A stretch of 35,949 nt of DNA, from NCBI GenBank assembly GCA_947628515.1, contig CANRAG010000014.1, forward strand, positions 1 through 35,949, read 5' to 3'. Source of the DNA: an uncultured Clostridia bacterium. Its GTDB lineage: Bacteria > Bacillota > Clostridia > UBA1381. This document shows positions 1-35,949 of this stretch, piece after piece. The number at the start of each line of letters is the position of its first letter. Position 1 is the first letter of the stretch. The notes beneath the pieces were generated by a model. The model ran no database searches, had not been told where the DNA came from, and saw nothing but the letters and a program-made list of their open reading frames with translations. The translations under genes and the position numbers were made by a program.

Positions 1-128
1 TGTCCCAGAGCGCGCAATTTCCCATAATGTTTTGCGCGCGGCGGGACGGCCTGTTCCGCAGAGGGCTTCGCGATACAGTCTCAATGCATAATGCGATACA
101 GTGCCAATGTAGAATAAGCGAAAATTTA
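1..128 (+). repeat. Truncated copy of a dispersed stem-loop repeat (right half)
   Basis: Bases 1-82 match the reverse complement of 10155-10233 exactly, apart from one 3-base insertion near base 40. The shared unit is a GC-rich stem-loop containing two GCGCGC arms, then CGATACAGT words (71-79 and 94-102), then a terminal segment ending in CGAAAATTTA at 128 that resembles both ends of the element at 10047-10703. The window edge cuts this copy, so its other half is not visible. It codes for nothing I can support and ends about 45 bases before the rho promoter. Confidence 0.85.
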
Positions 129-170
129 TATAATTTTAATTCAAAAATAAAAATAAGGCTTGCATAGATA

Positions 171-199
171 TTGACATTTAAAGGTAGATGATATATAAT
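171..199 (+). promoter_or_regulatory. Sigma-A type promoter of rho
   Basis: A perfect TTGACA (171-176) and a perfect TATAAT (194-199) are separated by 17 bases. Transcription would start near 206, leaving a leader of about 83 AT-rich bases before the rho start codon. rho is commonly autoregulated through its leader, but I see no clear hairpin here that shows it. Confidence 0.85.
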
Positions 200-288
200 A
201 TCATTGTCTTGATATTTTTTATTCATTTTATGTTTTTCAAAAGATGATTTCAAAGAGTATTTATATTTTTTAAAGGAGAATTTTTTTA

Positions 289-1632
289 ATGTATGATTTT
301 GAACAGTTAAACAGCAAGACAAAGGATCAGCTAAAGGAGATTGCAGCCGAAAAAAATATTCCAAGGCTTTCAACAATGAAAAAACTGGAAATTATTAACG
401 CTATACTTGACGCTGACAGAACCTTTGTACCGGAAAAGGCTGTTGTTCCGGCGGAATTGGAGGAACAAAGCACAAAACCGACCGCCAAGCAGGAGAAAAA
501 GAAACGCGTCAGACCGACGGACGTAATCGAAAAAACAGGAGTTCTTGAAGTTAAACCGGAAGGGTACGGTTTTCTTAGATTTGAAAATTACGCATCATCA
601 AAGGAGGATATTTTTGTCTCTCCGCAGCAGATAAAGAGATTTAATTTAAAAACGGGCGATGAGATAACCGGAGATTGCAGAATTATTGATGATGATGAAA
701 AGTCCTCGCCGTTGCTTTTTGTGAAGAAAATCAACGGCGATCCGCTTGAGATAGCGCTTAAACGTCAGCCGTTTGAAAAACTGGTCCCCGTATTTCCGAT
801 TGAGAGAATAACGCTTGAAACGGATAAAAATACTTATTCAACAAGAATTATAGACATAATTTCGCCCATAGGCAAGGGACAGCGCGGAATGATAGTAGCG
901 CCGCCAAAAGCGGGTAAAACAACCATTATAAAGAACATAGCGCAGGCGGTAAGAAAGAACAATCCGGATATTAAGCTTATTATTTTGCTTATCGACGAGC
1001 GTCCGGAGGAGGTTACGGATATAAAAAAATCAATAGATTGCGACGTTATATATTCGACCTTTGACCAGATGCCGGAAAATCATTGCAGACTGTCAGAGAT
1101 GGTTTTAGAACGCGCCGAAAGACTGGTCGAACAGAAAAAGGATGTTGTTATTCTTCTTGATTCAATCACGAGACTGGTAAGAGCGTATAATCTTACCGAG
1201 CAGCCGTCGGGCCGAACTCTGTCGGGCGGTCTTGAACCGAACGCGTTGTATAAGCCCAAAAAATTTTTCGGAGCGGCGAGGAAAATCGAGAACGGCGGAA
1301 GTCTTACCATTATCGCGACCGCGCTTGTCGAAACGGGCAGCCGTATGGACGACGTCATATTCGAGGAATTTAAGGGAACGGGCAATATGGAATTAAAGCT
1401 TGACCGCGCTATGCAGGAAAAACGAATTTATCCCGCGATAGATATTCCAAAGTCGGGAACGCGCCGCGAGGAAAATCTTCTTACGGATGATGAACAGAAG
1501 GCGGGTTGGGCAATCCGCCGCGGGATGAACAATGAGAATAATATAGGACAGTTCGTAAAGGTTTTACAGATAATGAAGGTTACGAAAAACAATCATGAAA
1601 TGGTAGGTTTTATAAACAAACAGGGACTGTAA
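289..1632 (+). CDS. rho: Transcription termination factor Rho
   Basis: Hexameric RNA-dependent ATPase helicase that ends transcription of untranslated RNA. Residues 1-40 form the SAP-like Rho N-terminal domain. A charged, lysine-rich linker follows (about 41-80), then the cold-shock-like primary RNA-binding domain (about 82-150). The motor carries a Walker A motif APPKAGKTT near 204-212, the LLIDERPEEVTD block near 233-245, and Walker B VVILLDSITR near 286-295. The Q and R loop region (SGGLEPNALYKPKKFFGAAR, ETGSRMDDVIFEEFKGTGN) is intact. Length, 447 residues, is normal for Firmicutes with a modest linker insertion. The ATG has an AAAGGAG ribosome site 8-9 bases upstream. It is monocistronic: own promoter at 171-199 and terminator at 1631-1660. 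Gene identity is secure. Confidence 0.98.
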   Translation: MYDFEQLNSKTKDQLKEIAAEKNIPRLSTMKKLEIINAILDADRTFVPEKAVVPAELEEQSTKPTAKQEKKKRVRPTDVIEKTGVLEVKPEGYGFLRFENYASSKEDIFVSPQQIKRFNLKTGDEITGDCRIIDDDEKSSPLLFVKKINGDPLEIALKRQPFEKLVPVFPIERITLETDKNTYSTRIIDIISPIGKGQRGMIVAPPKAGKTTIIKNIAQAVRKNNPDIKLIILLIDERPEEVTDIKKSIDCDVIYSTFDQMPENHCRLSEMVLERAERLVEQKKDVVILLDSITRLVRAYNLTEQPSGRTLSGGLEPNALYKPKKFFGAARKIENGGSLTIIATALVETGSRMDDVIFEEFKGTGNMELKLDRAMQEKRIYPAIDIPKSGTRREENLLTDDEQKAGWAIRRGMNNENNIGQFVKVLQIMKVTKNNHEMVGFINKQGL

Positions 1633-1660
1633 AAGAAGATGCCGCAAGGCATCTTCTTTT
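1631..1660. terminator. Bidirectional intrinsic terminator between rho and serS
   Basis: AAAAGAAGATGCC and GGCATCTTCTTTT form a perfect 13-base-pair stem around a GCAA tetraloop, with U-runs in both directions. It overlaps the rho stop codon and lies 8 bases beyond the serS stop on the opposite strand, so it can end both convergent transcripts. Confidence 0.93.
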
Positions 1661-1668
1661 ACATATAC

Positions 1669-2934
1669 TTATTTAATTATGTCCGTGCCCATATACGGAA
1701 CGAGAGCTTCGGGAATTGTAACCGTGCCGTCCTCGTTCTGGTAGTTTTCCAATATTGCGGCGACCGTTCTTCCGACGGCAAGTCCGGAGCCGTTAAGGGT
1801 GTGAACAAATTGCGCCTTATCCTTGGGCGAGTTCTTAAAGCGGATATTTGCGCGCCGCGCCTGGTAATCCTCAAAGTTCGAGCAGGATGAGATTTCAACA
1901 TACCTGTTATACGACGGCATCCATACCTCAATATCGTTTGTCATTGCTGACGAAAATCCGAGATCGCCCGTAGAAAGCCGTACAACTCTGTATGGCAGTC
2001 CCAGACCTTGAAGAAGTATTTCGGCGTCGTTTGTAAGACTTTCAAGCTCGTCATAGCTTGTTTCGGGGTTTGAGAACTTAACCATTTCCACCTTGTTAAA
2101 CTGGTGCTGTCTTATAATACCCCTTGTGTCGCGACCCGCCGAGCCCGCCTCAGCGCGGAAGCATGCGGAATACGCGCAGTATTTAATGGGAAGCTTTGTC
2201 CCGTCAAGTATTTCGTCGCGATGCAGATTTGTAACGGGGACCTCCGCTGTGGGGATAAGGAAGAAACCGTTATTTACCACCTTAAACGCGTCCTCCTCGA
2301 ATTTCGGGAGCTGTCCCGTGCCTGTCATTGACGCGCGGTTTACCATGTACGGCGGAAAAATTTCCGTGTAACCCCTTTCGGTATGTGTGTTTAAGAAATA
2401 CTGGATAACAGCCCGTTCGAGCCTTGCGCCGAGCCCCTTGTATACCGTAAAGCGTGTGCCGGCAATCTTTGTGCCTCTTTCAAAATCAAGAATGTCGAGG
2501 TTTATGCCTATATCCCAGTGCGCTTTCGGATCAAACTCGAATACGCGCGGTGTGCCGTTCTTTCTAAGCTCCTTGTTTTCCGTGTCGTCCTTACCCACGG
2601 GACATTCGGGATTGGGAATATTGGGAATACGCAGCATGAAATCGCGTAGCTGCGCGTCGATCTCTCTGACTTTTTCGTCGTCTGACTTGATCTCGTTAGA
2701 AAGCTCCTTCATCTCCTTAAAGATTTCCGCTGTGTCCTCGCCCGCCTTTTTCATCGCGGGTATTTTCTTTGTAATCGCATTCTGCCGCGCCTTTTTTGTC
2801 TCAACGTCCGTAAGCAGCTCACGGCGTTTCCTGTCAAGCTCTATCGCCGGAGATATATCGAGATCGTTATAGCGTTTCTTTAGAGCCTCTCTTATTCTGT
2901 CCGGTTCATTTCTTAAAATTTTAATATCTAACAT
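1669..2934 (-). CDS. serS: Seryl-tRNA synthetase
   Basis: Class II aminoacyl-tRNA synthetase that charges tRNA-Ser (and tRNA-Sec where present) with serine. The first 110 residues or so are the long antiparallel coiled-coil arm that grips the tRNA long variable arm. The catalytic core shows motif 2 ([20 protein letters not shown], then [10 protein letters not shown]) and motif 3 ([19 protein letters not shown]). Length, 421 residues, is typical. It is the last gene of the parA-parB-DUF4446-membrane protein operon: its ATG lies one base after the stop of the preceding gene, and its ribosome site (GGAAGGGAA) sits inside that gene's 3' end. I see no T-box leader, consistent with expression from the upstream operon promoter. 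Confidence 0.97.
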
Positions 2935-2935
2935 T

Positions 2936-3364
2936 TTACTGTTCCCTTCCTTCGTTTATTTTGTTTGTTATTTGATTGTATAATAATTTCTGCTCCTCCG
3001 TAAGAGTATCGGGATTAATTTTTTCCATAAGCGACGCCGCTTCGTCATAGCTTCCGGTTTCCGCGAGAGCGTTTGCGGAAACGAGCGAATTATATATGTC
3101 AAGACGTCCCTTTAAATCCTTATTTTCCGAATCGAGGTTGGAGATTATATTTGCCATTTTGGCAAGCTCGTCGGAAGGCTGCTCCGTATTGTCGGGAGCG
3201 GCGGTTTCTATGGCTTTGGACGTGTCGGCGGCTTTTCTTAGATTTGAAATGTTTGTCTGGCCGAAGAAAGCCAGGATTATCAATATAAGCGCCACCGCAA
3301 AAATCAATGATGTGTAAATAAACATTGAATTATTTTGCTTGGTTTTTTTGTTTTTTTTATCCAT
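2936..3364 (-). CDS. Small single-pass membrane protein with coiled coil
   Basis: Not recognised. The 142-residue product has a Lys/Asn-rich cytoplasmic start (about 1-13), one transmembrane helix (about 15-35, rich in Ile, Leu and Ala), a low-complexity Thr/Ala/Pro/Glu segment, a predicted coiled coil around residues 68-90 ([20 protein letters not shown]) and a helical C-terminus that resembles a single TPR-like hairpin ([19 protein letters not shown]). Topology would put most of it outside the membrane. It sits between the DUF4446 gene and serS in the par operon, with 38 bases to the former and 1 base to the latter. A role in segregation or envelope function is possible only by association; nothing in the sequence proves one. 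Confidence 0.8.
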
Positions 3365-3402
3365 TGTGTATCTCCGTTATCGTTAAGGCGAAATGTAACC
3401 CG

Positions 3403-3888
3403 TTATCCATTTATGTTCCCCGACATAGCCTTTGAAATGGCTTGTTTTTCCTCGTCAAGAAGCATTGTCTCACTCTTTCCTTCGCGCACAATACGCACAT
3501 ATGAATTTGACGAAGTGTTACCGTAAAGAGACGTGATAACAAATCCGTCGTTGTACTGATTAAGAACGGCGAGAGCAAAGCTCTGGTTTCCGTGAACACC
3601 GTCGAACGCGTCAAAATTGACGATTGCCATTTTGGAAAGCGACATATTTATTTTTGCCTCGCATGCGGATATTCTTTCCGACATTGTCCCCTCCTGCGAG
3701 AGTTTGAGCTTCTTTTGAATATCAATAACGCCGTTGTAATATTTTTCCAGATTGCTTACAAGATCGCCTTCTTCGGAATAGTCGAGGATTGTGTTAATTT
3801 TTGAGATGTTAATTATTCCGATTGCTATGGAGGCTATTACAAACACGGCAAGCACAGCAACTATTGCCATAAGAATTCTTTCGTCCAT
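3403..3888 (-). CDS. DUF4446 family membrane protein
   Basis: A 161-residue protein with one N-terminal transmembrane helix (about 6-27), a coiled-coil linker (ISKINTIL to about residue 75) and a globular domain. The block IVNFDAFDGVHGNQSFALAV followed by NDGFVITSLYG is the recognisable signature of DUF4446. Members of this family often lie directly downstream of the Soj/Spo0J genes in Clostridia; their molecular function is unknown. It starts 18 bases after parB and is preceded by AAAGGAAT, fitting co-transcription with parA-parB. The transmembrane anchor and conserved company suggest a membrane link to chromosome organisation, but this is inference. Confidence 0.85.
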   Translation of the reverse strand: MDERILMAIVAVLAVFVIASIAIGIINISKINTILDYSEEGDLVSNLEKYYNGVIDIQKKLKLSQEGTMSERISACEAKINMSLSKMAIVNFDAFDGVHGNQSFALAVLNQYNDGFVITSLYGNTSSNSYVRIVREGKSETMLLDEEKQAISKAMSGNING

Positions 3889-3906
3889 TATATAATTCCT
3901 TTCCTG

Positions 3907-4764
3907 TCAGTTATTGTTTAATATATTGAGTATTCTTTCAAGATCGGTATTCCCGAAATATTCAATCTCTATTTTTCCGTGATTGCTGCTATGTATAAGT
4001 TTTACCTTTGTTCCGAGCAGCGAGGAAAGATTGTTTTCGATTTCTTCGATTTGGGTCTTTACCTGCTCGTCAATTTCTTCGCGCTTTTTGCGCGGCCTTG
4101 CGTTTTGAAGCTGACGCGCAAGGGCTTCGGCCTGACGCACGTTAAGTCCTTTTGAAATTATACTTTCAAGGACCATGTTCTTAATTTCCTTATCGCTTAT
4201 GGAAAGCAACGCGCGGGCATGTCCGCTTGAAATCTCGCCCGAAATCAGCTTTTCCTGTATCGGCTTGTCCAAGGACAAAAGCCTTACGGAGTTTGCGACG
4301 GCGCTCCGCGATTTTCCTATCTTTGAGCTTACTTCCTCCTGAGTCATATCAAACTTGTCCATAAGGGTTTGATATCCGAGGGCTTCCTCGATGGGATTTA
4401 GATTTTCACGCTGCAAGTTTTCAATAAGCGCAATCTGCGCGACCTCCCGCTCGCTGTATTGGCGTATTATAACGGGGATTTCTTTAAGACCGGCCTTTTT
4501 TGCCGCCCTCCAGCGTCTCTCGCCCGCTACTATTTTATATCTGTTACCGTTTTCTACAACGATAATGGGCTGTATAACGCCGTATTCCTTAATGGAATTT
4601 GCAAGGGCCTCCGTTTGCTCGTCGTCGAAATTTTTACGGGGCTGGTCCTTGTTTGGCTCAATCTGCGTTATTTTCAGACTTTTTACATCATCGTTTTCCT
4701 CGACGACCGGTGATGTGTCGTCAAAAAGCGATCCGAGCCCTCGCCCCAGTCTTGATTTTGCCAT
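3907..4764 (-). CDS. parB: Chromosome partitioning protein ParB/Spo0J
   Basis: CTP-dependent DNA clamp that loads at parS and spreads along DNA to organise and segregate the origin region. The N-terminal SRLGRGLGSLF stretch (about 4-14) is the usual ParA-interacting segment. The ParB/Srx-like nuclease-fold domain carries GERRWRAAK (81-89), the arginine-rich CTP and spreading motif, followed by ENLQRENLNPIEEA. The HTH that reads parS spans about 140-165 (MTQEEVSSKIGKSRSAVANS). The C-terminal part (about 215-285) is the dimerisation domain. Length of 285 residues is normal. Its start codon follows the parA stop directly, with GGAGGTGA inside the end of parA, so translation is probably coupled. 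Two perfect parS sites lie nearby. Confidence 0.97.
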   Translation of the reverse strand: MAKSRLGRGLGSLFDDTSPVVEENDDVKSLKITQIEPNKDQPRKNFDDEQTEALANSIKEYGVIQPIIVVENGNRYKIVAGERRWRAAKKAGLKEIPVIIRQYSEREVAQIALIENLQRENLNPIEEALGYQTLMDKFDMTQEEVSSKIGKSRSAVANSVRLLSLDKPIQEKLISGEISSGHARALLSISDKEIKNMVLESIISKGLNVRQAEALARQLQNARPRKKREEIDEQVKTQIEEIENNLSSLLGTKVKLIHSSNHGKIEIEYFGNTDLERILNILNNN

Positions 4765-5541
4765 TTATTCACCTCCCGCCTCGTTATTGTGTATAAGTTC
4801 TTTTGCAAGACTTGTGTATGCGTCCGCGCCTTTTGAGGTCCTGTCATATTTTATAATCGGCTCGCCGAAGCTCGGAGCCTCCGAAAGCTTTACATTTCTC
4901 GGAATTATAGACTTGTAAACAAGATCCGGGAAATATTTTTTAACCTCATCGAGCACCTGTATGGAGAGGTTTGTCCGACCGTCATACATGGTACCCAGCA
5001 CGCCCTCGATTTCAATCTTTTTATTATATGTCTTTTTGATTTTTCGTATCGTGCCCATGAGCTGCGAAAGCCCTTCAAGAGCATAGTATTCGCACTGTAT
5101 GGGTATTAACACGCTGTCGCACGCGGTCATTATGTTTATGGTTATCATTCCGAGAGCGGGCGGCGCGTCTATTATTATATAATCAAAATCATCTCTTATC
5201 TTTGATATTGCTCTTTTCAGAAATTGTTCGCGGTTTTCTTCAAATGCCAGCTCTATTTCAGCCGCGGACAAATCCGAGGAGGAAGGAAGAAGGTACAGAT
5301 TAAGATATTTTGTCTTAATAACAGCTTCTTCTGTTTTTGACGGATCTATAAGGCAGTCATAAACCGAAAGATTATAGTCCTCTCTCTCGTAGCCGAGCCC
5401 GCTTGTAGTGTTGCCTTGCGGGTCGCTGTCTATTATGAGCGTTTTCTTCCCTTCATAAGCGAGACATGAGGACAAATTGACGGAGGTGGTTGTTTTCCCT
5501 ACCCCGCCTTTTTGATTTGTGATTGCTATCACTTTTCCCAT
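4765..5541 (-). CDS. parA: Chromosome partitioning ATPase ParA/Soj
   Basis: Deviant Walker A ATPase of the Soj/MinD class. It binds DNA nonspecifically as an ATP dimer, is stimulated by ParB and in spore formers also acts on DnaA. The deviant P-loop KGGVGKTT is at residues 11-18 with the signature lysine Lys11. The switch region DAPPALG lies near 126-132 and IDSDPQGN near 38-45. At 258 residues it is the short chromosomal type without an N-terminal HTH. It is the first gene of the leftward par-serS operon. The putative promoter lies at 5584-5611, and a parS site abuts its -35 box, so ParB binding could feed back on the operon. Confidence 0.97.
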   Translation of the reverse strand: MGKVIAITNQKGGVGKTTTSVNLSSCLAYEGKKTLIIDSDPQGNTTSGLGYEREDYNLSVYDCLIDPSKTEEAVIKTKYLNLYLLPSSSDLSAAEIELAFEENREQFLKRAISKIRDDFDYIIIDAPPALGMITINIMTACDSVLIPIQCEYYALEGLSQLMGTIRKIKKTYNKKIEIEGVLGTMYDGRTNLSIQVLDEVKKYFPDLVYKSIIPRNVKLSEAPSFGEPIIKYDRTSKGADAYTSLAKELIHNNEAGGE

Positions 5542-5583
5542 ATATTAGCTATGTACTCCCTTCGTGTGATATACATATTATAT

Positions 5584-5611
5584 ATTATATCATAAATTTT
5601 TCATTTGTAAA
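5584..5611 (-). promoter_or_regulatory. Putative promoter of the parA-parB-serS operon
   Basis: Reading the minus strand, TTTACA (5611-5606) and TATAAT (5589-5584) are 16 bases apart, about 40 bases ahead of the parA start codon. The -35 box ends one base before the parS site at 5612-5627. Confidence 0.65.
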
Positions 5612-5627
5612 TGTTTCACGTGAAACA
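5612..5627. promoter_or_regulatory. parS: parS site 1 (ParB/Spo0J binding site)
   Basis: Perfect 16-base palindrome TGTTTCACGTGAAACA, identical to the Spo0J consensus. Three further flanking bases on each side (AAA and TTT) extend the palindrome to 22. It lies in the parA/ger divergent gap, directly upstream of the parA -35 box. Confidence 0.97.
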
Positions 5628-5737
5628 TTTTAAAAAAATTTTTCATCTTACTAAATTTATATGATCCGGCGCGTTGATTTATGTATATTTTGCAGTATTT
5701 TTCATACAATAAGGAGGAATTTAAAGAAAAAAGGATA

Positions 5738-7357
5738 ATGGCTATGAACGTTATAAAAAAATTATTTACTTATTCTCCGCCGCCGCAGAGCGAGCCGTTT
5801 GTTCTTACAAGAGAACCCGAACCGGAGTATGACGTAAGGAAAGAAAAAAGAGTACAAAACGATTATGTGTCCGATAATATCGAAAAAAATCTTGCTTATA
5901 TTAAAAAGAGATATAATGTGCCCCTAAATAACGATTTTGTTATAAGAGAAATAAAACTGGATAACGGAACAGGCGCGTTTGTGATTTTTTTTGACGGCAT
6001 GGTGGAAAGTGAATATATCAATAATAATATAATAAAATCTCTGCTTGAGCTTGCCGGACAGGATCATGGAGAATTCACGGAAAATTTGTATAAATCCTTC
6101 ACAACCCATTCGCAGGCGATGACGGAAAAGAATATGGACAATATTGTAGACGAGGTGAACTTCGGCTCGTGCGCGCTGTTTGTCAACGGCGTTGACTGCG
6201 CGTTTATATTCGACGTTCGCGGATGGGAGCACAGGTCAATCGATAAGCCGGAAAACGAGCAGAGCATATACGGTCCGCAGGAGGCCTTTGCCGAAATGAT
6301 GCGCACGAACACCGCGCTTGTGCGAAAAATCGTAAAAACGGAGAAGCTTATCGCGCAGAAGGTGGAAATAGGAAATGTGTCCAAAACGAGAGGCGTTATG
6401 CTTTATATATCCGATATAGCAAATGAGAAGCTCGTAAAAGAGGCAAAGCGGAGAATAGACAGCATATGCACCGATTATATAATAAGCGTTGAGCAGGTGC
6501 AGATGTTTGTCGAGGATAAAACGATGCTCTTAACGCCGCAGACGCTTTCCACCGAGCGTCCGGATTTGGCGGCGCGAGCACTGATAGAAGGAAGAGTTGT
6601 ATTAATCTTAAACGGCTCTCCGAGGGCGCTTATCATGCCGTCAAACGCGTTTGAGCTTACGCATACGGCGTCTGACGAGTATTTAAAAGTACCGTTTGCG
6701 ACGATGTCAAGATTTATAAGACTTTTCGGTATATTTCTTTCGGTGCTGCTTCCGGCGCTGTATCTCGCGATAACCCTATATCATCAGGAGATAATTCCGA
6801 CATATCTTTTGTATTCGATAAGCGCGTCAAGGGAAAACGTTCCGTTTCCTACGATCGTGGAGCTGCTTTTAATGGACGTATCCTTTGAGCTTATACGCGA
6901 GGCGGGAATACGTATGCCGTCTCCTATAGGCTCGACTCTCGGCATTGTGGGAGGTCTTATTTTGGGACAGGCGGCGGTGAGCGCGAAAATTGTAAGCCCG
7001 ATAATGATAATCATAATCGCCATTACGGGAATAGGCTCGTTTTCAACGGCGGACTACTCTTTGGGATGGGCGTATAGGATACTCCGGCTGTGGTTTATTC
7101 TTTTAGCGTCGGGCTTTGGCTTTTTCGGTATTGCCGTGGGAATTGTGCTATACAGCCTTTATCTGGGCAAAATGAAAACCTTCGGAGTGCCGTTCCTCTC
7201 CCCGTCGCTGAAATTCAGGAGCAAGTCGATGGTGTCGGCGATAATGATAAATAATATTGAGCGGCGCGAAAAACGGCCGGGATTTCTTAAAACAAAACGT
7301 CCGGACGCCGAGCCGGAAATAAGCCGGCGGTGGCAGATAAAAAATAAGGAAGATTGA
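5738..7357 (+). CDS. Spore germination receptor subunit A (GerA/GerKA family)
   Basis: A subunit of a nutrient germinant receptor in the inner spore membrane. The soluble N-terminal half (about 1-320) is followed by a membrane domain starting around residue 322 (RFIRLFGIFLSVLLPALYL) with several helices. The region contains the family motifs REAGIRMPSPIGSTLGIVGG and TFGVPFLSP. Length of about 539 residues is normal. An in-frame ATG also exists at 5681, but its extension does not look family-like; 5738 gives MAMNVIKKLF. The ATG at 5744 has better spacing from AAAAAAGG, so the exact start is uncertain. It is followed after one base by the B subunit. Ger operons are normally transcribed in the forespore by sigma-G; I could not identify a convincing sigma-G promoter. 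Confidence 0.95.
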   Translation: MAMNVIKKLFTYSPPPQSEPFVLTREPEPEYDVRKEKRVQNDYVSDNIEKNLAYIKKRYNVPLNNDFVIREIKLDNGTGAFVIFFDGMVESEYINNNIIKSLLELAGQDHGEFTENLYKSFTTHSQAMTEKNMDNIVDEVNFGSCALFVNGVDCAFIFDVRGWEHRSIDKPENEQSIYGPQEAFAEMMRTNTALVRKIVKTEKLIAQKVEIGNVSKTRGVMLYISDIANEKLVKEAKRRIDSICTDYIISVEQVQMFVEDKTMLLTPQTLSTERPDLAARALIEGRVVLILNGSPRALIMPSNAFELTHTASDEYLKVPFATMSRFIRLFGIFLSVLLPALYLAITLYHQEIIPTYLLYSISASRENVPFPTIVELLLMDVSFELIREAGIRMPSPIGSTLGIVGGLILGQAAVSAKIVSPIMIIIIAITGIGSFSTADYSLGWAYRILRLWFILLASGFGFFGIAVGIVLYSLYLGKMKTFGVPFLSPSLKFRSKSMVSAIMINNIERREKRPGFLKTKRPDAEPEISRRWQIKNKED

Positions 7358-7358
7358 T

Positions 7359-8414
7359 ATGTTAAACAGCAAGCAGGTTACAACAATCATAATAAACGCG
7401 ATAACGGTAAAAATGCTTATCACATTTCCCAAAAACGCGATTTCGCTTTGCGGAAACGCCGCATGGATTTCCGCATTGTATTGCACGCTTGTCGCGGCGG
7501 CAATATTCTTTATTACCATAAAAATATATAACTCCGAAAGAAATGTGATACAAATAGCGGAAGCGGCGTTCGGCCCGTTTATGAGAACGGTGACGGGAAT
7601 TGTTGTTTTCGTGGTGCTCGCTTCAAATTTTTTTACGGTAATGCGCATATTTCCCGAGACAATAAGGCTTGTTCTGTTACAGCGGACGCATGTGGAATTA
7701 ATATACGCTGTTTTTGCCGCGGCGCTTGTTCTCGGCGCGTTTTGCGGGGTGGAGGCCATAGGAAGGGTTCACGGTCTGTTTATACCGGTTGCGGGAGGAA
7801 TATTTGTAGTATTTGTGTTTTTGCTTTTTCCCTCGATGAATCCGGAAAACGTCATGCCGATATTGGGCAGAGGCCCGCAAAGTCTTTTTATAAAAAACCT
7901 CCCGTTTCTTTCTTTGTTTTCCGATTTGCTGCTGCTTAATATGCTTATGCCGTATGTCGAAAATAAGGATGAATATAAAAGGTCGGGGCTGAAAGCCTTG
8001 TTTATAGGCGGCGCGGTGTCAATTGTGATTTTCGCGGTATACGCGATGTCATACGCGTACCCCTCGTCCGAAAAGCTTCTTTTCCCGGTGTATCAGCTCG
8101 AAAGGCTTATAAGACTGAGTAATTTTTTCTCCCGTTTTGAGGCGATATTTCAGTTTATATGGACAATAACAATTCTTATCTACGGTTCGCTGTATCTTTC
8201 CGTGTTAGCGGAGGTGTGGCAGGTGAGCTTTAAGCTGAAACGGAAGGAACCGCTCATACTTCCGATTACGGTAATTCTTGTGGCAATATCTCTTATACCG
8301 GACAATCTTGCGGAAATGATTAATTGCGAAGGCGTTATAAATATGTGGATTTATATTCCCGCCCTTGCGATACCGATTATTTTCGGCATTATAGGACGTT
8401 TAAGAGGGAAATAA
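7359..8414 (+). CDS. Spore germination receptor subunit B (GerAB/GerKB family)
   Basis: Integral membrane subunit of the germinant receptor, a member of the amino acid-polyamine-organocation transporter superfamily that is thought to hold the germinant-binding pocket. The 351 residues are mostly hydrophobic, with about ten predicted transmembrane helices, and include the family-typical start KQVTTIIINAITVKML and the late segment IPDNLAEMINCEGVINMWIY. The length is normal. The ATG follows the A-subunit stop by one base, so the two are probably translationally coupled. A perfect parS site begins two bases after its stop codon. The identity of the germinant cannot be deduced. Confidence 0.93.
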   Translation: MLNSKQVTTIIINAITVKMLITFPKNAISLCGNAAWISALYCTLVAAAIFFITIKIYNSERNVIQIAEAAFGPFMRTVTGIVVFVVLASNFFTVMRIFPETIRLVLLQRTHVELIYAVFAAALVLGAFCGVEAIGRVHGLFIPVAGGIFVVFVFLLFPSMNPENVMPILGRGPQSLFIKNLPFLSLFSDLLLLNMLMPYVENKDEYKRSGLKALFIGGAVSIVIFAVYAMSYAYPSSEKLLFPVYQLERLIRLSNFFSRFEAIFQFIWTITILIYGSLYLSVLAEVWQVSFKLKRKEPLILPITVILVAISLIPDNLAEMINCEGVINMWIYIPALAIPIIFGIIGRLRGK

Positions 8415-8415
8415 A

Positions 8416-8431
8416 TGTTTCACGTGAAACA
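8416..8431. promoter_or_regulatory. parS: parS site 2, inside the ger operon
   Basis: A second perfect TGTTTCACGTGAAACA, with the same AAA and TTT flanks as site 1, placed between the B-subunit stop (8414) and the C-subunit ribosome site. It is about 2.8 kb from site 1. It has no coding role; its position suggests it marks the origin domain for ParB loading. Confidence 0.97.
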
Positions 8432-8448
8432 TTTCGAAAGGAGCAGAA

Positions 8449-9717
8449 ATGAAGTATATAAAAGCGGCAGCGGCGATAATTATGATGCTTATGCTCACGT
8501 CATGCGTTGGTGAGGAGCCGGATAATATTGTATATGTAACGGCGCTCGGCATAGACAAACAGGACGACGGATATGTGTACACACTTCAGTTTGCGCAGCC
8601 GGTAAAGATAAGCGGCGGAGCGGCGGAGGAAGGCGGAACGGGCGGAAAAATTGTCGAAAACATCTCGGTTGAAGCGCCCACCGTTTATTCGGCGATAAGC
8701 AATGCAAACGCGATAATATCAAAAAACCTGTCAATGTCCCATGCGAAAATTTTTGTAATATCATCCGAGATTGCCAAAGGCGGACTTAAGGAAATAAACG
8801 ATGTTTTTATAAGAAGCAACGATATACGTCCGGATATATTTTTTGTAATAGCAAAGGACGCGGGGAAATATCTTGAAAATGTAAAGCCTAATTTTGAGAT
8901 TAATCCGGTAAAATATTATCAGCTTATATATGAAAACAGGGACAGAAACTCCATACCCCGAACCACCGCCATGGATTTCTATACCTCATGTATTTGCCGA
9001 ACGCGTGATTGCCTTCTTCCTTACGCCGGTGTGGCAAAGACGGAGGACGATAAAAAACAGGACGGCGAGGAAAAGGAGGAGGAGAACAAGGCGAGCAAAA
9101 ACGAAAGCATGAAGGATGCGGAAATGAACAAGGGCGGCTTTGAGGACAGCACGAGAAACTATTTTGCGGGACAGGCGGGAAAAAAGATAACAAACAAAAG
9201 CGAGTCCCTGGGCGCGGCGGTATTTAAAGGCGATAAATATGTGGGAAATCTGGGCAGCACGGACGCGGAGCTGTATAATATTCTCATAAATAAGTTCAGA
9301 GAAATCAGCGTTACCTTTAATTCCGGCGTGGATCCGGAAAGCCCGATTACGCTGGAGCTGGAGGAAAAGACAAATCCGAAGTTTAAAATCGACACGGAAA
9401 AAAAGCATGTGGAAGTATATTTAACTCTTGAAAGCGAGCTGTTATCCGCTCCCGCAAAATACCGTGAGAGCGTAAGTATTCAAGAGACAAATAAATCCGT
9501 GTCGGAAATGCTTAGCAAGGCCGCGGAGGATCTTATAGAGAAATTATACGGAAAGTATAATGTGGACGCGATGGGCGTGCGCGGTATGCTGAGACGCGAG
9601 TTTATAACTCTTGACGAGTATGATAATTATTGCAAATCCTTCAAACCGCGTCAATGGAGCTTTTCCGTTCACACGAATTTAAAAATCAAACGAACGGGAA
9701 TGACGGATTATCACTGA
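8449..9717 (+). CDS. Spore germination receptor lipoprotein subunit C (GerAC/GerKC family)
   Basis: Lipoprotein subunit of the germinant receptor, anchored on the outer face of the inner spore membrane. The signal peptide ends in a lipobox with Cys at about residue 19 (MLMLTSC). The mature start VYVTALGIDKQDDGYVYTLQ is characteristic of the family, and the C-terminal domain (about 250-420) ends with SVHTNLKIKRTGM. An unusual acidic and lysine-rich low-complexity insertion lies around residues 197-230 (KKQDGEEKEEENKASKNES), which is longer than I expect for the family. Total length of 422 is slightly large for that reason. The GAAAGGAG ribosome site is good. It is third in the operon, separated from the B gene only by a parS site. 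Confidence 0.94.
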   Translation: MKYIKAAAAIIMMLMLTSCVGEEPDNIVYVTALGIDKQDDGYVYTLQFAQPVKISGGAAEEGGTGGKIVENISVEAPTVYSAISNANAIISKNLSMSHAKIFVISSEIAKGGLKEINDVFIRSNDIRPDIFFVIAKDAGKYLENVKPNFEINPVKYYQLIYENRDRNSIPRTTAMDFYTSCICRTRDCLLPYAGVAKTEDDKKQDGEEKEEENKASKNESMKDAEMNKGGFEDSTRNYFAGQAGKKITNKSESLGAAVFKGDKYVGNLGSTDAELYNILINKFREISVTFNSGVDPESPITLELEEKTNPKFKIDTEKKHVEVYLTLESELLSAPAKYRESVSIQETNKSVSEMLSKAAEDLIEKLYGKYNVDAMGVRGMLRREFITLDEYDNYCKSFKPRQWSFSVHTNLKIKRTGMTDYH

Positions 9718-9738
9718 TTTGGGAGCAAAAGGCAAATT

Positions 9739-9915
9739 ATGGGAATAAATATTTTATTTGCGCTTTTATTTGCGTTTATCATTATAAGAACAATAGCGTA
9801 TGGAGTATATTCTATACGAAACACCGGTATAACCGGCGGAATAAGCGTGTTTGCGCTTAGCGCCGCGGTTATAGCGGCAAGCTATATATTGTTGTTTACA
9901 GACAGGGGCATATGA
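9739..9915 (+). CDS. 58-residue membrane protein at the end of the ger operon
   Basis: Short open frame from an ATG 21 bases after the C-subunit stop, preceded by GGGAGCAAAAGG, which can serve as a ribosome site though spaced slightly long. The product has two predicted transmembrane helices (about 3-19, INILFALLFAFIIIRTI, and about 37-54, SVFALSAAVIAASYILLF) joined by a short loop with NTGITGG. Ger operons in Bacillus and Clostridia sometimes include a small D-type membrane protein with two transmembrane segments that modulates the receptor; this could be an equivalent, but I do not recognise the sequence. The terminator at 9935-9976 follows closely, supporting it as the last gene of the operon. 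Confidence 0.72.
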   Translation: MGINILFALLFAFIIIRTIAYGVYSIRNTGITGGISVFALSAAVIAASYILLFTDRGI

Positions 9916-9934
9916 ATTAATTGTCGGATGCGCG

Positions 9935-9976
9935 TAATCCGTACGAGCGCGGTATATACCACGCCCGTACGGATTA
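9935..9976 (+). terminator. Intrinsic terminator after the ger operon
   Basis: TAATCCGTACG and CGTACGGATTA form a perfect 11-base-pair stem around a 20-base loop that can pair further (GGTATATACC). It is followed by the T-rich stretch TTGTGTTATT. Confidence 0.75.
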
Positions 9977-10179
9977 TTGTGTTATTACAATTCAATTGAG
10001 CCGCTTTTCGCTTTTTAAGACAGCGGAATATTAAACAATATAACAGTAAATTTTCATTTATCTCACCATTGGTACAATATCGCTCGTGCATATGGCGCTG
10101 TATTCGGACAATCCCTACAAAATATATGTGGCACTGTATCGCATATATGCATGTGAGACTGTATCGCGAAGCCCTCTGC

Positions 10180-10242
10180 GGAACAGGCCGTCCCGCGCGC
10201 AAAACATTATGGGAAATTGCGCGCTCTGGGACAACCTGTTCC
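10180..10242. repeat. Stem-loop A inside the 657-base element
   Basis: Nested perfect arms in order: GGAACAGG, then GTCCC, then GCGCGC, an 18-base loop, then GCGCGC, GGGAC and CCTGTTCC, with only short bulges between. Read on the minus strand the loop is AATTTCCCATAATGTTTT, which is also the loop of the copy at the window start. Confidence 0.9.
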
Positions 10243-10543
10243 GTGGGCTTAACATACTGTATCGTATGCGGTGCATGCGGCAATCACATTGTTTATACTA
10301 TGACTCTTAAATACAGTATCATGTATGTATATACTGTGCTGTATCGCATGGTTCCCTCTGTAATTCATGTGCAAATTTTTGCAATGTTCACATAAAAGAC
10401 TGTATCGTGTGTGCTAATACAGCGGACTATATCAAATTCTTCTATATAATTTATGCAATTTATCTACTCTGCCCCATGAGACAGATTATCGTTGCGCGTG
10501 CGGAGAAATATGTTTCGCATTGGAATATGTTAATCACGGATTT

Positions 10544-10609
10544 GGGGCGGTGTGCCGTCGGAGCGCGCATTTCCCTTTGTCCTAGCGCGCGGAGAGGGCA
10601 TACCGCCCC
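10544..10609. repeat. Stem-loop B inside the 657-base element
   Basis: Outer arms GGGGCGGTGTGCC and GGCATACCGCCCC pair over 13 bases with one G-U, enclosing GCGCGC/GCGCGC arms around ATTTCCCTTTGTCCTA. It is a diverged, inverted counterpart of stem-loop A: same GCGCGC inner stem and the same ATTTCCC in the loop. Confidence 0.88.
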
Positions 10610-10800
10610 ACAGAAGCCGCGCGATAAAGTACCGCATGCATATGCAATACATTCTCACATGCATATGCAATACAGTGCCACTTGTAGAATAAACGAAAAT
10701 TTATTAACTTTGTTGGATAAGCTGACGGTAAACGGTGGTCGTTTTAAGGCCGAACAATGTTTTCGTAACAAAAATGTAAATAAAGATTAGCAAAAAACTA

Positions 10801-10829
10801 TTGAAATTGTGGTTGATATATGATAGAAT
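10801..10829 (+). promoter_or_regulatory. Upstream promoter P1 of the BMC operon (candidate)
   Basis: TTGAAA (10801-10806) and TAGAAT (10824-10829) with a 17-base spacer, just beyond the right end of the 657-base element. Weaker than P2, but well spaced. Confidence 0.5.
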
Positions 10830-10845
10830 ATACAATATAGAGTAT

Positions 10846-10862
10846 TTCTGTATGGAACAGAA
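10846..10862. promoter_or_regulatory. Candidate operator between the two BMC promoters
   Basis: Inverted repeat TTCTGT-N5-ACAGAA, lying downstream of P1 and upstream of P2. It is not followed by a T-run, so it is not a terminator. Its size and place fit a repressor or activator site, but no regulator gene is linked to the operon within the window. Confidence 0.4.
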
Positions 10863-10900
10863 CGGTAATTTTGTGAAATTTATTTTTTAATAAAAAAGCC

Positions 10901-10929
10901 TTTACAAAGAAGGTAAAATGTTGTATAAT
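10901..10929 (+). promoter_or_regulatory. Main promoter P2 of the BMC operon
   Basis: TTTACA (10901-10906) and a perfect TATAAT (10924-10929) with a 17-base spacer. Predicted start is near 10936, giving a leader of about 47 bases to the aldolase ATG. Confidence 0.8.
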
Positions 10930-10982
10930 AAAAGAAAAGCAAAATAAAACCAAAAAAAACAAAAAGAAAGAGGGTAACACAT

Positions 10983-11870
10983 ATGTACAAGTCCGATTAT
11001 GAAATAAAAAAGGAAATGTGCGAAATCGGCAGAAGAATTTACAATGACGGTTTCGTGGCCGCAAACGACGGTAACTTTTCCGTGAAAATCGACGAAAACA
11101 CTTTCTATGTTACACCGACAGGAGTTTCAAAGGGCTTTATGACGCCGGAAATGATTTGCAAGGTGGACGGCAAGGGCAACCTCAAGGAGTCGAACGGGCA
11201 GTGGAAGCCGTCGTCGGAGTTCAAGATGCACCTTAAGGTTTATCAGGAAAGATCGGATGTAAACGCGGTTGTTCACGCGCATCCGCCCATTGCCACAGCG
11301 TTCGCCATCGCGGGCGTATCGCTTGACAAGCTCATTATGCCGGAGGCTGTCATATTCCTCGGCGCGGTTCCGATTGCTCAGTACGGCACACCGTCAACAA
11401 TGGAAATTCCGGAGTCGCTTACGCCGTATCTGCATGATTACGACGCAATCCTTCTTGCGAACCACGGCGCGCTTACCTTTGGCTGCGACCTGAACACCGC
11501 GTTCTTCAGAATGGAATCGACAGAGTTCTACGCGAAGCTTCTGATGTACGCGAGACTTCTCGGCGGCGAAAAGGAAATTCCGTGCGGCGAGGTTAAGAAG
11601 CTTATCGACTTAAGAAAGCAGTTCGGCGTTCCGGGTAAGCACCCGATGGAGAAGCTTTGTCCGGGCTGTTTCGCGGGTGATGACACATGCGCTATGACCC
11701 CGTCGGAGGCAAATGAAAAATACGGTAAGGAATCGAGCGCGCATTATCACGGATTTCAGCCGCTCCCGTCGCAGGTATGCCCGACTCCGAACAAGGGCTG
11801 CAGCGACGCTGACATAGAAAAGATTGTAAAAGAGGTTACAAAGAGAGTAATCGAGCAGTACAATAAGTAA
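10983..11870 (+). CDS. Class II aldolase (fuculose/rhamnulose-1-phosphate aldolase-like), BMC-targeted
   Basis: Zinc aldolase of the FucA/RhaD/adducin family that splits a ketose 1-phosphate into DHAP and an aldehyde, L-lactaldehyde if the substrate is fuculose-1-P or rhamnulose-1-P. Glu79 (in PSSEF), His98 and His100 (in VVHAHPP) and His161 (in ANHGAL) reproduce the spacing of the E. coli FucA catalytic Glu73 and zinc ligands His92, His94 and His155. At 295 residues it is about 80 longer than FucA. The extra C-terminus holds a Cys-rich segment (LCPGC...DTC...QVCPTPNKGC) and ends in an amphipathic helix (DADIEKIVKEVTKRVIEQYN) that looks like a BMC encapsulation peptide. First gene of the BMC operon; GAGGG lies 9-10 bases upstream of the ATG. 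The substrate is inferred. Confidence 0.9.
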   Translation: MYKSDYEIKKEMCEIGRRIYNDGFVAANDGNFSVKIDENTFYVTPTGVSKGFMTPEMICKVDGKGNLKESNGQWKPSSEFKMHLKVYQERSDVNAVVHAHPPIATAFAIAGVSLDKLIMPEAVIFLGAVPIAQYGTPSTMEIPESLTPYLHDYDAILLANHGALTFGCDLNTAFFRMESTEFYAKLLMYARLLGGEKEIPCGEVKKLIDLRKQFGVPGKHPMEKLCPGCFAGDDTCAMTPSEANEKYGKESSAHYHGFQPLPSQVCPTPNKGCSDADIEKIVKEVTKRVIEQYNK

Positions 11871-11908
11871 TTGTACATAAATTTTATAATGAACAGGAGC
11901 TGAAACAC

Positions 11909-12457
11909 ATGATGACCATTGACGATATGGTTTCACAGGTTGCCAAGATAACCGGTGTTGCTCCGAAATCAGAGTCCGAAACAAATCCCGATATTATAAA
12001 AGAAGCGGTTAAGCTTGAAGCAAAGGTTCCGGTAAGCTTAAGAACAAAGCCCGCGATAGGGCTTTCTCTTGCAAAGGAAATCGCGTACTGCATTGAAAAG
12101 GCGGCGGAAATTATCGGCGTTAACGCGGTTATAGCGATAGTGGACGAGGGCGGACGGCTAATACTGCTTGAAGCTATGGACGATTCTTACATAGCGAGCA
12201 TACAGGCGGCGCAAGACAAAGCGTTTACCGCGGTATCGCTTAAAATGCCCACGCATGAAGCGCTGAAAGCATCGCGCGGCGGCGCGCTTGACGGCTATAC
12301 GAACGGCAACGGAATACTCATGCTTGCCGGCGGCTGTCCGATACGGTATGAAAATTCGATTATCGGCGGCATAGGCGTATCGGGAGGGACAAAGGATCAG
12401 GATATGATGCTTGCGTATACAGGCATAGCGTATTTTGAAAAAAGAATCAAGACATAA
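11909..12457 (+). CDS. GlcG/PduO C-terminal-domain-like protein (DUF336), BMC-associated
   Basis: Single-domain relative of GlcG, HbpS and the C-terminal domain of PduO; several such proteins bind heme or flavin-type cofactors. The domain spans about residues 45-180 with the family blocks VIAIVDEGGRLILLEAMDD, AQDKAFTAVSLKMPTHE and IIGGIGVSGGTKDQD. The first 18 or so residues (MMTIDDMVSQVAKITGV) form an amphipathic helix followed by a linker, resembling an encapsulation peptide. The PduO adenosyltransferase domain is absent, and no B12-dependent enzyme is present, so a cobalamin role is unlikely. The exact role is unknown. Start could be 11909 or 11912. It lies 38 bases after the aldolase gene. 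Confidence 0.85.
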   Translation: MMTIDDMVSQVAKITGVAPKSESETNPDIIKEAVKLEAKVPVSLRTKPAIGLSLAKEIAYCIEKAAEIIGVNAVIAIVDEGGRLILLEAMDDSYIASIQAAQDKAFTAVSLKMPTHEALKASRGGALDGYTNGNGILMLAGGCPIRYENSIIGGIGVSGGTKDQDMMLAYTGIAYFEKRIKT

Positions 12458-12481
12458 ATCTTATCAGAAGGGAGCAGCGAC

Positions 12482-13900
12482 ATGGTAGATGAACAGAAGG
12501 TAAGCCGCATAGTAAAGGACGTTCTTTCAAAGATGGATTTATCCGCGATCAACAAACCGACCCGCAAGCAGCTTGGCGTATTTGACACGATGGAAGAAGC
12601 GCTCGCGGCCGTAAACAAGGCTTATGTTCAATTCAGAAAATACAATAAGGCTCAGCGCGAAGCCATAATAAGTGAAATAAGAAAGCTAACGCATGCCGAG
12701 GCCGAAACAATGGCGAAGCTTGCCGTTGAAGACACGGGCATGGGCAATGTGTATCACAAAATTCTTAAGCATCATCTTGTGGCCGACAAAACGCTCGGCA
12801 CGGAGGATCTTGACACAAGAGCGTTTTCCGGCGACGGCGGACTGACGCTTGTGGAAATGGGCCCGTACGGAATTATAGGCGCTATTACGCCGTCAACAAA
12901 TCCGAGCTGTACAATCATATGCAACAGTATCTGTATGCTCGCGGGCGGCAACGGCATAATATTCAATCCGCATCCGCATGCTAAGAGAATTTCCGCGTAC
13001 ACCGTAGATCTCGTAAACCGCGCGGTACAGGCCGCGGGCGGCCCCGAAAACATAGTTGCGACGGTAGCCAATCCGACGATGGAGACGTCAAACATGATGG
13101 TAAATCACCCATCGGTAAAGATGCTTGTCGCGACGGGCGGACCGGGCGTAGTAAAGATGCTTCTTTCATCGGGAAAGAAGGCAATCGGCGCGGGAGCGGG
13201 CAATCCGCCGGTAATCGTTGACGAGACGGCGGACATAAAGAAGGCCGCGAAGGACATCGTTGACGGATGCACGTTTGATAATAATCTTCCCTGTATTGCG
13301 GAGAAGGAAGTGTTCGCAATAAGCGCAATTGCCGACGAGCTTATACATTATATGCTTCAGAACGGATGCTATATGTTAAGCGACCCGCAGGTTAAGCAGC
13401 TTGAAGATGTGGTGCTCGTGACGAAGAAGAACAAGGCGGGCAAGGAAGTGCGCGTAATTAACAAGGATTGGGTAGGCCGCGACGCTAAGAAAATTCTTGC
13501 GCAAATCGGCGTTCAGGCGTCGGACGATATAAGATGTATCATCTGTGAAACAGACTTTAGTCAGGCGTTTGTTCAGACAGAGCTTATGATGCCTATTCTT
13601 CCGATTGTGCGTGTCGAAACATTTGATGAGGCTGTGGAAATGGCGGTAAAGGCCGAGCACGGAAACAGACATTCGGCACATCTGCACTCAAAGAATGTTG
13701 ACCATATGACTCAATACGCAAAGGCTATTGAGACGACAATATTTGTAAAGAATGCTCCGAGCTATGCGGGCATAGGCTTTAACGCCGAGGGCTGGACCAC
13801 GTTCACAATAGCGGGACCGACAGGCGAGGGCATAACGTCGCCCAGAAGCTTTACAAGACTGAGAAGATGCGTGCTTTCAGACGCTCTTTACATCATATAG
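12482..13900 (+). CDS. CoA-acylating aldehyde dehydrogenase (PduP/EutE-like)
   Basis: Oxidises an aldehyde to its acyl-CoA with NAD+ and CoA inside the compartment. The catalytic cysteine is Cys271 in the diagnostic FDNNLPCIAEKE block. The cofactor region shows GAITPSTNPS (about 133-142), GGNGIIFNPHPHAK and GAGAGNPPVIVDETAD. Length of 472 residues is normal for PduP. The N-terminus (EQKVSRIVKDVLSKMDL, about 4-20) is the expected amphipathic encapsulation peptide followed by a short linker. The AAGGGAG ribosome site is good, 25 bases after the GlcG-like gene. With an aldolase upstream and PduL downstream, the likely reaction is lactaldehyde to lactoyl-CoA, though acetaldehyde or propanal cannot be excluded. 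Confidence 0.95.
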   Translation: MVDEQKVSRIVKDVLSKMDLSAINKPTRKQLGVFDTMEEALAAVNKAYVQFRKYNKAQREAIISEIRKLTHAEAETMAKLAVEDTGMGNVYHKILKHHLVADKTLGTEDLDTRAFSGDGGLTLVEMGPYGIIGAITPSTNPSCTIICNSICMLAGGNGIIFNPHPHAKRISAYTVDLVNRAVQAAGGPENIVATVANPTMETSNMMVNHPSVKMLVATGGPGVVKMLLSSGKKAIGAGAGNPPVIVDETADIKKAAKDIVDGCTFDNNLPCIAEKEVFAISAIADELIHYMLQNGCYMLSDPQVKQLEDVVLVTKKNKAGKEVRVINKDWVGRDAKKILAQIGVQASDDIRCIICETDFSQAFVQTELMMPILPIVRVETFDEAVEMAVKAEHGNRHSAHLHSKNVDHMTQYAKAIETTIFVKNAPSYAGIGFNAEGWTTFTIAGPTGEGITSPRSFTRLRRCVLSDALYII

Positions 13901-13918
13901 GAAAAGAGGTGTTTTGAA

Positions 13919-15145
13919 ATGGCAATTAATGAAAATGAAATAGCCGCTCTTGTGCAGCAGGTATTGCGCGAAATGACGGGCGGCGTGCCGGCTGCTTCGG
14001 CAGCGCCCGCAAATCAGCGCGGCGGCGGAGATATTCCGAAAACGGCGCATGTAGCGGTGCTTACGGGACTTAAGCATTTTGATATAAAAGAATATCCCAT
14101 ACCGGAGGTAGGAGACGACGATATTCTCGTTAAGGTCGAGGGCTGCGGAGTATGCGGCACCGACGCGCACGAGTTCAAGGTTGACCCGTTCGGTCTTATT
14201 CCGGTCGCGCTCGGCCATGAGGGTACGGGCGAAATCGTAAAGATGGGCAAGAACGTAAAGGTTGACTCGGCAGGCAAGCCGGTTAAGGTTGGAGACAAGA
14301 TTGTCACATGTATGATATTTAAGGACAATCCCGATATTACAATGTTCGACCTTAACAAGCAGAATGTGGGCGGAGCCGACGTATACGGACTTCTTCCGGA
14401 CGATGATATTCATCTCAACGGCTGGTTCAGTGATTACATATTTATAAGAGGCGGCTCGTTCGGTTCGACGTTCTTTAACGTTTCCGACCTTGATCTTGAT
14501 TCAAGAATACTAATCGAGCCGTGCGCGGTTTTGGTTCACGCGGTTGAGAGAGCGAAGCAGACAAACATTATGAGGTTCAACTCAAAAGTGGTGGTTCAGG
14601 GCTGCGGACCGATAGGTCTTATCTGTATCGCTGTTCTTCGCACAATGGGTATTGAAACAATCATAGCCGTTGACGGCAACGAGCAGAGACTCGCGTTCGC
14701 AAAGAAGATGGGCGCGGCTGCCACCGTAAACTTCATGAACCACAAGGGAATAGAGGCGCTTACAGCGGCGGTGCAGGAAGCCTGCGGCGGTAAGCTTGCC
14801 GATTTTGCGTTCCAGTGCACAGGCTCGCCTGTCGCGCATGCGAACATATACCACTTTATAAGGAACGGCGGCGGACTTTGCGAGCTGGGCTTCTTCATAA
14901 ACGGCGGCGACGCGACGATCAATCCGCACTTTGATTTATGCTCAAAGGAAATCACGCTTGTCGGCTCGTGGGTATATACATTAAGAGACTATGTGACAAC
15001 ATTTGATTTCTTAAAGAGGGCTATAGGAATAGGACTTCCGATTAAAGAGCTTATTACTCACAAATTCGCTCTTGAGGATATTAACGAGGCGCTTGAGACA
15101 AACCTTGCACAGAAGGGGCTTAAGATTGCAATCGTAAACAAGTAA
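13919..15145 (+). CDS. Zinc-type alcohol dehydrogenase, BMC-targeted
   Basis: Medium-chain dehydrogenase likely to reduce part of the aldehyde to an alcohol (lactaldehyde to 1,2-propanediol) and regenerate NAD+. An encapsulation-type helix (NENEIAALVQQVLREM, about 4-19) and an Ala/Pro/Gly linker precede the GroES-like domain. Catalytic zinc residues are visible: Cys79 in GCGVCGTD, and His100-Glu101 in LGHEGTG. The Rossmann motif is VVQGCGPIGLIC (around residue 225), followed by the acidic residue in AVDGNE. The structural-zinc lobe lacks the usual four-cysteine pattern: the stretch after GDKIVTC has no CxxCxxC. It is 18 bases after the aldehyde dehydrogenase gene with an AGAGGTG site. Substrate and reaction direction are inferred from context. 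Confidence 0.9.
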   Translation: MAINENEIAALVQQVLREMTGGVPAASAAPANQRGGGDIPKTAHVAVLTGLKHFDIKEYPIPEVGDDDILVKVEGCGVCGTDAHEFKVDPFGLIPVALGHEGTGEIVKMGKNVKVDSAGKPVKVGDKIVTCMIFKDNPDITMFDLNKQNVGGADVYGLLPDDDIHLNGWFSDYIFIRGGSFGSTFFNVSDLDLDSRILIEPCAVLVHAVERAKQTNIMRFNSKVVVQGCGPIGLICIAVLRTMGIETIIAVDGNEQRLAFAKKMGAAATVNFMNHKGIEALTAAVQEACGGKLADFAFQCTGSPVAHANIYHFIRNGGGLCELGFFINGGDATINPHFDLCSKEITLVGSWVYTLRDYVTTFDFLKRAIGIGLPIKELITHKFALEDINEALETNLAQKGLKIAIVNK

Positions 15146-15167
15146 GTAACCGGAGGGAGAACATACC

Positions 15168-15509
15168 ATGAACGACGCAATCGGAATAGTCGAGATGTTC
15201 GGCTTTGTAACCGCGATAACGGCGGCGGACGCGGCGGCTAAGGCTGCGGACGTAAGAGTTATCGCAATCGATTCAAACAAGCCCGCGAATGCCGACGCGG
15301 TAGAGGTACCGCTTATCATGGCGATAAAGGTTCAGGGCGAGGTGTCGGCGGTAAAAGCTGCCGTTGACGCGGCAGTCGAGGCGGCAAACACTGTTTCGGG
15401 AGTCATTTGCAGTCATGTTATTTCGGGGCCTACGGACGATGCGATTAAGATGGCGAAGCGAATATCGGTCGGACGGGACAGAGTCGGACACATACCGATG
15501 AACGCGTAA
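15168..15509 (+). CDS. BMC-H shell protein with unusual pore loop
   Basis: Single BMC-domain protein of 113 residues expected to form hexameric shell tiles. The start [20 protein letters not shown] and the helix [20 protein letters not shown] are clear BMC matches. Where canonical members have a short pore loop with GSG, this one has an insertion, [16 protein letters not shown] (about 36-51), so its pore should be bordered by different residues. The C-terminal tail (about 86-113, ending in GHIPMNA) is also longer and unlike PduA. It starts 22 bases after the alcohol dehydrogenase with a strong GGAGGG site. It may be a special tile for enzyme attachment or for a particular metabolite, but that is inference. 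Confidence 0.9.
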
Positions 15510-15522
15510 GGGAGGAATTGCT

Positions 15523-15795
15523 ATGCAGGCATTAGGATTACTTGAAACAAGAAGCCTTACAGGAGCAATAGACGCAACCGACGCGATGACAAAGGCGGCC
15601 GAGGTCGAGCTGGTCGGTACCGTGAAAATCGGTTCGGGACTTGTAAACGTAGTAGTAAAAGGTGAGGTAGCATCAGTAAGGGCGGCTATCGCGGCGGGCA
15701 GGACCGCGGCGGCAAAGGTCGGCGAGGTTTATGCGGCGCATGTAATTCCGCAGCCGGACGACTCTGTGGCAAAGATACTCCCCTCCTTCTATTAA
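15523..15795 (+). CDS. Canonical BMC-H shell protein (PduA/PduJ-like)
   Basis: A 90-residue BMC-domain protein expected to make the main hexameric facets. Canonical features are [20 protein letters not shown] at the start, the pore motif KIGSGLV (about 36-42), [17 protein letters not shown], and the C-terminal [16 protein letters not shown]. No extension at either end. Ribosome site GGGAGGA, 13 bases after the previous shell gene. Hexamers of this type in Pdu and Eut shells admit small polar substrates through the GSG pore. Confidence 0.96.
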
Positions 15796-15812
15796 AAAGG
15801 GGGAATTACATA

Positions 15813-16202
15813 ATGACAGCGGATTTCTCAATAGGCTTAGTGGAGATTAGCGGTCTCGGCGACGCGATTATCATGCTCGATGATATGTGCAAGGCGGCCG
15901 AGGTAGAGTTTGTGGCAACCGAGCGAAAGCTCGGCGGCAGGCTTGTTACAATAGTGGTAAAGGGCGAGATTTCAGCGGTAAAAGCGGCGGTCGAAGCGGG
16001 CGTCGCGGCGGCAAAATCCTTTGGCACCTTCAAGGCGGCACAGGTGATTGCAAGACCGCATTTGGAAATTCTCCCGTATCTGCATCTTGACGAGAAGAAG
16101 GACGTAGCTCCCAACTCCGAATCGGCGGCAACGCATGTCGGTCCGGTGGCGGAGCCAAAGCCCAAAACGGCAAGGCGCGGCAGACCGAGAAAAAAGGCGT
16201 AA
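15813..16202 (+). CDS. BMC-H shell protein with AT-hook-like basic tail
   Basis: Residues 5-92 are a BMC domain (IGLVEISGLGDAIIMLDDMC, then VVKGEISAVKAAVEAGVAAA, then VIARPHLEILPYL). The pore motif is altered to KLGGRLV, placing an arginine next to the usual glycines. Residues 95-129 form a Pro/Ala/Lys-rich tail that ends in RRGRPRKKA. The core RGRP is the AT-hook DNA-binding signature. EutK and PduK are known shell proteins with C-terminal extensions, EutK having a nucleic-acid-binding-like fold, but an AT-hook-like end is not something I recall for this family. Whether it binds DNA, RNA, acidic cargo or a cytoskeletal partner is open. Ribosome site AAGGGGGAA. Confidence 0.92.
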   Translation: MTADFSIGLVEISGLGDAIIMLDDMCKAAEVEFVATERKLGGRLVTIVVKGEISAVKAAVEAGVAAAKSFGTFKAAQVIARPHLEILPYLHLDEKKDVAPNSESAATHVGPVAEPKPKTARRGRPRKKA

Positions 16203-16218
16203 GCCGAAAAAAATCGTA

Positions 16219-16239
16219 TTAAGGCGCGAAGCGCTTTAA
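16219..16239 (+). promoter_or_regulatory. Intercistronic hairpin 1 in the BMC operon
   Basis: TTAAGGCGC and GCGCTTTAA pair over 9 bases (one G-U) around a GAA loop, within the 99-base gap between the third and fourth BMC-H genes. There is no T-run, so it is not a normal terminator; RNA stabilisation or processing is more likely. Confidence 0.55.
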
Positions 16240-16301
16240 GATATAAAACAATATTAACAAAGTAAAATAAGGGCACAGCCCAAAAACAGGAGGAAAATAA
16301 A

Positions 16302-16580
16302 ATGGCAGTAGAAGCATTAGGTATGGTTGAGACAAGAGGTCTCGTAGCGGCAATCGAAGCGGCGGATGCAATGGTAAAGGCAGCTAACGTAACGCTTATC
16401 GGTACAGAGAGAATAGGTTCAGGTCTTGTAACCGTAATGGTAAGAGGCGACGTAGGCGCTGTTCAGGCGGCTACAGACGCGGGTTCTGCAGCGGGTTCAA
16501 GACTTGGCGAGCTCATATCGGTACACGTAATTCCGCGTCCGCACAACGACGTTGAGAAAATTCTCCCGTCACTCGACTAA
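16302..16580 (+). CDS. Canonical BMC-H shell protein (PduA/PduJ-like), second copy
   Basis: A 92-residue hexameric shell protein with textbook BMC-H sequence: [20 protein letters not shown], the pore motif RIGSGLV (about 38-44), [17 protein letters not shown], and the ending [16 protein letters not shown]. It is closer to generic PduA/PduJ/EutM proteins than the other three copies. A near-ideal AGGAGG site lies 8 bases before the ATG. Unlike its neighbours it has long gaps on both sides (99 and 82 bases), each containing a hairpin. This suggests its message may be separately stabilised and that it may be the most abundant shell subunit. Confidence 0.96.
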
Positions 16581-16581
16581 T

Positions 16582-16646
16582 TAATAGATAACATGTTAAA
16601 CATGCGTGTGTATGTCTTTTAAGGCATACATACGCAATATCTATTA
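16582..16646 (+). promoter_or_regulatory. Intercistronic hairpin 2 in the BMC operon
   Basis: Outer arms TAATAGATA and TATCTATTA (9 perfect pairs) enclose inner arms GCGTGTGTATGTC and GGCATACATACGC (13 pairs including two G-U) around a TTTTAA loop. It begins right after the stop of the fourth BMC-H gene and ends 4 bases before the pduL ribosome site. No U-tract follows, so it looks like a 3'-end stabiliser or processing site, or a partial Rho-independent pause. Confidence 0.7.
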
Positions 16647-16662
16647 TTATAGGAGGGATATT

Positions 16663-17298
16663 GTGGCAACACTGGAAGAGCTTATTACAAACGCCGTAAT
16701 AGCCACTCTTCAGAAAAAAGAGGAAGAGGATGTAGTAAAAATCGGCGTTTCGGCAAGACATGTGCATCTCAGCCGCAAGGATTGTGACGCTCTTTTTGGC
16801 GAGGGCTATGAGCTTCATAGGAAGAAGGAGCTTATGGGCGGTCAATTTGCCGCCGAGGAGTGCGTTACTATTGTAAGTCCCAACCTTCGTTCAATCGAGA
16901 ATGTAAGGGTATTGGGCCCGCTCAGAAAAGAGAGTCAGGTTGAGATTTCAAGAACGGACACATTCAAGCTGAAAAACAGTCCGCCGGTAAGACCGTCGGG
17001 ACAGCTTAAGGGTTCCGCGCCCATGGCTATTGTCGGACCGAAGGGAAGCATATACCTTAACGAATGTTGCATTATAGCGAACAGACATATCCATTTACCG
17101 CCGTCGCTTGCCGATAAGTACGGCGTAAAGGATAACGACCTCGTAGATGTTGAGGTTCAGACTGGCAAGCCGACACGCTTTTATGACGTGCAGGTTAGAG
17201 TTCACGAGAGCTTTACGCCGGAAATGCACATCGACACCGACGACGCGAACGCCTGCGCTTTAAAGACAGGCGATATAATAAAGATACTTACAAAATAG
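16663..17298 (+). CDS. pduL: PduL phosphate acyltransferase (phosphotransacylase)
   Basis: Converts acyl-CoA plus phosphate to acyl-phosphate and recycles CoA within the compartment. Zinc-binding histidines of the family are visible: His33 and His35 in SARHVHLS, His142 and His144 in IIANRHIHLP, and His189 in PEMHIDTDDANA. The block VRVLGPLRKESQVEISRTD is characteristic. The likely start is GTG at 16663, with AGGAGGG five bases upstream; an in-frame ATG at 16606 lies inside the hairpin before it and has no ribosome site. From the GTG the N-terminus (TLEELITNAVIATLQKK) is an amphipathic encapsulation-type helix, as in other BMC PduL proteins. At 211 residues it is full length. Confidence 0.95.
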   Translation: MATLEELITNAVIATLQKKEEEDVVKIGVSARHVHLSRKDCDALFGEGYELHRKKELMGGQFAAEECVTIVSPNLRSIENVRVLGPLRKESQVEISRTDTFKLKNSPPVRPSGQLKGSAPMAIVGPKGSIYLNECCIIANRHIHLPPSLADKYGVKDNDLVDVEVQTGKPTRFYDVQVRVHESFTPEMHIDTDDANACALKTGDIIKILTK

Positions 17299-17299
17299 G

Positions 17300-17370
17300 T
17301 TTAAATAAAATCGGCCGTTTTGCAAGTCCGCGCTTTGGCGAACCGCAAAACCGGAACGATTTTATTTAAA
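17300..17370 (+). promoter_or_regulatory. Intercistronic hairpin 3a (long inverted repeat after pduL)
   Basis: TTTAAATAAAATCG (17300-17313) and CGATTTTATTTAAA (17357-17370) are perfect 14-base arms. Inside them CCGTTTTGC and GCAAAACCGG pair with a single bulge, giving one stem of about 23 pairs closed by a short GC-rich tip. It begins two bases after the pduL stop. On the plus strand the 3' arm is followed by TCCTGC rather than a T-run. Confidence 0.8.
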
Positions 17371-17379
17371 TCCTGCTGT

Positions 17380-17466
17380 CTGCAATTTCCCGAATCGAGT
17401 GCGGAAACACACATCATCGGGTTCGGACATAAAACGGTTTTTGCATGGCTATTCGGCGAATTGCAG
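17380..17466 (+). promoter_or_regulatory. Intercistronic hairpin 3b (leader of the vertex protein gene)
   Basis: CTGCAATTTCCCGAAT (17380-17395) and ATTCGGCGAATTGCAG (17451-17466) pair over 14 of 16 bases around a 55-base loop that has further pairing potential. The 3' arm ends right against the GAAAGGA ribosome site of the vertex protein gene. Together with hairpin 3a it fills the 183-base gap. Confidence 0.6.
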
Positions 17467-17481
17467 AAAGGATTGATTTAT

Positions 17482-17742
17482 ATGATTTTAGGAAGAGTAT
17501 ACGGAAGCGTAGTTTCAACGCACAAGCTCCAATCGCTTGTGGGCAGTAAATTTATGCTTGTTCAGTGCATAGAAAACAACAAGTTGCTTGACAAATATCT
17601 CGTTGCCGTTGACGGCGTTGGCGCCGGAATAGGCGAGGATGTTATTATCGCGCAGGGTTCAAGCGCAAGAATGGGTATGAGCGATAAAAACGCCCCTGTC
17701 GATGCGCTGATAGTAGGAATTTTGGATGAAAAACAGGTGTAA
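17482..17742 (+). CDS. BMC pentameric vertex protein (PduN/EutN/CcmL family)
   Basis: BMC-P protein that forms pentamers and caps the vertices of the icosahedral shell. Starting at the ATG at 17482, which has GAAAGGA upstream, the product is 86 residues, the normal size. Family features are MILGRVYGSVVSTHKLQSLV at the start, KFMLVQCI, LVAVDGVGAGIGEDVIIAQG in the centre and a VDALIVGILDE ending. The frame stays open further upstream through the intercistronic hairpins, but that part has no ribosome site and does not resemble the family, so a longer start is rejected. Vertices are needed in far smaller number than facets, which fits its place behind structured spacers. Confidence 0.95.
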   Translation: MILGRVYGSVVSTHKLQSLVGSKFMLVQCIENNKLLDKYLVAVDGVGAGIGEDVIIAQGSSARMGMSDKNAPVDALIVGILDEKQV

Positions 17743-17803
17743 TATCTGTTATTACTATATATTTTTTGAATGAGAATTCAAACTGAACGGAGTGAGCACA
17801 GCT

Positions 17804-19138
17804 ATGAATTTGGAAGAGCTTCAGAAGATTGTATATGAAGCGGGTATAGTCGGCGCGGGCGGCGCGGGTTTTCCCACCCATAGAAAATTTTCACAAAATG
17901 TTGAGCAGATAGTTGTAAACGCGGCCGAGTGTGAACCGTTAATGATGGTTGACCATCATATACTTGAGAGCCATCTTCGGGAGCTGGTTGAAGCCCTTAA
18001 TCTTTTGTGCGACGTTATGGACGCTAAAGAAGCCATAATCGGCATAAAGAGCAAGAATATGCACCTTTTGGATTCGGGCATTGTCGCGTCGTTAAAGAGG
18101 TCGCGTATAAAGATAAAGGAAATCCCCGACGTTTATCCCGCCGGCGACGAGGTTGTGCTTACATATGAAACGACGGGAAAAATCATTCCGGAAGGCGCTA
18201 TTCCGGTAATGGTCGGAGTTATGGTTATCAATGTCGAAACGGTATATAACATATACAAGGCCGTAAATGAGTCGGAGCCGGTAATATACAAGTATGTCAC
18301 GATAGGCGGCGATGTGCCGAAGGATATAACTGTAAAGGTTCCGGTCGGCATGAAGATAATCGACCTTTTTAACGCCGTAGGCTACGGGAATTTAGACGGC
18401 AAAGAGGTTATAAACGGCGGGCCCATGATGGGGAAGCTTGTGGATTTGGAGACCGACGTCATAACAAAGACGACAAAGGGACTTCTGGTATTCCCGAAAA
18501 CACATGGGATAGTACAGAGAATAAAGATGCCGGTAAATGTGGCGCTAAAGCGCTCATCGGCGGCATGCTGCGGCTGTACTATGTGCAGTGATTTATGTCC
18601 GCGATACCTTTTAGGCTATAATTTGCAGGTACATAAGACGGTGCGCGCGGCGGGTCACGGCGAGGTCAGGGATACCGAGGCGTTTTTGCAGAACGCGCTT
18701 TGTTGCGGATGTGGAATTTGCTCCGTAATCGCCTGTCAGCAGAACATACTCCCGTCAAAGGTTTCGATGGAGATTAAGGCCGCGCTTGGCAGAAACGGTC
18801 TGAAGCGTCAGAACAATATCAAGCCCGAAACAGTGCGTCCCGAACGCGCGTCAAGACTTGTTTCGTCAAACAAGCTCATTGACCGTTTGGGAATAAGACG
18901 GTACGTCAAGCCGAGGGTTGAAAAGATTGACATGGAATTTAACCCGAATACGGTATATATAGAATTAAGTCAGCATGTGGGCAAGCCGGCAAAAGCCACG
19001 GTAAAGGTTGGCGACAGAGTTTTAAAAGGTCAAACGGTTGCGGCAGTTGACTATAATGAGCTTGGAACCTGTATGCATGCGAGCATTGACGGAACCGTAA
19101 CGGCGGTTACGGACAGATTTGTGGTAATCGGAAGGTAA
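17804..19138 (+). CDS. PduS-like RnfC-type flavin/iron-sulfur oxidoreductase
   Basis: Electron-transfer protein related to RnfC. The N-terminus has the glycine-rich GAGGAGFPTHRK and the VVNAAECEPLMMVDH block of the RnfC/NuoF nucleotide and flavin region (about 17-52). An SLBB-type domain lies in the middle. Two [4Fe-4S] clusters are predicted from CCGCTMCSDLCP (about 255-266) and CCGCGICSVIAC (about 300-311). The C-terminal part (about 365-444) is a barrel-sandwich-like domain. In Pdu systems PduS reduces cobalamin; here no B12 enzyme is seen, so a role in exporting or importing electrons with the PduT-like shell protein is more likely. I chose the ATG at 17804; a GTG at 17792 is in frame but has no ribosome site. 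Length 444. Confidence 0.93.
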   Translation: MNLEELQKIVYEAGIVGAGGAGFPTHRKFSQNVEQIVVNAAECEPLMMVDHHILESHLRELVEALNLLCDVMDAKEAIIGIKSKNMHLLDSGIVASLKRSRIKIKEIPDVYPAGDEVVLTYETTGKIIPEGAIPVMVGVMVINVETVYNIYKAVNESEPVIYKYVTIGGDVPKDITVKVPVGMKIIDLFNAVGYGNLDGKEVINGGPMMGKLVDLETDVITKTTKGLLVFPKTHGIVQRIKMPVNVALKRSSAACCGCTMCSDLCPRYLLGYNLQVHKTVRAAGHGEVRDTEAFLQNALCCGCGICSVIACQQNILPSKVSMEIKAALGRNGLKRQNNIKPETVRPERASRLVSSNKLIDRLGIRRYVKPRVEKIDMEFNPNTVYIELSQHVGKPAKATVKVGDRVLKGQTVAAVDYNELGTCMHASIDGTVTAVTDRFVVIGR

Positions 19139-19150
19139 GGGTGAGACATA

Positions 19151-19696
19151 ATGAACGCAATAGGAGTAGTTGAGTGTAAAAACGTGTCGAAGGGCATTGT
19201 GGTTACGGATGAAATGCTAAAGAGCGCGGGTATAACGCTGCTTTCATCGGGCGCCGTATGTCCGGGTAAATATGTAACGATAGTCGGCGGCGAGCTTTCG
19301 GCAATCCACGCGTCGGTTGACCGCGCGGGCATAATAGCCGGAGACGATCTCATAGACACCTTCGTTATCGGTAATCTCGGCAAGAACGTGCTTGAGGCGG
19401 TAGCCGGTTCGATCGAGGTAACGCGTAAGCGTGCTTTGGGAATAATAGAAACCTTCACGGCCGCGAGCGCGATTGAGGCGGCGGATGCGGCGGTGAAATC
19501 TGGATACATAGAGCTTATAGAAATAAGACTTGCCCGCGGCATGGGCGGTAAGTGTTTCATAACGCTCACAGGCGACGTAAGCGATGTAAGAGCTGCGGTG
19601 GACGCCGGAGCCTTGCTTGCGTCGGAAAAGGGATTGCTTATAAACACCGAGGTAATCGCGAACCCGCACGAGGAATTGTGGGATTCAATTCTGTAA
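19151..19696 (+). CDS. PduT-like trimeric BMC-T shell protein
   Basis: Two tandem BMC domains (about 1-85 and 92-181) form a pseudohexameric trimer. The first domain carries Cys37 in SSGAVCPGKY, matching the position of the PduT cysteine that, at the three-fold axis, coordinates a single [4Fe-4S] cluster. The second domain is canonical (ALGIIETFTAASAIEAADAA). At 181 residues it is full length. It follows the PduS-like gene by 12 bases. The pairing of an Fe-S shell pore with an Fe-S flavoprotein is the usual PduS/PduT electron conduit, so a redox link across the shell is a reasonable inference. Last gene of the operon. Confidence 0.94.
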   Translation: MNAIGVVECKNVSKGIVVTDEMLKSAGITLLSSGAVCPGKYVTIVGGELSAIHASVDRAGIIAGDDLIDTFVIGNLGKNVLEAVAGSIEVTRKRALGIIETFTAASAIEAADAAVKSGYIELIEIRLARGMGGKCFITLTGDVSDVRAAVDAGALLASEKGLLINTEVIANPHEELWDSIL

Positions 19697-19710
19697 ACAT
19701 ATGAACAATA

Positions 19711-19736
19711 AAAAGGGGCCATATACGGCCCCTTTT
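19711..19736. terminator. Bidirectional intrinsic terminator after the BMC operon
   Basis: AAAAGGGGCC and GGCCCCTTTT form a perfect 10-base-pair stem around ATATAC, with U-runs both ways. It ends the BMC transcript and also the convergent ABC transporter transcript, whose last stop codon is at 19743. Confidence 0.93.
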
Positions 19737-19742
19737 GTATTA

Positions 19743-20537
19743 TCAGTTTAATAATGCTCTGTCGTTTGAAAATTCTTCGCCGCTTATATCCGCAAACTTT
19801 TTAAGAAGGTCGTCAACCGTGAGATTTCTTTTTTCCTCACCGCTGACGTCGTAGATTATACGTCCCTCATGCATCATTATAAGCCTGTTTCCGTGGGTTA
19901 TTGCGTCGTTCATGTTATGCGTAATCATCATTGCCGTGAGCTTGTTCTCCGCGATAAACATATCCGAAAGGTCGAGAACGGTCGCGGCGGTTTTCGGGTC
20001 GAGCGCGGCGGTGTGCTCGTCTAAAAGGAGAAGCTTCGGCCTTTGCAAAACAGCCATAAGCAGCGTCAGCGCCTGGCGCTGTCCACCGGAAAGCAGGCCG
20101 ACCTTGGTGGTTATTCTGTCCTCAAGTCCCAGACCGAGCTGACTTAGCATCTCTTTATAAAGTTTCATTTCCTTGTGAGGCATGGCCCATTTAAGACCGC
20201 GTCTTTTGCCGCGCCTTAGCGCCAGTGACATGTTTTCCGCAATCTGCATATCCGCGGCGGTACCCATCATGGGGTCCTGGAAAACGCGGCCGAGATATTG
20301 CGCGCGTTTATGCTCCGGATATTTTGTAATGTTCATGCCGTCTATTACGATGCTGCCACTGTCGAGCGGAAAGACTCCGCATATACTGTTTAGCAGCGTT
20401 GATTTTCCCGCGCCGTTTCCGCCGATAATGGTTACAAAATCACCCTCGTTAAGATGAAGATCAACGCCGTTGAGCGCTTGTTTTTCGTTTACCGTGCCCT
20501 TGTTGAAGGTTTTATAAATTCCGTTTACACTAAGCAT
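19743..20537 (-). CDS. ABC transporter ATP-binding protein (TrpX/LivF-type system)
   Basis: Cytoplasmic ATPase that powers the transporter encoded upstream. Motifs in order: Walker A GGNGAGKST (39-47), Q-loop in RVFQDP (about 84-89), signature LSGGQ (149-153), Walker B LLLLDE (169-174) followed by HTAALDPKT, and the switch histidine in ITHNMNDA. Length of 264 residues is normal. The ATG overlaps the permease stop by one base (TAATG), so the two are translationally coupled. Third gene of a leftward operon ending at the shared terminator. The substrate cannot be told from the ATPase. Confidence 0.95.
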   Translation of the reverse strand: MLSVNGIYKTFNKGTVNEKQALNGVDLHLNEGDFVTIIGGNGAGKSTLLNSICGVFPLDSGSIVIDGMNITKYPEHKRAQYLGRVFQDPMMGTAADMQIAENMSLALRRGKRRGLKWAMPHKEMKLYKEMLSQLGLGLEDRITTKVGLLSGGQRQALTLLMAVLQRPKLLLLDEHTAALDPKTAATVLDLSDMFIAENKLTAMMITHNMNDAITHGNRLIMMHEGRIIYDVSGEEKRNLTVDDLLKKFADISGEEFSNDRALLN

Positions 20538-21433
20538 TATACACCCTCCTTTGACGAACCCTTCTGTGCAAGCTTGCGTTTCCAGTACGGGATTCCCAAA
20601 AATACCGCAACCACCAATGCCGAGAACATTTTAAGGTCGTTTGCGTTAAGTCCCATTTTAAGAACAAGGGTAATAACGATGTAGTAGATAATTCCTCCGA
20701 ATACGGCGGATAAAAGGATCAACGCGAAGTTCTTAAATATCTTTCCGAAAATAACCTCGCCTATAATAACCGCGGCAAGCCCGATAACTATAGCGCCGCG
20801 CCCCATATTTATATCCGCGAAGCCCTGGTACTGCGAGAGCAGCGCGCCCGACAGCGCGACTATTCCGTTTGAAAGTATAAGACCGATAATCTTGTTTGTG
20901 TCAGTGTTTATACCGTTTGCGCGTGACATATTCGGATTACAGCCGGTGGCTCTTAAGGAATGTCCAAGCTCGGTGCCGAAGAACCAATAAAGTATCGCGA
21001 TAAGGATAACGGCGAATATTGAGCCGAAAATGAGCGCGTACGGAATATTTCTCAAAGACAGCAGTATATCGTACTTCTCAACGGATAGGGGCAGATTAGC
21101 CTTCTGTGACATAATTCGAAGGTTTACGGAATACAGAATGAGCTGTGTAAGTATTCCCGCTAAAATTGCGGGTATTCCGAATTTTGTATTAAAAAGACCT
21201 GTTATAAGCCCTGCCGCGCAGCCGGCGGCAAAGGCTATGAGCATGGCAAGCCATACGTTCATCCCCGATGTGACGCAAACCACCATTGTCGCGCCGCCTG
21301 TCGCCATTGTTCCATCAACCGTGAGGTCGGCCACATCCAGAATTCTGAATGTTATATACACGCCTATTGCCATTATGCCCCATATAATTCCCTGAGCTAT
21401 CGCGCCCGGCATTGCGTTTAAGAATCCAAGCAT
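20537..21433 (-). CDS. ABC transporter permease, branched-chain type (BPD_transp_2)
   Basis: Integral membrane subunit of the same importer, with about eight predicted transmembrane helices over 298 residues. Family features include ILDVADLTVDGTMATGGA near residue 31 and LRATGCNPNMSRANGINTDT (about 160-180), the cytoplasmic coupling region found in permeases paired with TrpX-type binding proteins. The C-terminus is short and basic (KRKLAQKGSSKEGV). It lies 87 bases behind the binding-protein gene with a strong hairpin between them, and its ribosome site GAAGGAG is good. Confidence 0.93.
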   Translation of the reverse strand: MLGFLNAMPGAIAQGIIWGIMAIGVYITFRILDVADLTVDGTMATGGATMVVCVTSGMNVWLAMLIAFAAGCAAGLITGLFNTKFGIPAILAGILTQLILYSVNLRIMSQKANLPLSVEKYDILLSLRNIPYALIFGSIFAVILIAILYWFFGTELGHSLRATGCNPNMSRANGINTDTNKIIGLILSNGIVALSGALLSQYQGFADINMGRGAIVIGLAAVIIGEVIFGKIFKNFALILLSAVFGGIIYYIVITLVLKMGLNANDLKMFSALVVAVFLGIPYWKRKLAQKGSSKEGV

Positions 21434-21468
21434 AAAATTCTCCTTCCATACTACCTGTAATTCGGGGA

Positions 21469-21503
21469 AAAATGCAATAGAGCATAGTGCTCTATTGCAT
21501 TTT
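21469..21503 (-). terminator. Read-through terminator between binding protein and permease
   Basis: On the minus strand AAAATGCAATAGAGCA and TGCTCTATTGCATTTT form a perfect 16-base-pair stem with a 3-base loop, followed by a U-rich TTTTT then CCCC. It sits inside the operon, 17 bases after the binding-protein stop. Such hairpins let the binding protein be made in excess over the membrane subunits. Confidence 0.85.
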
Positions 21504-21520
21504 CAAATTACCGTATTAAA

Positions 21521-22522
21521 TTATTCAGTTTCGAGCGCTTCATAGCCTTCCGGAATTGTTATACCCAGGCTTTCACATCTTGACGGAACATATTTCTTTG
21601 TCAAATCTGTCGCGTACTTGATTTCTGTTGTTGCGGGGTCGGCGCCGTTTACAAGAATATCATACGCCATTTCGCCCGCTATCTGGCCGAGACTGTAGTA
21701 TGAAATTGAAAGCGTTGCGATACCGCAGCCGGAGCAGATACCCTCCTCGCCCGCTATTACGGGGATATTGGCAGGATTTGCGATATTGGCAATAATCTCC
21801 GTGTTGGCGGCCGCCGTATTATCTGTCGGGATATAGAGCGCGTCGCTTTCGTCACATGCCGTCGTTGTTACGGCCGCAACGTCGTTTGAATCCGCGAACG
21901 GATACAGTTTTGCCGTATAACCGAGCTTACCGAGCTCCTCGGATACGATGTCCACCTGGTACTTTGAGTTAGGCTCGCTGGAGCAATAGAGAAGTCCGAT
22001 TGTTTTTATATCCGGAAGCAGCTCCTTAAACATTGCTGCCTGTTCCTCAAGCGGCGCAAGGTCGGATGTTCCGGTTATATTTCTGCCTGTTTTGCCTGTC
22101 CAGTCGTCAATATCGAGCGCCGTTGCATAGTCGGTGATGGATGTGCCGACAATCGGAATGGAGTCGGTCGCCGACGCCGCCGCCTGAAGTGAAGCCGTAG
22201 CGTTTGCAAAGATTAAATCCACGTTTGATGATACGAACTGGTTTACGATGGTTGAGCATGTGGCAGACTCGCCCGCGGCGTTCTGAAGATCGAACTCAAC
22301 GTTATCCTCGCCCAAAAGCTCGGTAAGCTTGTCTTCGAAACCCTGCGTCGCAGCGTCAAGAGCGTCGTGCTGAACCAACTGGCAAAGGCCGATTTTATAT
22401 ACCTTCTTCGAGCTGTCCGCTGTTGTTTCCGAACCGCTGTTGTCCGCGGTGCCGCAGCCCGCGAGCGCCGATACGGTCATTATGCCGGCTACGGATAATG
22501 CCGCTATCTTTTTAAAAATCAT
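21521..22522 (-). CDS. ABC transporter substrate-binding lipoprotein (TrpX-like, ABC_sub_bind family)
   Basis: Extracellular lipid-anchored binding protein. The signal peptide ends in a lipobox with Cys at about residue 23 (VSALAGC), followed by a Ser/Thr/Asp-rich linker. The mature part is a type I periplasmic-binding fold of the ABC_sub_bind family; recognisable stretches are YKIGLCQLVQHDALDAATQG, VGTSITDYATAL and SISYYSLGQIAGEMAYDIL. Known members bind tryptophan or related compounds, but many are uncharacterised, so the substrate is open. No T-box precedes it; the leader is only about 60 bases. Length of 333 residues is normal. First gene of the leftward operon with its own promoter at 22588-22616. 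Confidence 0.93.
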   Translation of the reverse strand: MIFKKIAALSVAGIMTVSALAGCGTADNSGSETTADSSKKVYKIGLCQLVQHDALDAATQGFEDKLTELLGEDNVEFDLQNAAGESATCSTIVNQFVSSNVDLIFANATASLQAAASATDSIPIVGTSITDYATALDIDDWTGKTGRNITGTSDLAPLEEQAAMFKELLPDIKTIGLLYCSSEPNSKYQVDIVSEELGKLGYTAKLYPFADSNDVAAVTTTACDESDALYIPTDNTAAANTEIIANIANPANIPVIAGEEGICSGCGIATLSISYYSLGQIAGEMAYDILVNGADPATTEIKYATDLTKKYVPSRCESLGITIPEGYEALETE

Positions 22523-22549
22523 TTTTAATACACCTCTCTTATATTATTT

Positions 22550-22572
22550 GCGCGATATTAATATATCCGCGC
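22550..22572 (-). promoter_or_regulatory. Imperfect palindrome in the ABC operon leader
   Basis: Minus strand GCGCGGATAT-ATTA-ATATCGCGC, symmetric apart from one extra base, lies just downstream of the predicted transcription start. It could be an operator or a leader hairpin. Evidence is symmetry and position only. Confidence 0.3.
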
Positions 22573-22587
22573 ATATTAATTTAATAT

Positions 22588-22616
22588 ATTGTATCATATA
22601 TTGGAATAAACGTCAA
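22588..22616 (-). promoter_or_regulatory. Promoter of the ABC transporter operon
   Basis: Minus strand TTGACG (22616-22611) and TACAAT (22593-22588) with a 17-base spacer. It is back-to-back with the rightward promoter at 22659-22687. Confidence 0.8.
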
Positions 22617-22658
22617 GCACAATAATTCGAAAAAAACCGTTTTTTGAGAACCTTTTTC

Positions 22659-22687
22659 TTGACTAAAAATGCGGGATATGGTAGAAT
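22659..22687 (+). promoter_or_regulatory. Promoter of the HTH-protein/lipoprotein operon
   Basis: TTGACT (22659-22664) and TAGAAT (22682-22687) with a 17-base spacer; the leader to the GTG start is only about 27 bases. Confidence 0.75.
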
Positions 22688-22720
22688 TAATTAATAATAA
22701 TTGAGCGAGGAGGAAATGCA

Positions 22721-23851
22721 GTGGGATTAACGGTTTTGTCGCAGAATGAGCTGGATCATCTGGCAAGCACAAGCATGACCGCCGAGGAAGCGTTTTCATA
22801 TCTTAATAACAATATGATGCCGAGAACACTTGCGGGCGAGCTTGAAAAAATCATGGAGATAAAAGGCGCGAAAAAGCTTCTGATTGACAAGCTTTGCGAA
22901 TATCATCCCGATATGAGCCGCGACAGCGTATCGAAGAAGGTTCGGGGCTGGATAAGCGGAAAATACGAGCCTTCGGACAGGGAAACGTATTTTGAAATTT
23001 GCTTCGCTTTAGGCATGGACGCAACAACCGCGAACGAGTTTTTATCCACATCCTCAGACAGCGGATTTCATTACAGAAGCCCGCGCGAGCTTACATATTA
23101 TTTTGCCTTGAAAACGGGAATGAGCTACCGGGAGGCAACCGAGCTGTTTAAATCGCTGCCGCCCGTTCCGGAGAATGTTGACGATACGGATACATATACC
23201 GAAGCGTTTTTTAACAAGGCTTATAAAATATCCAACGTGGACGAGTTCAAGGCGTATATTAATAATAACATAAATAAGATGGGAATTAATCATAATACGG
23301 CATACCGGTATTTTATGACCTTTCTTAAATGTCTTACGGAACCCGACTCGGATTTCGCGGAGTATTTTGACGCCTCGGAGCTGAGCGACAGGAGGATATC
23401 CATTGAGGACATAACATCCGAATACCTTAGAATGAATATTCCGGCGGACACGTCAAAGGTAAAGTATAACTACATACAGAAGATGATAAAGAGATACTGG
23501 CCTTCCGCGACCTCGATAAAGAATATGGCGAACCGTACCGAGGATATAAAAAGAAAAGTGCTTATTCTTTTGTATCTTGTGACAGAGGGTATAGCAGCCG
23601 ATGTAAATTATGATATTATTGACGATGACCTGCCGCCGGAGGAGATGTTTAAAGAGCACTATGAGCGCCTGTGCATAATGATGACCGACTGCGGCTTTGC
23701 GCTGCCGGACCCGCGAAACGTATTCGACTGGGCGGCGCTGTACGCGATAAGGATGAGTAATTCCGAAGAGATACGGGACGAAATGCAGAAGCTGATAAAT
23801 AAGATTTTCGATTTACCCGAAACGGATATGACAGATGATATTGATGAATAA
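22721..23851 (+). CDS. Uncharacterised helical protein with N-terminal HTH-like domain
   Basis: Not recognised as a named family. The start is GTG, with AGGAGG seven bases upstream. Residues about 35-105 resemble an XRE-type helix-turn-helix: LCEYHPDMSRDSVSKKVRGW, then SGKYEPSDRETYFEICFALG, then MDATTANEFL, the pattern of many Firmicutes regulators. The rest (about 110-376) is predicted to be all-helical and acidic, with no transmembrane segment and no visible catalytic motif; it ends in DMTDDIDE. It has its own promoter and overlaps the start of a secreted BspA-like lipoprotein, so the two are co-expressed. A regulatory or scaffold function is possible but unproven. Confidence 0.8.
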   Translation: MGLTVLSQNELDHLASTSMTAEEAFSYLNNNMMPRTLAGELEKIMEIKGAKKLLIDKLCEYHPDMSRDSVSKKVRGWISGKYEPSDRETYFEICFALGMDATTANEFLSTSSDSGFHYRSPRELTYYFALKTGMSYREATELFKSLPPVPENVDDTDTYTEAFFNKAYKISNVDEFKAYINNNINKMGINHNTAYRYFMTFLKCLTEPDSDFAEYFDASELSDRRISIEDITSEYLRMNIPADTSKVKYNYIQKMIKRYWPSATSIKNMANRTEDIKRKVLILLYLVTEGIAADVNYDIIDDDLPPEEMFKEHYERLCIMMTDCGFALPDPRNVFDWAALYAIRMSNSEEIRDEMQKLINKIFDLPETDMTDDIDE

Positions 23852-24734
23852 AAAAACAGCGGCAATATTTTCCGCGGCGGCAATTGCTTTGTGCGCCGCG
23901 GCATGCTCCGGCTCGGTACCGGAGCCGGTTGAGGTTGACGAGAGCCTTAGACCGAGCCCCACACCGGCGGCTTCGACAAGCGAGCCGGTATCAGAGGACG
24001 ATAAGACAGACGGCGAATACCCGTTTCTGGTTGAGGATATAATGCGCAACCGCGTAGGCACGATAACCTTTTACAGCTCGGCCGAAGACTGCGCCATGGC
24101 TCCGGATGACGCGTATGATATAAGCAATAAATACGAGCCGATAAAGCTGTGGGCGGAGCGGGACGGTAACTTATATAATGTGTATATAGCATCGAGGTAC
24201 GGCGTGTTTTTCGGCTCCGACGCGTCGGACATGTTCCAGGACTGCATTAATCTTACCGAGATTAATTTTAACGGCAGCTTTACGACAAGATATATAACAA
24301 ATATGTCGGGGATGTTTTATAACTGCCGCAAGCTCGGCGCTCTTGACCTTATGGATTTTGACACTTCGAACGTGACGGATATGTCGTTTATGTTCGCGCA
24401 GTGCGAGCAGTTAGATACAATAACAATAAGCACGGCGGCATTTGATACCTCAAACGTAACGGATATGTCGTATATGTTCTTTGACTGCCGCTCGCTGGAG
24501 GACTGGCCCTTTTCGACTATAGTAACGCCAAAGGTTAAGAAGCTGACAAGCATGTTTCAGTCATGCTCAAAGCTTGAAACGGCGGATGTGTCGGGGTTTG
24601 ACGTAACGCATGTGGAGGATATGTCATATATGTTTGCCGGATGCGGGAATATGACGGCAATAAAAAATGCCGCAAACCTTAAGAGTGAAACGGCGGTAAC
24701 TACGGATATGTATCTGGGAACAAAATGGGAATAG
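23844..24734 (+). CDS. BspA-like leucine-rich-repeat surface lipoprotein (DUF285)
   Basis: Secreted lipoprotein. The signal peptide MNKKTAAIFSAAAIALCAAAC has its lipobox Cys at residue 21, followed by a Pro/Ser/Thr-rich spacer. Residues about 129-280 hold DUF285-type repeats of about 24-27 residues, recognised by NMSGMFYNC, DTSNVTDMSFMF, DTSNVTDMSYMF, KKLTSMFQSC and VEDMSYMFAGC. Repeats of this type occur in BspA-like adhesins and Mycoplasma surface proteins, where they mediate contacts with host or other cells. I favour the ATG at 23844, which overlaps the upstream stop by 8 bases; an in-frame ATG at 23835 would add only MIL. Translation is likely coupled. At 296 residues it is a small member of the group. 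Confidence 0.88.
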   Translation: MNKKTAAIFSAAAIALCAAACSGSVPEPVEVDESLRPSPTPAASTSEPVSEDDKTDGEYPFLVEDIMRNRVGTITFYSSAEDCAMAPDDAYDISNKYEPIKLWAERDGNLYNVYIASRYGVFFGSDASDMFQDCINLTEINFNGSFTTRYITNMSGMFYNCRKLGALDLMDFDTSNVTDMSFMFAQCEQLDTITISTAAFDTSNVTDMSYMFFDCRSLEDWPFSTIVTPKVKKLTSMFQSCSKLETADVSGFDVTHVEDMSYMFAGCGNMTAIKNAANLKSETAVTTDMYLGTKWE

Positions 24735-24754
24735 GGTAAGAGCCCTATTCCCAT
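24725..24754. terminator. Bidirectional terminator between the lipoprotein and DnaD-like genes
   Basis: ATGGGAATAGGG and CCCTATTCCCAT form a perfect 12-base-pair stem around TAAGAG, followed by TATTTG. The hairpin overlaps the stop codons of both converging genes. Confidence 0.8.
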
Positions 24755-25692
24755 TATTTGTCGTATGACGCCATGAATTGACGTTCAATGTCGCTTATGC
24801 CCTCCGTGCCCTGCATGGCGGTGGAGTCGTCGGCATTATACTGCTGGCGGTGGTTTTCATGATCCGCTTCCGCGTCAGGGATAGTGTATATTCCCTTTTC
24901 CGCCCAGCTTTTAAGTATTTTGTTTATATACGGATACGAAAGCTTTCCTATTGCCATGATGCAGTATTCGTAGGCCAGTCCGACCATATCCGCGCTCATT
25001 TTAAGCTCGTCCCGCCACGATTCGAGATAAAGCGTTTCCGTGCGCGACGGGTTGCGGTCGGTAATGCCGAACAGCTTTTTAAGTGATGATGTGTAATCGT
25101 CCTTCTTTGCCGCGCCCGTAATATACGCCTGCGCGTCCTCCATTGTGGTGATTTTATTATCGCGCCAGGTAAGAGCGACCTTTTCTATATATTTCATATT
25201 TCGCTTGTCCATGGACACGCAGTATTCAAGAAGCATTGTAATGACCTCGGGCGAAAAGCCCAGCTCGTCATAAAACCAGTAGAGCGTTATTATATCGTTG
25301 TTTGCAAGGGTTTTGCCGAGAATTTCCTGCGCGACATGGCATAAATCCGAAAGGGACTTGTTCTCGTCTATTTTTGCGCTGACCTCCTCGACCGATTTTT
25401 TATTGGTTTCGGGTGAAATCTCCTCGTCAACCGATTTCTTTATTATTATATTATCGTCCGTGCCGGACATTATACCTTTTTTATTCCAGTATTCAATCGC
25501 TTTTACCACGTCGGTTTCAAGCAGATTGAGCTTTTTCGCAATATCCGCCGTAGACGCGTTTCGTCCCGATACGGCAAGCAGCATAACGTATAGATACACC
25601 ATAACATACGCCGGATTGGCCGCCGGCATAATATGTTCTATAAAGTCCTTGGGAACAGGGATGAAGTCCATGTTGAATTTAAAATTTGGCAT
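24754..25692 (-). CDS. DnaD-domain protein
   Basis: Protein with a winged-helix N-terminus and two DnaD-like (DnaB_2) helical domains. Residues about 1-90 hold the winged helix (STADIAKKLNLLETDVVKAI, then EYWNKKGIM). The first DnaD domain (about 120-205) has DIITLYWFYDELGFSPEVIT and YIEKVALTWRDNKITTMEDA; the second (about 212-290) has DELKMSADMVGLAYEYCI and YPYINKILKSWAEKGI. DnaD-type proteins help load helicase at origins or restart sites, but chromosomal paralogues with doubled domains are common in Clostridia and mostly unstudied. I chose the ATG at 25692 because AGGAGGT lies seven bases upstream; an in-frame ATG at 25725 lacks one. Product 312 residues. Confidence 0.88.
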   Translation of the reverse strand: MPNFKFNMDFIPVPKDFIEHIMPAANPAYVMVYLYVMLLAVSGRNASTADIAKKLNLLETDVVKAIEYWNKKGIMSGTDDNIIIKKSVDEEISPETNKKSVEEVSAKIDENKSLSDLCHVAQEILGKTLANNDIITLYWFYDELGFSPEVITMLLEYCVSMDKRNMKYIEKVALTWRDNKITTMEDAQAYITGAAKKDDYTSSLKKLFGITDRNPSRTETLYLESWRDELKMSADMVGLAYEYCIMAIGKLSYPYINKILKSWAEKGIYTIPDAEADHENHRQQYNADDSTAMQGTEGISDIERQFMASYDK

Positions 25693-25744
25693 TGTAAATA
25701 CCTCCTGTGATTTAAATCGGAGCAACGCTCTGCGCTTAGGTTAT

Positions 25745-25773
25745 ATTTTAACACAGAAGATTTGATGTGTCAA
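25745..25773 (-). promoter_or_regulatory. Promoter of the DnaD-domain gene
   Basis: Minus strand TTGACA (25773-25768) and TAAAAT (25750-25745) with a 17-base spacer, about 50 bases ahead of the chosen start codon. Confidence 0.8.
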
Positions 25774-25850
25774 GCGGTAATAAAGGAATAGAGCAAACAG
25801 GATATTATGTAAACCAAATAAAAAATTTTATGTTAATTTACGGTTTATTA

Positions 25851-25879
25851 TTGACAACAGAAGAAATTTGTGGTACAAT
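25851..25879 (+). promoter_or_regulatory. Promoter of rpoB-rpoC
   Basis: TTGACA (25851-25856) and TACAAT (25874-25879) with a 17-base spacer. Transcription would start near 25886, giving a leader of about 125 bases. Confidence 0.85.
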
Positions 25880-25894
25880 TATAAAATCAGAAGT

Positions 25895-25971
25895 TTGCCC
25901 GAAAATGCCGAAAAATGCTCTTTGGCATTGCAAATTCCGCTTGGTTACGCGGTTTTTGGGGATTCGGGCAA
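25895..25971 (+). promoter_or_regulatory. Branched structured leader of rpoB
   Basis: Closing stem TTGCCCGAA (25895-25903) with TTCGGGCAA (25963-25971), 9 perfect pairs. Inside are two side stems: AATGCC with GGCATT (25904-25909 and 25924-25929), and CCGC with GCGG (25937-25940 and 25949-25952). This gives a three-way junction about ten bases after the predicted start site. It resembles an autogenous-control leader in shape, but no known riboswitch or ribosomal-protein leader consensus is evident to me. The closing stem has no U-tract after it. Confidence 0.6.
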
Positions 25972-26010
25972 GAGGGTGAAAAGATACTAATTGATGAGGT
26001 GATTTTCTAA

Positions 26011-29000
26011 ATGTTACACGCAACCAAAGCCGGTAAAAACATTCGACTCAGCTACGCGAAAATCAAAGAGCCTTTGGAGATGCCGAACCTGATAGAAATC
26101 CAGAAGGATTCCTACAGGTGGTTCCTCGAAGAAGGGTTAAAGGAGGTATTTACCGACGTGTCCCCCATAAAGGATCACGCGGAAAAGCTTTCCCTTGAAT
26201 TTTATGATTATCATATTGACTACAATCCAAAGTATTCGGTTGAGGAATGTAAAGAGCGTGACGTAAAATACGCGGCTCCGTTAAGGGTAAGCGTAAGACT
26301 TATTAACAACGAGACGGGCGAAATCAAAGAGCAGGAAATTTTTATGGGTGATTTCCCGCTTATGACGGAGCAGGGCACGTTTATCATAAACGGCGCCGAG
26401 CGTGTTATTGTCAGCCAGCTTGTTCGTTCGCCGGGCATGTACTATGAATTTGAGCGTGATAAGAACGGTAAGCCGCTCTACAAGACCACCGTTATCCCGT
26501 ACAGAGGCGCATGGCTTGAATACGAAACGGACTCAAACGATGTTTTTTCCGTGCGTCTTGACAGAACGAGAAAGCTCCCCATGACCGTGCTTTTAAGAGC
26601 GATGGGCTTGCAGTCCAACGGTGAAATTCTTGAGATGTTCGGAGACGATCCGAAGATTACGGCGACGCTCGAAAAGGATCCGTCAACCTCGCGCGACGAG
26701 GCGCTTCTTGAAATATATAAGAAGCTGCGTCCGGGCGAGCCGCTCAACGTGGAAAATGCCGAGTCACTTATTACGAATATGCTGTTCGACCCGAAGCGAT
26801 ATGACCTTGCGCGTGTCGGACGTTATAAATATAATAAGAAGCTTGAGGTTAAAGAGAGAATACTCGGCCACAGGCTCGCGGAGGATGTTGTTGACCCGCG
26901 GACAGGGGAAATCCTCGCGCAGGCGGGAGAGGTTGTTTCAAGAGATATGGCGAATACGATCGACCGCGCGGGCGTAAACCGTGTTGAGCTTGAAATCGAG
27001 GAGCAGAGAGTAAGAGTATTCTCAAACGACATGGTTTACCTTAAGGAATATGTTGATTTTGAGGTTGACGACCTTGATATACACGCGGACAAGGTAAGGC
27101 GCGGCGTCCTTATGGATATTCTTGAAAAGGCGGCGGGCGACGTTGAGGAAGCAAGACATCAGATTGAGCTGAGAATTGCGGAGCTTAGCCCGAAGCATAT
27201 CACGGTTGATGATATTTTCGCTTCGATAAACTACCTCCTAAACCTTGCGAACGGCACAGGCTCGGTTGACGATATAGACCACCTCGGCAACCGTCGTTTA
27301 AGATGTGTGGGCGAGCTGCTGCAAAATCAGTTCAGAATAGGTCTTTCGAGAATGGAAAGAACAGTAAGAGAGAGAATGTCCACACAGGAGCTTGAAATCA
27401 TAACTCCGTCGTCGCTTATAAATATAAGACCTATAATAGCTACGATAAACGAGTTTTTCGGCTCGTCACAGCTTTCGCAGTTCATGGACCAGCCAAATCC
27501 GCTCGCGGAGCTTCGTCACAAGAGAAGAATTTCCGCGTTGGGACCGGGCGGTCTTTCAAGAGAGAGAGCGGGCTTTGAGGTTCGCGATATTCACTATTCG
27601 CATTACGGCAGAATGTGTCCCATAGAGACTCCGGAAGGCCCTAACATCGGTCTTATAACATCGCTTGCGACATTTGCGAGAATTAACGAGTACGGCTTTG
27701 TCGAAGCGCCGTACCGCAAGGTTATAGACGGTAAGGTAACAGACACAATAGAATATATGACGGCCGACGTCGAGGACGGCTACACAATCGCGCAGGCAAA
27801 CGAGCCGATTGCCGACGACGGCTCATTCCTTTCAAAGCGTGTTTCGGCGCGTCACCGCGAGGATATACTGGAGGTCGCTCCGGAACGCATAGACTACATG
27901 GACGTATCGCCAAGACAGCTTGTATCGGTTGTTACGGCGTGTATTCCGTTCCTTGAAAACGACGACGCCAACCGCGCGCTCATGGGCTCAAACATGCAGT
28001 GTCAGGCGGTGCCGCTTCTCACAACGGATTCGCCTATAGTGGGCACGGGAATAGAGCACAAGGTCGCGCAGGATTCCGGCTCCGCGGTTCTTGCAAAAGA
28101 GGACGGCGTTGTGGAAAAGGTTGATTCGGATAAAATCATAATCATCGGCGACAGCGGTAAGCGTTATGAACACAAGCTTATTAAGTTTGCGCGCTCCAAC
28201 CAGAGCACATGCATTAACCAGCGTCCCATAGTCCGCGAGGGCGAAAGAGTATCCAGAGGCGATATTATAGTGGACGGTCCGGCCATGGATAACGGCGAGC
28301 TCGCTCTGGGTAAGAATATTCTCATAGGCTTCATGACATGGGAGGGCTACAACTACGAGGACGCTGTTCTCATAAGCGAGGAGCTTGTAAAGCACGATGT
28401 ATTCACATCAATCCACATGGAGGAATACGAGTGCGAGGCGAGAGATACAAAGCTCGGCGCGGAGGAAATAACAAGGGATATTCCGAACGTTTCCGAGGAC
28501 GCGCTGAAGGATCTTGACGAAAACGGTATCATAAGAATAGGCGCCGAGGTTCACGCCGGCGACATTCTTGTCGGCAAGGTTACGCCTAAGGGCGAAACGG
28601 AGCTTACGGCGGAGGAAAGACTGCTCCGCGCGATCTTCGGCGAGAAGGCAAGAGAGGTAAGAGACACCTCGCTTCGCGTTCCGCACGGTGAAAGCGGTAT
28701 TATAGTTGATATAAAGAAGTTCTCGCGCGATAATCAGGACGAGGTCGCTCCGGGCGTAAACCAGTCTGTGGTATGCTATATCGCGCAGAAGCGTAAGATA
28801 AGCGTCGGCGACAAGATGGCGGGACGCCACGGAAACAAGGGCGTTGTTTCGCGGGTACTTCCACAGGAGGACATGCCGTTCTTAGAGGACGGTACTCCGC
28901 TCCAGATTGTGCTTAATCCGCTCGGTGTTCCGTCTCGAATGAACATCGGTCAGGTGCTCGAAATGCATTTGGGCTACGCGTACAGAAATCTCAGCCTAAA

Positions 29001-29802
29001 GACAAGGGAACAGCTTGAACAGCTTTCCGGCGAAAACTTCCGCAAGATGATTCTTGAGGCGTATGACGCGAGACGTCCGGGCAAGGATATAAAGATAGCC
29101 ACACCGGTATTTGACGGCGCGCAGGACTCGGATCTTAAGGAGGCGTTTAGAGAAGCGGGACTGAACGAAACCTATAAATCGGTTGTGTATGACGGACGCA
29201 CCGGCGAGAAATTCGACAATCCGGTTACGGTTGGCGTCATGTACTATCTGAAGCTGCACCATCTCGTTGACGACAAGATACACGCGCGTTCAACCGGCCC
29301 GTACTCGCTTGTCACGCAGCAGCCGCTCGGCGGTAAGGCGCAGTTCGGCGGACAGCGTTTCGGCGAAATGGAGGTTTGGGCGCTCGAAGCTTACGGCGCA
29401 GCGTACACATTACAGGAAATCCTTACGGTTAAATCCGATGATATTGTAGGACGTGTTAAGGCATATGAGGCTATTGTTAAGGGTGAAAATATCCCGAGGT
29501 CGGGTGTTCCGGAATCATTCAAGGTAATGGTTAAGGAGCTTCAGTCACTTGCGCTCGATATAAGAATTCTCAACCATAACATGGAGGAGATAGATCTCGA
29601 CGCGTCCTTCGAGGATGACGACGAGCCGTTGAGCGAGGAAATCATCGGAACAATGGAGGAAGGCGACGGCGCGCAGGATATGCTCGACGAATCCGACCTT
29701 GACGAAGCGAATATGCTTTTGGAAGAAGAGGAGTCGGAATCGCCTTTGGACCTTTCGGTGGAGGCTGAAATGACGGAAGAATTTGACGACAGCGATTTTT
29801 AA
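26011..29802 (+). CDS. rpoB: DNA-directed RNA polymerase subunit beta
   Basis: Second-largest catalytic subunit of RNA polymerase, 1263 residues. The rifampicin pocket is intact and wild-type at key sites: Gln490, Asp493, His503 and Ser508 in [20 protein letters not shown] correspond to E. coli Gln513, Asp516, His526 and Ser531. Other conserved blocks are [15 protein letters not shown] near the start, [30 protein letters not shown] and [20 protein letters not shown] near the end. The last 65 or so residues form a very acidic tail ([18 protein letters not shown], ending EEFDDSDF), as found in several Firmicutes. The ribosome site GAGGTGA precedes the ATG. It is not preceded by rplJ-rplL here, but by its own promoter and leader. 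Confidence 0.98.
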
Positions 29803-29833
29803 TCTGTTTTGACGATATAATGGAGGATTTCAA

Positions 29834-32800
29834 ATGTTGGAGTTTAACAATTTTGAAGCAATAAAGATAGGACTTGCATCGCCTGAAACCATTTTAGGCT
29901 GGTCGTACGGCGAGGTAACAAAGCCCGAAACGATAAATTACCGCACGCTAAAGCCCGAAAAAGACGGATTATACTGCGAGCGCATATTCGGACCGACAAA
30001 GGACTGGGAGTGTCACTGCGGTAAATACAAGAAGATAAGATTTAAAGGCAAGATTTGCGAGCGCTGTGGCGTTGAGGTCACAAAGGCAAAGGTGCGCCGC
30101 GAGAGAATGGGGCATATCGAGCTTGCGACGCCGGTATCGCATATCTGGTACTTTAAGGGCGTTCCGTCGTCAATCGGACTCATGCTTGACCTTTCACCCA
30201 GACAGCTTGAAAAGGTATTGTATTTTGCCGCGTATATCGTAACGGAAGTAAATACCGACGAGGTAAACAACGACCTTGTAAAGGGACAGATACTTTCGGA
30301 CAAGGAATATAACGAGTATCTTGAAAAATACGGTAAAAACGCGTTCAAAGCCGGTATGGGCGCGGAGGCGATAAAGAAGCTTCTTGAGGACATTGATATC
30401 GAGGAGCTTGCGGAGGAGCTTAAGACGGAGTTGGAGCAATCGCAGGGGCAGAAGAAGGCCCGTATCATAAAGAGGCTTGAAATCGTGGAGTCATTCAGAA
30501 TTTCGGGCAACCGTCCGGAATGGATGATACTCACCATAATTCCGGTTATTCCGCCGGAGCTGCGCCCCATGGTACAGCTCGATGGCGGGCGTTTCGCGAC
30601 CAGCGACCTTAACGACCTGTACCGCCGCGTAATAAACAGGAACAACAGACTTAAGAGATTGCTTGAACTTGGCGCGCCGGATATCATCATACGCAACGAG
30701 AAGCGTATGCTGCAAGAGGCTGTGGACGCGCTTATAAACAACGGCAGAAGGGGACGAACAGTAACCGGACCGGGAAACCGCGCGTTAAAGTCGCTTTCGG
30801 ACCTCTTAAAGGGTAAGCAGGGACGTTTCCGTCAAAATCTTCTCGGTAAGAGAGTTGACTATTCGGGACGTTCGGTTATAGTGGTAGGCCCCGAAATGAA
30901 GATTTACCAGTGCGGAGTCCCCAAGGAAATGGCAATAGAGCTGTTCAAGCCGTTTGTTATGAAGGAGCTTGTTTCGCGCGGAATAGCGCATAATATAAAG
31001 AGCGCAAAGAGAATGGTGGAAAGAACGCGAGCGGAGGTATGGGATGTGCTTGAGGACGTGATCAAGGAGCATCCGGTACTTCTAAACCGTGCGCCCACGC
31101 TTCACCGTCTCGGTATCCAGGCATTCGAGCCGCGTCTTGTCGAGGGACACGCGCTTAAGCTGCACCCGCTCGTATGTACGGCGTATAACGCCGACTTCGA
31201 CGGCGACCAGATGGCTATACACGTGCCTCTTTCGCCGGAGGCGCAGGCGGAGGCAAGATTTTTAATGCTTTCGGCAAATAACCTCTTAAAGCCGCAGGAC
31301 GGTCATCCGGTAACGGTTCCCACGCAGGATATGATTCTCGGTTCATATTACCTTACAATCATACGCGAGGACTATAAGAAGATATACGAAACAATTGCGG
31401 CGGATTTGACGAAGGCGGCGGCGTTCGAGGAGGTGCTTGCAAACACCCGCGAGGACGCGGAGATTGTAAAAGCAGACGAGCCGTTAAAGACCTTCCCGTC
31501 ATGGAAGGAAGCATATGAATATGTGCTGACGCTCGAAAAGATAAAGCTTAACGAAACAAAGGCGGACAGAGTAAACCCGATTGTCATCACTACGCCGTCG
31601 GGCGATGTTACCGTTTCGGTACAGACGTTCCTTGAAAAGGCCAAGGTTGTTACGACAAAGGTATTCGGCTCCGTTGAGGAGGCTCTGCTTGCAAACACGA
31701 CCCATGCAATCACATACCATGAAAGGATAAAGGTTCAGGTATCGGGCGAGTTAAACGGGCAAAAGCTTACAAAGATGGTTGACACAACGGCAGGCCGGCT
31801 GATCTTTAATGACAACATTCCGCAGGATTTGGGCTTTGTGGACAGAACCAACCCCGAAACCGCGCTTGACTTTGAGATAGGCTTTGTGGTAAAGAAAGGA
31901 CAGCTCGGCGATATAATCGGAAGATGTATAGAAGCGCACGGCACATCCGTAACAGCGGATATGCTCGACAAGATCAAGGCTACCGGATATAAGTATTCGA
32001 CGCTTGCGGCGCTTACCGTTTCCGTATCGGATATCAACGTTCCCGACAGCAAGCCCGAAATTCTCGCGGCGGCGCAGAAGAAGGTTGATGCGATAACGGC
32101 GAAGTACCGCTTCGGTTTGTTAAATAACGATGAGCGTTACCAGCAGACCATAAAGATTTGGGCGGACGCGTCGTCACAGGTTACGGACGCCATGCTCGAA
32201 CACTTCGGCGAGTTCAACCCGATTTATATGATGGCGGACTCCGGAGCCCGTGGCTCAATCAACCAAATTCGTCAGCTTGCCGCTATGCGCGGTCTTATGG
32301 CCGATACACAGGGAAGAACGGTCGAAATTCCGATAAGAGCTAACTTCCGCGAAGGTCTTAACGTGCTTGAGTATTTCGTATCCTCGCACGGCGCGCGTAA
32401 GGGACTTACGGATACGGCGCTTCGTACCGCCGATTCGGGTTATCTTACAAGACGTCTTGTGGACGTATCGCAGAACGTTATTGTTCGTGAAATCGACTGT
32501 GGCACCAATAAATACACGGAGATTGAGGATATACGCGACGGTCAGGAGGTTATCGAGCCATTATTTGACCGTATCGAAGGCCGTATCTCATGGGAGGACG
32601 TCGCGGACCCGAAAACGGGCGAGGTTCTGATTAAGGCAGGAGATATGATTACCGTGCGCCAGGCTCAAAGGGTTGTGGACGCGGGTATAAACAAGGTTAA
32701 GATACGCAGCGTATTAACATGTAAGTCAAAGATTGGCGTATGCGCTAAGTGCTACGGTAAGAACCTTGCGACGGGCACGCTTGTTAATATCGGCGAGGCG

Positions 32801-33646
32801 GTGGGCATTATCGCGGCTCAGTCAATCGGCGAGCCGGGCACACAGCTCACCATGAGAACATTCCATGCCGGCGGCGTTGCGTCGGGCAGTGATATTACAC
32901 AGGGTTTGCCGCGTATCGAGGAGCTTTTTGAAGCGCGCAGACCGAAGGGTGTGGCGATAATATCCGAAATCGCGGGTAAGGTTACGCTGAACGAGTCAAA
33001 GCAGAGACGCGAGGTTGTAATTACAAACGATGAGGACGGCGAGGCAAAGACCTACTCAATCCCGTACGGAGCGTCAATCAAGGTTCACGACGGAGACTAT
33101 ATCGAAAAAGGCGGCGAAATCACCGCCGGTTCGGTTAACCCGAACGATATTCTCCGCATTAACGGACCGGACGCGGTTCAGATGTATATCACGCGTGAGG
33201 TACAGAGAACCTACCGTATGCAGGGCGTTGATATTAACGATAAGCACGTTGAGGTTATTACGCGTCAGATGCTCCACAAGGTAAGGATTGAGGACGCGGG
33301 CGACACCGACCTTCTTATCGGCTCGCTTACGGACCGTCTTGAAGTTGAGGAAGCAAACGAGATTGCAGCGGCAAAGGGCGGCGTAAAAGCGACTGCTTCA
33401 CCGGTTCTTCTCGGTATAACAAAGGCTTCGCTCGCAACCGATTCATTCCTCTCGGCGGCGTCGTTCCAGGAGACCACAAAGGTTCTTACCGATGCGGCGA
33501 TAAAGGGCAAGATTGACCCGCTCATGGGACTTAAGGAAAATGTTATTATCGGTAAGTTCATCCCCGCGGGTACGGGTATGAGCATGTATAAGGACATTAA
33601 CATCACCATGAACGGCGAGGAAGTCCTGAGCGAAAATATCGATTAA
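29834..33646 (+). CDS. rpoC: DNA-directed RNA polymerase subunit beta prime
   Basis: Largest RNA polymerase subunit, 1270 residues. The catalytic magnesium triad is Asp454, Asp456 and Asp458 in [10 protein letters not shown]. The N-terminal zinc site is visible in [20 protein letters not shown] (about 56-75). The second zinc site is EIDCGTNKY with [15 protein letters not shown] (about 885-980). The bridge-helix and trigger-loop region contains [19 protein letters not shown]. The late block [20 protein letters not shown] is typical. It starts 31 bases after rpoB with a TGGAGGA site. Length is normal for Clostridia, with no large lineage-specific insertion evident. A terminator follows at 33684. 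Confidence 0.98.
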
Positions 33647-33683
33647 TGGCACAACTATATAGAATTGAATAAGCTCAATGAAT

Positions 33684-33714
33684 AATACCGCGTCCGATTT
33701 TCGGGCGCGGTATT
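33684..33714 (+). terminator. Intrinsic terminator after rpoC
   Basis: AATACCGCGTCCGA and TCGGGCGCGGTATT pair over 14 bases (one G-U) around a TTT loop, followed by CGTTTA. It lies about 40 bases after the rpoC stop. Confidence 0.82.
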
Positions 33715-33752
33715 CGTTTAGCTGACCCCGGAACATTATTTTAATTTAACAG

Positions 33753-33781
33753 TTGATTGGCAGCAAAAAAAATGATATAAT
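33753..33781 (+). promoter_or_regulatory. Promoter of the Agr-like two-component operon
   Basis: TTGATT (33753-33758) and TATAAT (33776-33781) with a 17-base spacer; predicted leader of about 26 bases. The -35 box overlaps ACAGTTGAT, which resembles one half of an AgrA-type LytTR site, so autoregulation is conceivable, but no second half-site is evident. Confidence 0.7.
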
Positions 33782-33813
33782 GAAACTATCATAAAAAGGA
33801 GAAATTTACAACA

Positions 33814-34557
33814 ATGTCATTAACGGTAGCAATATGTGACGATGAAGAAGAGTGGGTTATCCGTATGGAACACTATCTGAAGAAATTCAGAGAAAACCAC
33901 AAGGAATGGGAGATAAAATGGGACTCATTTTACAGCGCCGAGGAATTGCTGAATTATTATGAACAGAACGGGAACGAGGTTGATATTTTAATTACCGATA
34001 TTGAAATGAAGGGGCTAAACGGAGTTGATTTGGCAAATAAAATAAGAAGCATGGACAAAAATATAGTCATATTCTTTTTGACAAGCCATACGGAGTACGC
34101 TATTCAATGCTTTCGTCCGGAACCGATGAATTTTTGGGTAAAGCCCGTGAGTTATAATTCCTTTTCGGAAGATTTATGTCGGGCCATACAAAGAATAGAC
34201 AAGGCTATAAGATATATTAGCATTATAGAAGAAAGACATACTATTCGTTTGAATGTTGATAACATAATATATATTGAAAAAGAGGAAAGAAAAACCTTAA
34301 TTCATATGATAAACGGAGTACATATAACTAATAAGCTACTGTCACAAATAGAGCATGAATTACCCGCGGAATTATTTGTAAGAATATATCAATCGTACAT
34401 TGTAAATCTTGCATTTGTAAAGGTATTAAAAGAAAAACATATTATATTAAAGCATACAGGACAAAGCCTGAATGTGGGCAGAACATACGCCGAAAATTTA
34501 AAACGGCGTTTTATCGAATATAAAGAGAGGGTGGCATTCGGAGATGAATATCTATAA
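33814..34557 (+). CDS. LytTR-family response regulator (AgrA-like)
   Basis: Transcription regulator of 247 residues. The receiver domain (about 1-125) has the acidic pair Asp9-Asp10 in AICDDEEEW, the phospho-acceptor Asp62 in LITDIEMKG, the conserved Thr90 in FFLTSH and the lysine Lys110 in WVKPVS. The LytTR DNA-binding domain covers about 140-240, with IIYIEKEERKTLIH, FVRIYQSYIVNLAFVKVL and GQSLNVGRTYAENLKRRF; the IYQSYIVN stretch is typical of AgrA and related proteins. It has an AAGGAG site and overlaps the kinase gene by 14 bases, so the two are co-translated. Target genes are unknown; the terminal direct repeat at 35899 is a candidate site. Confidence 0.93.
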   Translation: MSLTVAICDDEEEWVIRMEHYLKKFRENHKEWEIKWDSFYSAEELLNYYEQNGNEVDILITDIEMKGLNGVDLANKIRSMDKNIVIFFLTSHTEYAIQCFRPEPMNFWVKPVSYNSFSEDLCRAIQRIDKAIRYISIIEERHTIRLNVDNIIYIEKEERKTLIHMINGVHITNKLLSQIEHELPAELFVRIYQSYIVNLAFVKVLKEKHIILKHTGQSLNVGRTYAENLKRRFIEYKERVAFGDEYL

Positions 34558-35842
34558 AACGGCAATGCTTATGACCGGAGTCGTAGAGTCAATGATGGCG
34601 TTTGTCTTGTTTAATTCACTTATGAACAAAAGAGAAAGAGTCCCCAAATGCGCGTATGCGGCGGGAATACTCGTTCTCGCGATAATTATTGATACAAGTA
34701 ATCATATATTTTCCGACAGCATAGTTAATATATCCGCCGCGTTTTTCGGAATGTTATTTATGTCTCTGCTATATAGCGGAAGGATAATCATTCGCGTATT
34801 ATCATCCATATTGAGCGTTCTGATTTCAAGCGTGACGGAAGTTGTAATACTATTATTACTATCACTCTTTTTAGGCGCAAATGCGGACAAGCTTCTGGGG
34901 AACAATGCGTGGCTGCTTTTAGGGATTGTATTATCAAAATTGCTGGGAATATCCCTTGCGGTGATTATCGGTTACAGGATAAAACATAATAATGAATTGC
35001 CGGATACTAACTATTTGACTCTGTTTACGATAATGTTTGTCATAGCAATGATTATAATAATCACATTTTATAAAATGCTTCAAACCGGAGTAAACGGGTA
35101 TTTAAGAAATATGATTATCATATGCTCACTGGGCTTGTGCGCAACGATAGTGATTATTATGTACTTATATGAAGCGACATTGAGACAGCAGCGTTTGGCA
35201 GCAGAACAGCAATTAGCTCAAAGACAGTTAAATGAACAAATACGCCATTACAAAGAAGTGATGTCGTCACAAAATCAAATTAAAAATTTGAGACATGATT
35301 TAAGAAATCATATGTTGGCAATTGCCGCTAAAATCAGCAGAGAAGAATACAGTCAAAGCATGGATTATATAAACAAGCTGCTGGAAAAGACGGAAACAAA
35401 TAAATTTGACATAAACACGGGAAACACCGTGTTAGATGCTATTTTAAGCGCGAAAAAAGAGGAAGCGGAAAAAAAGAATATTGATTTTTATACAAATTTG
35501 AAAATAGCCTCGAATTTGCCGATTGCCGAGGATGATATTTGCATAATATTCGGGAATGCATTGGATAATGCGATTGAGGCGTGTGAAAAAGTAAAGTCAA
35601 ATCCCTATATAAAAGTATTGTTATCCTGCTGCGCCGATTCTTTGGTTTGCAAGATAGAAAATTCGTGCGATAATACCGATTGTATAAACAGAACAACATC
35701 AAAAGAAGATATTAATAATCATGGTATAGGAAGAATTAATATGGAATTGGCGTTAAGCCGGTATGATAGTGTGTTTAATATAAATCAGGACAAAGATAAA
35801 TATACTCTGTCAATTGTTTTTATGGGGTTAGATAAAGCATAA
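34544..35842 (+). CDS. GHKL sensor histidine kinase (AgrC-like)
   Basis: Membrane sensor kinase, 432 residues. About six transmembrane helices fill residues 5-225 (for example AFFGMLFMSLLYSG, VTEVVILLLLSLFLG, FVIAMIIIITFYKM and MIIICSLGLCATIVIIMYLY). A coiled coil (RQQRLAAEQQLAQRQLNEQI) leads to the dimerisation helix with the phospho-acceptor His251 in NLRHDLRNHM. The GHKL ATPase domain shows the N-box IIFGNALDNAIEAC (about 332-345) and the G-box NNHGIGRINMELAL (about 393-406). This is the layout of AgrC, VirS and related peptide or small-molecule sensors. No AgrB-type processing protease or AgrD-type propeptide lies in the window, so the signal is unknown. Confidence 0.92.
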   Translation: MNIYKTAMLMTGVVESMMAFVLFNSLMNKRERVPKCAYAAGILVLAIIIDTSNHIFSDSIVNISAAFFGMLFMSLLYSGRIIIRVLSSILSVLISSVTEVVILLLLSLFLGANADKLLGNNAWLLLGIVLSKLLGISLAVIIGYRIKHNNELPDTNYLTLFTIMFVIAMIIIITFYKMLQTGVNGYLRNMIIICSLGLCATIVIIMYLYEATLRQQRLAAEQQLAQRQLNEQIRHYKEVMSSQNQIKNLRHDLRNHMLAIAAKISREEYSQSMDYINKLLEKTETNKFDINTGNTVLDAILSAKKEEAEKKNIDFYTNLKIASNLPIAEDDICIIFGNALDNAIEACEKVKSNPYIKVLLSCCADSLVCKIENSCDNTDCINRTTSKEDINNHGIGRINMELALSRYDSVFNINQDKDKYTLSIVFMGLDKA

Positions 35843-35853
35843 CCATATTAGCG

Positions 35854-35898
35854 GCATCTTATAGATTATTGGATTGATATTTTACAAGATGCTTTTTT
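35854..35898 (+). terminator. Intrinsic terminator after the two-component operon
   Basis: GCATCTT and AAGATGC (extendable with mismatches to about 12 pairs) are separated by a 25-base loop and followed directly by TTTTTT. Confidence 0.72.
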
Positions 35899-35932
35899 GC
35901 GGATTTCACAAAAAACCTGCGGATTTCACAAA
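35899..35932. repeat. 14-base direct repeat downstream of the Agr-like operon
   Basis: GCGGATTTCACAAA occurs twice in exact tandem with a 20-base period (35899-35912 and 35919-35932). The spacing is close to two helical turns. It could be a LytTR binding site for a target promoter beyond the window, or the beginning of a larger repeat array that the window cuts off. Confidence 0.65.
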
Positions 35933-35949
35933 GTTTTACCGATTATGGA

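Follow-up and report, generated by a model that had tools for sequence, protein, structure and literature searches.

A 658-bp, protein-free foldback element in an uncultured Clostridia bacterium appears to belong to a non-autonomous MITE family that is confined to one species, mobilized in trans by a DDE transposase of the ISAs1 family and targeted to promoters, a reading to which we assign a probability of roughly 70%. The transposase would recognize an outer TIR (CACGGTTTTTGAATGAGTTAA...), integrate the element at a new site and create a 10-bp target duplication. That target would be the stretch 10-19 bp upstream of a sigma-A-type -35 box, so that the inserted element comes to lie 19 bp from the -35 and the core promoter is left intact. 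Such targeting would most likely be achieved by docking of the transposase on promoter-bound RNA polymerase or on the shape of the promoter DNA, and the palindromic interior of the element, with its arrays of 23-bp words and two hairpins, would be a non-coding passenger. The copy described below is most likely a fossil whose two outer TIRs have been lost.

This copy occupies positions 10046-10703 on the forward strand of the analysed stretch of 35,949 nucleotides (hereafter the window). It is flanked on one side by a GerA-type spore germination operon and on the other by an operon that starts with a class II aldolase and that the original prediction named a BMC operon. Only the family interior is present, with no ISAs1-type outer TIR detectable at either end. 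From left to right, it begins with a sub-terminal repeat, GTAAATTTTCATTTATC (10046-10062, forward strand), which is preceded by TA and was delimited by the aligned ends of 15 copies. There follow a left array of 23-25-bp words (ATATGCATGTGRGACTGTATCGC; 10123-10169, forward strand), arranged as direct repeats with a spacing of 25, and a left hairpin (10169-10250, forward strand; DNA fold of -30.6 kcal/mol, z = -6.3). The right half mirrors this order, with a hairpin that has an additional 3x3 purine internal loop (10543-10610, forward strand; -26.4 kcal/mol, z = -3.7), an array of the same words in inverse orientation (10620-10686, reverse strand; inverted pairs I1, I2, and I4), and the inverse sub-terminal repeat (10687-10703, reverse strand), again delimited by aligned copy ends and followed by TA. 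Both hairpins have a GCGCGC inner stem beneath a 16-nt loop of (A)ATTTCCC type. Thus, the inverted ends, the word arrays and the two diverged, opposed GCGCGC hairpins of the original prediction are all present: the inverted arms 10123-10146/10663-10686 and 10145-10167/10644-10666 are 88% and 91% identical, respectively, and the left hairpin arm, when aligned with the inverted right one, is 72% identical along 106 bp (E = 1.9e-7). The window contains 9 instances of the word CTGTATCG, where 0.9 would be expected, and the whole element, folded as DNA, is self-complementary far above its shuffles (z = -9.8). The window has no Rfam match to a known structured RNA. The 3x3 purine internal loop of the right hairpin also occurs in a third, otherwise different element on contig C106. 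Separately, a nearly perfect 21-bp inverted repeat with no spacer follows the germination operon (9935-9976) and is probably terminator-like or a palindromic site.

Blastn searches of the genome's own assembly (2.9 Mb in 224 contigs) with the element gave 57 local matches and placed copies on about 20 contigs, and a sequence model of the family gave 28 matches at E < 1e-3, mostly to the ends. Near-full copies lie on C130 and C150, with another on C94, and partial ones on C182, C133, C105, C84, C79, C153, C179, C68, C132, C86, C29, C20, C51, and C189 and at positions 1-137 of the window. Many contigs stop inside a family copy, which is the behaviour of repeats in short-read assemblies; the true copy number is therefore higher than our count. 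The hairpins vary freely from copy to copy, and many copies lack them or have them truncated. In this genome the exact hairpin pattern is present 14 times; in 198 others, among them 15 congeners, it is absent (reversed-pattern control, 0), and similarity searches with the whole element gave nothing in 120 relatives, leaving this genome alone among the 121 searched. These results dispose of two objections anticipated along with the original prediction, namely that the element might exist at only two loci or might sit at the same site in all relatives. Scans for the exact pattern beyond the species, in GTDB and viral contigs, returned hits that were chance-like where inspected, and phage and plasmid collections gave no match to the hairpin. 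By these sequence searches, the MITE family is restricted to one species.

Several look-alikes and neighbours of the family may be recorded here. The sole intergenic look-alike among the inspected hits, a hairpin of the same GCGCGC-A-GTTTTCC...GCGCGC type in a Gemmiger genome (L075:994-1023), is likely a chance resemblance. The congener G004 has a MITE family of its own (L296-L303, L208, L219) with nearly the same sub-terminal motif, AATTTCAGTTTATCGGAC, and with different interiors made of GC-rich hairpins of the type CTCCCTC...GAGGGAG. Genes of the Rpn family (PD-(D/E)XK nucleases) end right next to MITE pieces on C29, C128, C182, and C127 (L134, L281, L256, L041), and each of these four contigs stops within the Rpn gene; either a larger element carries Rpn as cargo or MITEs gather behind Rpn genes. 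A further repeat in this genome (L131, L161, L162), which ends in ...TTCTAAAAACGGG, has three copies with different flanks, of which one lies within the ISAs1 copy and another next to a tRNA-like sequence.

Alignment of the copy ends places the family boundaries farther out than those of the window copy. The ends originally proposed hold for this copy to within about 2 nt but are not those of the family: most related copies run 30 or 41-44 bp past them, to the terminal repeat CACGGTTTTTGAATGAGTTAA. Twelve family ends match this outer TIR at 14-19 of 21 positions and at fixed offsets, with a consensus that was refined on the same ends later scored; among 3000 random 60-bp windows, a score of 14 was reached 12 times and never exceeded. 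The same repeat bounds an ISAs1-family insertion sequence, both ends of which are present in this genome as repeats at contig ends. A 1260-bp copy of this IS in the congener G003 (C110:8682-9940) contains a single gene, which encodes an ISAs1-family transposase (NF033564, E = 7e-114); the C-terminal codons of the same transposase, DKQFKCLLDSAYLDKIVNNWICS, lie just inside the IS end of our genome. The MITE-end consensus is identical to the left end of the G003 IS at 32 of 38 positions (0 of 2000 shuffles), and the inner part, which was unused in finding it, matches at 12 of 18. Indeed, the best match outside this genome to a model built from MITE ends alone is the same G003 IS end (E = 3.6e-4). 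Because the family ends and the ISAs1 element share their terminal repeat, the ISAs1 transposase is, on this sequence evidence, the most likely mover of the family. The expectation that the element is MITE-like, encodes no protein, is multi-copy and depends on an enzyme elsewhere is thereby borne out, and the route suggested with it, to seek a transposase gene with matching ends, led to the likely enzyme class. The 658-bp element has no homology to the ISAs1 transposase. In this draft bin, the transposase gene body is absent and only the IS ends and C-terminal codons are present; the cognate IS and the MITE are never complete together in one genome. A full ISAs1 copy of this species should carry the TIR CACGGTTTTTGAATGAGT.

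Several elements bounded by this TIR have duplicated 10 bp of their target. Perfect 10-bp duplications flank a 734-bp element of this genome (CTATATTCGG), elements of 195 and 202 bp in G027, and one of 428 bp in G014. For the IS itself, the contig-end pairs C85/C93, C161/C79, and C42/C16 share 10-bp flanks (CCTTTAACAT, AAGCATAAAT, and CTCAAAAAGC), as read by eye, with the pairing itself inferred because the contigs break within the IS. No MITE of this genome in which both outer ends can be read has a clean 10-bp duplication; the flanks of the hairpin-bearing copy on C130 match at 6 of 10 positions only. The 734-bp element (G000 C3:770-1503, L128) is TIR-bounded, has a non-transposase interior and is possibly a cargo-capturing ISAs1 derivative; its left end holds a nested palindromic mini-element of 49 bp. 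At two further loci (G000 C42:21267-21302 and G014 C93:199-234), new insertions adjoin an existing TIR end, with exactly a 10-bp duplication between them.

An unexpected property of these ends is their position relative to promoters. A genus-wide search returned 51 exact sites of the 13-mer TTCAAAAACCGTG, distributed over nine of 16 genomes (reversed-pattern control, 0), and these sites together with further loci, a few of them drawn from other genera in the same family, yielded 55 distinct flanks. Promoters, all of them predicted and of sigma-A type, were scored as a TTGACA-like and a TATAAT-like box, each with at least four of six matches. At 25 of the 55 exact TIR ends there is an outward-directed promoter with its -35 exactly 19 bp away and a spacer of 17, while every other offset has 0-2 promoters of that spacer; offset 19 holds 25 of the 45 promoter-like hits (P = 6e-30). 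Since each element has two ends, this proportion of about half is near the maximum expected. Shuffled flanks give a mean of 0.28 and a maximum of 3 in this register (500 shuffles), and the inner side of the TIR ends has at most two promoter-like hits per offset. The column profile of the flanks peaks for TTGACA at positions 19-24 and for TATAAT at positions 42-47, an extended TG is present in 17 of the 25 in-register promoters, and the 25 flanks are not homologous to each other (at most 52% identity outside the boxes). The perfectly duplicated 195-bp element of G027 and 428-bp element of G014, together with the three IS pairs, follow the register at exactly one end, as do, with weaker boxes, the 202-bp element of G027 and the 734-bp element of this genome. 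Among 15 MITE ends examined in this genome, six have the promoter at 19, two at 20, and one at 18; the other six comprise four with a strong displaced promoter (at 4, 13, 14, and 32) and two without a promoter. The alpha C-terminal domains of RNA polymerase touch the promoter region 10-19 bp upstream of the -35. An enterobacterial ISAs1 (WP_024250307 and a near-identical copy) has no promoter at this spot at any of six right ends; hence, the register is not a property of the ISAs1 family as a whole. On balance, it seems probable that, in uncultured Clostridia, an ISAs1 lineage and its MITEs evolved insertion at a distance of 19 bp upstream of the -35, precise to the nucleotide, independently of the Mutator-type TnGBS, ISLre2 and ISKra4 elements; the transposase would presumably dock on RNA polymerase bound at the promoter.

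Other explanations of this pattern and of the element's architecture fare less well. If ISAs1 elements inserted widely and only the harmless insertions just upstream of core promoters persisted, this would accord with the elements being intergenic and often facing gene starts. Harmlessness, however, cannot give single-nucleotide precision (25 cases at 19 against 0-2 at neighbouring offsets with a spacer of 17), and recent insertions with perfect duplications follow the same register, making such survivorship improbable. We are slightly more sceptical still of the idea that TTCAAAAACCGTG is a host operator, held at a fixed promoter position in a regulon and later co-opted as element ends. Activator sites typically keep a fixed spacing upstream of the -35, and some of the sites seem to stand alone (e.g., on C127), but no exact site exists in seven of the 16 congener genomes, and the sites form the ends of the IS and of mini-elements that have perfect 10-bp duplications, with either orientation to the promoter represented. 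The least credible alternative, to which we give hardly any weight, is a REPIN-like element mobilized by the RAYT-like tyrosine transposase of the genome, a connection that the original prediction had entertained. The inverted pair of hairpins recalls it, and there is one RAYT-like gene in the genome (C85:3991-4326; NF047646, 75.2 bits, just below the cut-off of 80). Yet its 11-kb contig has no hairpin, many copies have missing or truncated hairpins, and what the copies conserve are DDE-type TIRs and 10-bp duplications rather than a hairpin with a foot motif.

The main rival, which we regard as unlikely but worth retaining, invokes a nested origin. Here, the inner unit, TA followed by AATTTTCGTTTATC ... 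GATAAACGAAAATT and a second TA, would be a separate TA-duplicating MITE of the Tc1/IS630 type that entered ISAs1-type mini-elements once or more; only the composites would carry ISAs1 TIRs, and the window copy would be a pure TA-type insertion. A TA duplication for the whole family was an early idea that now survives only in this form. All TIR-less copies break at the same point, between TA and AATTTTC, with the TA outside (both ends of the window copy, both on C51, the left on C20, and C14_1), and the TIR-less end in the congener G004 breaks at the same place in several elements. It is because simple decay does not predict such a common break that the nested origin is kept as the main rival. 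Against it, the constant distance to the TIR (30 or 41-44 bp) demands either that insertion recurred at one TA or that all copies go back to one founding event, the left ends of the IS run on as TTTGTRAATTTT past the first 20 bp, such that AATTTT can be ordinary TIR, and the TA before AATTTT is also present in about half of the TIR-carrying ends.

At the window copy, the outer TIR score is 11 of 21 on both sides, which is the null level (gapped alignment, p about 0.6), and we see neither a target duplication nor a promoter in the 19-bp register. Because the outer TIR is missing on both sides and there is no duplication, the copy is probably an immobile relic. The GerA-BMC neighbourhood is not conserved in congeners, so that no empty site is obtainable there. 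The original prediction had also envisaged a role at the BMC promoters. Two of these are predicted on the forward strand outside the element from an alignment of 11 congener upstream regions, an upstream one (TTGAAA-17-TAGAAT, 10801-10829) and a downstream one (TTTACA-17-TATAAT, 10901-10929), with the element ending 98 bp before the first -35. As this double promoter is conserved in the 11 congeners without the element, the latter is not part of the BMC control region, and the regulatory role is not supported for this copy. The second, truncated copy at the left edge of the window (1-137, reverse strand) is 95% identical to 10129-10233 (model E = 1.1e-13), and the contig end falls inside its left hairpin. 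A stretch at 127-152 on the reverse strand, TTTTTGAATTAAAATTATATA, is suggestive of a decayed ISAs1-type outer TIR (gapped alignment, p = 0.06), and a predicted promoter, TTGACA-17-TATAAT (171-199, forward strand), is directed away from this copy 18 bp from its inferred outer end.

The hairpin block can thus be assigned to a family whose ISAs1-type partner has been identified, and a second transposase family, unrelated to the Mutator type, appears to read promoter position. If so, this would be a convergent route by which mobile DNA enters genomes without breaking genes, and the insertions would amount to a natural catalogue of the promoters that are active in uncultured Clostridia. Recognition of RNA polymerase or promoter shape by a DDE transposase would also become testable with a small enzyme of 374 aa. 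The parent IS conforms to the ISAs1 (H-repeat) family in its TIR, its DDE_Tnp_1 transposase (NF033564, PF13808 and PF01609), its length of 1.26 kb and its short direct target duplication, but this lineage differs in having a 10-bp duplication and a fixed promoter register. The two inverted hairpins resemble the REP/REPIN elements associated with RAYT, although here the TIRs are of DDE type, the hairpins are much larger and nothing ties them to the RAYT-like gene. A further structural parallel is BrickBuilt, which along with other MITEs of Porphyromonas gingivalis has IS-derived TIRs and internal repeats of about 23 nt (PMC4596501). Like our family, BrickBuilt is an intergenic MITE with TIRs from a full IS and with decayed and truncated copies; in contrast, it is a tandem minisatellite with a leader and tail and with TIRs assigned to IS5-family ISPg elements, and the parts of that account available to us report no promoter register (PMC4596501). 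With respect to targeting, TnGBS and ISLre2 insert 15-17 bp from the -35 of sigma-A promoters, with contact with RNA polymerase proposed for TnGBS, and part of the ISKra4 family also targets promoters (PMC3942029). In our limited search of the literature, promoter targeting was described for Mutator-superfamily elements only, with no report found for ISAs1. The systems share a fixed distance upstream of sigma-A promoters and insertion in both orientations when the inverted repeats are symmetric; however, the known cases use a Mutator-type transposase and a distance of 15-17 bp (PMC3942029), whereas the elements described here use an ISAs1/DDE_Tnp_1 enzyme and a distance of 19 bp.
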